From the NCBI GenBank assembly GCA_902630715.1, contig CACOVO010000006.1, positions 1 through 64,000 of the forward strand: a stretch of DNA of 64,000 bases, in the 5' to 3' direction. The notes beneath the pieces are model-generated. The model ran no database searches. It saw nothing but the letters and a program-made list of their open reading frames with translations, and was not told the DNA's origin. Positions within the stretch are counted from its first letter, which is position 1; every line of letters begins with the position of its first letter. Of the stretch, positions 1 to 64,000 are shown in pieces. Source of the DNA: an uncultured SAR86 cluster bacterium (GTDB lineage: Bacteria > Pseudomonadota > Gammaproteobacteria > Magnimaribacterales > Magnimaribacteraceae). A program made the position numbers and the translations under genes.

Positions 1-1
1 A

Positions 2-1270
2 TGGAGCTATGGGCAGCGTCTATTCGATAGATTGATGTCGAATAAAGAAACAGTTCTCAGCTTCAGATTTGCCGGAGATAGGGATCTGCAGAAGAATCTC
101 TTGAATGATAAAAGGTTAAAGAAATTTACCGATGAAATTTTATCTAATCAAACTAATGCTGGAAGGTTGCATATACGTAATTTATTGGGAAATTCTTTAA
201 GAGTATCTGAAAGTTCAGCTCCAGAAATTTCAGAGCTATTTACACACTGTCAGAATACTCTTCATTTGAACGAAAAGTCTCTTCACGCTTTCATTTATAA
301 CTCACCCGAAGTAAATGCAAGTTGTTTTTATGATGGAGAAGAAATAACGATAGGCATTTCTTCTGAATTAGTAAAAGTTATGTCCAAAGACGAATTAACT
401 TTTGTCATAGGACACGAATTTGGGCATGCATTATATGACCATTACCGATTACCTGCTCATGGATTGTGCCAAGGTAATGTTCCGGCAAGTAAGACTCTTA
501 AACTTATGTCTTGGAGTAGGCAGGCAGAGATTTCGGCTGATAGAGCTGGGTTATTGTGTTGCGATGATATCAAAGCTGCTACGAATTCATTTATCAAACT
601 TAGTTGCGGCCTCAGCGAAGAATATGTCTCTTTAAATATTGATGATTTTGTTTCTCAACTTGATGAGTTAAAAGAATTCGAAGACTGTGATGATTCTGAT
701 GTCTGCTATTCCTCTCACCCTCTAAGTCCCTTGAGAGTTTCAGCACTAAATAATTTTTGGATATCTGAAGGTTTCAGTAAACTTTCTACCAAAAAAATCT
801 CTAACCAGCTGACTGACGAAGAAGTAGATAAAAAGATTTTTGAGATTCTTAATTTCATGGAACCAGAGAATAATAAGAAAGTTTCAAAGAACAATTCTCA
901 AGATCTCAAAAAAACGGATTTCTTGATAGTAAGTAGTTATTACGTTGCTTCAGCCGATCAAGATTTTGCAAAAAGAGAATTAGTTAGCTTAAAGGAGGTA
1001 TGTGGGATAGAGGAAGTAGATGCCTTTATTACCAATTTAGAGGCTCATCAAGATATAAAAAAACACATTTCTAAAGAGCTTACAGAAACCGCCAAAACCT
1101 TCAAAAAGAAAAGCAAGTCATTAAAATGTTCCGCTCTACAGAGTATTGTAACAATTGCTAGATCCGATGGAGAATTAGCCAAAGAAGAGATTGTTGCTTT
1201 ATATGAGATTGCCAAAATGATTGGGCTGAAGGAAACTTTTGTTGATAACATACTTAGATTCCTAGATTAA
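2..1270 (+). CDS. M48-family zinc metallopeptidase with C-terminal TerB-like domain (5' end outside window)
   Basis: Cytoplasmic-looking zinc peptidase. Counting from the TTG at 32, the metal motif HEFGH is at residues 128-132 and a downstream ExxxD (166-170, EISAD) supplies the expected third ligand, which is the M48 signature. The last 50 residues (about 364-412, with SDGELAKEE) resemble a TerB/DjlA-type helical domain. The middle is acidic and has no membrane segment, unlike HtpX. The frame stays open from base 2 through the TTG at 32 and the ATG at 35, and the upstream codons read plausibly as protein (YGQRLFDRL), so the true start probably lies left of the window. The cation channel gene starts 11 bp after the stop, which suggests one transcript. 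Substrate unknown. Confidence 0.8.
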   Translation, partial: WSYGQRLFDRLMSNKETVLSFRFAGDRDLQKNLLNDKRLKKFTDEILSNQTNAGRLHIRNLLGNSLRVSESSAPEISELFTHCQNTLHLNEKSLHAFIYNSPEVNASCFYDGEEITIGISSELVKVMSKDELTFVIGHEFGHALYDHYRLPAHGLCQGNVPASKTLKLMSWSRQAEISADRAGLLCCDDIKAATNSFIKLSCGLSEEYVSLNIDDFVSQLDELKEFEDCDDSDVCYSSHPLSPLRVSALNNFWISEGFSKLSTKKISNQLTDEEVDKKIFEILNFMEPENNKKVSKNNSQDLKKTDFLIVSSYYVASADQDFAKRELVSLKEVCGIEEVDAFITNLEAHQDIKKHISKELTETAKTFKKKSKSLKCSALQSIVTIARSDGELAKEEIVALYEIAKMIGLKETFVDNILRFLD

Positions 1271-1281
1271 TTATCAATGTT

Positions 1282-2073
1282 ATGAACTTTGTATCAGCCT
1301 TTCAGAAAGTTAGAAATAATAATCTCTTCGAAGGTTTTGTTATTACTGTAATCTTAGTTTCTGCTATATCAATAGGTTTTAGTACGTTTGATGAATTTTT
1401 AGAAGATAAATACATAATCTGGCTTCAAAGGTTGGATTATTTCATTACTTTATTTTTTTTAGTAGAGGTCTTAATCAGAATCATCGCCGAGAAGAGCTTA
1501 TTAAAGTTTTTCAAGAACGGCTGGAACACTTTCGATTTTATTGTTGTTTTTGTTAGTTTAATTCCAATTGATGGCAATGAAACTGTCCTGCTTGCTAGAC
1601 TTATAAGGATCTTTAGGCTTTTAAGAATGATAAGTTTCGTTCCACAATTTAGAGTCTTAACAGAGGCTCTAATTCTATCTATTCCCCGAGTAGGTTACGT
1701 GATGTTATTCATGTTCGTAGTATTTTATATTTACGGTGCTTTAGGAAGCTTACTTTTTGGGGAACTTGACCCTTTACATTGGGGAAATATAGGTCTTGCA
1801 ATGCTTACTTTATTCCAAACAGCAACATTAGAGGGTTGGCCAGATCTGTTATATGAAGCGTTTGAAGTCTATCCATGGTCTTGGATTTTCTTTGTTTCTT
1901 TTATAATCATAAATTCTTTAATTTTTATGAACATGATTATCGGAGTGATAATAGATGTCATAGTTAGAACTAATGATGAAGAAGTTCCAGAAAACATTGA
2001 GCTTCTCGAAAAAATAAACCATAAAGTAGATAGTCTTGGTAAAGAAATAGAAAATTTAAAAAAAAATTCTTAA
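1282..2073 (+). CDS. Single-domain voltage-gated cation channel (BacNav/CavMr type)
   Basis: A 263-residue six-helix channel subunit expected to form inner-membrane tetramers. S1 is at about 17-35, S2 50-68, S3 81-96, S4 103-120 (arginines spaced every third residue, ARLIRIFRLLRM), S5 137-157 and S6 200-227. The pore filter is TLEGWPD at 182-188. A heptad-rich tail (about 240-263) fits the tetramerising coiled coil of bacterial sodium channels. NaChBac-type filters read TLESW. The glycine after Glu and the added Asp resemble, from memory, the filter of the calcium-selective channel CavMr, so calcium permeation is possible but inferred. It follows the M48-TerB gene by 11 bp. Confidence 0.9.
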   Translation: MNFVSAFQKVRNNNLFEGFVITVILVSAISIGFSTFDEFLEDKYIIWLQRLDYFITLFFLVEVLIRIIAEKSLLKFFKNGWNTFDFIVVFVSLIPIDGNETVLLARLIRIFRLLRMISFVPQFRVLTEALILSIPRVGYVMLFMFVVFYIYGALGSLLFGELDPLHWGNIGLAMLTLFQTATLEGWPDLLYEAFEVYPWSWIFFVSFIIINSLIFMNMIIGVIIDVIVRTNDEEVPENIELLEKINHKVDSLGKEIENLKKNS

Positions 2074-2273
2074 CCTCTTTTTGATAAAAATTTGAACCTT
2101 AATATTTTAATTGAGATATCTATAAAATAGTGTCCGTCTTTCCGGACTGTCAATAAGATCATTAATTTTTAGAGGAGGTTATTAACTCTTATTGCAGATG
2201 TTTTTCTATGTGACACACCTTCTGCTGGCATCATCTCGTATACACCCACGAGCAGGGCACTAAAACTTGGGTA

Positions 2274-2308
2274 TATAATACGGTGACAATGCGACAAAAT
2301 GTGTCGCA
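2274..2308 (+). promoter_or_regulatory. Promoter -10 and palindromic operator of the WYL regulator
   Basis: A perfect TATAAT lies at 2274-2279. A perfect 7-bp inverted repeat follows: TGCGACA at 2290-2296, 5-bp spacer, TGTCGCA at 2302-2308. The repeat covers the expected transcription start and ends 21 bp before the ATG at 2330. WYL regulators of the BrxR/CapW kind bind such repeats and repress their own operons, so autorepression is the natural reading. No convincing -35 is visible. Binding by the adjacent regulator is inferred from position. Confidence 0.6.
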
Positions 2309-2329
2309 AAGATGTATTATTATCTCTAT

Positions 2330-3325
2330 ATGAGTGATACCACGCTACGTCAACTAAAGCTCTTGGAGTTACTTCCAAGACAACCTTTTAAAAAATCTAC
2401 CCAAACTCTCAAAGAAAACCTTTCGGAAATTGGTTTTGAAGTCTCAACAAGAACCATACAGCGCGATTTAAAAAATTTATCTAGTATCTTGCCTTTAATT
2501 AGCGATGAGCGAGATAAACCTTACGGCTGGTCTTGGCATAAAGATGCTTCAGGACTTAATCCAGCAATGGATCCCATTGAGGCATTAACCTTCTCTTTAG
2601 CCCAAGAATACCTAGAACCAATAATGCCCAGTAAAAGCTTTAAAAGGATGAATATTTTCTTTGAAAGAGCAAATAGCGTTTTGAAAGAAATGGATAAAAG
2701 CTCTATAAAAAGATGGAGAGATAATGTGAGAGTAGTTCCACAGTGGCAGTCTTTGATTCCTCCAGAGATAAATGAAGAGGTTGAGGCGCAAATATATGAT
2801 GCACTTTTACATGGTAATCAGTTAGATGTTTATTACCTAAAAAGAGGAAATAAAAAACCGGAAAAGAGAATAGTTAATCCTTTAGGAATTGTTTTACAGG
2901 GAGTTGTTCATCGTTTAATTTGCACTATGGATGGCAGCGATAATCCAAGACATCTTCCTATTCATAGATTCAAAAAAGCAAAAGAAAATGGTAAGAGAGT
3001 CGAAACTCCTCAGGATTTTAACCTCGATAGCTATATTGAGAGTCAAAATATAGGTTATTTAATTTCAGTAAAACCAATTCAGCTTGAAGTCCTCTTTCAG
3101 TCAATGGCCGGTTTCCATCTTACTGAAACCCCGATTGTTAAAGATCAAGATTTAAAAAAGTTAAGTGATGGTAGATATAGACTTAAAGCTAAGCTAGCAG
3201 ACACTTCTCAATTGAGATGGTGGCTATTAGGTTTTGGAGGACAAATTGAAGTCGTAAAACCTAAATCCCTCAGAGATGAATTCAAGCAAGTAGCAAAAGA
3301 AATAAAAAATATATATGATGCATAA
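2330..3325 (+). CDS. WYL-domain transcriptional regulator (YafY/BrxR/CapW-like)
   Basis: DNA-binding regulator of about 331 residues. An N-terminal winged helix-turn-helix (about 1-60, with RTIQRDLKNL as recognition-helix region) is followed by a WYL domain (roughly 150-225, containing LDVYYLKRG and a conserved HRL/IHRF segment) and a C-terminal WCX extension. This is the architecture of regulators that guard many phage-defence operons by sensing nucleic-acid ligands. ATG 2330 is preferred over the in-frame ATG at 2312, which would add six residues including four tyrosines. Neither has a clear Shine-Dalgarno. It reads in the same direction as the island genes that follow and probably controls at least 3379-6271. 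Confidence 0.88.
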   Translation: MSDTTLRQLKLLELLPRQPFKKSTQTLKENLSEIGFEVSTRTIQRDLKNLSSILPLISDERDKPYGWSWHKDASGLNPAMDPIEALTFSLAQEYLEPIMPSKSFKRMNIFFERANSVLKEMDKSSIKRWRDNVRVVPQWQSLIPPEINEEVEAQIYDALLHGNQLDVYYLKRGNKKPEKRIVNPLGIVLQGVVHRLICTMDGSDNPRHLPIHRFKKAKENGKRVETPQDFNLDSYIESQNIGYLISVKPIQLEVLFQSMAGFHLTETPIVKDQDLKKLSDGRYRLKAKLADTSQLRWWLLGFGGQIEVVKPKSLRDEFKQVAKEIKNIYDA

Positions 3326-3378
3326 AAATAATATAAATTATATATTGACATAATTATATAATAATTTAAGGTTACGTA

Positions 3379-3843
3379 ATGGATTTAATAAATAGAAGCA
3401 AAACCTATGATGCAAGAAGAGAGAGATTTCTTAAAGCTAAGAGTATAAGACTAAAGAAATTGCATAAATCTCTAGAGAGTATAAGAAAATTATCAATTAA
3501 ATCTAATCATGCCTATACAGATGAGGACGTAGGAGAAATAACCAAAACACTCTCTAGAGGCATTTATTCTGTGATTCATAAATTTTCCTCTAGTGCTGAT
3601 AATAGACTGAAGTATTACTTAGAGGCTGAAGAAGAGCACTACAAATATTTATATGAGAATGATCGTGAACTTTTTAATCTTATAAAATTACAAACACCTC
3701 ATCTCGAGAAATACTTTGACAAAATTGAAAGTCAAAATGACAACCATATTGACAAACAAATAAGTTCTCTCCGAAGGGAAATAAGTGAATTCCAAGATAA
3801 ATTGAGACTTATGCAAGATCATCTAGATGACCGAGATGACTGA
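3379..3843 (+). CDS. Hypothetical charged coiled-coil protein
   Basis: I do not recognise this 154-residue protein. It is rich in Lys, Arg, Glu and Ser, has no signal peptide or membrane segment, and its last third (about 115-150) has heptad-like spacing that suggests a coiled coil. It begins 53 bp after the WYL gene, in a very AT-rich gap, and its 3' end overlaps the next gene by 17 bp. It is therefore the first of four overlapping co-directional genes ending with RmuC and a GxxExxY protein. The tight coupling implies a shared function, perhaps as a DNA- or complex-binding accessory subunit; that role is inference only. Confidence 0.7.
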   Translation: MDLINRSKTYDARRERFLKAKSIRLKKLHKSLESIRKLSIKSNHAYTDEDVGEITKTLSRGIYSVIHKFSSSADNRLKYYLEAEEEHYKYLYENDRELFNLIKLQTPHLEKYFDKIESQNDNHIDKQISSLRREISEFQDKLRLMQDHLDDRDD

Positions 3844-4618
3844 ACCTAATAGAAGTAATTCTCCAGATTTTTTGCACATAAAGAAATTGCTTTCGAACAG
3901 GTATATGTGCTCGTCTTGCTGTGGAATGTGTTTTGCAATATTTCAAGATAAATACATAAAAAGTTTTTTTTCTAATGAAGATCTTCAAAAAATAAAAAGT
4001 TATTCAGTTTACAGGCAATCACCATTTAATTTTCAAGATCTAGACTATATAAGAAAAGGTAAAATTCTTGAAAAATTACTTTCTGAGGTAAAACAAATAG
4101 ATCCTTCTGAAAACATTGATTCAATTAAATTCTCAGCTCTTTTGGGAAGACTTAAACTTCTCTATGGGGTAAATTTTTTCAAAGACGAATTGAATCTTAC
4201 TTACGCTGGCTCCCTAATACAATCCTGGGAAACTAAAGAAAAAGAACATAGGCAAAGGCTGAAATTTCAAGAGTTAGAGCAAGAAAAAATTAGAGAAAGG
4301 AACAAGTTAGCAAAAGATCTAAAAAACCTGAGAAAAGATATTAGGAAGAATGAAAGAGAAATAGTTAGAAAAACTTTTCTTTATAATTTTGCCACTTTAG
4401 ACCCTATAAAAAAACTAAGAAAAATCTTAGAGGGTCTAGAAATTCCTCTTATATCCATACCAGATAGTTATTTGTTTTCTCCAAGCCTTGATTTAAGGAA
4501 ACGGGTTCGTGAAGAATTTAGTGAAGAAGAGCTCCAAAGTCTAAGAATTAAGTTTGGTTCCAATTTAAAAAGAAATAAACAAAAAATTTTTAGGCAAATA
4601 TTGAAGGTTTTGAGATGA
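3827..4618 (+). CDS. Hypothetical protein with N-terminal Cys cluster and coiled coil
   Basis: Unrecognised 263-residue protein. Residues 26-35 carry a compact cysteine cluster (MCSSCCGMCF) that could bind zinc or a cluster, although no second cysteine pair is obvious. The middle (about 125-190) is a long Lys/Glu-rich coiled coil, and the tail is strongly basic. There is no signal peptide. It overlaps the preceding gene by 17 bp and the following rmuC by 4 bp (ATGA), so the three are very likely translated together. The cysteine cluster, coiled coil and basic tail would suit a DNA-associated scaffold, but no family assignment is possible by eye. Confidence 0.7.
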   Translation: MTEMTEPNRSNSPDFLHIKKLLSNRYMCSSCCGMCFAIFQDKYIKSFFSNEDLQKIKSYSVYRQSPFNFQDLDYIRKGKILEKLLSEVKQIDPSENIDSIKFSALLGRLKLLYGVNFFKDELNLTYAGSLIQSWETKEKEHRQRLKFQELEQEKIRERNKLAKDLKNLRKDIRKNEREIVRKTFLYNFATLDPIKKLRKILEGLEIPLISIPDSYLFSPSLDLRKRVREEFSEEELQSLRIKFGSNLKRNKQKIFRQILKVLR

Positions 4619-5766
4619 GCGATTTTTATATAATTCTCATCTTTTGTTTTGCCAGTCTACTTACAGGAGCTATTTTAGGTGTTTTTCTTTCTCCAAAAAT
4701 ATTCAAGGATAAATTTTCAAATATGTTCAGAGATTCCGCTAAAGAAGTTCTTGGAGAGGTTGCGAAGGGAAAAGAAAAAGATTCACTTTCTGAATTAGAT
4801 AAAAAGAAAGATATTATTTCAGTCGAAATGAATGCAATCAAAACGTCAATTGATGAAGAGCTAAGGACTTTAAGCGACTCTGTCTCTAAAGCAAAGAATG
4901 TCTGGGAAAGAGATACTGGTACTTTAGCAGAGGGTATCAGTAAGCTTAATAAATCGCATACTGCGTGGGCAGAGGCATTATCCAATACTTCTGTTCAAGG
5001 GAATCTTGGCGAGGAGTCTTTAAAAGGCATGCTTGATAATTTTGGTTTGTATGAAGGCCCTGGATATGAATATCAAGCAACTTATACAACTATAACTGGA
5101 GAAGTATATCGACCTGATTTCACAATAAAAACAGCTGACGGAGGAAAAATTTTTATAGATTGTAAAGTGCCGATTAATGCTTTTCAGGAGGCAGTTAAAC
5201 ATGAAGATGACGATGAAAAAAAACGCCTTTTAAAAAAACATGCTAAATCTGTTTTAGACCATGCCAAGGCTTTGGGGAAGAAGAAATACCAAGAATTAGA
5301 CAGTAAATCTCCTGACTTCACTATTTTATATTTGCACAATGTCGCATTATTTTTAGCCGCCGTTGAGGAAATGCCGAATATTGTGGAAGAGGCCTCTAAG
5401 TATAAAGTAATTATATGTCCGCCTGTGTTGGTCTATGCTACTTTAAAGACAATTATGCTAGCTATGCATCAAAGAGATATAGAAGAGAATGCAAAAGAAA
5501 TTGCGAAAGCCGGTAATGAACTTCATAAAAGACTAGTTAAGTACTTAAAACATTTTAGTGGAATTGAGAGAGGGCTATTCCATGCTAATAGTGCTTATAA
5601 CGATGCTATCTCTTCGTTTAAATCTAGATTAGAACCACAAGCCAGAAAATTTCAGAATTTGTTATCGCATGATATTGAAGGCGAGCTGCCGCAACTTAAA
5701 TCTATCGACACATTGCACTTACCAAATGACTCAAAATCAAAAAATGATGGAGGAGATAATGAATAG
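4615..5766 (+). CDS. rmuC: RmuC-family DNA recombination / nuclease-like protein
   Basis: RmuC proteins limit DNA inversion and rearrangement and carry a PD-(D/E)XK nuclease-like fold. This 383-residue copy has the family layout: one N-terminal membrane anchor (about 5-24), an alpha-helical linker (about 40-120), then the RmuC domain with GNLGEESL near 130 (family GxWGE), RPDF near 163 and FIDCKVP near 177. The PD...DxK spacing is the nuclease-like signature. It sits inside a four-gene overlapping run, sharing 4 bp with the upstream gene and 8 bp with the GxxExxY gene, and not in a housekeeping setting. Here it may act as the membrane-tethered nuclease of a defence module; that is inference. 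Confidence 0.88.
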   Translation: MSDFYIILIFCFASLLTGAILGVFLSPKIFKDKFSNMFRDSAKEVLGEVAKGKEKDSLSELDKKKDIISVEMNAIKTSIDEELRTLSDSVSKAKNVWERDTGTLAEGISKLNKSHTAWAEALSNTSVQGNLGEESLKGMLDNFGLYEGPGYEYQATYTTITGEVYRPDFTIKTADGGKIFIDCKVPINAFQEAVKHEDDDEKKRLLKKHAKSVLDHAKALGKKKYQELDSKSPDFTILYLHNVALFLAAVEEMPNIVEEASKYKVIICPPVLVYATLKTIMLAMHQRDIEENAKEIAKAGNELHKRLVKYLKHFSGIERGLFHANSAYNDAISSFKSRLEPQARKFQNLLSHDIEGELPQLKSIDTLHLPNDSKSKNDGGDNE

Positions 5767-6271
5767 CCAAGAACAATTAGTAAAATTTACCAATCAGGTT
5801 TCATCATTGGCGATTGAAGTTTATGAAGAATTAGGTTCAGGCTTTAAAGAAGATACACTTCAGCAAGGTTTGGCTATAGCTTTCAGGCAGGCACGCATTA
5901 AATATTTAAGAGAAACGCACCTTGAGATATTTTATAAGAAAGAAAGTTTGGGCTTATTTAGATTGGACTTTTTCATACCCGCTCAAAAGAATAAGAAATG
6001 GGAGCTAAAACACCCAGTTATTATTGAAACAAAGGCAGCCGCAAAATTAAATGTTGATGCTCGATTGCAGTTAAAAAACTATTTGATATCGCTTCCAAGA
6101 AATGTTTCAGAAGAGTTGAAGCATATAAAAGAAGGTATATTGATTAACTGGAATAATAAACAAGACCCTTTAGAATTTAAAAATAAACCTATAGATGTTG
6201 AAGTTGAGTTATGGTCTTTAAAGAAAAATAAATTTCAGCCGATTCATGATAACAAGACGGAAGAAGACTAG
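5759..6271 (+). CDS. GxxExxY-family protein (PD-(D/E)XK nuclease-like)
   Basis: Small GxxExxY-family protein of about 170 residues. The family motif appears in variant form (LGSGFKEDTLQ: Gly and Glu kept, Tyr replaced by Leu), followed by RLDFF and VIIETKA, which provide the Asp and ExK residues of a PD-(D/E)XK active site. The ATG at 5759 is chosen over 5669 because it follows a strong GGAGGAG Shine-Dalgarno and overlaps the rmuC stop by only 8 bp; the longer reading would run inside rmuC. Family function is not established. Its coupling to a second nuclease-like gene is the notable context. Confidence 0.8.
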   Translation: MNSQEQLVKFTNQVSSLAIEVYEELGSGFKEDTLQQGLAIAFRQARIKYLRETHLEIFYKKESLGLFRLDFFIPAQKNKKWELKHPVIIETKAAAKLNVDARLQLKNYLISLPRNVSEELKHIKEGILINWNNKQDPLEFKNKPIDVEVELWSLKKNKFQPIHDNKTEED

Positions 6272-6300
6272 TACTACAAAATGGAAAATTTAATTTAATT

Positions 6301-6633
6301 ATGCAATTTCAATCTTCGCATACAGCTTTTGGAAGAAATGAAACTTTCGGGTTGAGATACGCATGGATCCCTAAAGGTTATGAGTCTTATAGAAATGATC
6401 CTGCAATTTTTTCTGATGAATCAGCAACAGTTAAATTGGGTCTAGGAAAAAATATGGTTCAGTCAATGCGCTACTGGATGCAGGCTTACGGAATTATTGA
6501 CTCTGAGAGAGGAATAAGTAGTTTTGCTGAGGTTAAGAATATCAAAGGCCTAACTAAGGCCGATATAGAAAGCTGGTTGATAAATAATCCTGAGTTGGCA
6601 GAAGAAATTTACAGGAAAGATAAAAATGAATAA
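6301..6633 (+). CDS. Truncated DUF4007-like protein (N-terminal part only)
   Basis: The first 60 residues match the start of DUF4007: FGRNETFGLRYAW near 10-22 and a segment reading LGLGKNMVQSMRYW near 48-61. Full DUF4007 proteins are about 300 residues. This one stops at 110, and the last 45 residues (KGLTKADIESWL and following) do not resemble the family's later part as I know it. No continuation appears in other frames before 6726. It may be a decayed remnant or a stand-alone N-terminal module. DUF4007 genes occur in defence islands, some with phosphorothioation-type genes. It lies 29 bp after the GxxExxY gene and just left of the composition change. Confidence 0.55.
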   Translation: MQFQSSHTAFGRNETFGLRYAWIPKGYESYRNDPAIFSDESATVKLGLGKNMVQSMRYWMQAYGIIDSERGISSFAEVKNIKGLTKADIESWLINNPELAEEIYRKDKNE

Positions 6634-6725
6634 TCTATATTCTAAAGATGCAAAATCTAAAACAAGCTATTATGGCCTTTAAATTATTTAAAAAAAAATA
6701 TAGATAAATTCTGGAATTTTAGGTA

Positions 6726-9700
6726 ATGATAAAGCTTGAAGACTTAAGGATAGGCTCACAGATTCTTGGAATAGAAGGTAACGAAATTGTAAAGATTGTA
6801 CAAATAAATCCTATCGGTGATTCCTCGATAACAGTATATTACAAAGATAGTCATGGAGCAGTCTCTGAGCAGATGCTATTTCGTTCAGATGAAAGTCGTT
6901 TGGAGTTAGCTAAATCAGGAAAACCGTGGTCGTTTGATTCGAATGCAAAAGAATTTAAACTTGGACTTGAAGCTTATCGTGTAACTCAGGCTGCTTTATT
7001 CGACCCCATGATGGCTATCCATACTTCCGATGTAGATCCATATCCGCACCAAATTTCTGCTGTATATGAGCATATGTTGCCCAGGCAGCCATTACGTTAT
7101 GTTTTAGCTGATGACCCAGGCGCTGGCAAAACAATTATGGCAGGTGTTCTGATAAGTGAATTATTAATGCGTGCAGATGCAAAGCGCATTCTTATAGTGT
7201 CACCTGGTTCGCTCTCGGAGCAATGGCAAGATGAACTTCTAGAAAAATTTGGCTTAACTTTTGATATCTTTAGTCGTGAAAAACAAGAGCAATGCGCCTC
7301 TGGGAATTATTTTGAAGAGTCCAATCAATTGATATGTCGTCTGGATCAATTATCACGAAATGAAGATTTTCAAGAAAAACTGAAAAATACTGATTGGGAT
7401 TTAATTATTGTAGATGAGGCACATAAGCTGTCGGCTAACTATTTTGGTAATAAAGTAAATAAAACTAAGCGATTTCAGTTAGGCGAATTATTAGGATCTA
7501 TAACACGCCATTACTTACTGATGACAGCTACGCCTCATAATGGCAAGGAAGAAGATTTCCAGATATGGTTGTCTTTACTAGATAGTGATAGGTTTTATGG
7601 TAAGTTCCGTGAGGGAGCTCATCAAATTAATATATCCGATATGATGCGCCGCATGGTGAAGGAAGAGTTGCTTAAGTTTGATGGCACCCCATTATTTCCT
7701 GAGCGAAAAGCTTACACAGCCAATTACGAACTATCTCCATTAGAGGCTTCTCTCTATACAAAAGTAACTACTTATGTCCGTGAAGAAATGAATCGAGCTG
7801 ATAATCTTGATGGTAAAAAGAAAAATAACGTAGGGTTTGCTTTGACAATGCTCCAACGCCGTTTAGCATCAAGTCCACAAGCAATATATGAATCCTTAAA
7901 GCGTCGTTGTAGACGTTTAGAGGAACGTTTAAAGGAAGCAAAGCTTGTAGATAAAGGCCTATCCTTTAATGATGGAATTTCTCAAATTAAAGGCAATTTA
8001 CCTGATAATTTTGATGAGCTTGATGAAGATTTGAGTGCCGAGGAGTATGAGCAGTATGTTGAGCAAGTTGTTGATCGCGCTTCGGCTGCAGAAACTATTC
8101 CAGAATTAGAAGCTGAGATACTTATACTCAGAAGTTTAGAAGAGGAGGCACACTCTGTTATTAAGTCAGAAAATGACAAAAAATGGGAAGAGCTTTCAGT
8201 ATTATTGCAAGACAGTCCGGAAATGTTTAATTCCAGTGGAAGTCGTCGTAAGTTGATAATCTTTACAGAGCATAAAGATACTCTTAATTATCTTGTGGGT
8301 AAAATTGGAAATATGCTTGGTAATCATAATAGTGTGCGTACAATTTCAGGTGATACAAACCGTGATGAGCGCCGAAAAGTTCAAGAAGAGTTTCGTAATA
8401 ACTCTGAGGTTCTTGTGTTGGTTGCTACAGACGCAGCAGGAGAGGGTGTGAATCTTCAGAATGCAAACCTAATGGTGAATTATGATTTACCTTGGAATCC
8501 AAACCGTTTAGAACAACGCTTTGGGCGTATTCATCGAATTGGCCAAACAGAAGTATGTCATTTATGGAATCTGGTTGCCAGCGAAACTCGTGAAGGCGAA
8601 GTCTTCCAAAAACTTTTTAATAAAATAGAAATTGAGAAGAGAGCCTTAGGTGGAAAGGTATTCGATGTTCTCGGTGAGGCTTTTGACAACGTATCTCTCA
8701 AAGATTTAATAATTGATGCAATTAGGTACGGGGAAGATCCAGACATACGCTCACGCATGGATGAGATTATTGAAGGCGCTCTTGATTCCGATCACCTAAT
8801 AGAGATATTAAAACGAAATGCCTTGGTCGATCAAAGCATGGGTCTTGATGGTCTCTATGCCGTCAAAGAAGAGATGGAAAAAGCAGAAGCCCGTAAACTA
8901 CAACCTTATTTCATACGTGCTTTTTTTACTGAAGCTTTTTCAGTGTTGGGAGGAGAATTTAGACAACGTGAGTCTGGACGATTTGAGGTAAGTCATGTGC
9001 CTGCAGCTATTCGTGAAAGAGACCGTGTTATCGGTGAGAGTCGCACACCCGTATTGAAAACATATGAACGTATATGCTTTGAGAAAAAATACATTCGACA
9101 AACAGATAAAGTTATGGCTGATTTGATCCATGCAAAGCATCCTCTAATGCATGCCATTACAGATATGGTATTACAAACCCATAGAGTCAAGTTGAAGCAA
9201 GGAGCTGTATTAATGGATCCAAGCGATGATAGTATAGAACCCAGGGTTTTATTTATGATTGATCATACTGTGAGTGAGCCCAATAACAATGATCAAGTTG
9301 CATCTAGAAGATTACAGTTTGTAGAAATTAATGAACAAGGGGAAGGAGTAAATGCAGGATGGGCACCTCACTTAGATTTACAGCCTCTTGATGATTATGA
9401 TCTAACACTAGTTGCTGATATCCTAGAGTCTGATTGGATAAATCAAAATCTTGAAGAATCCGCCCTTAAGTTTGCTTCGCAAAAATTGGTTCCTGATCAT
9501 TACAGAGAAGTCAAAGATCGCCGAGAACAACAGGCTGATAAAACCCTAGAAGCTGTTAATGAACGTTTGGTAAAAGAAATAAACTATTGGTCAGAGCAAT
9601 ACATAAAATTAACAGATGATGTGAATGCTGGTAAAAAACCACACATTTTACCTGAAACAGCTCGTTTGCGAGTTGATGATCTCACGGCACGCTTAGAGCA

Positions 9701-10238
9701 AAGAAAAGCTGAGCTCATTACACTTAAAAACGTAGTTTCTAGAACTCCAGTAGTTATAGGTGGAGCATTAGTGATACCGCAAGGGTTACTCTCTTCTCGC
9801 AAAGGCGAAACCCAATTTTCTACAGATGCGGTAGAACGTGCTCGTGTCGAGCAAGTGGCGATGAATGCAGTCATGGAAACTGAAAAGGCATTGGATAATT
9901 TGGTGAAGGATGTTAGTGCAGATAAATGCGGTTGGGATGTCACCTCTCGTCCACCAGTAAATGCAGATGGTTCTATAAAGCCTGATCGACATATAGAAGT
10001 CAAAGGTCGAGCTAAAGGCCAAAGCACCATTACCGTCAGTCGTAACGAAATTATGTATGGCTTAAACCAAGCAGAAAAATTTATTTTGGCTATTGTGATT
10101 GTTGATAATGATTCACATGAGGGACCTTATTATGTAAAAAATCCATTCACAATTGAACCTGATTTCGGTGTTGCCAGTGTTAATTATGATCTGAGTGATC
10201 TGCTTTCAAAAGCAGTAGCACCAGAGCAAACAACTTAA
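6726..10238 (+). CDS. SNF2-family helicase with C-terminal DUF3883 (DISARM DrmD-like)
   Basis: Large superfamily-2 DNA helicase/translocase of 1170 residues. Walker A is DDPGAGKT (129-136), the DEAH box is at 230-233, motif III reads TATPHNG, and motif VI is [11 protein letters not shown] at 597-607. These are the marks of SNF2-type ATPases encoded in phage-defence clusters. The last 120 residues carry a DUF3883-like segment with HIEVKG at 1089-1094, which may be nuclease-like. It is followed 6 bp later by the DUF1156 methylase gene, in operon fashion. Arginines are largely CGT/CGC, unlike the AGA/AGG-rich genes on either side, which points to later acquisition. It is likely the motor of the methylase/DUF499 cassette. 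Confidence 0.9.
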
Positions 10239-10244
10239 GAGCGG

Positions 10245-13175
10245 ATGATGACGAGTTCACAAGAAACCAAGATATTTAGCCCCAAAAAACTCATCGAAGT
10301 CACATTACCTTTGGATGACATTAACATCGCCTCAGCACGAGAAAAATCTATTCGCCATGGGCACCCAAGCACCTTACACTTATGGTGGGCGCGGAGACCG
10401 TTGGCGGCAGCTCGTGCCGTAATATTTGCACAGATGGTGAATGACCCCGGCTATCAGCAAGACGGCGGCTTTAAATACGGCGTGAATAAAAAAGAAGCGG
10501 AAATAAAACGCGAAAAACTGTTTCAAATAATTCGTGACTTAGTGAAATGGGAAAACATCAATAACGAAGAAGTACTAAACCGCGCTCGCGGAGCCATCAA
10601 AGAAAGCTGGCACGAAACCTGTCATTTAAATCGTAATCACCCAGAAGCTGAAACACTTTTTAATCCTCAAACTTTACCTAATTTTCACGATCCCTTTGCT
10701 GGAGGCGGTGCCATACCGCTTGAAGCACAACGCCTAGGGCTTGAAAGCTATGCAAGTGATTTAAACCCAGTGGCGGTCATGATCAACAAAGCCATGATCG
10801 AGATACCTCCCAAGTTTATGGGTCAAGCACCGGTTGGGCCAATACCAGAAGCCGATAAACAGGAGATGCTTTTGGAGGAATGGAGTGGCGCAGAAGGTTT
10901 AGCCGAAGATGTTCGCCGTTATGGCCATTGGATGCGCGACGAAGCAATTAAGCGAATTGGGCATTTGTACCCTAAGGTTAAAATTACTGATGAAATGATA
11001 AATGAGCGTCCAGATCTAGCAGCGTATAGAGGAGAAAAGCTGACTGTAATTGCTTGGTTATGGACGCGCACGGTGAAAAGTCCTAACCCAGTCTACAGTC
11101 ATGTCGATGTGCCTTTGGCGTCAAGCTTTGTGCTGGCAAGTAAAAAAGGCAAGGAGGCTTATGTCCAACCAGTAGTTCAAGGTGATCAGTATAGATTCGA
11201 GGTGAAAGTCGGAAAAATTCCTGATAATGCACGGGAAGGTACGAAAACAGGTAGGGGGGCTAGTTTCAACTGCATCATGTCTAATTCACCTATGTCAAAA
11301 GAGCATATTCGTAGTGAGTTTCAGGCAAAAGAGACGAGTAATAAGTTAATGGCAGTAGTTGCTGAGGGAGCCAAAGGCCGAATTTATATTTCTCCACAGC
11401 CTGGAATGGAAGAATTAGCAAAATCTATAACTCCAGAATGGAAACCTGAATTTCCTATGAATCAAGATAGCAGTAACTTAATAAGTGGCCGTGGGTATGG
11501 TTTTACCTCTTGGCATGAAATTTTTACTCCTCGCCAACTGGTAGGGCTCACTACCTTTTCCGATCTTATTCAAGAAGCGCGCAGCAAAGCTATTGCTAAC
11601 GCAAAAACTGCAGGGGTACCTAATGATGACGTGGGTATCGATTCAGGAGGTGGCGGCGCAACAGCATATGGGGATGCTATTGCGGTTTATTTATCAGCCG
11701 CGCTAGGAAAAGCTAGCGATTATAATTCTTCGATAAGCACATGGGGTAGCAGTAGACAGACAATACGAAACACTTTTGGCCGACAAGCGATACCAATGAC
11801 GTGGGATTATGCCGAGGCAAATATTATAGGCGATTCAACCGGAGGCTTTTTAAGCGGCATCGATCAAGTATGTAGGGTTTTAAATAAATTTACACCTGCC
11901 CATAGTGGACATGTTCTACAGCAAGATGCTGCAACTCAAAGCATTAGTAACAATAAAGTTATCTCCACTGACCCTCCCTACTATGACAATATCGCTTATG
12001 CAGACCTATCAGACTTTTTCTATGTTTGGATGCGGCGTTCATTAAAAGCCATTTATCCTAATTTATTTGCTACTATGGCTGTGCCAAAAGAAGAAGAATT
12101 GGTTGCCACTCCTTACCGTCATGGAAGTAAAGAAAATGCAGAAACCTTCTTTCTAGATGGCATGACAAAAGCTATTCATAATATGGCAGACAAAGGCCAT
12201 CCTGCATTCCCAGTATCAATTTATTACGCTTTTAAGCAAGCTGAAACCAAAGAAGGCAGCACCTCAAGCACAGGGTGGGAGGCTTTTCTGGAGGCAGTTA
12301 TCCGAGCTGGATTTTCGATTGATGGAACTTGGCCGATGCGTACGGAAATGGCTAATCGTATGGTTAGTTCTGGAGCAAACGCACTGGCTTCCTCCGTTGT
12401 ATTGGTTTGTAAAAAACGGGAGGTCTCAGCTGAGTCAATCTCGCGGCGTGAATTCCAACGTGAACTTAGAGAAAATATGCCTGAGGCCTTCGAAGCCATG
12501 ATTGGCGGCGAAACCGGTTCGACGCCTATTGCCCCAGTTGATTTAGCACAAGCCGTCATTGGCCCTGGCATGGCCATCTATTCAAAATATTCTGCAGTAC
12601 TTAACCAAGATGGCAACAAGATGAGTGTGCACGATGCACTGATTTTAATTAACCGCTCCATTACTGATTACCTAAGCCCTGACAGTGGCAACTTCGATGC
12701 CGACACCTTATTTTGTGACGATTGGTTTAGCCAATACGGTTGGGGTGAAGGACAATTTGGTCAGGCTGATACGCTAGCACGTGCTAAAGGTACCTCGGTA
12801 GAAGGTGTACGCGAAGCTGGTGTGATAAAAGCTGCTGGCGGTAAAGTGCGCTTACTGAGGTGGAGCGAGTATCCCAGTGACTGGGATCCTAAAACAGATA
12901 ATAGAACCCCTGTTTGGGAAGCTTGCCATCACATGATACGTAAGTTAAATGAAGAAGGCGAAGACGGTGCAGGTGAACTGTTAGCACGAATGCCAGAACA
13001 TGGTGAAAATATTCGTCAATTGTCTTACCATCTTTATACCTTCTGTGAGAGAAAGAAGTGGGCCGAAGATGCTCGTGCTTATAATGAGTTGATTGGAGCA
13101 TGGCATTCCGTTGTGTTAGCTTCCTATGAAGTAGGTCATAAAGGTACACAAAAAGAATTAAATTTGGATATTTAG
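10245..13175 (+). CDS. DUF1156-containing adenine-type DNA methylase (COG1743-like)
   Basis: Predicted AdoMet-dependent DNA methyltransferase of 976 residues. The N-terminal DUF1156 region contains [18 protein letters not shown] near 35-52. The AdoMet-binding motif I is [17 protein letters not shown] from 149, and the catalytic motif IV is DPPYYDN at 576-582, of the DPPY type used by amino-methylating enzymes. The long insert between the motifs is usual for this family. It sits 6 bp after the helicase and 10 bp before the DUF499 gene. Arginine codons are mostly CGT/CGC and GC is clearly higher than in the core genes. It probably marks host DNA in a self/non-self discrimination system; the target site is unknown. 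Confidence 0.9.
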
Positions 13176-13185
13176 GGGTGTAAAA

Positions 13186-15966
13186 ATGAGTTTAAAGCCA
13201 TGGCGTGAAATTGCACAACCACATAAAGACGTATTGGAAGGAACTTTTAAGCAATCTGAATTTGCTGCTGATATTACTCAGGTAGCAAATGAAACTGCAA
13301 CACCGGAATATCAAGATCCAGAAAAGTTTTTTTCTCGCACCTTCATCACTGAGGGAATGCGACTTTTGTTGGTATCAGTGGCACAACGTTTATCAAACTT
13401 AGGTGGTGACCCCGTTATTCAACTCCAAACTGCTTTTGGTGGTGGTAAAACACATACAATGCTGGCAGTACTTCATTTGGCTCAAAATAAGGTTAATATT
13501 GATAAATTAGAAGGTATATCAGTTATCTTAGAACAAGCAGGATTAAAAAAAGTACCTCTAGCAAATACAGCAGTACTAGATGGTATTAATATGTCAGTAA
13601 GCCAGGGCAAGTTTCATGGTGATATCTGTGTTAACACTCTTTGGGGAGAAATGGCTTGGCAATTATTAGGCCAAGATGGTTTTAACCTAGTTGCAAAGAG
13701 CGATCAAGATGGCACAGCACCAGGTAAAGACGTGTTGATTGATCTATTAACTAAAGCAGCGCCATGCGTAGTAATGATAGATGAACTTCAAAAGTTTTTT
13801 AGCGACTTAACTCCAGGAAAAAAACTTAATGCAGGCACTTATGAAGCCAACCTAAAGTTTGTTCAGGCTCTTACTGAAGCTTTTAAGGCTGTTCCTAATG
13901 TTATTTTGCTTGCATCATTACCTGAATCAGAAACAGAAACAGGCGATTCTTTTGGTCAAAAGGTACTAGTTGCATTAGAAAAACACTTTGGTCGTGTTGA
14001 ATCTGTTTGGAAACCGGTAGCTTCCGAGGAAGCATTTGAGATAGTGAGAAGGCGATTATTCGAATCGGCGGGTGATTCTGCACAAATAGAAGGTATCTGT
14101 CGTCAATATTGTGACTTTTATCGCAAACATGCCGAAAATTTCCCTACAGAAACACAATCAAATCAATATTTTGATCGAATGTGCAAGTCATATCCTATTC
14201 ACCCAGAAATTTTTGATCGACTATACGAAGATTGGTCAACGCTTGATAAATTTCAACGCACAAGGGGTGTACTTCAATATATGGCCGTAATTATTCATAG
14301 GTTGTGGGCTGATAATAATCAAGATAGCCTAGTTATGCCTGGATCAATCCCTCTCGAAGATAGTTTAGTTCGTGATAAAAGTATTCACTATTTACCGCCT
14401 GGGTGGGAGCCTGTACTAGAACGTGAAGTGGATGGTCCATACTCTGAACCTTATCGAATTGATAATGAAGATACAAGATTTGGAAGTGTTCAAGCTGCTC
14501 ACAAAACTATGCGTTCTATTTTTTTAGGAAGCGCTCCTAGTTCTAGCAACCAAGCTGTAAAAGGTATTCAGTTAGAAAGGATTTTGCTGGGCACAATCCA
14601 GCCCGGACAAGTTATAGGAATCTATAAAGATGTACTTAAACGTTTACAAGATTCATTACATTATCTTTATCATAATAGGGATAGATTTTGGTTGGACACA
14701 AAACCTAACTTACTTCGTGAAATGGAAAGTCGGAAGCAGAATATTGATAAACTAGAGCTTCATAATTCAATAAAGAAAACTGTAAGTAGTATATTTGGCA
14801 ATAAATCTGTTTTTGCAGGTATACATGTATTTAATAATTCAGTGGATGTTCCAGATGATTTCGATTCAGGTCCGAGGTTGGTAGTTCTTCCACCTAGTGA
14901 TAATTACACCAAAGCAAATGATAATATTGCACTTAGATCTGCAGAAAAAATACTATCATTTCGTGGCGATAAGCCGAGGCAAAAACAGAATCGTCTTTTG
15001 TTTTTAGCACCAGATGCAGATGAAGTTAATAGACTATATGACGCAGGAAGATCTAAATTGGCGTGGAGTGAAATTAATAATGATATTAAAAGTAATAAAT
15101 TAAACCTGGACCTTTTTCAGTCCAAACTTGTTAAGGACGAATTAGATCTTTCAGAAACAGTACTTTTGCAAACAATAAGAGAAGCTTACAAATGGATCCT
15201 TTGTCCAATACAACTTAGCCCAACAGATACCAGTGTCGAGTGGGAAACAGTTCAGGTTTCTACTAACTCTCCAAACCTTATTAAAGAAATTGAAAATAAA
15301 TTATATGAGGAAGAATGGATAACTTCTGAGTGGTCTGCCATTCATCTTAAAAAATTACTTGAAAATTTTTATTTTAAGGATGAAATATCTCACGTAAATG
15401 CTTTAAAAATTTATCAAGATACTTGCTGTTACCTTTACCTACCCAGATTAATAAACGACCAAGTTTATAAAAAGACAATAAATGAAGGTGTAAAAAGTAA
15501 AGATTTCTTTGGTTTTGCTGCTGGTAAAGACGGAGATTCTTTCTTAGGTTTCAGTTTTGGTAACGGTGTTATGTCAATCTTAGATGATCAAAGTCTATTA
15601 ATAAGTAAAGAAACTGCACTAAAGTATAGAGAAAAAATAGAATCAGATATAACTCAGGATGAGCCAGAAACAACTCCAAGTGATGAAGATCCTTCCTCTT
15701 CACAACCAACAGGCACTGAGAAATCTTCTGTAAATAACCAATTTTATGGAGTGATTAAGCTTGACCCTTTAACTGCAAAATTAAAGTTCTCTGCAGTAGT
15801 TGATGAAGTTATTCAGCAATTTACCTCTAGACTTGATGCGGAGGTAACCATCTCTGTTGATATTCAGGCAAATTCAAAGAAAGGTTTCGAGGACGATATA
15901 CAGCGATCTATTAAAGAAAATTGTAATGTGCTTGATTTCAGTAGCTTTGACTTTGAAGATGAATAA
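13186..15966 (+). CDS. DUF499-family AAA-like ATPase (COG1483-like)
   Basis: Large ATPase of 926 residues. The N-terminal segment [12 protein letters not shown] is typical of the family. Walker A is GGGKTHT at 85-91 and Walker B is VVMIDEL with Asp199 and Glu200. A low-complexity linker rich in Asp, Glu, Pro and Ser (about 825-850) separates a small C-terminal domain. The start at 13186 follows a GGGG-containing ribosome site 10 bp after the methylase stop. DUF499 ATPases recur beside DUF1156 methylases and SNF2 helicases in predicted defence clusters, with no settled biochemical role. By eye the 5' part uses CGT arginines freely while the 3' part shifts toward AGA/AGG. Confidence 0.88.
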
Positions 15967-16086
15967 TAGAATAAAAAATTCAAACAACTCTATCTAAAAT
16001 GCTAAAAAAACAAACTATTCAATATACGTTATCGAATTAGATAAAAGTATCTAGATTCATCAAAAATTATTGAAACAGGTTTAACA

Positions 16087-17391
16087 ATGAAAGAAATCTC
16101 ACGGCATGAAGAAGCCTCTTTTGATAGCATAGAAAGCTCTATCATTGAAATATTAGAGAGTGATAAACAAGAGTTTATTTTTTTGACTGGTGCTGCGGGT
16201 ACTGGCAAGTCCACTATGCTTCAACACATAAGGAATCAGTTAGGTCTTAAAAAGATAGTGGTAGCACCAACAGGGATAGCGGCTTTGAATATTGGAGGAA
16301 GTACTATTAATTCAGCTTTTAGAATAGGGTTTGATACCATTCCAGAGATCACAAAGTCTAAAGATCCTCGGTTTGGAAAACTACTTAAGAACTTAGAGCT
16401 TCTGATTATTGATGAGATTTCAATGGTAAGAGCGCCTATGTTGGATGCTATCTCACAATCTTTACAAATTCATAGAAACAGCACAGAGCCTTTTGGAGGC
16501 GTAAGCGTATTGGCATGCGGAGATCTTTTCCAATTGCCACCAGTTGTGCAGACTCATGAAGAGAATACGATTTATTCTAAATATGACTCAGTATATTTTT
16601 TTGATTCATTGAGCTTTAAAGACATTAAAGCTCCAATATTTTTTGAACTAACAAAATCTTTCAGGCAAGAAGAAGATGATATTTTTTACGAATTGTTGAA
16701 TAACTTGAGATTAGGAATCAATCTAGAAGATACTGTAAAAAGAATTAACAAACATTGCTATGATCCAACTTTAGAAGTTGAACCCTTTATGACTCTAACT
16801 TCGCGCAAAAATAAAGCTGAAGATATCAACCTGCATAAACTTTCATACAATGACAATGAAGAAGAAACCATTCCCTCTAAAGAAAAAGGAGAATTAAAAG
16901 AGAATGATTTGCCCGCTCCTCGAGAATTAAAAATTAAAAAAGACGCTAAGGTCATGTTCATAAAGAATGACAGTGAAGGAAGGTGGGTTAATGGCACTAT
17001 TGGTACTGTAACTGAATGCCTTGATAAGAATAAGAAATGTATCAAGATAAAAGTCGATGGCAGAACTCATAAAGTTGAAAGAGAAGAGTGGAAAAAAGTT
17101 AAATTTACTTACGATGAAGACTTAGATGAAGTCTATGAGGAAGTGATCTCTTCATTTAAACAATTTCCAATAAAATTGGGCTGGGCCGTTACGATTCATA
17201 AGGCTCAAGGTTTAACGCTCGAAAGTGCTTCTGTTGATCTAGGAGACGGAGCATTTGCTACCGGTCAGGCTTATGTTGCTTTGAGCCGATGTAAAACTCT
17301 TGATTCTCTGAATTTAGTGAGAGAATTGAAAGTCTCAGATGCACTTGTAGATCCTGACATTCAGGATTTTCATGCAAAACACTTTAGTTGA
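16087..17391 (+). CDS. Pif1/RecD-like superfamily 1 DNA helicase
   Basis: A 434-residue SF1B helicase. Walker A is GAAGTGKS at 35-42, the Walker B variant is DEIS at 109-112, followed by GDLFQLPPV (motif III) and SFRQEE. The C-terminal half has WAVTIHKAQG at 366-375 and YVALSRCK, the paired motifs of Pif1/RecD2-type enzymes that unwind 5' to 3'. Accessory nuclease domains are absent. It lies 120 bp after the DUF499 gene, with a gap containing a small TTATC/GATAA inverted repeat, so it is probably a separate unit. Its AGA/AGG arginine codons match the host. It could belong to the island or simply flank it. Confidence 0.88.
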   Translation: MKEISRHEEASFDSIESSIIEILESDKQEFIFLTGAAGTGKSTMLQHIRNQLGLKKIVVAPTGIAALNIGGSTINSAFRIGFDTIPEITKSKDPRFGKLLKNLELLIIDEISMVRAPMLDAISQSLQIHRNSTEPFGGVSVLACGDLFQLPPVVQTHEENTIYSKYDSVYFFDSLSFKDIKAPIFFELTKSFRQEEDDIFYELLNNLRLGINLEDTVKRINKHCYDPTLEVEPFMTLTSRKNKAEDINLHKLSYNDNEEETIPSKEKGELKENDLPAPRELKIKKDAKVMFIKNDSEGRWVNGTIGTVTECLDKNKKCIKIKVDGRTHKVEREEWKKVKFTYDEDLDEVYEEVISSFKQFPIKLGWAVTIHKAQGLTLESASVDLGDGAFATGQAYVALSRCKTLDSLNLVRELKVSDALVDPDIQDFHAKHFS

Positions 17392-17435
17392 TTAAAGCGA
17401 CATAAGCTGACGCAAAGCCAGGTTATTCTTTTATT

Positions 17436-17792
17436 ATGCAAATAAAAGATATAAAAGAAGAAACTATAATTAAAATCTCATTTCCTGACGAAACTGAGAT
17501 AGAGAACGACATTCAAAGAGTTATGTTGAGTACACACTACTTGATCGAGTATCTATTAGATATAGGCCTTGACTCCCTAGAAGTTTATAGAACGGTTATG
17601 TACATGGGTCTCAATAGATTTATGAGTAGCCAAAAAGATTTGGAAGCGGCAAGGCAGGAGGCTCAAATATACTTGGATGAAGCTTTAAACGGAGAAATTC
17701 TTGAGAGAAAGAAACTACAAGAATACTCTGGAGAGCATCCAGATTTCTTTTCGACATTTATTGACCCTAAACTCCCTCCAACTAAACAATGA
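17436..17792 (+). CDS. Hypothetical acidic helical protein
   Basis: Unrecognised 118-residue soluble protein. It is acidic, mostly helical by composition (residues 25-95) and has no signal peptide or cysteine cluster. It starts 44 bp after the helicase stop and its end overlaps the following small membrane protein gene by 4 bp (ATGA), so the two are likely co-translated. Nothing in the sequence reveals a function. Confidence 0.65.
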   Translation: MQIKDIKEETIIKISFPDETEIENDIQRVMLSTHYLIEYLLDIGLDSLEVYRTVMYMGLNRFMSSQKDLEAARQEAQIYLDEALNGEILERKKLQEYSGEHPDFFSTFIDPKLPPTKQ

Positions 17793-18016
17793 AATTTTTA
17801 GGGTTCATTGTCCTCCTGATATCCTTAGTAAACACCTTTGTAGCTGTCTTCGCTTATAGAGATTTCTCCATGTATCTGGCGGTGATGTTTTTGATTATTT
17901 CTGTTGGATACCCACTAGCCTTAATTTTAATAAGCAGGAAATATTACAAATATCACGAAAGTGATGACCAAGAAATTGAGGTGAAGGGACTTTTCTCAAT
18001 TGGTAATCCTAATTGA
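17789..18016 (+). CDS. Small two-helix membrane protein
   Basis: A 75-residue protein with two hydrophobic segments (about 3-22 and 28-50) joined by a short polar turn, followed by a polar acidic tail. It is predicted to be an inner-membrane hairpin. It overlaps the upstream 118-residue gene by 4 bp. I do not recognise the family. Confidence 0.65.
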   Translation: MKFLGFIVLLISLVNTFVAVFAYRDFSMYLAVMFLIISVGYPLALILISRKYYKYHESDDQEIEVKGLFSIGNPN

Positions 18017-18039
18017 TAAGCCGATCATCCTAAAAAACT

Positions 18040-18273
18040 TTAATGTAGTTTATCTCTAATTTTTTGATTAAAAATTTTCCAAAGCCTTTCCTGATCACCA
18101 TTTATAGATCCGCCATATCCTAAATGCCTCCAGAATGCTTTTTGCACCAAGACATCATTTTTTGAAAAGCTCAAAACAAAAGTCACTTTGCCAGATCCAT
18201 GTCTAAAACTAATAGTATCTTTATTGCTCTGAGAAACTATTTCCATGAAGCCAAAATCTGTAATGTTTGTCAT
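18040..18273 (-). CDS. Small hypothetical protein
   Basis: A 77-residue protein with aromatic and basic character and no membrane segment. It is supported as a real gene by a perfect AGGAGG Shine-Dalgarno at 18278-18283 (bottom strand), 4 bases before the ATG. It faces the two preceding genes and leaves a 23-bp convergent gap. I do not recognise the family. It closes the accessory region before the core catabolic genes. Confidence 0.65.
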   Translation of the reverse strand: MTNITDFGFMEIVSQSNKDTISFRHGSGKVTFVLSFSKNDVLVQKAFWRHLGYGGSINGDQERLWKIFNQKIRDKLH

Positions 18274-18296
18274 TAATCCTCCTAAACAATATAAGA

Positions 18297-18331
18297 GGCA
18301 CTTTTAGCTGTATATGTCCGCAAGCTGTGCC
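18297..18331. other. Imperfect hairpin in the gap between amidase and small ORF
   Basis: The arms GGCAC (18297-18301) and GTGCC (18327-18331) enclose AGCT at 18306-18309 and AGCT at 18323-18326, giving a nine-base-pair stem with a four-T bulge and a 13-base loop. No T tract follows on either strand, so it does not look like a simple terminator. A second weaker repeat (TGATCTA at 18362 with TAGATCA about 17 bases later) lies in the same 179-bp gap. Function unknown. Confidence 0.3.
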
Positions 18332-18452
18332 AAATCGACATGTTGATTATATATTAATTAATGATCTAGACTTAATTTATTTTCTTAGATCAGGCAATGC
18401 TCTAGATGCTCATTTCAATCTTTTTATAGGAAAAAAATAAAATCTTAACAAT

Positions 18453-19841
18453 TTAGTTTAATGGATCAATAGGAGTAGGGCATGGAACTTCGTTTTGAAT
18501 AATTTCAGCTGCTGACAGACATAAATCTTCACGATACAGACCTGAATAGATTTGTATACCAGAAGGGTGATTATCCACTACATCCATAGGCAATGAAACA
18601 GAAGGTATACCTAAACAGTTTCCAGGCGTAATGAAATTGAAACTTTCTCTGAGAGTGGGTACTCCTATGTCTGGATCTAAATCAGTGTCAATTGGCCAAG
18701 GCCTATTAGCCCATGTTGGGCCTATACACACCTGATAATTATCCAAAAAAGATGACCAAACTCTCCTGAGTCTATCTCTCTCAACTAATGCTTCATAAAG
18801 AGTTAGAGGATCATTATGTGATTGTTCGGCAAACCGGTGAAGATACGCTTCAGTCTTCGGTTGAAAGGTGTTTTCAGGAATAGCATCTAGCATTCCGCTA
18901 TTGAGTACTTTCAACCAAATGTTGTAAACATGGTCTACTTCAGGGGCATCCACCTCTTCAATTATCCATCCTTTGTCTTCAAGAATTTTTGCTGCTTTTT
19001 CTATGGCTTCTACGTTTGCCTTTGCAATTTCATGATTTGGAAGCGATTTGACGATTGCGGCTTTTGGATTTTCAGGAACATAACCGTGGTACTCAACACT
19101 TATCGATCTCGGGTCATCTACGTGCCTTCCTGCCATAATTAGAAGACCGTTCTTCAAGTCTTCAACTGATCTTGCCATCGGTCCTTCCGCATAAAATTCA
19201 CCTGCAATGCCTCTATCTTGAAATCCTTCAATTGTCCTTACAGCTGGTATTCTTCCTACGGAGGGCTTTAGAGAAGCTATTCCGCAGCAGTAAGCTGGAT
19301 TTCTCAAAGAACCGCCTATATCATTTCCTAAACCAAATGGACTCATGCCACTTGCAATCGCTGCAGCCTCTCCTCCACTTGATCCACCAGGTGTCAGCTT
19401 TTTATTCCAAGGGTTAAAAGTTCTTCCTCTGAGTGGATTATCTGTATCAAGTCTAAGACCTAATTCAGGAAGATTGGTCCTGCCGATTGGTATTGCTCCA
19501 CTTTCAAGCATCCTATCAATGATAGGAGCATTTTTTGTAGGATAAGAATCTTCTAAAAGCTTAAGACCATTTGTTGTTGGCACTCCCACATAATCTATAT
19601 TCTCTTTTACGGTTATTGGTACTCCATGAAAAGGTCTTTTTCTAAGATCTTCAGAGGCCTTATCAGCTGCTTCAGCCATAGACATGGCAGAATCTTCGAG
19701 AACAATAGTAATTGCATTTATTTCAGGATTAACTTCTTGAATTCTATTCAGATGAGCTTCAACAACTTCTCTAGAAGATACATCTTTTTTACTAATTAGC
19801 GTTGCAAGCTCAGATGCACTTTTGAGAATAAGTTCATTCAT
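18453..19841 (-). CDS. Amidase (amidase signature family)
   Basis: Hydrolyses a carboxamide or aryl amide; the substrate cannot be read from sequence. The Ser-cisSer-Lys triad is complete: Lys79 (ITVKENID), Ser154 in PGGSSGGE, and nucleophile Ser178 in GNDIGGS, with the usual 24-residue spacing between the serines. The length of 462 residues is normal for a single-domain family member. There is no signal peptide, so it is cytoplasmic. It lies 8 bp downstream of the FadJ-like gene on the same strand, suggesting one transcript in which an amide may be cleaved before or after acyl-chain oxidation. It is not GatA by context, since gatB and gatC are absent. Confidence 0.88.
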   Translation of the reverse strand: MNELILKSASELATLISKKDVSSREVVEAHLNRIQEVNPEINAITIVLEDSAMSMAEAADKASEDLRKRPFHGVPITVKENIDYVGVPTTNGLKLLEDSYPTKNAPIIDRMLESGAIPIGRTNLPELGLRLDTDNPLRGRTFNPWNKKLTPGGSSGGEAAAIASGMSPFGLGNDIGGSLRNPAYCCGIASLKPSVGRIPAVRTIEGFQDRGIAGEFYAEGPMARSVEDLKNGLLIMAGRHVDDPRSISVEYHGYVPENPKAAIVKSLPNHEIAKANVEAIEKAAKILEDKGWIIEEVDAPEVDHVYNIWLKVLNSGMLDAIPENTFQPKTEAYLHRFAEQSHNDPLTLYEALVERDRLRRVWSSFLDNYQVCIGPTWANRPWPIDTDLDPDIGVPTLRESFNFITPGNCLGIPSVSLPMDVVDNHPSGIQIYSGLYREDLCLSAAEIIQNEVPCPTPIDPLN

Positions 19842-19849
19842 ATTATCTC

Positions 19850-21922
19850 TTAGAGAATATTAATCTTCTCGGCAACTACTTTTTCCAAGTAGGCTGAAGG
19901 CTTAAATTCAGGACCAAGTTCTTTCTCAGCTGTTTGTAACCATTCAAGAATCTTATCGTAGCCTATCAGATTACCATAGAACATAGGACCACCCTCGTAT
20001 ACTGGCCATCCATATCCATTAGTCCAAACAATATCTATATCACTTGCTCTAATAGCCATTCCTTCTTCTAAGATTTTGAAGCCTTCATTGATCATTGGAT
20101 ACAAACATCTTTGAAGAATTTCTTCTTTAGAAATATCTCTCATTTGAACCTGTCTTTCTTCTCCAAATTTCCTGATAATTTCCTCAACTTCTGGATCTGG
20201 CGATTTTTTTCTATTTTCATCATAGGTATAGAACCCTTTGCCTGATTTCTGACCTAATCTGCCTGCCTCACATAGAACGTCTCTCAACGTTTCTCCGTTC
20301 GATGTATCTTTATTCCAGCCAATATCTAAGCCTGCTAGATCAGACATTGCAAATGGACCCATTGGGAAACCAAAATCAAACAGTGCATCGTCAATATCCC
20401 AGGGAAGGGCACCTTCCAAGATAAGCTTGTTCGCTTCTCTCTGTCTTTGTGCAAGTATTCTATTGCCAACAAATCCTGGACATACACCTACTACTGCAGC
20501 GATCTTCTGTATCTTTTTCGCTATTGCAAGAGAACTTGCCACGACTGATTTGGAAGTTTTATCACCTCTAACAATTTCTAAGAGTCTCATTACATTAGCT
20601 GGACTGAAGAAATGAAGACCTATCACATCTTCCGGTCTACTAGTTTCAGCAGCAATTTCATTTACATCTAATGCAGAAGTGTTTGAAGCCAGGATAGCAC
20701 CGTCCTTACATATTCCATCCAATTGTTTGAATATATCTTTTTTTAGATCCATATTTTCAAACACAGCTTCAATAATAAGATCTTGAGAATCGAGTGCATC
20801 TAGAGAAATTTGACCATTAATGAGCGCCATTCTTTCTTCGACTTGTTCATTTGTTATTCGCCCCTTTGCAGCTGTGTTCTCATAATTTTTTCTGATAATA
20901 CCCAAGCCTTTGTCTAATCTTTCCTGACTTTGTTCAATGATTGTTACTGGGATGCCAACATTGGCAAAGTTCATGGAAATACCACCGCCCATAGTTCCAG
21001 CTCCAATCACACCCACACTATTTATTTCCTTAAGAGGAGTGTCTTTCTCGATGTCTGGGATTTTTGTGACTTGTCTTTGTGCAAAGAATATATATCTTTG
21101 TGCCGCTGACTGAGAGCCAGTCATCAGTTTCATAAATAAATCTTGCTCAACTTTTAATCCTTCTTCAAAGGGTAAGTTGACTGCAGCCTCTACGCACTGA
21201 ATATTATATTCAGGTGCAAGAAAACCTCTTGTCTTTCTTAGAATTGATTTTCTAAATTCAGTAAATAGAGCATCATTACCCTTATCATCTTTTATTTTGT
21301 CATCAGCATCTCTTACTTTTACTAAAGGTCTGCCTTCGGAAACAATCTTATTAGCAAAATTAATCGCGTCATTTTCAAGTTCACCTTCATTTGCCATTTC
21401 ATCAACAAGACCCATAGCAAGACATTGATCTGCAGGAACGTGTTCTCCGCTTGTCATCATGACTAAAGCTTTTTGAGCCCCCACAATTCTTGGTAATCTC
21501 TGTGTACCACCAGCCCCTGGTAAAAGTCCCAAGTTAACCTCTGGAAGACCACATTTTGCTGAAGGCACAGCTATACGGTAATGACATGTTAGTGCCACCT
21601 CTAATCCACCTCCCAAAGCTGTTCCGTGTATGGCAGCAATAACTGGTTTTGGAGAATTCTCTATCATGTCCTGTACATCATAAAGTGAAGGGCCCTTCGG
21701 TGCTTGACCAAACTCAGTGATATCAGCTCCTGCAATGAAAGTTCTTCCTTCGCAAATAATTACTATAGATTTTACAGATCCATCTTCTATGGCAGCACTA
21801 ACCCCATTATTTAATCCTTCTCTTACATTTGCAGATAAAGCATTTACGGGAGGAGAATTTAGAGTGATAACTGCAACTTCACCTTTGATTTCTAAGTTAG
21901 TAACTTCGTTTATGGTAGGCAT
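19850..21922 (-). CDS. Bifunctional enoyl-CoA hydratase / 3-hydroxyacyl-CoA dehydrogenase (FadJ-like)
   Basis: Performs two beta-oxidation steps, hydrating enoyl-CoA and then oxidising 3-hydroxyacyl-CoA with NAD. Residues 1-200 form the crotonase domain (GTALGGGLEVAL and NLGLLPGAGGTQRLP hold the oxyanion glycines and catalytic-loop region). Residues about 297-480 are the NAD-binding domain (VGVIGAGTMGGGI, then SALDVNEIA and GLHFFSPA). Two C-terminal dehydrogenase repeats complete the protein to 690 residues, near the length of FadJ or peroxisomal multifunctional enzymes. It is divergent from malate synthase across 132 bp, which links beta-oxidation to the glyoxylate shunt. No thiolase gene adjoins it. 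Confidence 0.92.
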   Translation of the reverse strand: MPTINEVTNLEIKGEVAVITLNSPPVNALSANVREGLNNGVSAAIEDGSVKSIVIICEGRTFIAGADITEFGQAPKGPSLYDVQDMIENSPKPVIAAIHGTALGGGLEVALTCHYRIAVPSAKCGLPEVNLGLLPGAGGTQRLPRIVGAQKALVMMTSGEHVPADQCLAMGLVDEMANEGELENDAINFANKIVSEGRPLVKVRDADDKIKDDKGNDALFTEFRKSILRKTRGFLAPEYNIQCVEAAVNLPFEEGLKVEQDLFMKLMTGSQSAAQRYIFFAQRQVTKIPDIEKDTPLKEINSVGVIGAGTMGGGISMNFANVGIPVTIIEQSQERLDKGLGIIRKNYENTAAKGRITNEQVEERMALINGQISLDALDSQDLIIEAVFENMDLKKDIFKQLDGICKDGAILASNTSALDVNEIAAETSRPEDVIGLHFFSPANVMRLLEIVRGDKTSKSVVASSLAIAKKIQKIAAVVGVCPGFVGNRILAQRQREANKLILEGALPWDIDDALFDFGFPMGPFAMSDLAGLDIGWNKDTSNGETLRDVLCEAGRLGQKSGKGFYTYDENRKKSPDPEVEEIIRKFGEERQVQMRDISKEEILQRCLYPMINEGFKILEEGMAIRASDIDIVWTNGYGWPVYEGGPMFYGNLIGYDKILEWLQTAEKELGPEFKPSAYLEKVVAEKINIL

Positions 21923-22054
21923 ATTTTGTTCCTTAATATTTTTAATCGGTCGTCTATGCTAGCTTAAATACTGCTTAAAAAAAATATTATTTATCTCTCT
22001 TGGTTATCATGTAATATTCTACGTAGTCATATGTACACCAAATTAAGGAAATAA

Positions 22055-24220
22055 ATGTCAGATCGAATAGAATACGGAAATCTAAAGGTTTCAAAAGAAC
22101 TTGATAATTTTTTGAGAAAAGAAGTAGTACCAGAGATTGATGTTGATCCTGAAAACTTCTGGAAATCTTTTGAAAAAGTTTTAGAGGAGTTTGGGCCAAG
22201 AAATAAAGAGCTTTTAGAGAAAAGAGAGACCATTCAAAAGCAAATAGACGATTGGCACGTAGCCAAAAAGGATGAAGGTCACAATCATGAAGAATATCTT
22301 AATTTTCTCAAAGAAATAGGTTACCTAATCGATGAAGGAGAGGATTTTCAAATCACAACACAAAATGTTGATGATGAGATAAAGAAAGTAGCTGGGGCTC
22401 AATTAGTAGTTCCGGTTATGAATGCCAGATTCTCATTAAATGCTGCCAATGCTAGGTGGGGTAGCCTTTATGATGCTCTATATGGTACTGACATGATCTC
22501 TGAGGACGGCGGCGCTGAGAAGTCAGGACCCTACAATCCTGTTAGAGGAGAAAAGGTTATAGAATTTTCTAAGAGTTTTTTGGATGATACCGTTCCTTTA
22601 TCTAATGTCAGCTTTAGTGAGGTAACCGGGTTTTCCGTTGAAAATGGGACCTTGAAAGTTAATACAAGCGGTCAAGCAACTGATTCTTTAAAAGATCAAT
22701 CACAATTTATAGGCTATACAGGAGACCCAGATAGTCCATCAGGAATATTGTTAAAAAACAATAATTTACACATAGAAATTCAAGTTGATCCTGAAGACTC
22801 AGTGGGAAGAGATGATCCTGCTAACATTAAAGATGTAGTGCTCGAATCTGCCGTAACTACTATTCAGGATTTAGAGGATTCCGTAGCAGCTGTTGATGCA
22901 GAAGATAAATCTTTAGCATATAGAAACTGGTTGGGTTTGATGAAAGGTGATTTGAAGGAATCTTTCATGAAAGGTGGAGAAGAAATGACTCGCTCATTGA
23001 ATAACGATAGAACTTACTTCGACATAGATGGAAATGATATGACTCTTCCTGGTAGAAGCGTTCTCCTAGTCAGAAATGTTGGTCATTTGATGACCAATCC
23101 TGCAATTCTTGATGCGAACGGAAACGAAGTGCCTGAAGGAATTATGGATGCAATGTTTACAATTTGTATTGGTAAACATGATCTGCAAAAGAAGGGACAA
23201 CTTGCTAACTCAAGGACTGGAAGTATATATATAGTGAAACCAAAAATGCATGGTCCTGAAGAGGTTCAATTTACTTGTGATCTATTTGCTAGAGTTGAAG
23301 AGGAGCTGGGTCTTGCTCCACTGACTGTAAAGGTAGGGATCATGGACGAAGAAAGAAGAACTACTGTAAATCTTAAAGAATGTATAAGAGTTGCGAGCGA
23401 TAGAGTTATATTTATTAATACAGGATTTTTAGATAGAACGGGAGACGAAATACATACTAGTATGGAGGCAGGTCCTGTAATTCCGAAAGCGCAAATGAAG
23501 CAGCAGCCTTGGATCAATGCATATGAAGACTGGAATGTTGATGTGGGTCTTGAAACTGGCTTTAGAGGAAAAGCACAGATTGGAAAAGGTATGTGGGCTA
23601 TGCCGGACGAAATGCTTGGAATGTATGAAAATAAATCTATGCACCCTGAAGCAGGTGCTAATTGTGCTTGGGTACCTTCGCCAACTGCAGCAACATTGCA
23701 CGCTATTCATTATCATCAAGTTTCAGTTCCAGAGCGTCAAAAGGACTTACTCACAAGAACACGGGCAAATTTAAAAGATATCTTATCCATACCTTTATTA
23801 GAAGATCCGGATAGCTTAAGCGCTGATGATATTCAGGCCGAACTTGATAATAACTGCCAGGGAATATTGGGTTACGTGGTGCGGTGGGTAGACATGGGTG
23901 TAGGATGTTCTAAAGTCCCAGATATTAATAATATTGGACTAATGGAAGATAGGGCAACTTGTAGAATCTCAAGTCAACATATTGCCAATTGGCTACACCA
24001 TGATCTTTGTTCCGAAGAACAAGTTATAGCAACCATGAAAAAAATGGCAGCTATAGTTGATGAGCAAAATGCTGGAGATCCTGAATATACCAATATGGCG
24101 CCTAATTTTGATGGTGTCGCCTTTTCTGCAGCGGTTGATCTCGCGATTAAGGGAAGAACACAACCTAGCGGTTATACAGAACCCATTCTGCACTCCAAAA
24201 GATTAGAATTTAAGTCATAG
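22055..24220 (+). CDS. glcB: Malate synthase G
   Basis: Condenses glyoxylate and acetyl-CoA to malate in the cytoplasm. The length of 721 residues is that of isoform G. Conserved segments are present: [29 protein letters not shown] (substrate arginine region), [16 protein letters not shown] (metal-binding region), and [18 protein letters not shown], which carries the catalytic aspartate. A Shine-Dalgarno AAGGAA precedes the ATG at 22055. It is divergent from the beta-oxidation enzyme. No isocitrate lyase lies in the window, so glyoxylate supply must come from elsewhere. Confidence 0.96.
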
Positions 24221-24281
24221 TTAGACATCAATTTGACCTTTTTGGTCTATTCTTTAGACTAGGTAGAGAGTCGGAGTTTTT

Positions 24282-24800
24282 ATGAAAAAAGTGTTTTTTT
24301 TAAGTCATCTTTTGTTTCTAAGCATTTCTTTTTATGGTTCCGAAAATTACTTCAGCTGCGATCCAAAAAAATTCTTATCAGAGGACATGCTTGAAAAAGT
24401 AAAACTTCACAGAGAGTCAGCTTTTAATATTTGTTTGAGTTGTAATGGGCAATCTTGTAATTTTAAGAATGAATTAATTTCTGACGATAAAAGTTTATCT
24501 ATTTGTAAGCGCCTATTCTGTACGCCTTCTTTTGCTAGCAGAGGCTTCGAAATTCCTGCCGCAACTCCTAGAGGAAAAAGTGTATTTAAATTTCAATACG
24601 TTATATCAACCGAGGGCAGGATCAAGGATATCGATATAACCTCAGTTAAAGGAGTCTTTTCTTCAAGAGACGCTAAGGAATTCATTAAAGCTTTAACTAG
24701 AAAAACAAAATTTATTCCCATTACATATGAAAACAAAACTTATGAACTCAAAGGATTGCAATCGGAAATGAATGTAAATACGAGACTAGGATACGAATGA
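24282..24800 (+). CDS. Exported protein with TonB C-terminal-like domain
   Basis: A 172-residue protein with an N-terminal signal peptide (about 1-20). Cysteines at several positions (including CLSCNGQSC near 47-55) suggest disulfides in the periplasm. The last 90 residues, with GKSVFKFQYVISTEGRIKDIDI and a following KFIPITYENK, resemble the C-terminal beta-alpha-beta domain of energy transducers. No membrane anchor or proline-rich linker is present, so it is not a functional TonB. It overlaps the DUF1330 gene by 4 bp. Confidence 0.65.
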   Translation: MKKVFFLSHLLFLSISFYGSENYFSCDPKKFLSEDMLEKVKLHRESAFNICLSCNGQSCNFKNELISDDKSLSICKRLFCTPSFASRGFEIPAATPRGKSVFKFQYVISTEGRIKDIDITSVKGVFSSRDAKEFIKALTRKTKFIPITYENKTYELKGLQSEMNVNTRLGYE

Positions 24801-25087
24801 GCATGAAAGGATATTGGATAACTCTGTGTCATGTCACTGATGTTGATAAGTATGGGGAGTATATAAAGCTCGCAGGCCCTACGATTGAGAAGTATGGCGG
24901 TAAGTTTTTGGCAAGAGGAGGAAATCAAGAAAAGCTGGAAGGCGACTCATATGAAAGAACCGTTGTGGTTGAATTTGAAACTTTTCAAGCTGCTTTAGAT
25001 GCATATCACTCTGAAGAGTATAAAAAAGCCCTCGAATACTCCTCAGATTCTTCAAAAAGGCATTTAGTAGTTGTAGAAGGATTGTAA
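24797..25087 (+). CDS. DUF1330-family protein
   Basis: A 96-residue member of the DUF1330 dimeric alpha-beta barrel family, recognised by GYWITLCHVTDVDKYGEY at the N-terminus, the KYGGKFLARGG turn, and VVVEFETFQAALDAYHSEEY in the second half. No biochemical role is established for the family. The ATG overlaps the previous stop by 4 bp. An in-frame ATG at 24803 is an alternative start. It is followed 4 bp later by the TSUP permease and MadLM, so it may serve an organic-acid transport and catabolism unit. Confidence 0.85.
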   Translation: MSMKGYWITLCHVTDVDKYGEYIKLAGPTIEKYGGKFLARGGNQEKLEGDSYERTVVVEFETFQAALDAYHSEEYKKALEYSSDSSKRHLVVVEGL

Positions 25088-25091
25088 AATT

Positions 25092-25844
25092 TTGGAAATA
25101 CTCTACTTGCTACTGGCTTGTTTAGCTGCATTTATGGCGGGGATCTTAAATTCTCTCGCTGGTGGTGGTAGTTTCATAACCCTACCTGCTCTTCTTTTCA
25201 TAGGCATTCCTCCTGTTCTTGCAAATACCACTAGCGCAGCAGTTTTATTGCCCGGATACTTGGGTTCTGTTTTCGGCTTCAAAAAGACCTACAGGACAAT
25301 TCAAATTAGGAGTTTAATCCCTTTGCTGATAATAACATTAATATTTTCGGTAGGTGGAGCTTACTTATTGATCAATTCATCTGATGAGTTTTTCCTTAAA
25401 TTCATCCCCCTTTTAATCATGGCTGCAACTTTATTATTTATTTTTAATCCAAGCTATGGGGGTGAAATTGAAAAATCCAATTCTACCTTGTTAAAGAAGT
25501 TTGGATTATCTTTGGTTAGTGCATATGGAGGTTACTTTAATGGTGGACTTGGGATAGCTTTGTTGTCAGTTTTATCTCTAGATAGCGAATTTTCTTTAAA
25601 ACAAATTTCTGCTATCAAGTCTTCTTTATCGTTAATGATTACTTTGGTATCAGTTAGCATATTCTTTTTAAATGATTTTATTGTCTGGTCATATGTGTTC
25701 TTTATGATGATGTTTTCCATACTTGGTGGATTTTTAGGTGCTAGAGTTACTGAGGCTTTGCCTACAGCTTATGTGCGAAGATTTATAATCCTAGTAGGTG
25801 TATTATTAAGTCTCTCTCTAATGTATTTAAATTACTTTAATTGA
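25092..25844 (+). CDS. TSUP-family (TauE/SafE) permease
   Basis: Inner-membrane transporter of 250 residues with about eight hydrophobic segments. The family hallmark GILNSLAGGGSFITLPALLF is near residues 17-36, and a related repeat (GGYFNGGLGIALLSVL) starts near 142, matching the two-fold repeat of TauE/SafE proteins that move sulfonates, sulfite or organic anions. The start is a TTG with AAGGA about ten bases upstream. It sits 1 bp before madL. Substrate unknown; proximity to madLM suggests an organic acid or its conjugate. Confidence 0.82.
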   Translation: MEILYLLLACLAAFMAGILNSLAGGGSFITLPALLFIGIPPVLANTTSAAVLLPGYLGSVFGFKKTYRTIQIRSLIPLLIITLIFSVGGAYLLINSSDEFFLKFIPLLIMAATLLFIFNPSYGGEIEKSNSTLLKKFGLSLVSAYGGYFNGGLGIALLSVLSLDSEFSLKQISAIKSSLSLMITLVSVSIFFLNDFIVWSYVFFMMMFSILGGFLGARVTEALPTAYVRRFIILVGVLLSLSLMYLNYFN

Positions 25845-25845
25845 T

Positions 25846-26199
25846 ATGGTCATCTACGGAATAGCACTTCTTGGTGCATGCACTTTATCGGGTTTATTAG
25901 TTGGTAAGTTACTAGGCTCTTTGTTTGGTATCGAAGCCAATGTTGGCGGAATAGGAATTGCAATGTTGTTACTGATGTATTTTTCTAATTCAAATTCATA
26001 TTTCAAGATTGGAGACATTTCGGAGAAAGGCATTACCTTCTGGAGCCTCATTTATATACCCATTATTGTTGCCATGGCCGCAAAGCAGAATGTTATAGGC
26101 GCTCTGGATGGAGGTTGGATGGCCGTGGTTGCAGGTTTTTTTGTAGTCGCGATATCTTTTTTATGCATACCATTGATAACAAATATTAAAAAACAGTAG
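25846..26199 (+). CDS. madL: Malonate transporter subunit MadL
   Basis: Small inner-membrane subunit of the two-component malonate:sodium symporter. The 117 residues contain about four hydrophobic segments, and the opening ALLGACTLSGLLVGKLLG plus GGIGIAMLLLM match MadL as I know it. It is followed 6 bp later by the larger MadM subunit, the gene order seen in characterised malonate operons. Those operons also encode a malonate decarboxylase or malonyl-CoA enzymes; none is adjacent here. Confidence 0.82.
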   Translation: MVIYGIALLGACTLSGLLVGKLLGSLFGIEANVGGIGIAMLLLMYFSNSNSYFKIGDISEKGITFWSLIYIPIIVAMAAKQNVIGALDGGWMAVVAGFFVVAISFLCIPLITNIKKQ

Positions 26200-26205
26200 A
26201 ACTAT

Positions 26206-26958
26206 ATGTTTGAAGAGATTCTCATTGATAATTATTTATTAACAGCATTTGTTTTTGTCGGAATAACAGTCTATGCAGCGTATTTTCTTTCAGACAAGCT
26301 AACCGGTGGAAAATTTCATGGATCTGCTGTGGCTATTATATTTGGACTGATCTTCGCCTATCTAGCTGGCTTGGTCACAAACGGAGAGAAAGGAGTGGCA
26401 GATTTCGCAATACTCTCTGGAGTTGGCCTTTTAGGTGGTTCAATGTTGAGGGATTTTGCTATTGTCGCAACCGCTTATGGGGTGAAATTATCCGATTTAA
26501 AGGCTTCTGGCTTTGCAGGTATATTTTCTCTTTTCGTCGGAGTGATAGTTTCTTTCAGTTTAGGTGCAATCATCGCTATCTCATTTGGATATGAAGATCC
26601 AATTAGCATTACTACCATCGGTGCAGGATCTGTAACTTTCGTAGTTGGACCAGTGACCGGTTCTGCAATAGGAGCAGATAGTGAAGTAATAGCTTTGAGC
26701 ATCGCTGTAGGTCTCGTAAAATCCATTCTCGTTATGACTGTCACACCAGTTGTTGCAAAAAGGATAGGCCTTGATAATCCAAGATCTGCAATTGTTTTTG
26801 GTGGTGTGATGGGAACCAACAGCGGCGTTGCAGCGGGTTTAGCTGCAGTGGATCCAAAATTAGTTCCTTATGGTGCTATGACGGCAACTTTCTATACAGC
26901 ACTAGGATGTTTAATGGTGCCTTCTATATTGTTCTTCTTAATTGATGTATTTTTCTAA
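26206..26958 (+). CDS. madM: Malonate transporter subunit MadM
   Basis: Large subunit of the MadLM malonate symporter, 250 residues with about nine hydrophobic segments. Features fitting the family are ALLSDKL-type start region (YAAYFLSDKLTGGKFHGSA), a conserved ILSGVGLLGGSMLRDFAIVATA, and TIGAGSVTFVVGPVTG in the middle. Its tight spacing with madL confirms the pair. The pathway that would use imported malonate is not in the window, so malonyl-CoA formation must be encoded elsewhere or the substrate is a related dicarboxylate. Confidence 0.82.
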   Translation: MFEEILIDNYLLTAFVFVGITVYAAYFLSDKLTGGKFHGSAVAIIFGLIFAYLAGLVTNGEKGVADFAILSGVGLLGGSMLRDFAIVATAYGVKLSDLKASGFAGIFSLFVGVIVSFSLGAIIAISFGYEDPISITTIGAGSVTFVVGPVTGSAIGADSEVIALSIAVGLVKSILVMTVTPVVAKRIGLDNPRSAIVFGGVMGTNSGVAAGLAAVDPKLVPYGAMTATFYTALGCLMVPSILFFLIDVFF

Positions 26959-26961
26959 GTA

Positions 26962-27279
26962 ATGAAATTTGGGATCTCTTTAATAGTTCTATTTCTAGTT
27001 ACTTGCTCGTCATCGCAAATCAATCTTCCAATGAAGAGGGTAGATAACTTCTTCTTGTGTTTTCCTCAAACTGACTCTGAATACCAATACCTGAACATAG
27101 AGGATAAGATGAAAATTCAAAAAAAAATAAGTGAAGAGAAGTTCAGTCGTGGTTTAGATTGTGGAAAATATTCAAACTATAAAAGTGGTGAAGAAAATTT
27201 AAAAGAGATTAATGCAGAAGAGCGGAGAAAAGAGATAGGGGAGTGTAGGTATAGGGGAGAACCATGTAGATATGATTAA
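26962..27279 (+). CDS. Small putative lipoprotein
   Basis: A 105-residue protein with a lipoprotein signal (LFLVTC, modifiable Cys near 15) and a polar, lysine- and glutamate-rich body containing further cysteines near 30, 62 and the C-terminus. It starts 3 bp after madM and its end overlaps the next gene by 8 bp. I do not recognise the family. Confidence 0.6.
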   Translation: MKFGISLIVLFLVTCSSSQINLPMKRVDNFFLCFPQTDSEYQYLNIEDKMKIQKKISEEKFSRGLDCGKYSNYKSGEENLKEINAEERRKEIGECRYRGEPCRYD

Positions 27280-27616
27280 AGAAATAATTTTATATATTGT
27301 ACTTATCTTCTCTTATCCTATTAGCAGCTCATCTTTGATCAATCTCAAATGCACAACACAAACACAAAATAGTGATAGAAGTATATCTTTTGACCTTTTA
27401 CTCGGAACGGAGACTGAAAAAGCAATACAAATATTAAAAAAAGGACAATTGAAAATGGATTTATCGCTGTCAGATAAGTACTTCAAACTTGGGCAATTTA
27501 CAGATGAATCTAAAAAAGAATTTATAACCGTTTTGAGAGTAAATAGAGAAACATTAGAGATTGACTATGCTAAGTACATGGATCTGATAGAACCTATTTT
27601 GTGTAAAAAGAAATAG
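27272..27616 (+). CDS. Small exported hypothetical protein
   Basis: A 114-residue protein with a hydrophobic N-terminus (about 4-18) that reads as a signal peptide, a cysteine near 26 and another near the C-terminus. It overlaps the preceding lipoprotein gene by 8 bp. The rest is a polar alpha/beta-like sequence without recognisable motifs. Probably periplasmic; function unknown. Confidence 0.55.
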   Translation: MIKEIILYIVLIFSYPISSSSLINLKCTTQTQNSDRSISFDLLLGTETEKAIQILKKGQLKMDLSLSDKYFKLGQFTDESKKEFITVLRVNRETLEIDYAKYMDLIEPILCKKK

Positions 27617-27631
27617 GAAAGAATAAAAAAC

Positions 27632-27973
27632 TTAATTGATACTAGGACGATTTGTATTATCCGATTTAGAATTTCCTTTTTCAATTTCATCCATTAAGTC
27701 CAAGACATGAGACCTGGAATCTAAACCAAAGTAGTCACATCTGTCCTTGAATAAGCTTAAAACTCGAAAAAGATATCTATAAATAAGTTCTGAGTTTATT
27801 TTCATTTCTCTCTCTGCCTCAATGAGTACTCTGAACTTATCTATGAACTCCATTGATTGTTTGATATTGAGAATTCTCTCGTCTTTATGTGAAGTTTCAG
27901 TTAATTCTCTTTTTCTGTAGAGAGCTATTAGTCTAATTTCTTCCTCAGTTAGCTCAAATCTGTGTTTGTCCAT
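27632..27973 (-). CDS. Hypothetical helical protein
   Basis: A 113-residue soluble protein, strongly helical and charged (for example RLIALYRKRELTE), with no signal peptide or membrane segment. It is divergent from the P19-like iron protein, and the 84-bp gap between their starts holds a near-consensus Fur box, so it could share iron control. I do not recognise the family. Confidence 0.6.
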   Translation of the reverse strand: MDKHRFELTEEEIRLIALYRKRELTETSHKDERILNIKQSMEFIDKFRVLIEAEREMKINSELIYRYLFRVLSLFKDRCDYFGLDSRSHVLDLMDEIEKGNSKSDNTNRPSIN

Positions 27974-27996
27974 TTAGAAAAGCGGGGTAATAAAAT

Positions 27997-28024
27997 AGTA
28001 ATGATAATCATTATCATCTATAAT
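27997..28024 (+). promoter_or_regulatory. Fur box with adjoining -10 element
   Basis: Bases 27997-28015 match the 19-bp Fur consensus at 17 of 19 positions; only the first two bases differ. The core ATGATAATCATTATCAT is a perfect palindrome. A TATAAT -10 follows at 28019-28024, 34 bp before the ATG of the iron protein at 28058. A repressor bound there would block RNA polymerase, so iron-dependent repression of the 28058 gene is expected. Confidence 0.85.
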
Positions 28025-28057
28025 TCAAGCTTTTATAAACATTCTTTTAAGCACAAA

Positions 28058-28603
28058 ATGACAAAGAAATTTTCTCTGATTTTTTCTTTATTATTCTCTC
28101 TCTTTTCTTGGGCTGAACTTCCTGAGATGGTTATCGCTGAGGAACAAATCCCCGTGGGTATAAGTTTTGTATTTGAAGGAGCGATCAAAGATACAGTCTA
28201 TCCAGTAACTGATTTCGGCGAGGAACATAAATCTGATATCCATATAGAAGTTCTTGCTAATTGGAATGAAAATGCACCAACAGGATCTCCAAAAGATGGC
28301 TTTGTTCCTTATTTGAGGATTAATGCACTGATAATAAATCAAAGATCAAAAGAAGAAAAGTCGATTACTCTGCTCCCACATGTAAATTTGTCAGATAATT
28401 TTCATTACGCCCTCAATACCAAACTTCCCGGAAACAGAAGTGATTTGTATACAGTGAGATTCGGAATTAAGCCACCAAAACCTAGCACGGTAGGGATTCA
28501 TTTTGATTGGAAAGACAAAGTTGGATCAATTTTGCCTGATGAATATAGTTTTGAATATAGAAATCTAAATTTTGAAAAGATTGCTAATTCTAGTAGGAGA
28601 TAG
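28058..28603 (+). CDS. Periplasmic iron-transport protein, P19/Tp34/FetP family
   Basis: A secreted metal-binding protein of about 181 residues. The signal peptide spans 1-19. The P19-type core is visible: SDIHIEVLANW (His62, Glu64), GFVPYLRINALI, LLPHVNL (His108), DNFHYALNTKL (His116), YTVRFGIKPP and GIHFDW (His148). These correspond to the copper and iron ligands of Campylobacter P19, with His108 near the place of a ligand methionine. The ATG at 28058 is chosen because the signal peptide begins there. The upstream Fur box supports a role in ferrous-iron uptake. No FTR1/FetM-type permease partner is adjacent. Confidence 0.8.
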   Translation: MTKKFSLIFSLLFSLFSWAELPEMVIAEEQIPVGISFVFEGAIKDTVYPVTDFGEEHKSDIHIEVLANWNENAPTGSPKDGFVPYLRINALIINQRSKEEKSITLLPHVNLSDNFHYALNTKLPGNRSDLYTVRFGIKPPKPSTVGIHFDWKDKVGSILPDEYSFEYRNLNFEKIANSSRR

Positions 28604-28605
28604 AA

Positions 28606-29601
28606 TTAATTCTTAATTACCACCTTTCCCACAAGTTTTCTCTCAGATAGAAATTCAATAGCTTCTTTAGAATCTTCGAGATCAAATTCCTTACAAATGT
28701 ATGGATTAAAATGGCCTTCTTCACATATCCTGCGAATCTCTAAATTATTCTCTAGTCCTGCTTCTGGGTTTTTTCTTCCAAATTCTCCAGCTCTAACTCC
28801 GATAATAGAAAATCCTTTTATCAGTGCCATGTTTATGGGAAAAGTTGGAATCCGACCACTTGCAAATCCCACTATAAGAATTCTGCCACCCCAATTAATG
28901 CATCTTATTGAATGATCGAATACATCCCCACCAACAGGGTCATAAATTACATCTGCCCCTTTACCTTCTGTAAGATCTTTCACTTCTTCTCTAAATTCAA
29001 CTTTGTCTTCTTTGTGAGTCAACACAATATGGTCTGCACCCCAGATTTTTGTATACTCAAGTTTTTCCACCGAGGTTCCCGTCGCAATAACTTTTGCTCC
29101 AAGATACTTGCCAAGTTGCACTGCTGCCATACCAACTCCGCCTGTTGATCCATGCACTAGAAGTGTTTCATCTTTTTGCAAATTTCCTCTCCTTACCAGA
29201 GAAACGTATGCTGTTAAATAAGCAGTTTGAAAAGCTGCTGCTTGTTGAAATGACAAGTTATTGGGTTTTGGGCTAACTGCTTTTTGATTGAGAACAACAT
29301 AATCAGAAAATGCTCCTTGACCAACCGCACCAAAAGTAACTTCATCTGCAACACTAAAACTTTTAACACTAGCACCAATTTTTTCAATAATACCCGATCC
29401 TTCCATCCCAAGCCCAAACGGTAAGTCAGGCTTGTGTTGATATTTTCCTTGAGTCATAAGGTAATCCGGAAAATTAACAGAGCTAGCCTTAACATTAATT
29501 AGAATTTCATCTGGCCCAGGCTCCGGTATGTCCTTAGTAATTAACTTAACGCCAGACATATCTTCACTCAAGAATTCACATTGAAGTGTTCTCGACTTCA
29601 T
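28606..29601 (-). CDS. Quinone oxidoreductase / zinc-less MDR-family dehydrogenase
   Basis: NAD(P)H-dependent medium-chain reductase of 331 residues. An N-terminal GroES-like domain (SVNFPDYLMTQGKY, FGLGMEGSGII) is followed by a Rossmann domain with HGSTGGVGMAAVQLGKYLG near 148-166. The structural-zinc cysteines are absent, as in NADPH:quinone reductases that act on alpha,beta-unsaturated ketones or enoyl substrates. It starts 1 bp after the GST gene on the same strand, suggesting a joint detoxification unit. Confidence 0.88.
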   Translation of the reverse strand: MKSRTLQCEFLSEDMSGVKLITKDIPEPGPDEILINVKASSVNFPDYLMTQGKYQHKPDLPFGLGMEGSGIIEKIGASVKSFSVADEVTFGAVGQGAFSDYVVLNQKAVSPKPNNLSFQQAAAFQTAYLTAYVSLVRRGNLQKDETLLVHGSTGGVGMAAVQLGKYLGAKVIATGTSVEKLEYTKIWGADHIVLTHKEDKVEFREEVKDLTEGKGADVIYDPVGGDVFDHSIRCINWGGRILIVGFASGRIPTFPINMALIKGFSIIGVRAGEFGRKNPEAGLENNLEIRRICEEGHFNPYICKEFDLEDSKEAIEFLSERKLVGKVVIKN

Positions 29602-29602
29602 C

Positions 29603-30253
29603 TTACTTTTTCAGCTCTTCTGGTCCAGAAGGGCCGGGTCCATCGTATTTATACTCTATTACTTTTTTAAATGCTTCCCTTTCGAAGAGCATATCAGTCC
29701 ATCTCTTTATGTTGGGTTTAAACGCCTGTTCTATACCTAAGCTGCCAGCTAGATAAATTGCATAACTCACACAGATATCAGCAATAGTAAACCTATTGGA
29801 ACATAAATATTCACGGTCATTCAGGGTTGCTTCAAGTAATTTTAATCTTGCAACAAACCACCTTTTATAACCTTCTGCGGCAGCATCTGCTACACCGGGT
29901 TCCTGAAGCGTGTATCTGATAACAACAGTTTGAGGAAAAGTTAAAGTTGCATCAGCATGCGTAAGCCAATTAAGGTATGCTCCGTAATCTTCTTCATCAA
30001 CATTTACCTTCAGGTCTGTTGGTCCGTATTTATCAACAAAATATTGGCTTATTCCAACAGATTCCGTCATCTTTGTATTACCATCAATCATGCAGGGAAT
30101 AGTACCTAGAACATTCACCTCGAGATATTCTGGCTTTAAGAACCTTGGAGGGAATGGCATCATTTCAATTTTGTAATCTAACCCCATTTCTTCAGCTGTC
30201 CAAATTGGTCTTACACCTCTTGAACCTTCTGTACTGTATATCTTTATCGTCAT
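29603..30253 (-). CDS. Glutathione S-transferase
   Basis: A 216-residue thiol-transfer enzyme. The N-terminal thioredoxin-like domain has STEGSRGVRPIWTAEEMGLDYKIE and a TIPCMIDGNTKMTESVGISQYF glutathione-binding region (cis-proline, then Glu-Ser). The all-helical C-terminal domain contains RFTIADICVSYAI, the conserved N-capping box. It is cytoplasmic and is followed by the MDR reductase 1 bp later. The substrate cannot be told from sequence. Confidence 0.88.
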   Translation of the reverse strand: MTIKIYSTEGSRGVRPIWTAEEMGLDYKIEMMPFPPRFLKPEYLEVNVLGTIPCMIDGNTKMTESVGISQYFVDKYGPTDLKVNVDEEDYGAYLNWLTHADATLTFPQTVVIRYTLQEPGVADAAAEGYKRWFVARLKLLEATLNDREYLCSNRFTIADICVSYAIYLAGSLGIEQAFKPNIKRWTDMLFEREAFKKVIEYKYDGPGPSGPEELKK

Positions 30254-30300
30254 AAACTTCCTCAGCGCCTATACTATATTGAAGATATTATTTAGAACAA

Positions 30301-30327
30301 TAAAAAAAAGGGGCTACTAGCCCCTTT
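30301..30327 (-). terminator. Intrinsic terminator
   Basis: The arms AAAGGGGCTA and TAGCCCCTTT (30307-30327) form a perfect ten-base inverted repeat. On the bottom strand it is followed by an eight-T run. It ends the membrane-protein gene at 30338-30769, about ten bases past its stop codon. Confidence 0.9.
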
Positions 30328-30337
30328 ATAAAATCTA

Positions 30338-30769
30338 TTAGCTCTTTTTTGTCATCCAAGTCTGTGACAACTGAATTAACAATATAGACCCAAGGAACAA
30401 TCCTTCAATAAGATTAGGTAACATAGATAAAGGTGCAGCAGGATCTCCTGCATCTAGATGCATTTGCGCATTAGGACTGATCGATGTTCCAGCCTCACTG
30501 AGTTCTTTAAAAGCATTTGCAACACCATTATTGTGCCATTCTAGGTAAGCCCACCAAAACAATACAAAATAAGCAACGCATAAATTAAAAACAGTAACCG
30601 CAATTTTGGAAACGATGTTTGATTCTCCAGAATTATAAATGCCATTAGATAATATGAAACCGACCCAAACAGCAAAAATAGACATAGCTAAAGATACAAC
30701 TAGGGCAGTCATGGCTGTCCAGTGAATAGACCAAATCTGTAATTCCATATCTGTAAATGAAACTTCCAT
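30338..30769 (-). CDS. Small three-helix membrane protein, paralogue A of a divergent pair
   Basis: About 143 residues with hydrophobic segments near 15-42, 54-73 and 110-135. The ATG at 30769 has a GGAGAG ribosome site; the longer reading would use a TTG at 30781. It shares order and motifs with the divergent gene at 30880: MEL/MEVW-SxxW at the start, a membrane-embedded V-G-F/S pair, an AEW/LEW-x-GN/NNG-A segment, and a closing LPNLIEGLFL / VPDALSALFL helix. I do not recognise the family. It has its own terminator and probably its own promoter in the shared intergenic region. Confidence 0.75.
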   Translation of the reverse strand: MEVSFTDMELQIWSIHWTAMTALVVSLAMSIFAVWVGFILSNGIYNSGESNIVSKIAVTVFNLCVAYFVLFWWAYLEWHNNGVANAFKELSEAGTSISPNAQMHLDAGDPAAPLSMLPNLIEGLFLGSILLIQLSQTWMTKKS

Positions 30770-30796
30770 ATCACTCTCCAATAATTATTTAAATTT

Positions 30797-30856
30797 CGAG
30801 ATTAATTCTCCTCATCAATTGTATATGGTTTATTATGAACTTGAGAATAATTCTCA
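30797..30856. promoter_or_regulatory. Two Fur-like palindromes in a divergent intergenic region
   Basis: TGAGAATAATTCTCA at 30842-30856 is a perfect 7-1-7 palindrome, matching the Fur pattern TGANAATNATTNTCA. A second copy at 30797-30811 agrees at 12 of 15 positions and lies nearer the bottom-strand gene. Each site sits 23-30 bp upstream of one start codon. This arrangement suggests the two paralogous genes respond to iron together; another regulator with a similar site cannot be excluded. Confidence 0.6.
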
Positions 30857-30879
30857 TTAAATAAAAAAGGAGAAATGAT

Positions 30880-31287
30880 ATGCCTACTGAAATGGAAGTA
30901 TGGAGTTTATTTTGGTTAGCTACTCTGGCAAATGCAGCTTATTTTGTCGGCTTAGCTTTTTTAATATGGGTCAGCTTTAGGGCAGCAAATATGGCAGGGG
31001 ATTCAGATAACCTCATAGGAAAGATAGTGGTATCCATATTCTGCCTGATTATTGTTTACCAAGTAAATTTCAATTTCGGAGCAGCTGAATGGGTTGGTAA
31101 TGGAATAGCCGGAGTATTCGCAGCTATGCAAGCTCAAGGGACTGAGATTAGCCAAGGAGCGCAAAACTTTATTTCAAATGCCCCTGAACCTGGAGCAGCT
31201 TTCAATTTAGTGCCAGACGCATTAAGTGCTTTATTTTTGCTTTGTATTTTATTTATGCAAATGTTCAACATCTGGATGAAGAAATAA
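30880..31287 (+). CDS. Small three-helix membrane protein, paralogue B of a divergent pair
   Basis: A 135-residue inner-membrane protein with hydrophobic segments near 12-34, 45-64 and 108-131, and a helical, alanine- and glycine-rich loop between the second and third. A strong AAGGAG precedes the ATG by seven bases. It resembles the divergent gene at 30338-30769 across its length. The Fur-like palindrome lies 24 bp upstream and a strong terminator follows. No known family is recognised, so a role in iron-limited growth is inference from the operator only. Confidence 0.75.
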   Translation: MPTEMEVWSLFWLATLANAAYFVGLAFLIWVSFRAANMAGDSDNLIGKIVVSIFCLIIVYQVNFNFGAAEWVGNGIAGVFAAMQAQGTEISQGAQNFISNAPEPGAAFNLVPDALSALFLLCILFMQMFNIWMKK

Positions 31288-31314
31288 AAGTGAAATAATT
31301 CATTTAAATTTAAT

Positions 31315-31346
31315 AAAAGGCGAGGGCATCATCCTCGCCTTTTTTC
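31315..31346 (+). terminator. Intrinsic terminator
   Basis: AAAGGCGAGG and CCTCGCCTTT form a ten-base stem around a seven-base loop, followed by a T run. It lies 28 bp past the stop of the membrane-protein gene at 30880-31287. Confidence 0.9.
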
Positions 31347-31462
31347 TTTGAAAGTTCAATTAAAGCAAACCTTTTTTAAAATTTTGTATTCTTAGAATAT
31401 TAAACAAAATTTGAATTCGTTTAATTGATTTATACTAATGTCATTAATTTTTGGGGAATTTA

Positions 31463-33559
31463 TTGATAAATGTTTTAAACATATTGGGTGTAGTTTTATT
31501 GTTAAGCTTTCTTTCTAGTAATGAAGTAATGGAATATCCAAAGACCAAAAAAGAAGATATCAACGAAAAGATATTTGGCAAAAATATACAAGATCCTTAC
31601 CGTTGGTTAGAAGACTTTACAGATGAAAATGTAATCGAGTGGGTTAATGAGCAGAATAAATTTACAAATGAATTCTTGGAGAATGACTATCAAAAAAAGA
31701 TAAAGAAGGATTTAAAAGATATATGGATCACTGAAGACATAAGTATTCCATTCCGAAGAGGAGATAAAACTTTTTATTTTTTTAGTGATGGAAAAAAACA
31801 GCAAGCCGTTTTAATGATGGAGGATTGTATTAAATGCGATCCTGAAGTCATACTCGATCCTAATGAATTCTCGGAAGATGGCACAGTGTCATTATCAGAT
31901 ATTAGTGTTAGTCCAAATGGCGAATATCTTGCATTTTCTTTATCAGACGGAGGTTCAGATTGGAAAACTTGGAAAGTGCTCGATATAAAAGAAAGAAAAG
32001 AAACCGATGATTTAGTACGATGGTCCAAATTTTCATATGCTACTTGGGAATCTGATAGTTCTGGATTTTATTATCAAAAATATCAACAACCGGATGAAGT
32101 CCTCTCTGATATTAACAGAAGTCCTCAATTGTTTTTCCACAGGCTTGGCGATAAACAAGATGAAGACAAATTAATTTATGAAGATAAAGAGAATCCAGAT
32201 TTTTCCTGGTCTATCAATGTACCAGAAAAAGGCTCATATAGAATCTTATCAATTGGTGAGGGTACAGATGAGAGAAATTTTTTATATATCAGCTTAGATG
32301 GCTCCTCAAATTTTGTACCTGTCATAGACAAATTTGAGGCTACATATCGTTTTCTTGGAGGAAATGAAGATACCTTATGGTTCTTCTCGAATTTAGAAGC
32401 TTCAAATGGAAGAATTTTATCTTTGCAGATAAAAGACGATGGTTTTATTTGGAATGAAGTAGTTCAGGAAAGAAAATTTCCCATTTCAGGAGCCTCGGTT
32501 GTTGGAGATAAGTTAATTATTAACTATCTTGAAGATACCATTTCGAGAGTTGAATTTTTTAACTTAAATGGCGATTTCATAAAAAAATTAGAATTTCAAG
32601 AAGAGGGAACCTTATCTGGCTTTTCAGGAAAATTAGGCAAAAGGCACTCTTTCTTCCAATTCTCTAATTTTATTAATCCTCAAAGTATTTACGAACTAGA
32701 CTTAGATTCACTCGAATTTAAACTTTACTGGAAAAATAAAATTAAGAATCTTGTAATTGAAAATTATGAAACAAAGTTAAATTTTTATGAATCTAAAGAT
32801 GGAACCAAGATACCCATTCATTTGGCTTATGACAAGAGCATTAATATAACTTCAGATACTCCAGTTCTTTTATATGGATATGGAGGCTTTAACATTCCTA
32901 TATTGCCTAATTTCAGTAAGAAGTTTTATATGTGGATTAAATCTGGAGGTGTTTTGGCAATTACAAATCTTCGAGGTGGTTCAGAATATGGCGACAAATG
33001 GCATGAAGAAGGAATGTTACTTAATAAGCAAAATGTATTTGATGATTTTGCATATGCAGCAAAGTATTTGCACTCTTTGAATATTGGTTCTCCGGAGACA
33101 ACTGCTTCAATGGGCGGTTCAAATGGTGGACTACTAGTGGCCGCTACAATGCTTCAATATCCTGAATTATTTAGAGTTGTCATTCCGCAAGTCGGCGTTT
33201 TAGATATGTTGAGATTTCATAAGTTTACAATTGGGTGGGCATGGGAGAGTGACTATGGTGAACCAGAAAAAGAAAAAGACTTCCTTAATTTATTAAGTTA
33301 TTCTCCTTATCACAATATAAAAGATGATTTTTGCTACCCTACAACTTTAATCACAACTTCCTCAAGAGACGACAGAGTAGTTCCAGCTCATTCTTATAAA
33401 TTTGCAGCAAGATTACAGGAGAAACAGTCTTGTGATAATCCCATCCTGCTAAGAGTAGAATCTAGAGCAGGGCATGGCGCAGGAACATCGAAAGATAAAC
33501 AAATTGACGAAATAGCAGATATATTTGGCTATGCATTAAAAGTAATAACAGGTAAATAA
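31463..33559 (+). CDS. Prolyl oligopeptidase (S9A family)
   Basis: Cleaves short peptides after proline. The N-terminal half is a beta-propeller (about 75-420) that gates the active site. The C-terminal alpha/beta-hydrolase domain carries the triad Ser553 (GGSNGG), Asp637 (RDDRVVP) and His671 (RAGHGAG), spaced as in characterised prolyl endopeptidases. The chosen TTG start at 31463 lies six bases after GGGGAA and opens with a hydrophobic stretch (about 3-18) that reads as a signal peptide. A TTG at 31451 is less well placed. The amidohydrolase gene begins 1 bp after the stop. Confidence 0.92.
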   Translation: MINVLNILGVVLLLSFLSSNEVMEYPKTKKEDINEKIFGKNIQDPYRWLEDFTDENVIEWVNEQNKFTNEFLENDYQKKIKKDLKDIWITEDISIPFRRGDKTFYFFSDGKKQQAVLMMEDCIKCDPEVILDPNEFSEDGTVSLSDISVSPNGEYLAFSLSDGGSDWKTWKVLDIKERKETDDLVRWSKFSYATWESDSSGFYYQKYQQPDEVLSDINRSPQLFFHRLGDKQDEDKLIYEDKENPDFSWSINVPEKGSYRILSIGEGTDERNFLYISLDGSSNFVPVIDKFEATYRFLGGNEDTLWFFSNLEASNGRILSLQIKDDGFIWNEVVQERKFPISGASVVGDKLIINYLEDTISRVEFFNLNGDFIKKLEFQEEGTLSGFSGKLGKRHSFFQFSNFINPQSIYELDLDSLEFKLYWKNKIKNLVIENYETKLNFYESKDGTKIPIHLAYDKSINITSDTPVLLYGYGGFNIPILPNFSKKFYMWIKSGGVLAITNLRGGSEYGDKWHEEGMLLNKQNVFDDFAYAAKYLHSLNIGSPETTASMGGSNGGLLVAATMLQYPELFRVVIPQVGVLDMLRFHKFTIGWAWESDYGEPEKEKDFLNLLSYSPYHNIKDDFCYPTTLITTSSRDDRVVPAHSYKFAARLQEKQSCDNPILLRVESRAGHGAGTSKDKQIDEIADIFGYALKVITGK

Positions 33560-33560
33560 T

Positions 33561-34589
33561 ATGGCAAAGATTCATGAAGTAGAAGGTTGGATAGACGGAG
33601 TTGTGGAAGAAATAATTGATCCTGAAAGAGAAATTATCGATCCTCACCATCATCTATGGCATGGTCCAGAAAATCCTCCAGGCATTAAGGACAGTTACAG
33701 ATATCTTTTAGAAGATCTTTGGAATGACACATCCAGTGGTCACAACATAAAAAAAACAGTTTTTATCGACTGCGGTCAAGAATATTTTTCTGACGGCCCG
33801 GAACAATTTAAGCCAGTTGGTGAAACTGAATTTGTCGTAGGTATCGCAAATGAGGCCAAGAAAGACTTATCTAAGGCCCAAATTAGTGGAATAGTTGGTC
33901 ATGCTAATATGATGTTAGGTACCTCTGTGAAGGAAGTTCTCGAAATGCATATTGAAAAAGGTCAGGGTCTTTTTAGAGGAATTCGCCATGCAGGTGGCTG
34001 GGATGAAGACGAAAGGGTTAAAAATGCTCATTCTCATCCTACACCTCATATTTATTTAGAGGAGATGTTTCAGGATGGACTGAGAGAATTAGAAAAACTC
34101 GATATGGTCTTTGATACTTGGCATTATCATAATCAGATTGAAGACCTTACAAAGTTGGCAAAAAACTTACCTGAATTAGTTATTATTCACGACCATTTCG
34201 GTGGTCCGCTTGGAATAGGGCCTTACAAGAATAGAAGGACAGAAATTTTTGATAAATGGAAAGAAGATATTTACGAACTAAGCCAATGTCCCAATGTTTA
34301 TTCGAAACTTGGAGGTCTAGCGATGCCCGTAAATGGCTGGGATTGGCATAAGAGGGCTCTTCCTGCGACTTCCGATGAAATAATCTTTGAACAGCGTGAG
34401 TATTACTTGTATACATTGGAATGCTTTGGCTCTGAAAGGTGTATGTTTGAAAGCAATTTCCCCGTTGATAAACAATCTATCTCCTATCATGTCATTTGGA
34501 ATGCATTCAAAAAACTAACAAAAGACCTAAGCGAGAAAGAAAAACAGGATCTCTTTTATTCAACTGCAAATAAAGTTTATAAATTATAG
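33561..34589 (+). CDS. Amidohydrolase-2-family metal-dependent hydrolase
   Basis: TIM-barrel hydrolase of 342 residues. An HxH-type metal motif opens the barrel (IIDPHHHLWHG near 25-35). Later ligands are suggested by GIRHAGGWD, VIIHDHFGGPLG and a final ESNFPVDK aspartate. Members of this family hydrolyse lactones and amides or decarboxylate aromatic acids; which one applies is not readable here. It is adjacent to the peptidase gene (1-bp gap) and its 3' end overlaps the convergent acyl-CoA dehydrogenase by 6 bp. Confidence 0.82.
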   Translation: MAKIHEVEGWIDGVVEEIIDPEREIIDPHHHLWHGPENPPGIKDSYRYLLEDLWNDTSSGHNIKKTVFIDCGQEYFSDGPEQFKPVGETEFVVGIANEAKKDLSKAQISGIVGHANMMLGTSVKEVLEMHIEKGQGLFRGIRHAGGWDEDERVKNAHSHPTPHIYLEEMFQDGLRELEKLDMVFDTWHYHNQIEDLTKLAKNLPELVIIHDHFGGPLGIGPYKNRRTEIFDKWKEDIYELSQCPNVYSKLGGLAMPVNGWDWHKRALPATSDEIIFEQREYYLYTLECFGSERCMFESNFPVDKQSISYHVIWNAFKKLTKDLSEKEKQDLFYSTANKVYKL

Positions 34590-35726
34590 GCCTAATTGTT
34601 TCACAGTGAGATCTTTCATGATTTCCTTTGATCCGCCGCCAATGGCCATTACTTTTACTTCTCGATATATTCTTTCTACAGCATTACCCCTCAAATAACC
34701 TGCTCCACCAAAAATTTGCATAGCTTCACTAGCTATTGATTCGATACATTCAGAGCAATAAAACTTAATTTTACTTATTTCAGCAACCGGCATTTCACCT
34801 TCATTCATTAACAAAGCAACTTGATTGAGGTAAGCGTCCATAGCATCAATCTTTGCTGACATATCGGCTAGCTTATGTCTTATAACTTGATGTTCTAATA
34901 GCTTTTTTCCAAAGGTTTTTCTTTCTTGACTGTAATTGATGCATTCTTCAAAGCATCTACGAGCCATGCCCAACATTTGGGCTCCCATCATATAGCGCTC
35001 GTAATTAAAATTATTCATAATTGCAAGGAAACCTTTATTCTCTTCTCCCATTAGATTATCTGCAGGTATTCGGCAATTATCGAAGTACAAAGTCGCGGTG
35101 TCAGAAGTCCACCAACCCATCTTTTTATCGATAGCAGATCTTGTAAAGCCTGGGGTATCAGCTTCAACAAAGAATAAAGAAATACCACCCAAGCCTTCTT
35201 TACCTGTTCTTGCTCCAATAACGAAATAAGAAGCTTGCATACCCCCAGTTATGAAAGTTTTAGAACCATTTAGAACCCATTCATTACCATCTTTGATAGC
35301 TGTTGTTTTCATTTGAGCAACATCTGATCCACCACCAGGCTCAGTTATTCCTAGAGAACCACCTTTTTTTCCAGATAATAGATCAGGAAGAGCCTTAGTC
35401 TTAATTCCTTCATTTGCCAACTCACTTAGAGGACCAAGCATGATATTCCTTGAGCCAACGCTCGCAAAAAGGCCACCTGCACTTGTTCTGCCCATTTCTA
35501 CGGAACTGTCTTTTCGCATGAATTGATCATCAAAACCAAGACCTCCATATTTTTCCTCTATGCCGAAACCAAAAACTCCCAACTCACAAACTTTTTCGTT
35601 AATCTCATGTGGATATTTTCCTGCTTCATCCCACTCATCAACATATGGCCAAATTTCATTTTCCAGAAATCTTGCCACCATTTCTCGAAAAGATTTTCGG
35701 TCATCAGTGTCGTACGGATTTCTCAT
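34584..35726 (-). CDS. Acyl-CoA dehydrogenase (first of three)
   Basis: FAD-dependent dehydrogenase of 380 residues that introduces the alpha,beta double bond into acyl-CoA. It has the N-terminal helical domain, a flavin-binding middle strand region (GITEPGGGSDVA near 125-137, FITGGMQASYFVIGAR) and a C-terminal helical domain with QIFGGAGYLRGNAVERIYREVK. It is the most downstream of three bottom-strand genes spaced 1 and 2 bp apart, so all are one operon with adjoining products. Confidence 0.9.
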   Translation of the reverse strand: MRNPYDTDDRKSFREMVARFLENEIWPYVDEWDEAGKYPHEINEKVCELGVFGFGIEEKYGGLGFDDQFMRKDSSVEMGRTSAGGLFASVGSRNIMLGPLSELANEGIKTKALPDLLSGKKGGSLGITEPGGGSDVAQMKTTAIKDGNEWVLNGSKTFITGGMQASYFVIGARTGKEGLGGISLFFVEADTPGFTRSAIDKKMGWWTSDTATLYFDNCRIPADNLMGEENKGFLAIMNNFNYERYMMGAQMLGMARRCFEECINYSQERKTFGKKLLEHQVIRHKLADMSAKIDAMDAYLNQVALLMNEGEMPVAEISKIKFYCSECIESIASEAMQIFGGAGYLRGNAVERIYREVKVMAIGGGSKEIMKDLTVKQLGL

Positions 35727-35727
35727 T

Positions 35728-36816
35728 TTATTGGTCGAACCCCTGCAATCTTCCAGCTTCTTCTCTTATCAACTCGGGAGATCCTAGAAGTTGCCTATTT
35801 AGTCCAATTCTCTTGAACCAATAATGAAGCCCCAGTTCATCAGTAAAGCCCATACCACCATGTACCTCAGTGGCAGTTTTAGAGACTTGTTTACCAACTT
35901 CTGAAACATGCGCTTTGGTTTGACATGCCATTAGTCTTGCTTCTTCGGGAACATTATCTTGACAGTGAGCAGCGTGCCAAATCATTGAATGACATGGTTC
36001 AAGTTCAGCGGCCATTTCTGCACACATGTGCTTAACTGCCTGAAAAGAACCTATGAGTCTTCCAAATTGTTTTCTCTCAAGAGAGTAGGCTACGGACTTA
36101 TTTAACATCACTTGAGCTGCTCCCACAGTATCAGCAGCAATCATCAGCCTTCCAGCATCTAAAACTTTTTCAATTACCGTTTTATCATTTGATCCGGGTA
36201 AAACTTCAGCTTCAACATTTTCCATGACCAATTCTACTGAAACTCTTGTTTTATCAACGGTAACCAATTCTGTTATCTCAATACCTGGATTTGAGCTATC
36301 TAGAAGAAATAACTCACCAGACTTGTTAGCCAATAAATATCCATCGGCATTTTTTCCATCAATCAGGAAAAGACTTCTGCCACTCAGTTTTCCATTAGAA
36401 AATTCTATACCAGCATCTTCTCTGGCTCCTACGTACTCAGAAAGACCAACTCCGATAACACATTCTCCTCCAGCAATTTTTGGAAGCCACATATTTTTCT
36501 GTGCATCGTCACCTGCTAGATTTATTGCAAGTGGAGCCATGATATAAGAACCCGCAAAGGGAACTGGAGCAGTACCAGACCCTAGTGCAGCTGAAACTAC
36601 AGTAGCAAACAACATATTTAGACCTAATCCACCATATTCCTCAGGAATTACTAATCCGCTCAAACCCAGGTCTATGATGCCTCTATGAATCTCATCTGCC
36701 TTTTCAATGTCACCATTAGCAACTGCTTTGATTACATCTAAAGATGCATTGTCTACCAAGAATCTATTAATATTCTCTTCTAAACTTTTTTGCTCCTCTG
36801 ATAATCCGAAATACAT
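35728..36816 (-). CDS. Acyl-CoA dehydrogenase (second of three, divergent partner type)
   Basis: A 362-residue family member that is shorter and more divergent than its neighbours. Its middle domain keeps GVGLSEYVGAR in place of the usual TEPxxGSD flavin loop. The C-terminal signature is HGGMGFTDELGLHYWFKR, resembling partner subunits of heteromeric steroid-side-chain dehydrogenases. It lies 2 bp downstream of the 395-residue dehydrogenase gene. A two-subunit enzyme formed by these adjacent products is plausible and inferred. Confidence 0.88.
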   Translation of the reverse strand: MYFGLSEEQKSLEENINRFLVDNASLDVIKAVANGDIEKADEIHRGIIDLGLSGLVIPEEYGGLGLNMLFATVVSAALGSGTAPVPFAGSYIMAPLAINLAGDDAQKNMWLPKIAGGECVIGVGLSEYVGAREDAGIEFSNGKLSGRSLFLIDGKNADGYLLANKSGELFLLDSSNPGIEITELVTVDKTRVSVELVMENVEAEVLPGSNDKTVIEKVLDAGRLMIAADTVGAAQVMLNKSVAYSLERKQFGRLIGSFQAVKHMCAEMAAELEPCHSMIWHAAHCQDNVPEEARLMACQTKAHVSEVGKQVSKTATEVHGGMGFTDELGLHYWFKRIGLNRQLLGSPELIREEAGRLQGFDQ

Positions 36817-36818
36817 AA

Positions 36819-38006
36819 TTATGCTCCTTGAATTTTCGGCTCTTTTGGCATGCCCAGTGCCCTTTCACTGATAATATTTTTCTGGATTTGATTTGTTCCG
36901 CCACCGATTATAAGTCCAAGATAATACATATAAGTCATCTGCCAAGCTCCGTTATCTCGAAGATGAGGACTGTCTTCGTATAAAGTTCCTAGCTCGCCCA
37001 TTGCATCTATAGCCAGACCTTCTAATTCATGTCTTAGTTCCGTACCTTGCAGTTTCACAATGGACTTAGCTAGGTTTGCGTCTTGGTCCTTATTTATTTG
37101 AGAAGACAAGATGCGCAAAGCATTTGATTGTTGCGCCATCAATCTTCCTTGTATAGAAAGCAGCCTATCTCTGAATATTGGTTTATCGATTACTCTTTGA
37201 CCGTCTATAGTCTCATTTTTCATCAAATCAATTAGAGAGTTGAGCCTATTCTGAGTAACATTCGGATCAGCTAAAGAACCTCTTTCATGTCCAAGCGTAG
37301 CATTGGCAACTTTCCAGCCTTCACCTCTGGCTCCAACGATATTTTTGGCTGGAATTCTCACATTCGTGAGAAATAGTTCGTTGAAATCAGAGTCGCCGGT
37401 CATTTGCTTGATAGGTCGTCTATCTATTCCTTCTGCATCCATAGGCATTAAAAGATAACTTATACCTTGATGCTTAGGGGCATCAGGTTCAGTTCTCACT
37501 AAAATGAAACACATTTGGGATAGATGAGCAGTGCTAGTCCATATCTTCTGTCCATTTATGACCCATTCATCTCCATCCAACTCTGCTTTGGTTTGCAAGC
37601 TGGCTAGATCGCTTCCTGAGTTTGGCTCTGAATAGCCTTGGCACCACAATATCTCTCCTCTTAGTGTAGGCCTGATATATTCTTGCTTCTGCTCTTCTGT
37701 TCCCAAAGAAAGTAAAGTTGGGACAAGCATTTGTATACCTTGTCCACCAGCTGGTTTAGGAATGGGAGATTTTGCAAATTCTTCAGCAATTATCCTTAGC
37801 TTAATAATATCCATGTCTCCGCCATATCCTCCATACTCTCTAGGAATAGATCTAGCAAAGTAACCATGATCGATTAATTTTTGTTGCCACTCTACACGAC
37901 TTTCACTTCTTGGTGGGCCTGTCAGTTTTGTATTTTCATTCTCTTTGATAAAGCTGACTACTTCAGCTCTGAATTCATCATATTGGGGTCCGTATTCAAG
38001 ATCCAT
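36819..38006 (-). CDS. Acyl-CoA dehydrogenase (third of three, operon-leading)
   Basis: First gene of the three-gene operon, 395 residues. The flavin loop is YSEPNSGSDLASLQT near 130-144, followed by WVINGQKIWTS and DSDFNELFLTNVRIP. The C-terminus has IIGGGTNQIQKNIISERALG, typical of the larger subunit in paired FadE-type enzymes. It likely oxidises branched or bulky acyl-CoA esters; the actual substrate is unknown. The SRD5A-family gene ends 78 bp upstream. Confidence 0.9.
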   Translation of the reverse strand: MDLEYGPQYDEFRAEVVSFIKENENTKLTGPPRSESRVEWQQKLIDHGYFARSIPREYGGYGGDMDIIKLRIIAEEFAKSPIPKPAGGQGIQMLVPTLLSLGTEEQKQEYIRPTLRGEILWCQGYSEPNSGSDLASLQTKAELDGDEWVINGQKIWTSTAHLSQMCFILVRTEPDAPKHQGISYLLMPMDAEGIDRRPIKQMTGDSDFNELFLTNVRIPAKNIVGARGEGWKVANATLGHERGSLADPNVTQNRLNSLIDLMKNETIDGQRVIDKPIFRDRLLSIQGRLMAQQSNALRILSSQINKDQDANLAKSIVKLQGTELRHELEGLAIDAMGELGTLYEDSPHLRDNGAWQMTYMYYLGLIIGGGTNQIQKNIISERALGMPKEPKIQGA

Positions 38007-38084
38007 GAATATCTCCTGTTAAATCATTTAGTGCACATAGAATAAGTCGACTCTTATTCAGAAACAAGCCAATTTATTTAAGTG

Positions 38085-38843
38085 TTAATAAATGTATGGA
38101 AAGATTGATTTTCTAGATTCAGGATAATTTTCCACATTAGATATTAACCATTTATGATTTGACCTTGCTCTAGGAATCAAATTTGCCGCAGTCCATAGAA
38201 AAAAAACTAATCCTGCTGGACTAAGGGTCAGAATTGCCCAACCTAGCCACTCTATAATTTCTCCAAGATAATTGGGACTGCTGACAAATTTGTATAAAAA
38301 ACCTCTTGGAACATGATAGCCATTTCCATGAATTGCTCTCAGTTTCATTAAAATATTATCGGATTTTATATTTGTCGCCATACCCAAGAAAAATATAAAA
38401 AGACCCATATAAAAGATTGGAGATGAAAACAATTCGTCTGAGTAATCTGCAACGGCAAAAATCCAATACATCTGTATAAAAACATTCACCGTATTAAACA
38501 GAACTGCCATTATGACGACTACAAGATTCATTCTCTTTCCATCTAACTTTGCCCTAAAAGGCCATATAAAAGTTCTATGAAAATAGTGTGAAGCCCAAAT
38601 CAAGCATAAACATAATTCAGCTAGCTCAATTTTTTCTGCAAAAATGATTAGAAAGATTATTAAGCCAATGACCGTTGGACACTCCATAATTATCCAACCC
38701 GTTCTAGAAGCCAAATTTAGCTTTGAACTGGATTTCAGAAATCTCCCATAAGGAGCATCTGTGAAGAAGAGGCTAACAAATACTATTATTGCAAGGAAGG
38801 ACCAAAGTAGTAGGAAATTATGATATGTAATCTCAAAGCCCAT
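38085..38843 (-). CDS. Steroid 5-alpha-reductase-family membrane protein (SRD5A-like)
   Basis: A 252-residue protein with about six membrane segments and the C-terminal signature of 3-oxo-5-alpha-steroid 4-dehydrogenases: GNGYHVPRGFLYKFVSSPNY then GEIIEWLGWAIL, near 173-205. Length and motif order match eukaryotic SRD5A1-type enzymes (about 255-260 residues), which use NADPH to reduce the 4,5 double bond of 3-oxo steroids. It sits between a LexA-controlled small gene and an acyl-CoA dehydrogenase operon. A sterol-related or other enone substrate is inferred. Confidence 0.8.
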   Translation of the reverse strand: MGFEITYHNFLLLWSFLAIIVFVSLFFTDAPYGRFLKSSSKLNLASRTGWIIMECPTVIGLIIFLIIFAEKIELAELCLCLIWASHYFHRTFIWPFRAKLDGKRMNLVVVIMAVLFNTVNVFIQMYWIFAVADYSDELFSSPIFYMGLFIFFLGMATNIKSDNILMKLRAIHGNGYHVPRGFLYKFVSSPNYLGEIIEWLGWAILTLSPAGLVFFLWTAANLIPRARSNHKWLISNVENYPESRKSIFPYIY

Positions 38844-38884
38844 ATTTTGAGCTTTATCTTATTCTTCTTTTTTAAGAATTCAAA

Positions 38885-39073
38885 TTAGATTGAGATACCT
38901 AGCATAAGAGCTAGAGATATAATCAACATTGATACCGACAAGACAGCATACAAAGAAGTAATTAATCTATCCATCCACAAGAAGTTAAAGTCCTCTATGC
39001 AATCCATGGTATCAAGACTTTTGATAGCCATAGGTTGGCCAGAGTGCCTATTTTTTTTATATATATCTTTCAT
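38885..39073 (-). CDS. Small membrane protein under LexA-type control
   Basis: A 62-codon ORF with a polar N-terminus and one C-terminal hydrophobic helix (about 36-61). The LexA box ends at the first base of the ATG at 39073. The promoter that fits (TTGCGT, 16 bp, TATATT) would start transcription at about that base, so translation from this ATG would be leaderless. An internal ATG at 39028 gives 47 residues and a short leader. Small single-helix SOS proteins elsewhere block division or depolarise the membrane (SidA, TisB). That role is inference, and no sequence match is claimed. Confidence 0.55.
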   Translation of the reverse strand: MKDIYKKNRHSGQPMAIKSLDTMDCIEDFNFLWMDRLITSLYAVLSVSMLIISLALMLGISI

Positions 39074-39092
39074 ACTGTATAAATATACAGTA
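39073..39092 (-). promoter_or_regulatory. LexA (SOS) box
   Basis: The 20-bp site is the CTG-N10-CAG palindrome flanked by TA on both sides; it differs from the E. coli consensus at one central base. It overlaps the proposed -10 (TATATT) of the bottom-strand promoter whose -35 is TTGCGT. The divergent DUF3604 gene starts 105 bp away and has its own TTGACT-containing region, so the bottom-strand gene is the likelier target. Confidence 0.85.
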
Positions 39093-39196
39093 TTTTTTCA
39101 TAAACGCAATACAACCTTCAAAATTAAGTATTTATTGACTTTTCAAGGGCTCTCTAAATTGTTAAATTGCTAAAAATCTTACATGGGGACCATTTT

Positions 39197-41263
39197 ATGA
39201 GTTTATTACTGAGAACTTTTTTGATTGCAACTTTCTTAGCACTGATCATTTTCTTTTTAGGTTCGAGTAAAAATTTTTCAATAAAGGATGATTTTAAGGA
39301 TTTTTCTTTTGGTGATATCAATGAATCTGAAAATATTGTTAAGAATTCAAATAGAGAAGCCTTCTTTGGAGATTTACACGTTCATACTATGTATTCTTTT
39401 GATGCTTTTATTTTTGGAACCACAGCCTCTCCTGATGATGCTTATGAGTATGCTAAAGGTTCTTCAATAAAGCACCCACTTGGATTTGATATGCAACTGG
39501 ATGACCCTCTAGATTTTTACGCTGTAACAGACCATGCTGCTTGGCTTGGAATGATCCGTGCGTATGCAGACCCTGAATCTAAACCTGGTCAATTAGATTT
39601 TGCTAAATCTTTGCATGGTTTGAATGATCCAGAGAATCTTAATACAAACACTTTTGCAAAAAGAGCTGGTTTATTTGCAAACTTAATTACAAGTGAATTG
39701 GTTGAACTTTCTCAAAATCCTTTGAAGACTTTGGGTTCTTACTTACAGGATGATCCAATATATGGAACACGTGCCTACGATAGGACTACTCATCAATCAG
39801 CATGGGCTGATATAGCAGCTGCAGCAGAACGGCACAATGATCCTGGAAAATTTACAACTTTCATAGCTTATGAATTTACCTCTAGTGGACCAGGCCAGAG
39901 TAATTTGCACAGAAATGTAATTTTTAAAGGCAGTAAGGCTCCAATACAACCATTTTCAATTATAGATTCAAGAAATCCTGAAGAGCTTTGGGATTGGATG
40001 GATAATTTAAGAGATCTTGGGGTAGAAAGTTTAGCTATTCCGCATAACTCAAACGGCTCAAATGGTCAGATGTTTAAGTTAGTAGATTGGGCCGGAAATC
40101 CAATGGATGATGATTATGTTTCTCAGAGAATGAGAAATGAACCTTTGGTAGAGATAACACAAGTGAAAGGTACTTCAGATACTCATCCACTTCTTTCCCC
40201 TGAAGATAAATGGGCAGATTTTGGAATTATGAGCAATAGGGTTGCTTCGCCCTTTTATTCTCATCCGAAAGGTAGTTATGTCAGAGATGCTTATCTAAGA
40301 GGTTTATCTTTGGAGGCTGAATATAAAATAAATCCTTATAAATTTGGATTAGTAGGAGCAAGTGACACTCATACAGGGGCTATTTCAGATAAAGAATCTG
40401 ATTTCCATTCTAAAGTAGGTATTTTAGATGGTACCCCTGAACTTCGCGGTGCAGCACCTATTTCTCAGGACCTAAAAGATAGGCTGGAGGAGGCTGGTGG
40501 GAGTATATTAGTTAACGGAATACTCGATATTGATGGTAAAGACTATATTGACACTGGGTATACTGAATGGGGTGCATCAGGTCTCGCTGCTGTTTGGGCA
40601 GAAAATAATACAAGAGAATCAATATACGAGGCTTTTCGAAGAAAAGAGACTTTTGCCACATCAGGAAGTCGTATCAAGGTAAGGTTTTTTGGTGGTTATG
40701 ACCTCAAAAATATCCTTCAAGAAAAAGATCCTATCAAATACGCTTATGCTAATGCAGCAACTATGGGATCCGACATAATTCAAAATAATGACACAGCCCC
40801 TGAGTTTATGGTTTGGGCATTGAGGGATTTAAAAAGAGCACCTTTAGACAGAGTGCAGATTATCAAAGGCTGGACAGAATTAAGCGGAAAACCCCATGAA
40901 AAAATTTATGATGTTGCTTGCTCTGATGGTAGAAAAGCTAACCCTAGTACAGGACTGTGTAAGGAAAGCAGAGCCAAAGTGAACCTCAATAATTGTAAGA
41001 TCTCTAAAAATGTAGGTGCAAATGAGCTAAAGACAGTTTGGCAAGATCCAGACTTTAATCCAGATCATAAGGCCTTCTATTATGTGAGAGTTTTGGAGAA
41101 CCCTACTTGTCGCTGGTCAACCTGGGATGCTTTAAAATCCGGAGAAAAACCGAGAGAAGACCTTCCATCAACTATTCAAGAAAGAGCTTGGAGTTCACCG
41201 ATTTGGTATATTCCTGATAATGAGGGAATAACAACAGGCAATATTCTTCCTGATGAAGTTTGA
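39197..41263 (+). CDS. DUF3604 protein, PHP-like metallohydrolase (tandem copy 1)
   Basis: Large exported or membrane-anchored protein of about 688 residues. One N-terminal hydrophobic helix is followed by PHP-superfamily metal motifs: GDLHVHTMYSFDA, YAVTDHAAW, RHNDPGKFTTFIAYEF, HRNVIFKG, IPHNSNGSNG and VGASDTHTG. Cysteines near the C-terminus are conserved in the next gene. DUF3604 has no settled function to my knowledge; the motifs predict a multi-metal phosphoesterase-type site. The ATG at 39197 is preferred because GGGGA lies upstream; the longer reading uses a TTG. It is the first of two paralogues. Confidence 0.85.
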   Translation: MSLLLRTFLIATFLALIIFFLGSSKNFSIKDDFKDFSFGDINESENIVKNSNREAFFGDLHVHTMYSFDAFIFGTTASPDDAYEYAKGSSIKHPLGFDMQLDDPLDFYAVTDHAAWLGMIRAYADPESKPGQLDFAKSLHGLNDPENLNTNTFAKRAGLFANLITSELVELSQNPLKTLGSYLQDDPIYGTRAYDRTTHQSAWADIAAAAERHNDPGKFTTFIAYEFTSSGPGQSNLHRNVIFKGSKAPIQPFSIIDSRNPEELWDWMDNLRDLGVESLAIPHNSNGSNGQMFKLVDWAGNPMDDDYVSQRMRNEPLVEITQVKGTSDTHPLLSPEDKWADFGIMSNRVASPFYSHPKGSYVRDAYLRGLSLEAEYKINPYKFGLVGASDTHTGAISDKESDFHSKVGILDGTPELRGAAPISQDLKDRLEEAGGSILVNGILDIDGKDYIDTGYTEWGASGLAAVWAENNTRESIYEAFRRKETFATSGSRIKVRFFGGYDLKNILQEKDPIKYAYANAATMGSDIIQNNDTAPEFMVWALRDLKRAPLDRVQIIKGWTELSGKPHEKIYDVACSDGRKANPSTGLCKESRAKVNLNNCKISKNVGANELKTVWQDPDFNPDHKAFYYVRVLENPTCRWSTWDALKSGEKPREDLPSTIQERAWSSPIWYIPDNEGITTGNILPDEV

Positions 41264-41357
41264 GATTTAAGATTGAGATAATGCAAATCTGATACAAGCC
41301 GCTCTTCACAATTTTCTCCTAACTTGTTAAATTAGCTTAACTTTAATGGGGAAATAA

Positions 41358-43442
41358 ATGAGAAGATCTAATAGGTTTTTCCTATGCCTTTTGTTAATTG
41401 GAACGCTGTTTAGTTGCACATCACCTGATGACATTATTGATTATAGTGAAGACCTTGTTTTAGCTGAGCCTGAACCGGGGACCACTCCAGGATTTAGAGA
41501 GGAAAAGAATGTTTATTTTGGAGACTTGCATGTCCATACGAAGCATTCTTTTGATGCTTATATATTTGGCACAACCGCTACTCCTGATGATGCTTATGAG
41601 TATGCAAAAGGTAAGGCAATACAACATCCCCTTGGCTATGACATGCAACTCAGAGAGCCTCTAGATTTTTATGCTGTAACGGATCATGGTTTTCTACTAG
41701 GAAGTGTAGAGGGTTGGGCAGATCCTAATAATGGTCGAGCTGGAACAGAACCTTTTCATAATTTGAATGCTCCTGAAAACCTTACTCAAGAATCTATAGC
41801 TTCCAGATCTCAACTATTTCAGACTTACGTAAGAAATATCGCCGCATTCAGTAATATTTGGACAAGAGCAGTCGCATACATTACGGGAGATACTGCAAGG
41901 GGCTCAACAATTTATGATGTTGATATTCATAGGACAGCCTGGAAAGACGTAATAAGAAGTGCTCAAAGACATAATGACCCCGGAAATTTCACCACTTTCG
42001 TTGCTTACGAGTATACGGCATCAACAACAAGATCTGGAAATACACAGGGTGCTTCTAGATTGGGTTGTCTATTATCTGGAAACGGCTGTGGTTTTGATGG
42101 AACACCACCTTTCGAAAATGCGAATCTTCACAGAAACGTATTCTTTAAAGGAAATAAAATCACAGTTGAACCTTTCACTCGATTGAAATCGGTCAATCCA
42201 GAAGATCTTTGGTCTTGGATGGATGATCTTAGGGGTAGGGGCGTAGACACGATCGCTATCCCACACAACTCAAATGGATCGAATGGACAAATGTTTGAAA
42301 TGGAAAATTGGGAAGGACTCCCAATCAGTACTCAATATGCGGAGTTTAGGATGCGCAATGAGCCTCTCGTTGAGATGACTCAGGTCAAGGGCACCTCAGA
42401 AACTCACCCTATTTTGTCTCCAAATGATGAGTGGGCTGACTTTGAAATTATGTGGCAAAGAATAGGAAATTCTTCTTATAGCAGACCTTTCGGAAGTTAT
42501 GTCAGGCAAGCTTATTTGGATGGTTTGGGAATGGAAGAGGAAGGCAGAGGAAATCCTTATAAGTTCGGAATGGTTGGAGCCAGCGACACACATACCGGTG
42601 CAATTTCTGATGATGAATCAGATTTTCACTCAAAAGTTGGAATTTTGGATGGTGATGCAGTTGCTCGAGGTTCAGTTCCTATATCTGATGAGAGAGTCGA
42701 ACTTTTGACAGGAGGGCAAGCTATAAGACAGCTTTCTTTCAAAAAGATTGGAGATAGAAATTTCAATGATACAGTCTTCAATACTTGGGGAGCATCAGGA
42801 CTGGCAGCGGTATGGGCTGAAGAAAATACAAGAGATTCCATATTCGAGGCATTTAGAAGAAAAGAAACTTATGCAACCTCTGGCAGTAGAATCAAACTTA
42901 GGTTCTTTGGCGGTTACAATTTTGATGAATCCCTATTGAAAAGCGATAATCTCATTAAAGAAGCCTATAAAAAAGGCGTACCCATGGGTCAAGACTTAGC
43001 TGCCTCTGAGGGAGAGGCGCCTTCTTTTCTTGTTTGGGCGATGCGAGACAAAAATTCTGCTCCTTTGCAAAGAGTTCAAATAATCAAAGGTTGGGTTGAA
43101 AAGACCACAGGACGTCCTTTTGAAGAAGTAATAGACATTGCATGCTCAGATGGCTTAACACCCGATCCTATTACAAAACGATGTCCTGACAATGAAGCAC
43201 TTGTAGATACTTCTGATTGTTCTATAAGCTCAGACCGAGGTGCTAATGAGCTCAAGACAGTTTGGAAAGACGATTCCTTTGACTCATCAGTGAAGTCTTT
43301 TTATTATGTAAGAGTACTTGAGAATCCAAGTTGTAGATGGTCAACTTGGGATGCAGTTAAAAATGGAACAGAACCAAGACAAGACTTACAACTTACAATA
43401 CAAGAACGAGCTTGGTCCTCGCCAATTTGGTATTCTTATTAA
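41358..43442 (+). CDS. DUF3604 lipoprotein, PHP-like metallohydrolase (tandem copy 2)
   Basis: A 694-residue paralogue of the preceding gene, with the same metal motifs (GDLHVHTKHSFDA, YAVTDHGF, IPHNSNGSNG, VGASDTHTG) and the same C-terminal cysteine region (NPSCRWSTWDA). It begins with a lipoprotein signal (IGTLFSC, Cys about 20), so it is probably tethered in the periplasm. It contains an insertion with two cysteines (LGCLLSGNGCG) not found in copy 1. The upstream regions of both copies share TTGTTAAATT and ATGGGGA at like positions, so the promoter was duplicated with the gene. Confidence 0.85.
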   Translation: MRRSNRFFLCLLLIGTLFSCTSPDDIIDYSEDLVLAEPEPGTTPGFREEKNVYFGDLHVHTKHSFDAYIFGTTATPDDAYEYAKGKAIQHPLGYDMQLREPLDFYAVTDHGFLLGSVEGWADPNNGRAGTEPFHNLNAPENLTQESIASRSQLFQTYVRNIAAFSNIWTRAVAYITGDTARGSTIYDVDIHRTAWKDVIRSAQRHNDPGNFTTFVAYEYTASTTRSGNTQGASRLGCLLSGNGCGFDGTPPFENANLHRNVFFKGNKITVEPFTRLKSVNPEDLWSWMDDLRGRGVDTIAIPHNSNGSNGQMFEMENWEGLPISTQYAEFRMRNEPLVEMTQVKGTSETHPILSPNDEWADFEIMWQRIGNSSYSRPFGSYVRQAYLDGLGMEEEGRGNPYKFGMVGASDTHTGAISDDESDFHSKVGILDGDAVARGSVPISDERVELLTGGQAIRQLSFKKIGDRNFNDTVFNTWGASGLAAVWAEENTRDSIFEAFRRKETYATSGSRIKLRFFGGYNFDESLLKSDNLIKEAYKKGVPMGQDLAASEGEAPSFLVWAMRDKNSAPLQRVQIIKGWVEKTTGRPFEEVIDIACSDGLTPDPITKRCPDNEALVDTSDCSISSDRGANELKTVWKDDSFDSSVKSFYYVRVLENPSCRWSTWDAVKNGTEPRQDLQLTIQERAWSSPIWYSY

Positions 43443-43465
43443 TTAGTTATTAAAGGAGAAATAAC

Positions 43466-44719
43466 ATGTTACAAAACGACCCAGAACTTTTTGAGCTTTC
43501 CATGTCTGAGAAAACTCAGCCGCTCATGGATTTGGTAAAAAAACATTGTGAAGAAAATGTAAAACCAATACAGGCAGAATATTCTGCGCTGCAAAATGAG
43601 AAAGAGGATAGATGGTCTTGGCATCCAAGGCAGATAGAATTGATGGAAGGAGCTAAAGAGAAGGCTAAAGAACTTGGATTATGGAACTTCTTTTTACCTG
43701 ATCCTGACGGGAACATCGGCGATGGCCTTACTAATCTTGATTACACCTATGTTGCAACTGAAATTGGTAAGTACCCTTTGGCATCAGAGAGTATGAATTG
43801 TTCTGCGCCTGATACAGGAAATATGGAGGTTCTTGAAAGAGTAGGTACCGAGGAGCAAAAAAAACAGTGGCTAGAGCCACTTTTAAACGGAGAGATTAGA
43901 TCTGCTTACGCCATGACTGAACCAAATTTGGCTTCTTCAGATGCTAAAAACATCAGTACAAGTGCAGTGCTTGATGGAGATGAGTGGGTGATAAATGGAG
44001 AGAAATTCTACATCTCAGGTGCAGGAGATCCAAGATGCAAAATTATGATCGTCATGGTTAAAACAAGTCCGGATGCCCATCCTTCAAAACAACAATCTCA
44101 AATTCTTGTGCCGAAAGATACGCCAGGTGTCCAAATACTTGAAGGCATGCAAGTGTTTGGACATGATCATGCTCCACATGGTCATATGCATATCAAATTC
44201 GACAATGTGAGAGTTCCAAAAGAAAATATTCTTCTTGGTGAAGGTCGAGGTTTTGAGATTTCACAGGTAAGACTGGGGCCCGGTAGGATTCATCATTGTA
44301 TGAGAACAATTGGAAAAGCAGAAGTAGCTCTCGAGCTAATGGTAAAAAGAGCCGGAACAAGAGAGGCTTTTGGAAAACCTATTGCTAAACTTGGCGGTAA
44401 CTTAGAGATAATATCAAGAGCGAGAATTGAAATTAATGCAATGAGACTCGCTGTTCTGCAGGCGGCTAAAGCTATGGATGTTCTCGGAAACAAAGAAGCC
44501 AGAGTTTACGTGAGTGCGATAAAAGCAATGGTCCCTGAAAAAGCATGCAAAATTATTGATCAAGCAATTCAAATGCATGGCGCTGCTGGCATTTCTCAAT
44601 GGACCCCATTGGCTGGCCTTTATACAGATATAAGGCATTTGAGATTTGCTGATGGTCCTGATGAAGTTCATCACATGGTCGTTGGTAGAGCTGAAATGCA
44701 AAAGTATGATCTATGGTAG
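43466..44719 (+). CDS. Acyl-CoA dehydrogenase, ACAD10/11-like
   Basis: A 417-residue flavoprotein dehydrogenase. The flavin loop is AMTEPNLASSDAKNI near 150-164 and the C-terminus ends in RFADGPDEVHHMVVGRAEMQKY, as in the ACAD10/11 and FadE36 group rather than short-chain enzymes. AAAGGAG is seven bases before the ATG. It is followed 31 bp later by the single-chain acyl-CoA carboxylase, an order that recalls isovaleryl-CoA dehydrogenase with methylcrotonyl-CoA carboxylase. The acyl substrate is not known. Confidence 0.9.
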   Translation: MLQNDPELFELSMSEKTQPLMDLVKKHCEENVKPIQAEYSALQNEKEDRWSWHPRQIELMEGAKEKAKELGLWNFFLPDPDGNIGDGLTNLDYTYVATEIGKYPLASESMNCSAPDTGNMEVLERVGTEEQKKQWLEPLLNGEIRSAYAMTEPNLASSDAKNISTSAVLDGDEWVINGEKFYISGAGDPRCKIMIVMVKTSPDAHPSKQQSQILVPKDTPGVQILEGMQVFGHDHAPHGHMHIKFDNVRVPKENILLGEGRGFEISQVRLGPGRIHHCMRTIGKAEVALELMVKRAGTREAFGKPIAKLGGNLEIISRARIEINAMRLAVLQAAKAMDVLGNKEARVYVSAIKAMVPEKACKIIDQAIQMHGAAGISQWTPLAGLYTDIRHLRFADGPDEVHHMVVGRAEMQKYDLW

Positions 44720-44750
44720 AAACTAGTTTCTAAACTTTAGAAAAAAGTTT

Positions 44751-47700
44751 ATGAAAAAAGTTCTAATAGCTAATAGAGGTGAGATCGCGATTCGTATTGC
44801 TAGAACTTGTAGTGATTTAGGTATAAAAACTATAGGAATTTACTCTGAAGATGATGAAGGTTCTTTGCATCTCTCTAAAGTAGATGAGGCTTACAAAATC
44901 AATGGAATTGGATCGCAAGCGTACCTAAATATCAAAGAGATAATTGCTACAGCAAAGAAATTTAATGCGGATGCAATTCATCCTGGTTATGGTTTTTTAA
45001 GTGAAAATCCTTCTCTTGCAGCTGCCTCGAAGAGAGCAAAAATAAAATTCATTGGACCAAGTGAGAGAGCCTTAAAGGTTTTTGGGGATAAAAATGCTGC
45101 TAAGGAACTTGCTATAAATCTAGATATTCCCGTTATTCAAGGGACCAAAAAAGCCACTAGCTTCAGACAGGCTCAAAACTTCATGAAATCTTTAAAAAAG
45201 AATTCATCTGTCTTAATAAAAGCATCGTCTGGTGGAGGTGGAAGGGGGATGAGAGTTGTCTCCCAGATATCAGAATTGAAACAATCTTATGATAGGGCGG
45301 CATCGGAAGCTAAAGCCTCGTTTAATTCTTCAGATCTATACCTAGAGGAATATCTGCAAAATTATAGGCATATTGAGTTTCAAATTCTGGGCGATGGTAC
45401 AGGTGCTGTAAGTCATCTTCATGAACGAGAATGCTCAATTCAGAGGCGTTATCAGAAACTGATAGAAATAGCTCCTAGTCCAAGCCTCAGCTTAGGCCTT
45501 AAACAAAAAATGATCGATGCATCTTTGGCGCTTGGAAAAAAATTAAAATATGAAGGCTTAGCGACTATTGAATTTTTGGTAAATATTGAAAAGAATGATT
45601 TTAGGTTTATAGAATGTAATCCTCGTTTACAAGTCGAACATACAGTTACCGAATCAGTATTATCAGTAGATCTTGTTAAGGCACAACTTCAAATTGCTTC
45701 TGGTAAAACTTTGGAGCAAATAAAACTCGATCAATCAAACATACCCGAACCAAAAGGTTATGCCATTCAATCAAGAGTCAATATGGAAACGATTGATTCG
45801 CAAGGAAATGCGAATCCAGGAGGAGGAAAATTTGAAATATTTGATCTGCCTTCAGGTCCTGGAGTGAGAGCCGATAGCTATGGGTATTCAGGTTACGAGA
45901 CAAACCCTTTGTTTGATTCTTTAATTGCAAAAATAATTACATATTCTGCTGAAGATAATTTTAAACAGGCCGTTAAGAGAAACCACAGATCTTTGTGTGA
46001 ATTTAAAATCAGCGGAGTTCCAACAAACTTGGACATATTGAAGAATGTTTTAATAAATAAAGATTTTAAAAATAATAAAGTTCATACAAACTTTTTTGCA
46101 GACAACTTAAAGTCATTAACCAACTTACAAAATCATGCTGACTTAACTGATATCAAAAGAAGTATTCAAAAAGACAAATCTAAGAGAGGAAAAATAGAGG
46201 ATCTAGATCCTCTTGCGGTGTTAGACCATGGCAAATCTGGTGGAGTATTTATTGATCAATCTGAAAATATATTAGAGCTTAGACAGCATGATATTCAAGC
46301 AGGCTATGAGAGCGTAGATGCACCAATGCAAGGGATGATAGTTAAATTCGATGTAAAAGTTGGAGATAGTGTTTGGGAGGGTAGGACATTAGGAATAATG
46401 GAAGCCATGAAAATGGAACATGAAATCGTATCTCAAGTCAGCGGAATAGTTGAAGATATAACTGTGTCAGAACAGGATACTGTATTTGAAGGCCATTCTT
46501 TGATGAAAATCCGTCTCGCAGAGGTTAAAAAACAAATTTCTCTTAAAAATGAAGAGTTCGACCTAGATTGGATAAGGCCTGATCTTAGAGAAGCTTTGGA
46601 TAGAAAAGAAGCAAGTCATGATATAAATCGACCGGAGGCTGTCAAAAAAAGACATGGTACAGGTCATAGGACAGCAAGAGAGAATATAGAGCATCTTTGC
46701 GATGAAGGCAGTTTCCTTGAATATGGTTCTGTTGTAATGGCAGCTCAAAGACGCAGAAGAAGTGAAGAGGACTTAATAAAGAATACCACAGGCGATGGAA
46801 TGGTTTGTGGTTTGGGTCATGTAAATGGAGATTTATTTCCTGAAACATCGTCCAGAGTTATGGCCATGTCTTACGATTATATGGTTTTGGCAGGAACGCA
46901 GGGAAAAATGAATCATGCTAAGAAAGATAGAATGTTTGAAATTGCTGAACAAAACGAACTACCTACAATCTTATTTGCTGAGGGCGGGGGCGGAAGGCCA
47001 GGTGATACTGATACTTCGGGTGTTGCAGGCCTTGATTGTTTGGCCTTCACTTACTTTGCTCAACTATCAGGATTAGTTCCAATTATCGGAATAACAACAG
47101 GCAGATGCTTTGCTGGAAATGCTGTTCTTTTAGGCTGTTGTGATGTGATTATTGCAACTGAAGATTCTAATATAGGTGTTGGAGGGCCTGCGATGATAGA
47201 AGGTGGTGGATTAGGAGTATTTACTCCTGATGAGGTTGGTCCGATGGATGTGCAAGTTCCTAATGGTGTTGTAGATATTGCAGTAAAAGATGAAGCAGAG
47301 GCTGTTGAAGTTGCTAAGAAATATCTTTCCTATTTTCAAGGTCCACTAAAAAAATGGAAAGAACCCGATTCAAGAAAACTTAGATTTGCAGTTCCTGAAA
47401 ATAGACTTAGGTATTACGATATGAGAGATATCATCGAGGGGATAGCTGATATTGATTCTGTCTTGGAGATAAGAAAAGACTGGGCTCCTGGAATAATTAC
47501 TTCTTTTATTAGAATTGAAGGTAAGCCAGTTGGCATTGTTGCTAATAATCCAGGACATCTTTCAGGAGCTATAGATTCACCTGGAGCAGATAAAGGATCT
47601 AGGTTTATTCAATTATGTGATGCTTTTGATATTCCTATACTTTCTCTTATAGACTGCCCAGGGATAATGGTTGGACCTGAAAGCGAGAAATCTGCCTTAA

Positions 47701-48125
47701 TTAGGCATGCAGCGAGAATGTTTGTCGTCGGTGCCAATGTGCAAACTCCACTTATGTCTGTCGTAATCAGAAAGGCATATGGTCTGGGAGCGCAAGCTAT
47801 GGCTGGAGGCAGCTTTAAAATCCCACTATTTACGGTTACTTGGCCTACTGGCGAATTTGGAGGGATGGGTCTGGAAGGCGCTGTCAAACTTGGTTATAGA
47901 AAAGAGCTTGAAGCTATAAAAGATCCTAAGAAAAGGATTGAAGCTTACGAAAAAATGGTTGCAGATAGCTATCATCGAGGAAGAGCTGTGAATATGGCTT
48001 CACACTTTGAACTTGATGATGTTATAGATCCCGCGGAGACTAGAAATTGGGTTTCCAGCGCCCTAAAATCTCTTCCCAAAAAATCTAGAGACGGCAAAAA
48101 AAGACCAAATATAGATACTTGGTAG
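44751..48125 (+). CDS. Single-chain biotin-dependent acyl-CoA carboxylase
   Basis: Carboxylates an acyl-CoA using bicarbonate and ATP. All functional parts are fused in 1124 residues: biotin carboxylase (about 1-450, LIANRGEIAIRIART, KASSGGGGRGMRVV, ECNPRLQVEHTVTE), a biotinyl domain with EAMKM at 551-555 (biotin on Lys554), and a carboxyltransferase (about 590-1124, with KKRHGTGHRTARENIEHL and FAEGGGGRPGDTD). Most bacteria split these over two or more proteins. Single-chain forms are known for long-chain acyl-CoA carboxylases. The acceptor could be a branched, medium or long acyl-CoA; the adjacent ACAD supports a catabolic role. Confidence 0.92.
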   Translation: MKKVLIANRGEIAIRIARTCSDLGIKTIGIYSEDDEGSLHLSKVDEAYKINGIGSQAYLNIKEIIATAKKFNADAIHPGYGFLSENPSLAAASKRAKIKFIGPSERALKVFGDKNAAKELAINLDIPVIQGTKKATSFRQAQNFMKSLKKNSSVLIKASSGGGGRGMRVVSQISELKQSYDRAASEAKASFNSSDLYLEEYLQNYRHIEFQILGDGTGAVSHLHERECSIQRRYQKLIEIAPSPSLSLGLKQKMIDASLALGKKLKYEGLATIEFLVNIEKNDFRFIECNPRLQVEHTVTESVLSVDLVKAQLQIASGKTLEQIKLDQSNIPEPKGYAIQSRVNMETIDSQGNANPGGGKFEIFDLPSGPGVRADSYGYSGYETNPLFDSLIAKIITYSAEDNFKQAVKRNHRSLCEFKISGVPTNLDILKNVLINKDFKNNKVHTNFFADNLKSLTNLQNHADLTDIKRSIQKDKSKRGKIEDLDPLAVLDHGKSGGVFIDQSENILELRQHDIQAGYESVDAPMQGMIVKFDVKVGDSVWEGRTLGIMEAMKMEHEIVSQVSGIVEDITVSEQDTVFEGHSLMKIRLAEVKKQISLKNEEFDLDWIRPDLREALDRKEASHDINRPEAVKKRHGTGHRTARENIEHLCDEGSFLEYGSVVMAAQRRRRSEEDLIKNTTGDGMVCGLGHVNGDLFPETSSRVMAMSYDYMVLAGTQGKMNHAKKDRMFEIAEQNELPTILFAEGGGGRPGDTDTSGVAGLDCLAFTYFAQLSGLVPIIGITTGRCFAGNAVLLGCCDVIIATEDSNIGVGGPAMIEGGGLGVFTPDEVGPMDVQVPNGVVDIAVKDEAEAVEVAKKYLSYFQGPLKKWKEPDSRKLRFAVPENRLRYYDMRDIIEGIADIDSVLEIRKDWAPGIITSFIRIEGKPVGIVANNPGHLSGAIDSPGADKGSRFIQLCDAFDIPILSLIDCPGIMVGPESEKSALIRHAARMFVVGANVQTPLMSVVIRKAYGLGAQAMAGGSFKIPLFTVTWPTGEFGGMGLEGAVKLGYRKELEAIKDPKKRIEAYEKMVADSYHRGRAVNMASHFELDDVIDPAETRNWVSSALKSLPKKSRDGKKRPNIDTW

Positions 48126-48174
48126 TCAACTTAATATATCTTCTTAACGTATTGATATTATTTTATTTTCTCAG

Positions 48175-48984
48175 GTGAAACAGCGATTATTTATTTTTCT
48201 CATTTTAGGAATAGTAATCCTTTTTGTGGATTTATTTTCTAACAAGGAAAATGAAAATAACATAACGATCTTTGAGTCCGAAATTAATTCTTTGATTGGA
48301 ACTTGGGTTAATCAAGTAGGAAGAGAGCCTACCCTTCAAGAAATCGATGGAATAATAAAACAACTTCTTGATGAAGAAATTCTCTACAGAGAAGCTATTA
48401 AATTGGGACTGGATAAGAATGACATAATTATCAAAAGAAGATTAGCTCAAAAAATAGGATTTCTCAGACAGGAGGCTGTTTCTTCAGTTCCTACTGAAGA
48501 GGAACTGAATGTTTTTTATGAAGCAAATAAAGAAAAATATAAGGTAGAAAAGAAGATCACCTTTTCTCATATTTACTTCAGCGATGAAGAAGGTAATTCA
48601 GATCAGGCCATAAGTGCTCTGAATCAAATAAAATCAGGATCCTCCAATAGTAATTTTGGTGAGCCTTTTCTCCTCGGAAAAAACTTTTCTTCTAAAACAA
48701 TCTCTGAGATTGAAAGATCTTTTGGATCTAACTTTTCAGACAAAATTCAAACTGCCGTCGTTAAAGAATGGACAGGCCCTTTATTGTCTGAGTATGGTTA
48801 TCACTTAGTGTATATCAATTCTATAAACGATCCTTTTTTGCCTAACTTGAAAGATATTGAAAATCTTGTCGCCAGTGATGTGATTATTGAGAAACAAAAT
48901 AATTCTGTGAAAGAATACCTGAAAGAATTAAGGTCAAAATATCAAATTGAAATATTGGCTGATTTCAATGAAGCATCTGAATAA
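48175..48984 (+). CDS. Parvulin-type peptidyl-prolyl isomerase, membrane-anchored
   Basis: A 269-residue periplasmic folding factor. An N-terminal hydrophobic helix (about 4-21) anchors it. The chaperone-like helical region (about 30-110) precedes a rotamase domain with ITFSHIYFSDEEG near 122-134 and LLSEYGYHLVYINSI near 203-217. The start codon is GTG at 48175. The following HupE-like gene overlaps its end by 17 bp, so the pair is coupled; similar PPIase-HupE pairs occur in marine bacteria. Confidence 0.8.
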   Translation: MKQRLFIFLILGIVILFVDLFSNKENENNITIFESEINSLIGTWVNQVGREPTLQEIDGIIKQLLDEEILYREAIKLGLDKNDIIIKRRLAQKIGFLRQEAVSSVPTEEELNVFYEANKEKYKVEKKITFSHIYFSDEEGNSDQAISALNQIKSGSSNSNFGEPFLLGKNFSSKTISEIERSFGSNFSDKIQTAVVKEWTGPLLSEYGYHLVYINSINDPFLPNLKDIENLVASDVIIEKQNNSVKEYLKELRSKYQIEILADFNEASE

Positions 48985-49921
48985 ATTCATTATTTTTTAT
49001 TTTGGATTGCTAATTGCCTTCCAAGCCTCAGCACATGAGATGAATCCAGCCAGATTAACTCTTGAAGAAGGACAGGGAGGGTCTTATTCAGGTTTATGGA
49101 TGTACCCTTCTAATGCAGTAGGGCTTCCAGCAGAAGTGAGTTTTACTGATTGTGAAGAGAGTGAAAGAAATTTACCCGAAGTAAAAGGCAAATACCTAGT
49201 TTCGAAAATTGAAATTAATTGTGATGAAACTCTAAAAGGTAAGGAAATTTCTTTTAGAGGGCTTTCCAGGCTCACGGATGCTTTAGTAAGTGTAAAATTT
49301 TTAGACCAGACCTCATTTGAGGGCTTGGCAACAATTAATTCTTCAAAATTCGATATACCGAGAGAAATAAGCATTTACCCTACCAGTTATTTTTGGCTTG
49401 GTATCGAACATTTATTGAGTGGAATAGATCATATGTTATTTGTTTTTGGTCTCTTATTCTTAGTCTCAGGAACTCTCAACCTTGTAAAAACAATATCTGC
49501 TTTTACATTGGCTCATAGTATTACTTTGGCTGCGTCGGTATTAGATTTAGTAAGTGTGCCACAAGCATCTACAGAAGCTTTTATAGCTTTAACAATTATT
49601 TATTTAGCCCTTGAAGTGGGTGATAAACAAAAATATGATTCAACTCCGTGGTTAATAGCCTTTGGGTTTGGTTTACTTCATGGTCTTGGTTTCGCAGGAG
49701 CTTTGACTGAGATTGGAATCAATAATGAAAATCTATTTTTATCTTTGTTCTTATTCAACTTAGGCATAGAGATAGGCCAATTGACCGTACTACCTTTTTT
49801 TGGGTTAATAATTTACTTACTCAATTCAAAAAAAATAAAGATTGAGGTTACTTCTTTTGCAAGTTATTTTATCGGAGGACTTGGCACTTATTGGCTAATC
49901 GAAAGGGTCATATCAATATAA
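48968..49921 (+). CDS. HupE/UreJ-family membrane protein
   Basis: A 317-residue protein with a signal peptide (1-22), an extracytoplasmic beta-rich domain (about 23-135) and a C-terminal membrane domain of six or seven helices opening with GIEHLLSGIDHMLFVFGLLFL near 145-165, the HupE/UreJ_2 hallmark with histidines. These proteins are suspected metal permeases. The ATG at 48968 is chosen because the signal peptide starts there. It is translationally coupled to the upstream PPIase gene. Confidence 0.82.
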   Translation: MKHLNKFIIFYFGLLIAFQASAHEMNPARLTLEEGQGGSYSGLWMYPSNAVGLPAEVSFTDCEESERNLPEVKGKYLVSKIEINCDETLKGKEISFRGLSRLTDALVSVKFLDQTSFEGLATINSSKFDIPREISIYPTSYFWLGIEHLLSGIDHMLFVFGLLFLVSGTLNLVKTISAFTLAHSITLAASVLDLVSVPQASTEAFIALTIIYLALEVGDKQKYDSTPWLIAFGFGLLHGLGFAGALTEIGINNENLFLSLFLFNLGIEIGQLTVLPFFGLIIYLLNSKKIKIEVTSFASYFIGGLGTYWLIERVISI

Positions 49922-49934
49922 AGGTGAAGAAAAT

Positions 49935-50921
49935 ATGAATGAAATAGAATTTAGACATATACAGAGCAATGGAATAAAACTGAGGCTTGCGATGATGGGA
50001 GAGGGCCCATTAGTAATTTTTTGTCATGGTTGGCCAGAGAGCTGGTACAGCTATAGACACCAACTTCCAGTTGTTGCAGAAGCTGGATATAAAGCTGTAG
50101 CTTATGACGTCAGGGGATATGGAGAATCTGAAAAACCTCATGAAATCGAAGCTTACACAATGAAAAATATGACTAAGGATGTGATAGGAATTATCGATGC
50201 TTTGGGATATGAGACTGCAATCACTATAGGTCACGATTGGGGAGGTCCTATAGCGCTTCATACAGCAGCTTTGAATGAAGACCGTATTACCGCAACTGGA
50301 ACGTTGTCGGTACCTTTCACAGGACGGGGTCCTATGCCAGCTCTAGATCTTTGGAAGGAGATCTATAAAGATAGATTTTTCTATCAATTGTATTTTCAAA
50401 AGGAAGGGATTGCAGAGGCAGAATTCGAATCTGATTTAGAGAAATCTCTATTTATTACCTATACAAATAGTGATGGTAGAGGGATGAAGAAAAATTTGGA
50501 AAAAGGGCAAAGTGGCTTAGTTCCAATGAAAGATAAAAATTCCTCTTTTCTTGAAGGCATGGAGGTTTTTGATGACTTTCCGAACTGGTTCACTAAAAAA
50601 GATTTAGACTACTTTGTAAGTCAGTTTGAAATTAGCGGATTGAGAGGCCCCTTCAATCGTTACAGGGCTCAAAACATAGATTGGAATGAACTCTCTGAAC
50701 TTGATAAAAAGCTATCTCAGCCTGCCTTCTTTATCACTGGAACTTTAGACCCAGTTAATTTTTTCATATCTTCAGATGAACCTCTGATAAATCGTATAAA
50801 CGCAAATTACGAAAACCTTATTTTTGCAGAGGAACTAGAAGGCATTGGTCATTGGACGCAACAGGAAGCTCCAGAGGAAGTAAATGAGTTGTTACTTAAA
50901 TTCCTCAAAGAAGTTTCCTAA
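49935..50921 (+). CDS. Alpha/beta hydrolase, epoxide-hydrolase-like
   Basis: A 328-residue cytoplasmic hydrolase. It has the oxyanion HGWPESWYSYRHQ (HGxP) near 30-42, the nucleophile aspartate in GHDWGGPIALH near 98-108, and the late catalytic His in GHWTQQEAPEEV. This combination marks epoxide hydrolases and related haloalkane dehalogenases; HGxP with a tyrosine-bearing cap favours epoxide hydrolysis. It starts 13 bp after the HupE gene and may form one transcript with the GNAT that follows. Confidence 0.88.
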   Translation: MNEIEFRHIQSNGIKLRLAMMGEGPLVIFCHGWPESWYSYRHQLPVVAEAGYKAVAYDVRGYGESEKPHEIEAYTMKNMTKDVIGIIDALGYETAITIGHDWGGPIALHTAALNEDRITATGTLSVPFTGRGPMPALDLWKEIYKDRFFYQLYFQKEGIAEAEFESDLEKSLFITYTNSDGRGMKKNLEKGQSGLVPMKDKNSSFLEGMEVFDDFPNWFTKKDLDYFVSQFEISGLRGPFNRYRAQNIDWNELSELDKKLSQPAFFITGTLDPVNFFISSDEPLINRINANYENLIFAEELEGIGHWTQQEAPEEVNELLLKFLKEVS

Positions 50922-50933
50922 TTCCTACTTTTA

Positions 50934-51506
50934 ATGAATAAAGTAAAGGATATAAATAAAAAAAACGAATTAGCTGCGGTAAATACTTTATTGCTTGCCT
51001 TTTCTGGTGACCCATTACAGAGATATTTGATGCCTGATCCGGTAATTTATTTCAAAAACTCCTTTTTATGGTTTAAGAATGCTGTAAGTCAGTCTATTGA
51101 AACAAAAACTCTTTTTGGAACTGAGGACCTCTCCGGGTTAGCGGTTTGGTTTAAGCCTTTTTATGAAGTTCAATTCGATGCCCTTGAAGAAACTATGAAA
51201 GATCTCCCAATAAATTCTCAGAGCGATATTTTTCTGTATTTCGAGGAGTTCGAGAAGAGCAAACCTAAAGATGCATGGTACTTAGAATATTTAGGAGTAG
51301 ACCCTCGTGTACACTCTCAAGGAATTGGATCTCTCCTTCTAGAATATTCTTTGACCGAAATTGATATTCATCATGAGCCTGCTTATCTTGAATCATCCAA
51401 TCCAAGAAACATGACCTTATATGAGAGACATGGATTTGAAACTTTAAAAAAGTTCCAATTTGGTGATGGTCCGCCTATACATACAATGTATAGGGAGCCT
51501 AGGTAG
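50934..51506 (+). CDS. GNAT-family N-acetyltransferase
   Basis: A 190-residue acetyltransferase. The acetyl-CoA-binding signature is LEYLGVDPRVHSQGIGSLLLEY near 118-139, followed by YLESSNPRNMTLYERHGFE, the usual late strand-helix. The N-terminal half is variable, as expected for a substrate-selecting region. It lies 12 bp after the epoxide-hydrolase-like gene. The acceptor is not predictable. Confidence 0.85.
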   Translation: MNKVKDINKKNELAAVNTLLLAFSGDPLQRYLMPDPVIYFKNSFLWFKNAVSQSIETKTLFGTEDLSGLAVWFKPFYEVQFDALEETMKDLPINSQSDIFLYFEEFEKSKPKDAWYLEYLGVDPRVHSQGIGSLLLEYSLTEIDIHHEPAYLESSNPRNMTLYERHGFETLKKFQFGDGPPIHTMYREPR

Positions 51507-51541
51507 ATTTATGCCGTTAAAAGTATATATTTCGATTATCT

Positions 51542-54037
51542 CTAGTTAGCGAGATCCAAAGCAGAGCTGATGATCCAATTAAGATACTTTCTATGTGACT
51601 TTGTTGGCGGATGTGACGATGACTTCCTAGAAATTTTTTGTATGTCCCTTAGGGAATTGTAAACAGCAGATGTAGCCAGTTCGTCATAATAGTCTTGCGA
51701 CATAATTTCAATCAAACGTCTTACATAATTTACTTGAAGATTCCTTCTAATTGTCGAAACTTGATTTCTTGGATCTCCACTGAAGACGGCTTTTGTTAAA
51801 TCTTCCATCATTTCGTCAACACTATAGGTATTACCATAAAGTCCAGTATCACTTAATCTATAAAGAGTCTTTGCATTCAAAAGGTGGTTAAGCACTCTTG
51901 ATTGCATGCTCAGTATCAGCTTATGAATTTGAGGATCCTCTTGTTCTCCTCTAAGATCTTGATCTCTTCTCTCAATCTGCACAAGCCTTAGTAATTCTGA
52001 GTTGATTGGAAATGCCTCAGTTGAAAAAGCGTATTCGGATAACGCATACATTGCTTTCTTCTGATAATCGTATGGCACAGGGCTATACGGATCTTTTGTT
52101 ACTTCATTCTGGGGATTTGACCTTTCAACATAAACACCCCCGATATATCTTGAAATGATATTTAACGCTCGATCATATGATCTCATTAGTACGGCATGAG
52201 CATTTCGGTATTCTTCCCAACTTTCAACTTTATCTCTGAGTTTGTCCGGGAGATTTTCTTGAACATGATTTATCAGATTAATTCTGTTTATAGAATACTC
52301 TATTGGATCACTAGAAAGATCATTTGTCATTGCTCTCGGATCAATACCATAACCCGGGTAACCCATAGATTCTGAATCGTTAGCAAACATCAACTCTGGT
52401 TTTTCAGACTCCTTTATAATCTCATTAAGTTGTTTTTCATCTAAATTTGGTGTGTAGCCGTATCTTATAGCCCAAATATCATATGGACCGGGAACAATGT
52501 CATAATAATCACCTTGCTCTATACCCAAGGGTGCAAGGTTTATAGGAGCATATTCCATAACAGAAGAGGTTATTCCTACCTTACTCGTTATCTCAGAGTT
52601 GTGGATATCTTCATTATTGTGAAGAAAGCTTGCTTTAAAATTATGGTTTAAGCCTAAAGTATGACCAACTTCATGTAGCGCAAGACTTTTGATCGATTGC
52701 TCAATTATTTTTTCTTCGTCCAAGACCGATAAATTTGCAAGCATCATGTCTTCTTGTTTGAAGGTCGATGAATAACACATTTCATGATTTGTATCCTTAC
52801 CGAAAATGTCATCGATAGTAAGCCTATTTGTTAAATAAACCCACTCCAACATAATGTCAGCTCCAATAATTTGCCCTGTTCTTGGATTAGTAAAGGAGGG
52901 TCCATATCCTCCGAACATTGGTTGTGGAGAAGAAGTCCATCTTAATACGTTATATCTAATATCACCGGCATCCCACAAAGCATCATCAGGTTGCATTTTG
53001 ACCTCTATCGCATTTTTAAAACCAGCTTCTTCGAATGCTATATTCCACGCAAGCACACCTTCTTTTATATATTCTCTTAATTCATGAGGTGTAGTATTTT
53101 CTATCCAAAAAGTTATAGGCTCTACTGGCTCTGATATTTCTTTAGAGGGATACTTTTTTTTCAAATTCCATTTATTTATTAAGTCCCCATAAGGAGTTGC
53201 ATCTTTGCTGGTCAAGTCAGTTATCCTGTCAGAAAAATAACCTACTGATTGATTAACAGTTCTAGGTTCAAAATCATTTTCAGGAATTTCTATGAAACTG
53301 TATCTCATTTTTATGCTTACATTCCTTACATCGGCTGTATCTTCAGCATCGTACTGGTAAGAAGGCTGACTCTCTAGTACATACTCTACCTCGATGTCAG
53401 TATTTTTTTCATAGTTAAAGAGGTTCACAACTCTGGATTTAATTGGACTAATCATACCCCAGCTAAAACTACTTGAATGATAATCATCCGGGCTACTGAT
53501 AGGCTTTATGGGAGTCAAATCTTCAGAAAGAAGAAGATTTGTAATTTCAACAAGAAACTCATTTTCCTCAGGGTTATTGCCCACTATCGAAGCGACATGC
53601 AGTGTGGAGTCGGACACATTAGAGCCTTTAGATTTACTAAGAGGGGAACTTGCATCAAAACTATAATTTGTTAGAACTCTAATAAATCTTAGATTTTCAA
53701 AATCTTTTTCAATTTTGAAGATCCCATTATCTACATATCCGCCAGTAAACTTTCCAGTTGTAGTTAATCCGTTTAGGGCATGCGCAAAATATATGAACTC
53801 CTTTCCAAGTTGATTTTCATCAATTTTTAGAAATATTTTGTTCGTTTCGTTGTCTCTAAATAAAGTTAAAAAGCCATCGATTCTCTCATAATCTTCAGTA
53901 AGCTCTTCGATGTAAATTTCTTCTATTTCAGCTTCTTCAGAGGATTCTTCTTCTGCATCTTTCGATATCTCTTCAGCAAAAGCTATCTGCCAAGAAATGC
54001 CTAATAAGATAAGGAATATAGTGTATGTCTTTCTCAT
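51542..54037 (-). CDS. Exported zinc metalloprotease, metzincin-like (DUF5117/DUF5118 type)
   Basis: A large secreted or periplasmic protein of about 831 residues. The start MRKTYTIF at 54037 gives a signal peptide ending near residue 22; the longer reading adds five residues. The zinc motif is HEVGHTLGLNH at 455-465 (HExxHxxGxxH). The N-terminal region (about 25-200) is rich in glutamate and resembles the DUF5118 and DUF5117 domains that precede this catalytic domain. No adjacent gene suggests its target. Probably digests external protein. Confidence 0.85.
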   Translation of the reverse strand: MRKTYTIFLILLGISWQIAFAEEISKDAEEESSEEAEIEEIYIEELTEDYERIDGFLTLFRDNETNKIFLKIDENQLGKEFIYFAHALNGLTTTGKFTGGYVDNGIFKIEKDFENLRFIRVLTNYSFDASSPLSKSKGSNVSDSTLHVASIVGNNPEENEFLVEITNLLLSEDLTPIKPISSPDDYHSSSFSWGMISPIKSRVVNLFNYEKNTDIEVEYVLESQPSYQYDAEDTADVRNVSIKMRYSFIEIPENDFEPRTVNQSVGYFSDRITDLTSKDATPYGDLINKWNLKKKYPSKEISEPVEPITFWIENTTPHELREYIKEGVLAWNIAFEEAGFKNAIEVKMQPDDALWDAGDIRYNVLRWTSSPQPMFGGYGPSFTNPRTGQIIGADIMLEWVYLTNRLTIDDIFGKDTNHEMCYSSTFKQEDMMLANLSVLDEEKIIEQSIKSLALHEVGHTLGLNHNFKASFLHNNEDIHNSEITSKVGITSSVMEYAPINLAPLGIEQGDYYDIVPGPYDIWAIRYGYTPNLDEKQLNEIIKESEKPELMFANDSESMGYPGYGIDPRAMTNDLSSDPIEYSINRINLINHVQENLPDKLRDKVESWEEYRNAHAVLMRSYDRALNIISRYIGGVYVERSNPQNEVTKDPYSPVPYDYQKKAMYALSEYAFSTEAFPINSELLRLVQIERRDQDLRGEQEDPQIHKLILSMQSRVLNHLLNAKTLYRLSDTGLYGNTYSVDEMMEDLTKAVFSGDPRNQVSTIRRNLQVNYVRRLIEIMSQDYYDELATSAVYNSLRDIQKISRKSSSHPPTKSHRKYLNWIISSALDLAN

Positions 54038-54127
54038 AAAAATTATTTGCAAATTGACTGTTATAGTTATTTTTAAGGTGCGATACTATATCAGAAACTA
54101 AATACAAATTTTGGTAGGTTTTAGAAA

Positions 54128-55828
54128 ATGTATGACTTAATAATAGAAAATGGACTCATTTACGACGGAAGAGGTAATAAGCCATTCAAGGCTGATATAG
54201 CTATAAGAGACAAAAAAATAGCAAAGATTGGCTTAATAAAGGAAGATTCCAAACAAAGAATTGATGCAGACGGAAAAATAGTTACCCCAGGGTTTGTTGA
54301 CATTCACACACACTATGACGGACAGGCAACTTGGGATCCTTACCTAAGACCTTCAACTTATCATGGCGTAACAACTGTTGTAATGGGAAATTGTGGCGTA
54401 GGATTCTCACCTTGTAAACCTGATCAAAGAGATTGGCTTATTGGACTTATGGAAGGTGTTGAAGATATTCCTGGAACTGCTCTTCATGAGGGCATAGATT
54501 GGGAATGGGAAAGTTTTCCTGAATACTTAGATGCGTTGGAAAAAAAACCTTTTGCAATAGATGTCGGGACACAAATTCCTCATGGCGCGGTAAGGGCTTA
54601 TGTAATGGGTGAGAGAGGTATCAATCATGAAATAGCCACACCTGAAGAAATAGGGGAAATGAAAAAAATTGTGCAAGAAGCAATTAAGGCGGGAGCCTAT
54701 GGATTCAGTACTTCTAGGACAGAGAAGCATAATGACGTTAATGGGAATCTTACACCTAGTATTACGGCCGACAAGGATGAATTAGTAGAAATTGCAAAGT
54801 CTTTGGGCGAGATAAATCAAGGAGTTCTTCAGGGTATTTCTGATTTTTATGATTTTGATTCTGAATTCGATATTTTTAAAACAATGTCAAAAGAGTCAGG
54901 CAGACCAATTTCCATAACAGTAGAGCAACAAGATGCTCGTCCAGAATGGTGGCTTCAACTTTTAGATGGAATTGAAGAAGCTCAAAACGAGGGAGTGAAC
55001 ATGTATGGACAAGTTCCACCCAGAGCAACTGGAATATTGATGGGATTAACTGCAACTTTAAATCCTTTTAGATTTCACCCGAGTTATATGGAAATTGCAG
55101 ATCTTCCTTTGGAAGAGAGGGTTAAGATCATGAATACATCTGAATTCAGGGAAAAGCTTATGAAAGAGCAGGGCGTATCTATTAATCCACTCGTAGACGA
55201 AATAGTTAACTCTTTCGGAAAGATGTTTAAATTAGGAGAGCCAGCAAATTATGAACCTGATCCAAAAGATTCTTTTGAATCTTTGTCTGAGACATCTAAT
55301 ATGACAGCAGCTGAAATTGCCTATCAGGCTATGTTGGAAAAGGATGGTAGGGCACTAATTTATCATCCATTATTTAATTATCAGCCTGGAGACTTAAGTC
55401 TGGTAGAAAAGATGCTAAAGCATCCTTATACAATTTCTGGCCTTGGCGATGCAGGTGCTCATTGCGGAGCTATAAGTGATGCAAGTTTCCCTACCACCTT
55501 GGTTCAACATTGGTCTAGGGATAGAAATAGAGGCGAAAAACTGCCTTTAGAAATAGTGATAAAAATGCAAACTTCTGAAACAGCAAATCTTTTAGGTATC
55601 AATGACAGAGGTGTTATTGAGGAGGGTTATAAAGCAGATATCAATATTATTGATTACGAAGGGCTGACTTTGCATGAACCAGAAATCGTTAATGATCTTC
55701 CTGCTGGAGGAAGAAGATTGGTTCAGAAAGCTTCTGGTTATGATTACACAATTGTCTCAGGAGAAGTGGCTTTTATTAAGGGAGAGGCTACTGGAGCTCT
55801 TAACGGGAGATTGATCAGAAATTCCTAA
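54128..55828 (+). CDS. N-acyl-D-amino-acid deacylase / D-aminoacylase-family amidohydrolase
   Basis: A 566-residue amidohydrolase expected to hydrolyse N-acyl-D-amino acids or similar amides. The early metal motif is FVDIHTHYDGQATWDP near 57-72, typical of the D-aminoacylase group. Later, GLGDAGAHCGAI holds the conserved aspartate and histidine region, and the closing beta-sandwich repeat has GYKADINIIDYEGL. No signal peptide is seen. It starts a plus-strand unit of five closely packed genes (gaps of 6, 1, -4 and 2 bp). Confidence 0.85.
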   Translation: MYDLIIENGLIYDGRGNKPFKADIAIRDKKIAKIGLIKEDSKQRIDADGKIVTPGFVDIHTHYDGQATWDPYLRPSTYHGVTTVVMGNCGVGFSPCKPDQRDWLIGLMEGVEDIPGTALHEGIDWEWESFPEYLDALEKKPFAIDVGTQIPHGAVRAYVMGERGINHEIATPEEIGEMKKIVQEAIKAGAYGFSTSRTEKHNDVNGNLTPSITADKDELVEIAKSLGEINQGVLQGISDFYDFDSEFDIFKTMSKESGRPISITVEQQDARPEWWLQLLDGIEEAQNEGVNMYGQVPPRATGILMGLTATLNPFRFHPSYMEIADLPLEERVKIMNTSEFREKLMKEQGVSINPLVDEIVNSFGKMFKLGEPANYEPDPKDSFESLSETSNMTAAEIAYQAMLEKDGRALIYHPLFNYQPGDLSLVEKMLKHPYTISGLGDAGAHCGAISDASFPTTLVQHWSRDRNRGEKLPLEIVIKMQTSETANLLGINDRGVIEEGYKADINIIDYEGLTLHEPEIVNDLPAGGRRLVQKASGYDYTIVSGEVAFIKGEATGALNGRLIRNS

Positions 55829-55834
55829 AAAAAT

Positions 55835-56062
55835 ATGACAAGTCATATTTTAGATTTACATGGAATTAGGCACCATGAAGTTGACCTTATTGTAGAAAAT
55901 TTTGTTTTTCTCAATCAAGAAGAAATGCCACTCACTATCATATGTGGGAATAGTGAAAAAATGCTTTCTCTTGTAAGAAATGTCTTAGAAAGAAGTAATG
56001 CAGAATATTTCAATGGTTCTGGTCATGAGTACGGACTCATTAAAGTTCATCGTTTAAAATAA
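55835..56062 (+). CDS. Small Smr-domain-like protein
   Basis: A 75-residue protein that resembles an isolated Smr domain: LDLHGIRHHEVDLIVENFV near 6-24, a central IICGNSEKM, then the strand-ending GLIKVHRLK. Smr domains bind or cut nucleic acid, usually as part of MutS2 or as larger single proteins; the LDLHG motif is kept here but the family's GKG loop is not clear. It lies between two metabolic genes with 6- and 1-bp gaps, an unexpected neighbour. Confidence 0.6.
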   Translation: MTSHILDLHGIRHHEVDLIVENFVFLNQEEMPLTIICGNSEKMLSLVRNVLERSNAEYFNGSGHEYGLIKVHRLK

Positions 56063-56063
56063 A

Positions 56064-56849
56064 ATGGAAATTAAAAGACTAGGTCCCATAGGTGCTGAAA
56101 TCAAAGATTTAGATCTTACAAATTTAAACGAACAAGAATCAAACCAGATCAAAAATTCATTTCTTGAATATTCTGTATTAGTTTTCAGAAATCAAATGCT
56201 CAATCCTGAGCAATTAAAGTCTATATCCACTTTATGGGGAGAGCCTCTTGTACATCCGGTTTTTAAGGGTATTGATGGGCATCCAGAAATAATAGAAATA
56301 AAAAATTTTGGAGAGAAATATCATACTAATGCCCACTGGCATTCTGATGTAACTTTCGAAGACTCACCTCCAGATGCGACTCTCTTATACTCAATAGTTG
56401 TGCCTGATGAGGGAGGAGATACATTGTTTTCCAGTCAACACCTTGCTTATAACGATCTAGATTCTAAACTTAAATCGGATCTAGCAGATAAAGTGGCAGT
56501 TCACAGTAATATTGGAGTTTTGATGCTTTCAGGCCAAGATCCAAAAAATGCAAAAACGGTCGAACATCCTATATTCAGAAGTCATCCTGAAACAGGCAAA
56601 AAAGCTATTTATGTCACTGAGGCATTCGTTAAAGAAATTAAAGGTTTAGAATCTGAAGATTCACAAAAAATACTCCAAACCTTGTATGAACACGCTACTC
56701 AAGAAAAGTATATTTACCGTCATAAATGGTCTAAAGGAGATTTAGTTATATGGGATAATAGAAGTGTTCAACATTTTGCTGAACATGGTTATGGTGATAA
56801 GGAGAGGACTATGCATCGACTAACAACATCTGGGAGCAAACCATTTTGA
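56064..56849 (+). CDS. TauD/TfdA-family 2-oxoglutarate-dependent dioxygenase
   Basis: A 261-residue Fe(II)/2-oxoglutarate oxygenase. The iron facial triad is His and Asp in HWHSDVTFE near 92-100, and the distal His in WDNRSVQHFAEHG near 230-242; the 2-oxoglutarate-binding Arg is in RTMHRLTTSG. Members hydroxylate small acids such as taurine or 2,4-D. Its last codons overlap the TTG start of the dihydroorotase-like gene by 4 bp, so the two are translationally coupled. Confidence 0.9.
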   Translation: MEIKRLGPIGAEIKDLDLTNLNEQESNQIKNSFLEYSVLVFRNQMLNPEQLKSISTLWGEPLVHPVFKGIDGHPEIIEIKNFGEKYHTNAHWHSDVTFEDSPPDATLLYSIVVPDEGGDTLFSSQHLAYNDLDSKLKSDLADKVAVHSNIGVLMLSGQDPKNAKTVEHPIFRSHPETGKKAIYVTEAFVKEIKGLESEDSQKILQTLYEHATQEKYIYRHKWSKGDLVIWDNRSVQHFAEHGYGDKERTMHRLTTSGSKPF

Positions 56850-58177
56850 AGAGTGTAATTACAATAAAGAACTGTAAGGTCGTAAATGAAGGTCTTATTG
56901 AAGAGAAAGATATCCTTATTAAGTCTGGGAGATTTGAAAGAATCAGTGGTGACATTGTTTCTGAAGGTCATGTCATTGATGCAGCAGGTTTATTTCTATT
57001 GCCGGGTATAATCGATGATCAGTGCCACTTCAGAGAGCCAGGACTAACTGAGCGAGGTAGTATAAAAACTGAGTCGTTATCTGCGATTGCTGGAGGAACA
57101 ACATCGTTTATGGAGATGCCCAATGTCTTACCGCCTACTCTAGATATAGATTTGTGGAGAGAAAAAATTCAAATTGCTGAGCAGACTGCTGCCGCTAATT
57201 TCTCCTTCTACATGGGTACATCCAACTCAAATATTGATCAAATAAAAGCTATAGACCCAAAAGAAGTTTGTGGCGTAAAGATTTTCATGGGTTCTTCTAC
57301 TGGAGACCTTTGCGTAGATAGTGAAAGTGCACTTAATGATATTTTTAAAGAATCACCTGTAATCATTACAACTCATTGTGAAGATGATCCGATGGTTAAA
57401 GATATGGAACAACACTTTTTGGCAAGGTATGGAGAAAAGATCCCTATAGAAATGCATGCGGAGATAAGATCCAGAGAAGCATGTATTAAATCTTCGAAAA
57501 AAGCTATTGAACTGGCAACTAAGCATGACGCAAATTTACATATACTTCATTTAACCACTAAAGAAGAAATAGGTTTATTTTCAAACAAGCCTATAAGCGA
57601 GAAGAAAATCACAGCCGAAGTTTGTATACCTCATTTATATTTCTCAAGAGAGGATTATGCTACTAAAGGAACTTTAATAAAATGTAATCCGTCCATTAAG
57701 GAAGTTTCTGATAGAGAAGCTTTGCAAAAGGGTTTGTTGGAGGGTTATATTGATTATGTTGCAACAGACCATGCCCCACATTTATTGACAGATAAGTCAA
57801 ATGATTACATGAAATGTCCCTCAGGAGTTCCTAGTGTTCAACATACTTTACTAATTCTTTTAGAGCTTGTGAGAGACGGTATATTTTCTTTAAATGACTT
57901 GCCTTTTTACCTCTCACACAAAGTTGCCGATAGATTCAAAGTTAAAGATAGAGGATATATCAGGGAAGGTTATTGGGCTGATTGCGTTCTTGTAGATTTG
58001 GAACAAGAACATACCGTCACGAAGGAAAATACAGCTTATTACTGCGGTTGGTCTCCATTTGAGGGAGAGACATTTCATTCAAAGGTTATCAGCACCTTTG
58101 TCAACGGTGAACATGCTTATAATGAAGGAAAAATCTTAGAATCTAATCTTGGCGTTCAGCTAGAATTTGATAGGTAA
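56846..58177 (+). CDS. Dihydroorotase-like cyclic amidohydrolase
   Basis: A 443-residue amidohydrolase of the dihydroorotase family. The usual HxH reads QxH (IDDQCHFREPG near 56-66), as in a known dihydroorotase subgroup. Other ligands are kept: the carboxylated lysine in CGVKIFMGSS, the histidines in TTHCEDD and LHILHL, and the aspartate in ATDHAPH. Hydantoin or allantoin hydrolysis is an alternative. It starts with TTG overlapping the dioxygenase stop (TTGA). Placement between two oxygenases, not pyrimidine genes, suggests catabolism of a cyclic amide; that is inference. Confidence 0.82.
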   Translation: MKSVITIKNCKVVNEGLIEEKDILIKSGRFERISGDIVSEGHVIDAAGLFLLPGIIDDQCHFREPGLTERGSIKTESLSAIAGGTTSFMEMPNVLPPTLDIDLWREKIQIAEQTAAANFSFYMGTSNSNIDQIKAIDPKEVCGVKIFMGSSTGDLCVDSESALNDIFKESPVIITTHCEDDPMVKDMEQHFLARYGEKIPIEMHAEIRSREACIKSSKKAIELATKHDANLHILHLTTKEEIGLFSNKPISEKKITAEVCIPHLYFSREDYATKGTLIKCNPSIKEVSDREALQKGLLEGYIDYVATDHAPHLLTDKSNDYMKCPSGVPSVQHTLLILLELVRDGIFSLNDLPFYLSHKVADRFKVKDRGYIREGYWADCVLVDLEQEHTVTKENTAYYCGWSPFEGETFHSKVISTFVNGEHAYNEGKILESNLGVQLEFDR

Positions 58178-58179
58178 AT

Positions 58180-58995
58180 ATGAAACAAGATATAAAATTA
58201 CATGACAAAAATAAAGAATTTTCGTGGTCTGTTCCGTCTGGACCTTACCATTTTTTCTCTGATCAAGAAGTAAAGTCTTTCAATGATCTAGGATATGTTG
58301 TCGTTGAAGATGCTTTTTCTGCAGAGGAGGTAAACGAAGTCATAGAGCACATCGATCCTTATGAATTCAATGTGACAGAGGCTCTTAAGGGCCTAGATGG
58401 TGGAAAATTTTTCATTTCAAGAGCAGAGGAAATTACTTTTACAACTCATTTAGTTACCCAATCTGATGTTTTAAAAGAATTCAGTCGTCATGACGTTTTT
58501 TCAAGTATATGCGGCGACTTAATTGGTCCTGATGTAAGACTTTACTGGGATCAGGCGGTATATAAAAAACCCGGCACTAAGGATGAATTCCCATGGCATC
58601 AAGATAATGGTTATACTTTCATCGAGCCTCAGGCATATTTGACCTGTTGGGTTGCCTTAACTGATACTGACGAGACTAATGGATGCCCGTGTGTTGTGCC
58701 TGGTTTACATAAAAGAGGAACCCTTCATCATGAAAACACTGAGCTGGGTTATCAAATACCCCTAGACTCATCAGAATCGATAACTTTGCCTCTCAAAGCA
58801 GGAAGTATTGCAATATTCTCCTCGTTAACTCCTCACAGAACGGGCCCTAATCTTTCTGAGGGTATTAGAAAATCCTATATTCTCCAATATGCCCCGGAAG
58901 GATCCAAAAGACTCGTCTCTGACTCTATATCAGAAGAGGTCAATGATGAAACGAGACAGTTCTTAATTTTAAGGGACGGCAAAAGGGTTAATTAA
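58180..58995 (+). CDS. Phytanoyl-CoA dioxygenase (PhyH) family protein
   Basis: A 271-residue Fe(II)/2-oxoglutarate oxygenase. The HxD iron pair is in FPWHQDNGYTF near 137-147, the distal His in SSLTPHRTGPN near 222-232, and the arginine that holds 2-oxoglutarate is in GIRKSYILQYAP. Members hydroxylate phytanoyl-CoA and many small molecules. It starts 2 bp after the dihydroorotase-like gene. It ends overlapping the convergent nitronate monooxygenase by 4 bp. Confidence 0.88.
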   Translation: MKQDIKLHDKNKEFSWSVPSGPYHFFSDQEVKSFNDLGYVVVEDAFSAEEVNEVIEHIDPYEFNVTEALKGLDGGKFFISRAEEITFTTHLVTQSDVLKEFSRHDVFSSICGDLIGPDVRLYWDQAVYKKPGTKDEFPWHQDNGYTFIEPQAYLTCWVALTDTDETNGCPCVVPGLHKRGTLHHENTELGYQIPLDSSESITLPLKAGSIAIFSSLTPHRTGPNLSEGIRKSYILQYAPEGSKRLVSDSISEEVNDETRQFLILRDGKRVN

Positions 58996-60128
58996 CTTAC
59001 AAAACCAGTTAACCTCTCGTAAGCTTCTGCAAAGTCCTCTTTAAATTCTTGAACCACATCACTCGCTGATATGCTCTGATTCATGAGTCCAACACCTTGT
59101 CCAACCCAATATGTAGCTAAATCCTTAGCACCATCATGACCACCTTCTGCTAACTTGTTTACCTTCTGTAGTGCCGGTTCAGCAACCATGGGTTGAAGCG
59201 GCATAGGTAGTGGTTCAGGCGCTTGGTCAGATTCCCATGCTTCTGTCCATGGAGAAACCAATTGCCTTGAATGTTTCCCTGTTCTGCTTCTTGACCTTAC
59301 AGTTTGACTAGAGTTTGCAGCAACCATTTTTTCTTTAATTACGGGAGGAACTTCTGACTCAACAGTCGTTAACCATACTGATCCACACCAAGCTCCTGAC
59401 GCACCCATAGCCATGGCTCCAGCCATTTGTTTACCGGTAACAATTCCACCAGCAGCCAAAATTGGTACATCACCATATGGTTGAATAGCTTGATACACTT
59501 CAGGTATTAGAACCATGGTGGATACGCTTCCGCAGTGTCCCCCAGCCTCAGTTCCTGATACCACCAAAATGTCTACCCCAGCTTTTACCTGATTTATTGC
59601 ATGTTGTGCTGTACCGAGCAGAGCAGCAACTTTTACATCATTATCTTTGCCCATTTGGAGCATCCAATCCGGTGGAACACCCAGAGCATTTGCGATCAAT
59701 TTAATTGGATGATTGAAAGCTACATCCAGAAGAGCTTTAGCTCCATCAGATTTAGTATTAGCTGCGAAGCTTGATCCGGCTGTATCAATGGTCCTTAGCT
59801 CACTTGCTTCTATATCATGCTTTTCAAGAACATCTGCCCTGAAATCAGCATATTCTTGAGGTATCATTCCTTTCAGTTTTTCTGCATCGAATTTTTCACT
59901 TTGATCGACCATTTTATTTGGAATAAGTACATCAACTCCGTAAGGTTTACCATCAATATGTTCGTCGATCCATTTGAGTTCTTGTTCAAGTTGCTCTGGT
60001 GACATCCCAACTGCACCCAGCACTCCGCAACCACCAGCTTTTGAAACTGCAACTACCACATCTCTGCAATGGGTAAAAGCTACGAGAGGGAACTCAATAT
60101 CAAGTAATTCGCATATTTTTGAATTCAT
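58992..60128 (-). CDS. Nitronate monooxygenase (2-nitropropane dioxygenase family)
   Basis: An FMN-dependent enzyme of 378 residues that oxidises alkyl nitronates such as propionate-3-nitronate. The TIM-barrel features are FTHCRDVVVAVSKAGGCGVLG near 18-38, LVVSGTEAGGHCG near 189-201, and ILAAGGIVTGKQMAGAMAMGASGAW, the phosphate-binding end. The group lacks a signal peptide. A 36-residue membrane protein gene ends 22 bp upstream of its start and may be its operon partner. Confidence 0.88.
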   Translation of the reverse strand: MNSKICELLDIEFPLVAFTHCRDVVVAVSKAGGCGVLGAVGMSPEQLEQELKWIDEHIDGKPYGVDVLIPNKMVDQSEKFDAEKLKGMIPQEYADFRADVLEKHDIEASELRTIDTAGSSFAANTKSDGAKALLDVAFNHPIKLIANALGVPPDWMLQMGKDNDVKVAALLGTAQHAINQVKAGVDILVVSGTEAGGHCGSVSTMVLIPEVYQAIQPYGDVPILAAGGIVTGKQMAGAMAMGASGAWCGSVWLTTVESEVPPVIKEKMVAANSSQTVRSRSRTGKHSRQLVSPWTEAWESDQAPEPLPMPLQPMVAEPALQKVNKLAEGGHDGAKDLATYWVGQGVGLMNQSISASDVVQEFKEDFAEAYERLTGFVS

Positions 60129-60150
60129 AATCTATCCTTATCTTACGTTA

Positions 60151-60261
60151 TTAAAAAATTGCTTGTAAGTAATTTGCGAGAATGAGTTGCGCAATAACTA
60201 CTATCCCGATAATCACCCCAAACATTGACATATATTTATATGTCTTTTTATCTTCTTCCAT
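60151..60261 (-). CDS. 36-residue single-helix membrane protein
   Basis: A short ORF encoding 36 residues: a charged start (MEEDKKTYKYMSM) and one hydrophobic helix (about 14-34). Support comes from a GGGGAG Shine-Dalgarno six to seven bases before the ATG. The gene sits in the gap between the nitronate monooxygenase and the UMF1-type transporter, reads with the former, and ends 22 bp before its start codon. No family is recognised. It is predicted to lie in the inner membrane. Confidence 0.6.
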   Translation of the reverse strand: MEEDKKTYKYMSMFGVIIGIVVIAQLILANYLQAIF

Positions 60262-60303
60262 TTTTTTCTCCCCAGTAAAAGGGTTATTATTCACATAAAT
60301 CGC

Positions 60304-61551
60304 ATGAAACGTCAAAGAAAATTATCGATTCAAGCTTGGAAGTGGGCGCTTTACGATTGGGCTAATTCCGCTTTTGCGACGACAGTAATGGCAGGCTTTT
60401 TCCCCATCTTTTTTAAATCATACTGGGCATCAAACTTGTCTGATTCAGAGAGTACTTTCGTGATCGGTTCTGCTAACTCTCTAGTTGGCCTGTTTATTGC
60501 TTTAAGTGCACCAGTTATGGGGGCATTTGCTGATGCAGGAAGAACTAAGAAAAGACTATTAATTACTTTTGCAATTCTTGGTATTTTCTCAACCGGTTAT
60601 CTTTTTTTTATTCCAGAAAGTTCTTGGAAGTTTGCAATTATTTTTTATGCATTAGGAGTGGTGGGATTTTCAGGAGGAAATATTTTTTATGATGCATTGT
60701 TGGTTTCTGTTGCAAAAGAAAATGAACGAAACAGAGTATCCTCATTAGGATTTTCACTTGGTTATCTGGGTGGTGGTCTTCTCTTCTTACTAAACGTTTT
60801 AATGTTTTCTTTTCCTGATGCTTTCGGGATTAGTTCTCAGATTGAGGCAGTTTTGTTATCTTTTTTAAGTGTTGCTCTATGGTGGAGCATCTTCAGTCTT
60901 CCTTTAATAACCGGTGTTCATGAACCTGATACTTTGACAAGAAAAAAAAGTTTCTTGAACATCACAAGAGAAGCATTCAATAATTTATATCAAACAGGAA
61001 AATCTATTAGACAATACAAGAGTGCTGTGATCTTTTTACTAGCCTATTTTCTATATATGGATGGAGTAGACACTATTATTAGAATGGCAACCTCATACGG
61101 ATCTGATATAGGCATCTCGGCACAGTCTATGATTGGTGCTCTATTGTTGACACAGTTTATAGGATTTCCAGCAACTCTTCTTTTTGGAACTTACTCAGAT
61201 AAGTTTGGACACAAGCAAACTTTGTCTGTAGCTATTCTTATTTATATAGGAGTGGTTATATTTAGTTCTCAAATGAATACTGCTACTGAGTTTTTCATAA
61301 TGGCTTCAATAATCGGACTTGTTCAAGGTGGAGTACAAGCTATTAGTAGATCTTTTTTTAGTACGCTTATTCCTGAAGATAAAGCGGGAGAATTTTTTGG
61401 CTTTTACAATTTTATTGGTAAGTCCTCTGTCTTTATTGGTCCTTTTATGGTGTCTGGGATAGCGTTGATAACTGCTAGTCCAAGCACAGGAATTTTGAGT
61501 TTATTAATATTATTTATACCCGGATTAATTCTTTTAAGAAGGGTTCCTTAA
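60304..61551 (+). CDS. MFS transporter, UMF1/Atg22-like
   Basis: A 415-residue transporter with about twelve membrane segments. The opening ALYDWANSAFATTVMAGFFPIFF is the hallmark of the UMF1 family, related to vacuolar Atg22. A conserved GDAR-like loop appears as GAFADAGRTKKRLL near 78-91, and GVQAISRSFFSTLIPEDKAGEFFGFYN near 343-369 matches the second half. Its substrate is unknown; amino-acid efflux is proposed for the eukaryotic relatives. It overlaps the convergent GDPD gene by 4 bp. Confidence 0.88.
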   Translation: MKRQRKLSIQAWKWALYDWANSAFATTVMAGFFPIFFKSYWASNLSDSESTFVIGSANSLVGLFIALSAPVMGAFADAGRTKKRLLITFAILGIFSTGYLFFIPESSWKFAIIFYALGVVGFSGGNIFYDALLVSVAKENERNRVSSLGFSLGYLGGGLLFLLNVLMFSFPDAFGISSQIEAVLLSFLSVALWWSIFSLPLITGVHEPDTLTRKKSFLNITREAFNNLYQTGKSIRQYKSAVIFLLAYFLYMDGVDTIIRMATSYGSDIGISAQSMIGALLLTQFIGFPATLLFGTYSDKFGHKQTLSVAILIYIGVVIFSSQMNTATEFFIMASIIGLVQGGVQAISRSFFSTLIPEDKAGEFFGFYNFIGKSSVFIGPFMVSGIALITASPSTGILSLLILFIPGLILLRRVP

Positions 61552-62297
61552 TTAAATATTCCTCTTTCGATCATTGCTTGCTTGAGTATACTTGGTTTAT
61601 CAGTCATTAGACCATCGACTCCTAGATCTATAAGTTCAAGCATCTCCGTCTTATCATCTATTGTCCAAATATGAACGAATTTATTCTCCTCATGAGCTAT
61701 TTTTAAAAACCTATCTGTTAGTACAGGTATGCCCCACTGTTTTCTTGGAATCTGCGCACAATCACCATCACTAGACTTGATATTTATTCCATATGATCTG
61801 CATACCATTCTAAATATATCCATTTGACCAGACGAAGAACACACACCTGAACCAGCCAAAAATCTAATTTTTTTTAATCTCTTTGAAGAAAAAGATGCAA
61901 GACAAGTCCTATCCAGGCAATTCATTGATAGAATTATTTTTATTGCTTCCTCAACAGCATCTTCTGTCTTGATATCAATGTTAAACTTCAAGTCAGGAAA
62001 ATTTTCTAAAGTTTCGCTTAGGAGTGGTATTTTTCCTCCATCTATTAAATCTATGCTTTTTATCTCTTCGAGGGTTAAATCTTTTACTTTCTTATTTAAG
62101 CCAGCCATCCGTTTAAGATTAGCATCGTGAAAAATTACTACATATCCATCTTTTGTAGACTGTACGTCTGTTTCCATATAGACGAAACCCATGTCTGATG
62201 AGTGTTGGAATGCTTCAAAGGTATTTTCCGACTTCACTTCATCTCCACCTCTGTGGACAAAACCATAAAATTCGTAACCTTGAAAAAAAGGATGCAT
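61548..62297 (-). CDS. Glycerophosphodiester phosphodiesterase
   Basis: A 249-residue TIM-barrel enzyme that splits glycerophosphodiesters into glycerol-3-phosphate and an alcohol. Catalytic motifs are FVHRGGDEVKSENTFEAF (HR and ExT) near 13-30, METDVQSTKDGYVVIFHD (ExD and HD) near 37-54, and the late WTIDDKTEMLELIDLGVDGLMTDKP. No signal peptide, so it works in the cytoplasm on lipid turnover products. It is divergent from the following hydrolase gene by 48 bp. Confidence 0.92.
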   Translation of the reverse strand: MHPFFQGYEFYGFVHRGGDEVKSENTFEAFQHSSDMGFVYMETDVQSTKDGYVVIFHDANLKRMAGLNKKVKDLTLEEIKSIDLIDGGKIPLLSETLENFPDLKFNIDIKTEDAVEEAIKIILSMNCLDRTCLASFSSKRLKKIRFLAGSGVCSSSGQMDIFRMVCRSYGINIKSSDGDCAQIPRKQWGIPVLTDRFLKIAHEENKFVHIWTIDDKTEMLELIDLGVDGLMTDKPSILKQAMIERGIFN

Positions 62298-62345
62298 TGA
62301 TCAATTATTTTTTATTCAACTATACTATATTCGAGGAGTCTACTT

Positions 62346-63302
62346 ATGGAGAAATTTTTTATTTTACTCAGCATAATAGTGATAAGTTTGGCACTACCCT
62401 ATATCTTTAAAATTTATAGTCTAAAGAAAATCTCTGAGCAAGATCTTCCCGATAGCGGTTCTTGGATAGAGTTATCCAGAGGAAATATTTATTTTGAGTG
62501 GTTTCTTCCAAAAGGTAACGAGGAAATCAAAGGTACTATTGTGTTAGTACATGGTTTCTCGACTCCTAGTTTTGTGTGGCGAGGATTGTTAGATAATTTT
62601 ACAAATTCTGGATATAAAGTCCTTGTTTATGATCACTTTGGAAGAGGTCACTCCGAAAGACCTAGTGTTAAATATGATAAATACCTTTATCTAGAAACAT
62701 TAAGAGAGCTAATCTTATCTCAGGAGATTCAAGACAAGATTCATTTAGTAGGATATTCCATGGGCGGTCCTGTTGTTGGCTATTATGCAGAGCAATATCC
62801 TGAGGAAACTCAAAGTGCTTCACTCATTGCTCCAGCTGGTTTTAGTAAGTCTATACCCGATCTAAGATCCTGGACAACAATGCCTATTCTTGGAGACTGG
62901 TATTGGAGAGTTTTTGGCGACCGTTTATATGGTATTGGTAACATGTCTGAAACTCGATTTAGTGATGATCCTTTGTCAATTAATGAGGATGAATTTGTCC
63001 CTCTTTTCAACGAACAATTGCAATATAGGGGTTTTAATGAGGCACTTCTGTCAACAATCAGAAATTTTAATTTGTTTGATGTAAGAGACATGTATGAAAG
63101 CCTAAGCACTAAGAAGATTCCAATGCTTGCTTTATGGGGAAAGCAAGATGGAGTGGTTCCTTTTTCTGGTTCTTTAGAATTTCAAAGGATATTTCCAGAT
63201 GGGAAATTAATTTCTATTGAAGAAGGTACTCATGATATAACTTACAGACAACCTTCGCAGGTTTCAAAAGAAATTCTTGATTTCTTAGAGTCCGTTGATT
63301 AG
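62346..63302 (+). CDS. Alpha/beta hydrolase, membrane-anchored
   Basis: A 318-residue serine hydrolase. An N-terminal helix (about 3-20) anchors or exports it. The oxyanion region is LVHGFSTPSFVW near 67-78, the nucleophile elbow GYSMGG near 138-143, the aspartate in WGKQDGVVPFSG, and the histidine in EEGTHDITYRQP. The fold fits lipases and esterases acting on lipid or small esters. It ends 2 bp before the acyltransferase gene, so a lipid-remodelling unit is likely. Confidence 0.85.
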   Translation: MEKFFILLSIIVISLALPYIFKIYSLKKISEQDLPDSGSWIELSRGNIYFEWFLPKGNEEIKGTIVLVHGFSTPSFVWRGLLDNFTNSGYKVLVYDHFGRGHSERPSVKYDKYLYLETLRELILSQEIQDKIHLVGYSMGGPVVGYYAEQYPEETQSASLIAPAGFSKSIPDLRSWTTMPILGDWYWRVFGDRLYGIGNMSETRFSDDPLSINEDEFVPLFNEQLQYRGFNEALLSTIRNFNLFDVRDMYESLSTKKIPMLALWGKQDGVVPFSGSLEFQRIFPDGKLISIEEGTHDITYRQPSQVSKEILDFLESVD

Positions 63303-63304
63303 CA

Positions 63305-64000
63305 ATGGAATTTTCTGATATAAGTTCTTATTCTGATGATCAAGTAGCGCCCATGCTTTTGAAATTACAATCTGATGATAAGTTTCACGATTACATATCT
63401 AAGCTGATTTATCCTAACTCCCCAAATATCCTCTCAGGTTTTTTGAAGTTATACACAAAAAAGAAATTTAAAAGGATTTTTGCAAATTGCAACTCAATAG
63501 ATGAATTTCAAAATAGGATGGCACCTTTTGTAAAAAAGATGATTGATAGGACTACAGATGGTTTTTCTTTTAGTGGTTTAGAAAATCTTCAAGATAGACC
63601 AACTCTTTTCATCAGCAATCACAGAGATATCTCACTTGACGCAGCTTTTTTGAATTACCTTTTATTTTCTCAAAGGCTCAAAACAGTCCGAATAGCCATT
63701 GGCGATAACTTATTAGATGGAGGTTTTGCAGAAATATTGATGAGACTGAATAAAAGTTTTATCGTCCATAGAAATATTCAGGGCGTCAAAGAAACAATGA
63801 GAAAACTTTCAAAATTATCAGCCTATATTAATCATTCATTGTTTAATGAAGGAGAAAGTATTTGGATTGCTCAAAAAGAGGGTAGGGCTAATGATGGAAA
63901 TGATTTTACCGACGAGAGCGTTTTAAAAATGCTCTATCTAGAAGAAAGAAAACGTATTCCGTTAAAAAAATGGGTTCAAAGTATTAATTTAACTCCCGTA
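63305..64000 (+). CDS. Glycerolipid acyltransferase-like protein (3' end outside window)
   Basis: The ATG at 63305 begins an ORF that stays open to the window edge (232 residues seen). The acyltransferase block is FISNHRDISLDAAFLNYLL near 100-118, with later FIVHRNIQG and EGESIWIAQKEGRANDG, matching PlsC/AGPAT-type domain motifs including the NHR block, although the HxxxxD spacing is one residue longer than in PlsC. It is 2 bp after the alpha/beta hydrolase. It likely transfers an acyl chain to a glycerophosphate or similar alcohol. Confidence 0.85.
   Translation, partial: MEFSDISSYSDDQVAPMLLKLQSDDKFHDYISKLIYPNSPNILSGFLKLYTKKKFKRIFANCNSIDEFQNRMAPFVKKMIDRTTDGFSFSGLENLQDRPTLFISNHRDISLDAAFLNYLLFSQRLKTVRIAIGDNLLDGGFAEILMRLNKSFIVHRNIQGVKETMRKLSKLSAYINHSLFNEGESIWIAQKEGRANDGNDFTDESVLKMLYLEERKRIPLKKWVQSINLTPV

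What the first reader, a model, noticed from the sequence alone, without database searches (positions are those of the whole stretch)
3379..6271. Four overlapping genes pair two orphan coiled-coil proteins with two PD-(D/E)XK-type proteins
Overlaps of 17, 4 and 8 bp tie an unknown charged coiled-coil protein, an unknown Cys-cluster/coiled-coil protein, RmuC, and a GxxExxY protein into one unit, directly after a WYL regulator with its own operator. RmuC (PD...DCK) and the GxxExxY protein (D...ETK) both keep nuclease-like residues. RmuC has a membrane anchor. WYL regulators commonly guard phage-defence operons. Together this looks like a compact regulated nuclease system that I cannot match to a named one.
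Basis: partly seen in the sequence, partly recalled or inferred. Interest (0 to 1): 0.75.

Follow-up and report, generated by a model that had tools for sequence, protein, structure and literature searches.

The report
Accessory nuclease genes of an Hma island
The four overlapping genes are real, but they are the front part of a larger regulated anti-phage island (a known Hma restriction-type system follows directly), in which a regulator-plus-RmuC-nuclease pair recurs in related bacteria with different defence systems attached.

Summary
In detail: four same-strand genes with overlaps of 17, 4 and 8 bp follow a WYL regulator whose start is preceded by a perfect palindrome. They are not a stand-alone system. 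Directly downstream lie a DUF4007 stump and a complete HmaA-HmaB-HmaC (Hma, or DUF499 "BR Type-1") defence system. The whole island sits where relatives carry rmuC-PIF1. The exact quartet was not found elsewhere: the Cys-cluster protein (orf2) and HmaA occur in 1 of 203 genomes of the order, and none of 80 HmaA loci carries RmuC, GxxExxY or orf1. The pieces do recur. RmuC directly follows orthologs of this WYL in 12 of 30 loci, next to DISARM, Ssp/BREX-4-like, MORC/Z1, RecQ-DprA or nuclease genes, and the palindrome is largely conserved. orf1 is not an orphan: a homolog sits between WYL and RmuC in another family, and its core belongs to a small-protein family found at methylase/GHKL loci. orf2 stays unexplained. 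The RmuC here is a divergent allele in the native slot. Best reading: a WYL-controlled, swappable accessory module with an RmuC membrane nuclease (Shield-like in mode), joined to an Hma system: a new variant of known kinds. RmuC as hotspot bystander is the main rival.

The parts
2290..2308 (.). Palindromic operator TGCGACA-N5-TGTCGCA of the WYL regulator
   Evidence: perfect inverted repeat, <=2-mismatch sites expected 0.08 per window; similar palindromes precede most WYL orthologs outside one genus
2327..3325 (+). WYL/WCX transcriptional regulator (an upstream ATG at 2312 is also possible)
   Evidence: PF13280, PF25583; orthologs in 29 of 203 genomes of the order
3379..3843 (+). orf1: N-terminal ~75-aa core of a small protein family found at restriction-type loci, plus coiled-coil tail
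   Evidence: homolog between WYL and RmuC in G456; family at C5-MTase/GHKL/Dnd loci
3827..4618 (+). orf2: Cys-cluster/coiled-coil protein, true orphan
   Evidence: no relative in 203 genomes of the order, viral contigs or plasmids; single-sequence model too weak to use, pLDDT 57
4615..5766 (+). RmuC, long type, N-terminal membrane anchor, RPD...DCK
   Evidence: PF02646; 56% to G024 RmuC, at most 27% to the RmuC of its own genus
5759..6271 (+). GxxExxY protein (PD-(D/E)XK superfamily, D...ETK)
   Evidence: PF13366, TIGR04256; 34-39% homologs 1-2 kb from WYL in four other genomes
6301..6633 (+). DUF4007 (SspB/BrxP-type) N-terminal stump, 110 aa against a 288-position profile
   Evidence: PF13182 positions 1-68, SspB models; full-length relative in G020 directly after WYL-RmuC
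6726..10238 (+). HmaA, SNF2 helicase with C-terminal NOV_C domain (E-x-K)
   Evidence: PDLC00659, 2122 bits, full length; PF13020
10245..13175 (+). HmaB, DUF1156 N6-adenine methyltransferase
   Evidence: PDLC00661, 1726 bits; PF06634
13186..15966 (+). HmaC, DUF499 AAA+ ATPase
   Evidence: PDLC00662, 1462 bits, full length
16087..17391 (+). PIF1/RecD-type helicase, the usual neighbour of rmuC in this family
   Evidence: 73-81% to relatives' PIF1; rmuC-PIF1 adjacent in relatives
17396..17414 (.). second operator-like site (2 mismatches)
17436..17792 (+). 118-aa protein of the WYL neighbourhood
   Evidence: 44-48% homologs directly, or one gene, downstream of WYL in five relatives

Best explanation
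A composite, WYL-regulated anti-phage island. The WYL protein binds the palindrome in front of its own gene and keeps the island low until a signal (probably a ligand produced in infection or DNA stress) releases it. The downstream Hma genes do the restriction: HmaB methylates the host's own DNA, and HmaC (ATPase) with HmaA (helicase-nuclease) degrades unmethylated incoming DNA. The four-gene stretch is a swappable accessory module. RmuC, held at the inner membrane by its N-terminal anchor, and the GxxExxY protein are PD-(D/E)XK-type nucleases that would add a second, less selective attack on incoming or processed DNA. orf1 and orf2 would be small partner or adaptor proteins. Shown here: gene content, overlaps, the palindrome and its conservation, recurrent WYL-RmuC adjacency, a non-native RmuC lineage in the native rmuC slot, and the complete Hma genes. 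Inferred: repressor action, nuclease activity, partner roles, defence.
For: HmaA/B/C at full length directly downstream. RmuC is the next, or next but one or two, same-strand gene after WYL orthologs in 12 of 30 loci across four genera, with differing defence genes beside it: DISARM (G060), Ssp/BREX-4-like (G020), C5-MTase+GHKL+Z1 (G456), RecQ-like+DprA (G455), Mokosh-like nuclease (G054 and kin). RmuC here is a different lineage from that of its genus, grouped 100/99 with G024 only, yet sits in the native rmuC-PIF1 slot. In G020 the WYL-linked RmuC is a second copy beside a native one, which a hotspot alone does not explain. The operator is largely conserved. Published precedent: RmuC-domain ShdA is a membrane DNase that gives phage defence, occurs embedded in DISARM-like operons and is often near WYL genes (PMC10270631).
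Against: In most WYL-RmuC loci the RmuC is the genome's only copy and stands at its native place (dsbB-rmuC in family f3; PIF1 in f1), so it may be a housekeeping gene at an insertion hotspot. None of 80 HmaA loci elsewhere carries RmuC. Quartet and Hma differ in G+C (0.31-0.35 against 0.38-0.46), so they probably come from separate sources. orf2 has no relatives. No activity is shown.
Confidence: 0.55

Rival explanations
1. Hotspot bystander: rmuC is the ordinary chromosomal gene. Its locus attracts defence genes on both sides, and the RmuC allele was merely exchanged by recombination. The other genes are unrelated cargo.
For: Native synteny MFS-rmuC-PIF1-(peptidase)-amidase-FAO-malate synthase matches the window apart from the inserted genes. 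In f3 genomes WYL lies near the native dsbB-rmuC site, between dsbB and rmuC. One RmuC in nearly every genome with a match. The PIF1 of the window is also atypical for the genus (74-76% against about 90% within it), consistent with exchange of the whole segment.
Against: G020 has a WYL-RmuC pair in addition to its native RmuC, and G443 carries a related RmuC between a C5-MTase and an SNF2 helicase. WYL and rmuC overlap by 4 bp or lie within a few bp in most of these loci.
Confidence: 0.3
2. One reading: the four genes form a compact, self-sufficient nuclease defence system, unnamed so far.
For: Tight overlaps suggest one translation unit; two nuclease-type proteins; own regulator.
Against: The combination occurs only in this genome of 203 surveyed in the order; orf2 has no relatives; the components recur separately with other partners.
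Confidence: 0.08
3. The island is decaying: Hma replaced an older Ssp/BREX-4-like cargo, whose DUF4007 stump remains, and the quartet is a leftover no longer used.
For: DUF4007 cut to its first ~70 profile positions, whereas G020 has the full gene directly after WYL-RmuC.
Against: All four reading frames are open and overlapping, and the nuclease residues are kept.
Confidence: 0.07

Closest known systems
Hma system (PADLOC) = DUF499-centred Type-1 BREX-related (BR) system (PMC8565338, PMC12839542)
   Same: Complete helicase-methylase-ATPase trio, full-length profile matches; auxiliary PD-(D/E)XK nucleases beside BR loci are described as common
   Different: None of the 80 closest HmaA loci has RmuC, GxxExxY, orf1 or this DUF4007 gene, and only 3 have a WYL like this one nearby
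Shield (ShdA, PMC10270631)
   Same: Membrane-anchored RmuC-domain protein in a defence island near a WYL gene; ShdA also occurs inside DISARM-like operons
   Different: ShdA reported only in Pseudomonas, about 520 aa, with ShdB-E partners always downstream; here 383 aa, partners orf1/orf2 upstream and no ShdB-E seen
RTasRmuC (RmuC of DRT loci, PADLOC)
   Same: RmuC domain, E 1e-33
   Different: no reverse transcriptase in this island
DISARM with RmuC accessory
   Same: WYL-RmuC-C5-MTase beside DrmB-like and further genes in G060
   Different: the window has Hma instead
Ssp / BREX type 4 (DUF4007 = SspB)
   Same: DUF4007 piece; full version after WYL-RmuC in G020
   Different: only an N-terminal stump here; no SspC/SspD/PglZ next to it

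Membership tests
Hma / Type-1 BR | HmaA SNF2 helicase, HmaB DUF1156 N6-MTase and HmaC DUF499 ATPase in one operon | tested here: met
   full-length profile matches, 6-bp and 10-bp gaps
Hma / Type-1 BR | C-terminal nuclease on the helicase, no PglZ | tested here: inconclusive
   NOV_C domain with E-x-K at the HmaA C-terminus and no PglZ-like gene seen among the ORFs from 1 to 17800. That NOV_C is the active nuclease is from memory, not tested
Shield | RmuC domain with N-terminal membrane anchor | tested here: met
Shield | ShdA-type sequence (about 520 aa, Pseudomonas) with ShdB/C/D/E downstream | tested here: not met
   383 aa; downstream genes are GxxExxY, DUF4007 and Hma. ShdA itself was not held for a direct alignment
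Shield | DNase activity and phage protection | not testable with these tools
   needs experiment
DISARM | drmA, drmB, drmC with a methylase | tested here: not met
   no DrmA/B/C in the window's island; HmaA scores 2122 bits to HmaA against 386 to DrmD
Ssp / BREX type 4 | full DUF4007, PAPS reductase and BrxC/SspC | tested here: not met
   only positions 1-68 of DUF4007
Autoregulated WYL repressors of defence islands (BrxR/CapW type) | palindromic operator upstream of its own gene, conserved among orthologs | tested here: met
   binding itself not testable
GxxExxY (TIGR04256 / PF13366) | profile score above cut-off, D...ExK kept | tested here: met
   62.5 bits against 35 and 69 against 22; alignment
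Housekeeping RmuC | ortholog of the genus's rmuC in the same place | tested here: inconclusive
   same place next to PIF1, but a different RmuC lineage

The most novel reading that the evidence does not exclude
WYL-RmuC is a mobile, operator-controlled defence chassis in this order: the pair, sometimes with orf1 between, travels with interchangeable effector systems (Hma, DISARM, Ssp/BREX-4-like, MORC/Z1, RecQ-DprA), and RmuC serves as a shared membrane-bound nuclease for all of them, extending Shield-like defence beyond Pseudomonas.
Probability: 0.3. Interest if true: 0.65.

Novelty: new variant of a known kind. Interest (0 to 1): 0.42.

Why it matters
RmuC is an old recombination gene of unclear function, and Shield was reported only from Pseudomonas. 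A second bacterial order in which RmuC sits behind a WYL repressor next to five or more different defence systems would make it testable whether RmuC is a general partner of restriction-type immunity. It would also show how streamlined genomes swap defence modules at one chromosomal place. The orf1 family adds a small, unnamed protein found at methylase/GHKL loci in several families.

Tried and rejected
Quartet as part of the general Hma operon: rejected, 0 of 80 HmaA loci. orf2 relatives: none in viral contigs, plasmids, 203 genomes of the order, Pfam, NCBIfam, PADLOC or solved structures; one weak PHROG coiled-coil match, E 0.02. The weak order hits to orf2 (E 0.004-0.06) were short and not pursued. 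Single-sequence AlphaFold models of orf1 and orf2 had mean pLDDT 50 and 57, so no fold search was run. Weak PADLOC matches of orf1 to ZorA/Csm2 and of GxxExxY to Cas4/PDC-S19 were read as coiled-coil or superfamily noise. RmuC on plasmids: the three neighbourhoods looked at (Pseudomonas, Shewanella, Piscirickettsia) showed no defence island. WYL beside RmuC in two of 29 class-level loci gave no clear defence operon on inspection. The first RmuC tree lost the window by de-duplication and was redone. A simple binomial for WYL-RmuC adjacency is tiny, but genomes of one genus are not independent, so at least three separate origins is the safer statement.

Full report
Observation. The four genes are as described: 3379-3843, 3827-4618, 4615-5766 and 5759-6271, overlaps 17, 4 and 8 bp. 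The WYL gene (2327-3325) is preceded by a perfect palindrome TGCGACAAAATGTGTCGCA at 2290-2308 (sites with up to 2 mismatches expected 0.08 times). RmuC and GxxExxY pass curated family cut-offs and keep RPD...DCK and D...ETK.

What follows. The series does not stop at 6271. After 29 bp comes the first quarter of a DUF4007 gene (6301-6633; PF13182 positions 1-68), then HmaA, HmaB and HmaC at full length, i.e. the Hma system of PADLOC (PMC8565338), renamed DUF499-centred Type-1 BREX-related system in PMC12839542. HmaA carries a C-terminal NOV_C domain with an E-x-K, so the Hma core seems to bring its own nuclease. Quartet and Hma differ in G+C (0.31-0.35 against 0.38-0.46), which suggests separate sources.

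Where it sits. The window begins at the first base of its contig, so the left end is unknown. To the right, amidase, fatty-acid oxidation gene and malate synthase are as in relatives. In nearly all relatives of the genus that could be looked at, the order is MFS transporter, rmuC (294-298 aa), PIF1 helicase, M20 peptidase, amidase, FAO, malate synthase. In the window the rmuC-PIF1 slot holds the island. The window's RmuC (383 aa) is not the genus's RmuC (at most 27% identical); its only close relative is that of G024 (56%), also next to PIF1. PIF1 too is atypical (74-76% to the genus, 81% to G030, against about 90% within the genus), while FAO is 98% to G012. So the rmuC-PIF1 segment was probably exchanged together with the island. 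The assembly is 64% complete and holds one RmuC.

Recurrence. In 203 genomes of the order the WYL ortholog occurs 30 times in 29 genomes and RmuC in 172. RmuC follows WYL on the same strand with 0-2 genes between in 12 loci: the window, G020, G054, G060, G438, G440, G447, G451, G453, G454, G455, G456. Where no gene lies between, spacing is mostly -4 to +7 bp. The genes beyond RmuC vary: DUF4007 + BrxC/SspC-like + PAPS reductase + GHKL (G020); C5-MTase with DrmB-like (MZB) and further genes (G060); C5-MTase + GHKL + Z1 (G456); RecQ-like helicase + DprA (G455); a Mokosh-like nuclease (G054 and kin); PIF1 (G440). In family f3 the native place of rmuC is next to dsbB and WYL lies near it, between dsbB and rmuC, which looks like an insertion hotspot. 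But G020 has a WYL-linked RmuC besides its native one, and G443 has a related RmuC between a C5-MTase and an SNF2 helicase. These speak for RmuC as a defence component. Hma itself and orf2 occur in the window's genome only.

The orphans. orf1 has a homolog of equal size between WYL and RmuC in G456 (23% over 142 residues, E 1e-9 pairwise). Its first ~75 residues match a small-protein family (core RRERF...R...NLSNKSNY...) found beside C5-MTase or other DNA methylase and GHKL-like genes in G011, G035, G097, G150 and G385, beside a GHKL-like gene in G417, beside Dnd genes in G015, beside a DNA methylase in G505, and upstream of an 800-aa protein near a DNA methylase on an Ensifer plasmid; one member, G249, showed no such neighbour on its short contig. 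Several of the GHKL assignments were read from the sequence by eye, not by profile. orf2 has no relative in anything searched and stays an orphan. GxxExxY homologs (34-39%) lie 1-2 kb from WYL in G503, G504, G505 and G463.

Operator. Palindromes of the kind (G)CGACA-N3-5-TGTCG(C), or the variant GCGTC...GACGC/GACGT, precede most WYL orthologs; in the g12 genomes a short gene lies directly upstream instead. A second site (2 mismatches) lies 22 bp before the 118-aa gene at 17436, whose homologs sit beside WYL in five relatives, so the right end of the WYL regulon may be there.

Mechanism and status. The best-supported account is a WYL-repressed composite island: Hma as the methylation-guided restriction core, the RmuC module as an accessory membrane nuclease layer working like ShdA of Shield (membrane-bound, promiscuous DNase, PMC10270631). 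It is not filed as Shield because size and partner genes differ. The main rival is RmuC as bystander at a hotspot. All functional statements are inference from families and neighbourhoods; nothing was measured.

Noticed in passing
window 32-2073: M48-type peptidase whose C-terminal part matches candidate defence family PDC-S48 (E 5e-5), followed after 11 bp by a voltage-gated ion channel (PF00520). Possibly another defence pair left of the WYL gene.
   Followed up: no
window 6301-6633: DUF4007 cut off after about 70 profile positions: looks like the remnant of an Ssp/BREX-4-like cargo replaced by Hma.
   Followed up: partly
window 17396-17792: Second WYL-operator-like site just before a 118-aa gene whose homologs lie next to WYL in five relatives.
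   Followed up: partly
L112, L115, L133-L144, L199: rmuC-PIF1 gene pair kept in this family with two unrelated RmuC lineages, suggesting a functional link between RmuC and PIF1-type helicases.
   Followed up: partly
L227, L228, L229, L231, L240-L242, L244, L245: Unnamed ~75-aa protein family (core NLSNKSNY) beside DNA methylase and GHKL-ATPase-like genes, in several cases directly before the GHKL-like gene.
   Followed up: partly
L003-L082: Many HmaA loci carry a ~300-aa gene directly upstream with a shared start motif (DISQAQRERL...), probably the usual regulator of Hma; different from the WYL in the window.
   Followed up: no
native RmuC of this order (L115, L178 and others): The short native RmuC proteins have lost the P of the PD motif (RVEF/QVDC...IDAKF), unlike the island RmuC (RPDF...IDCK).
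   Followed up: no
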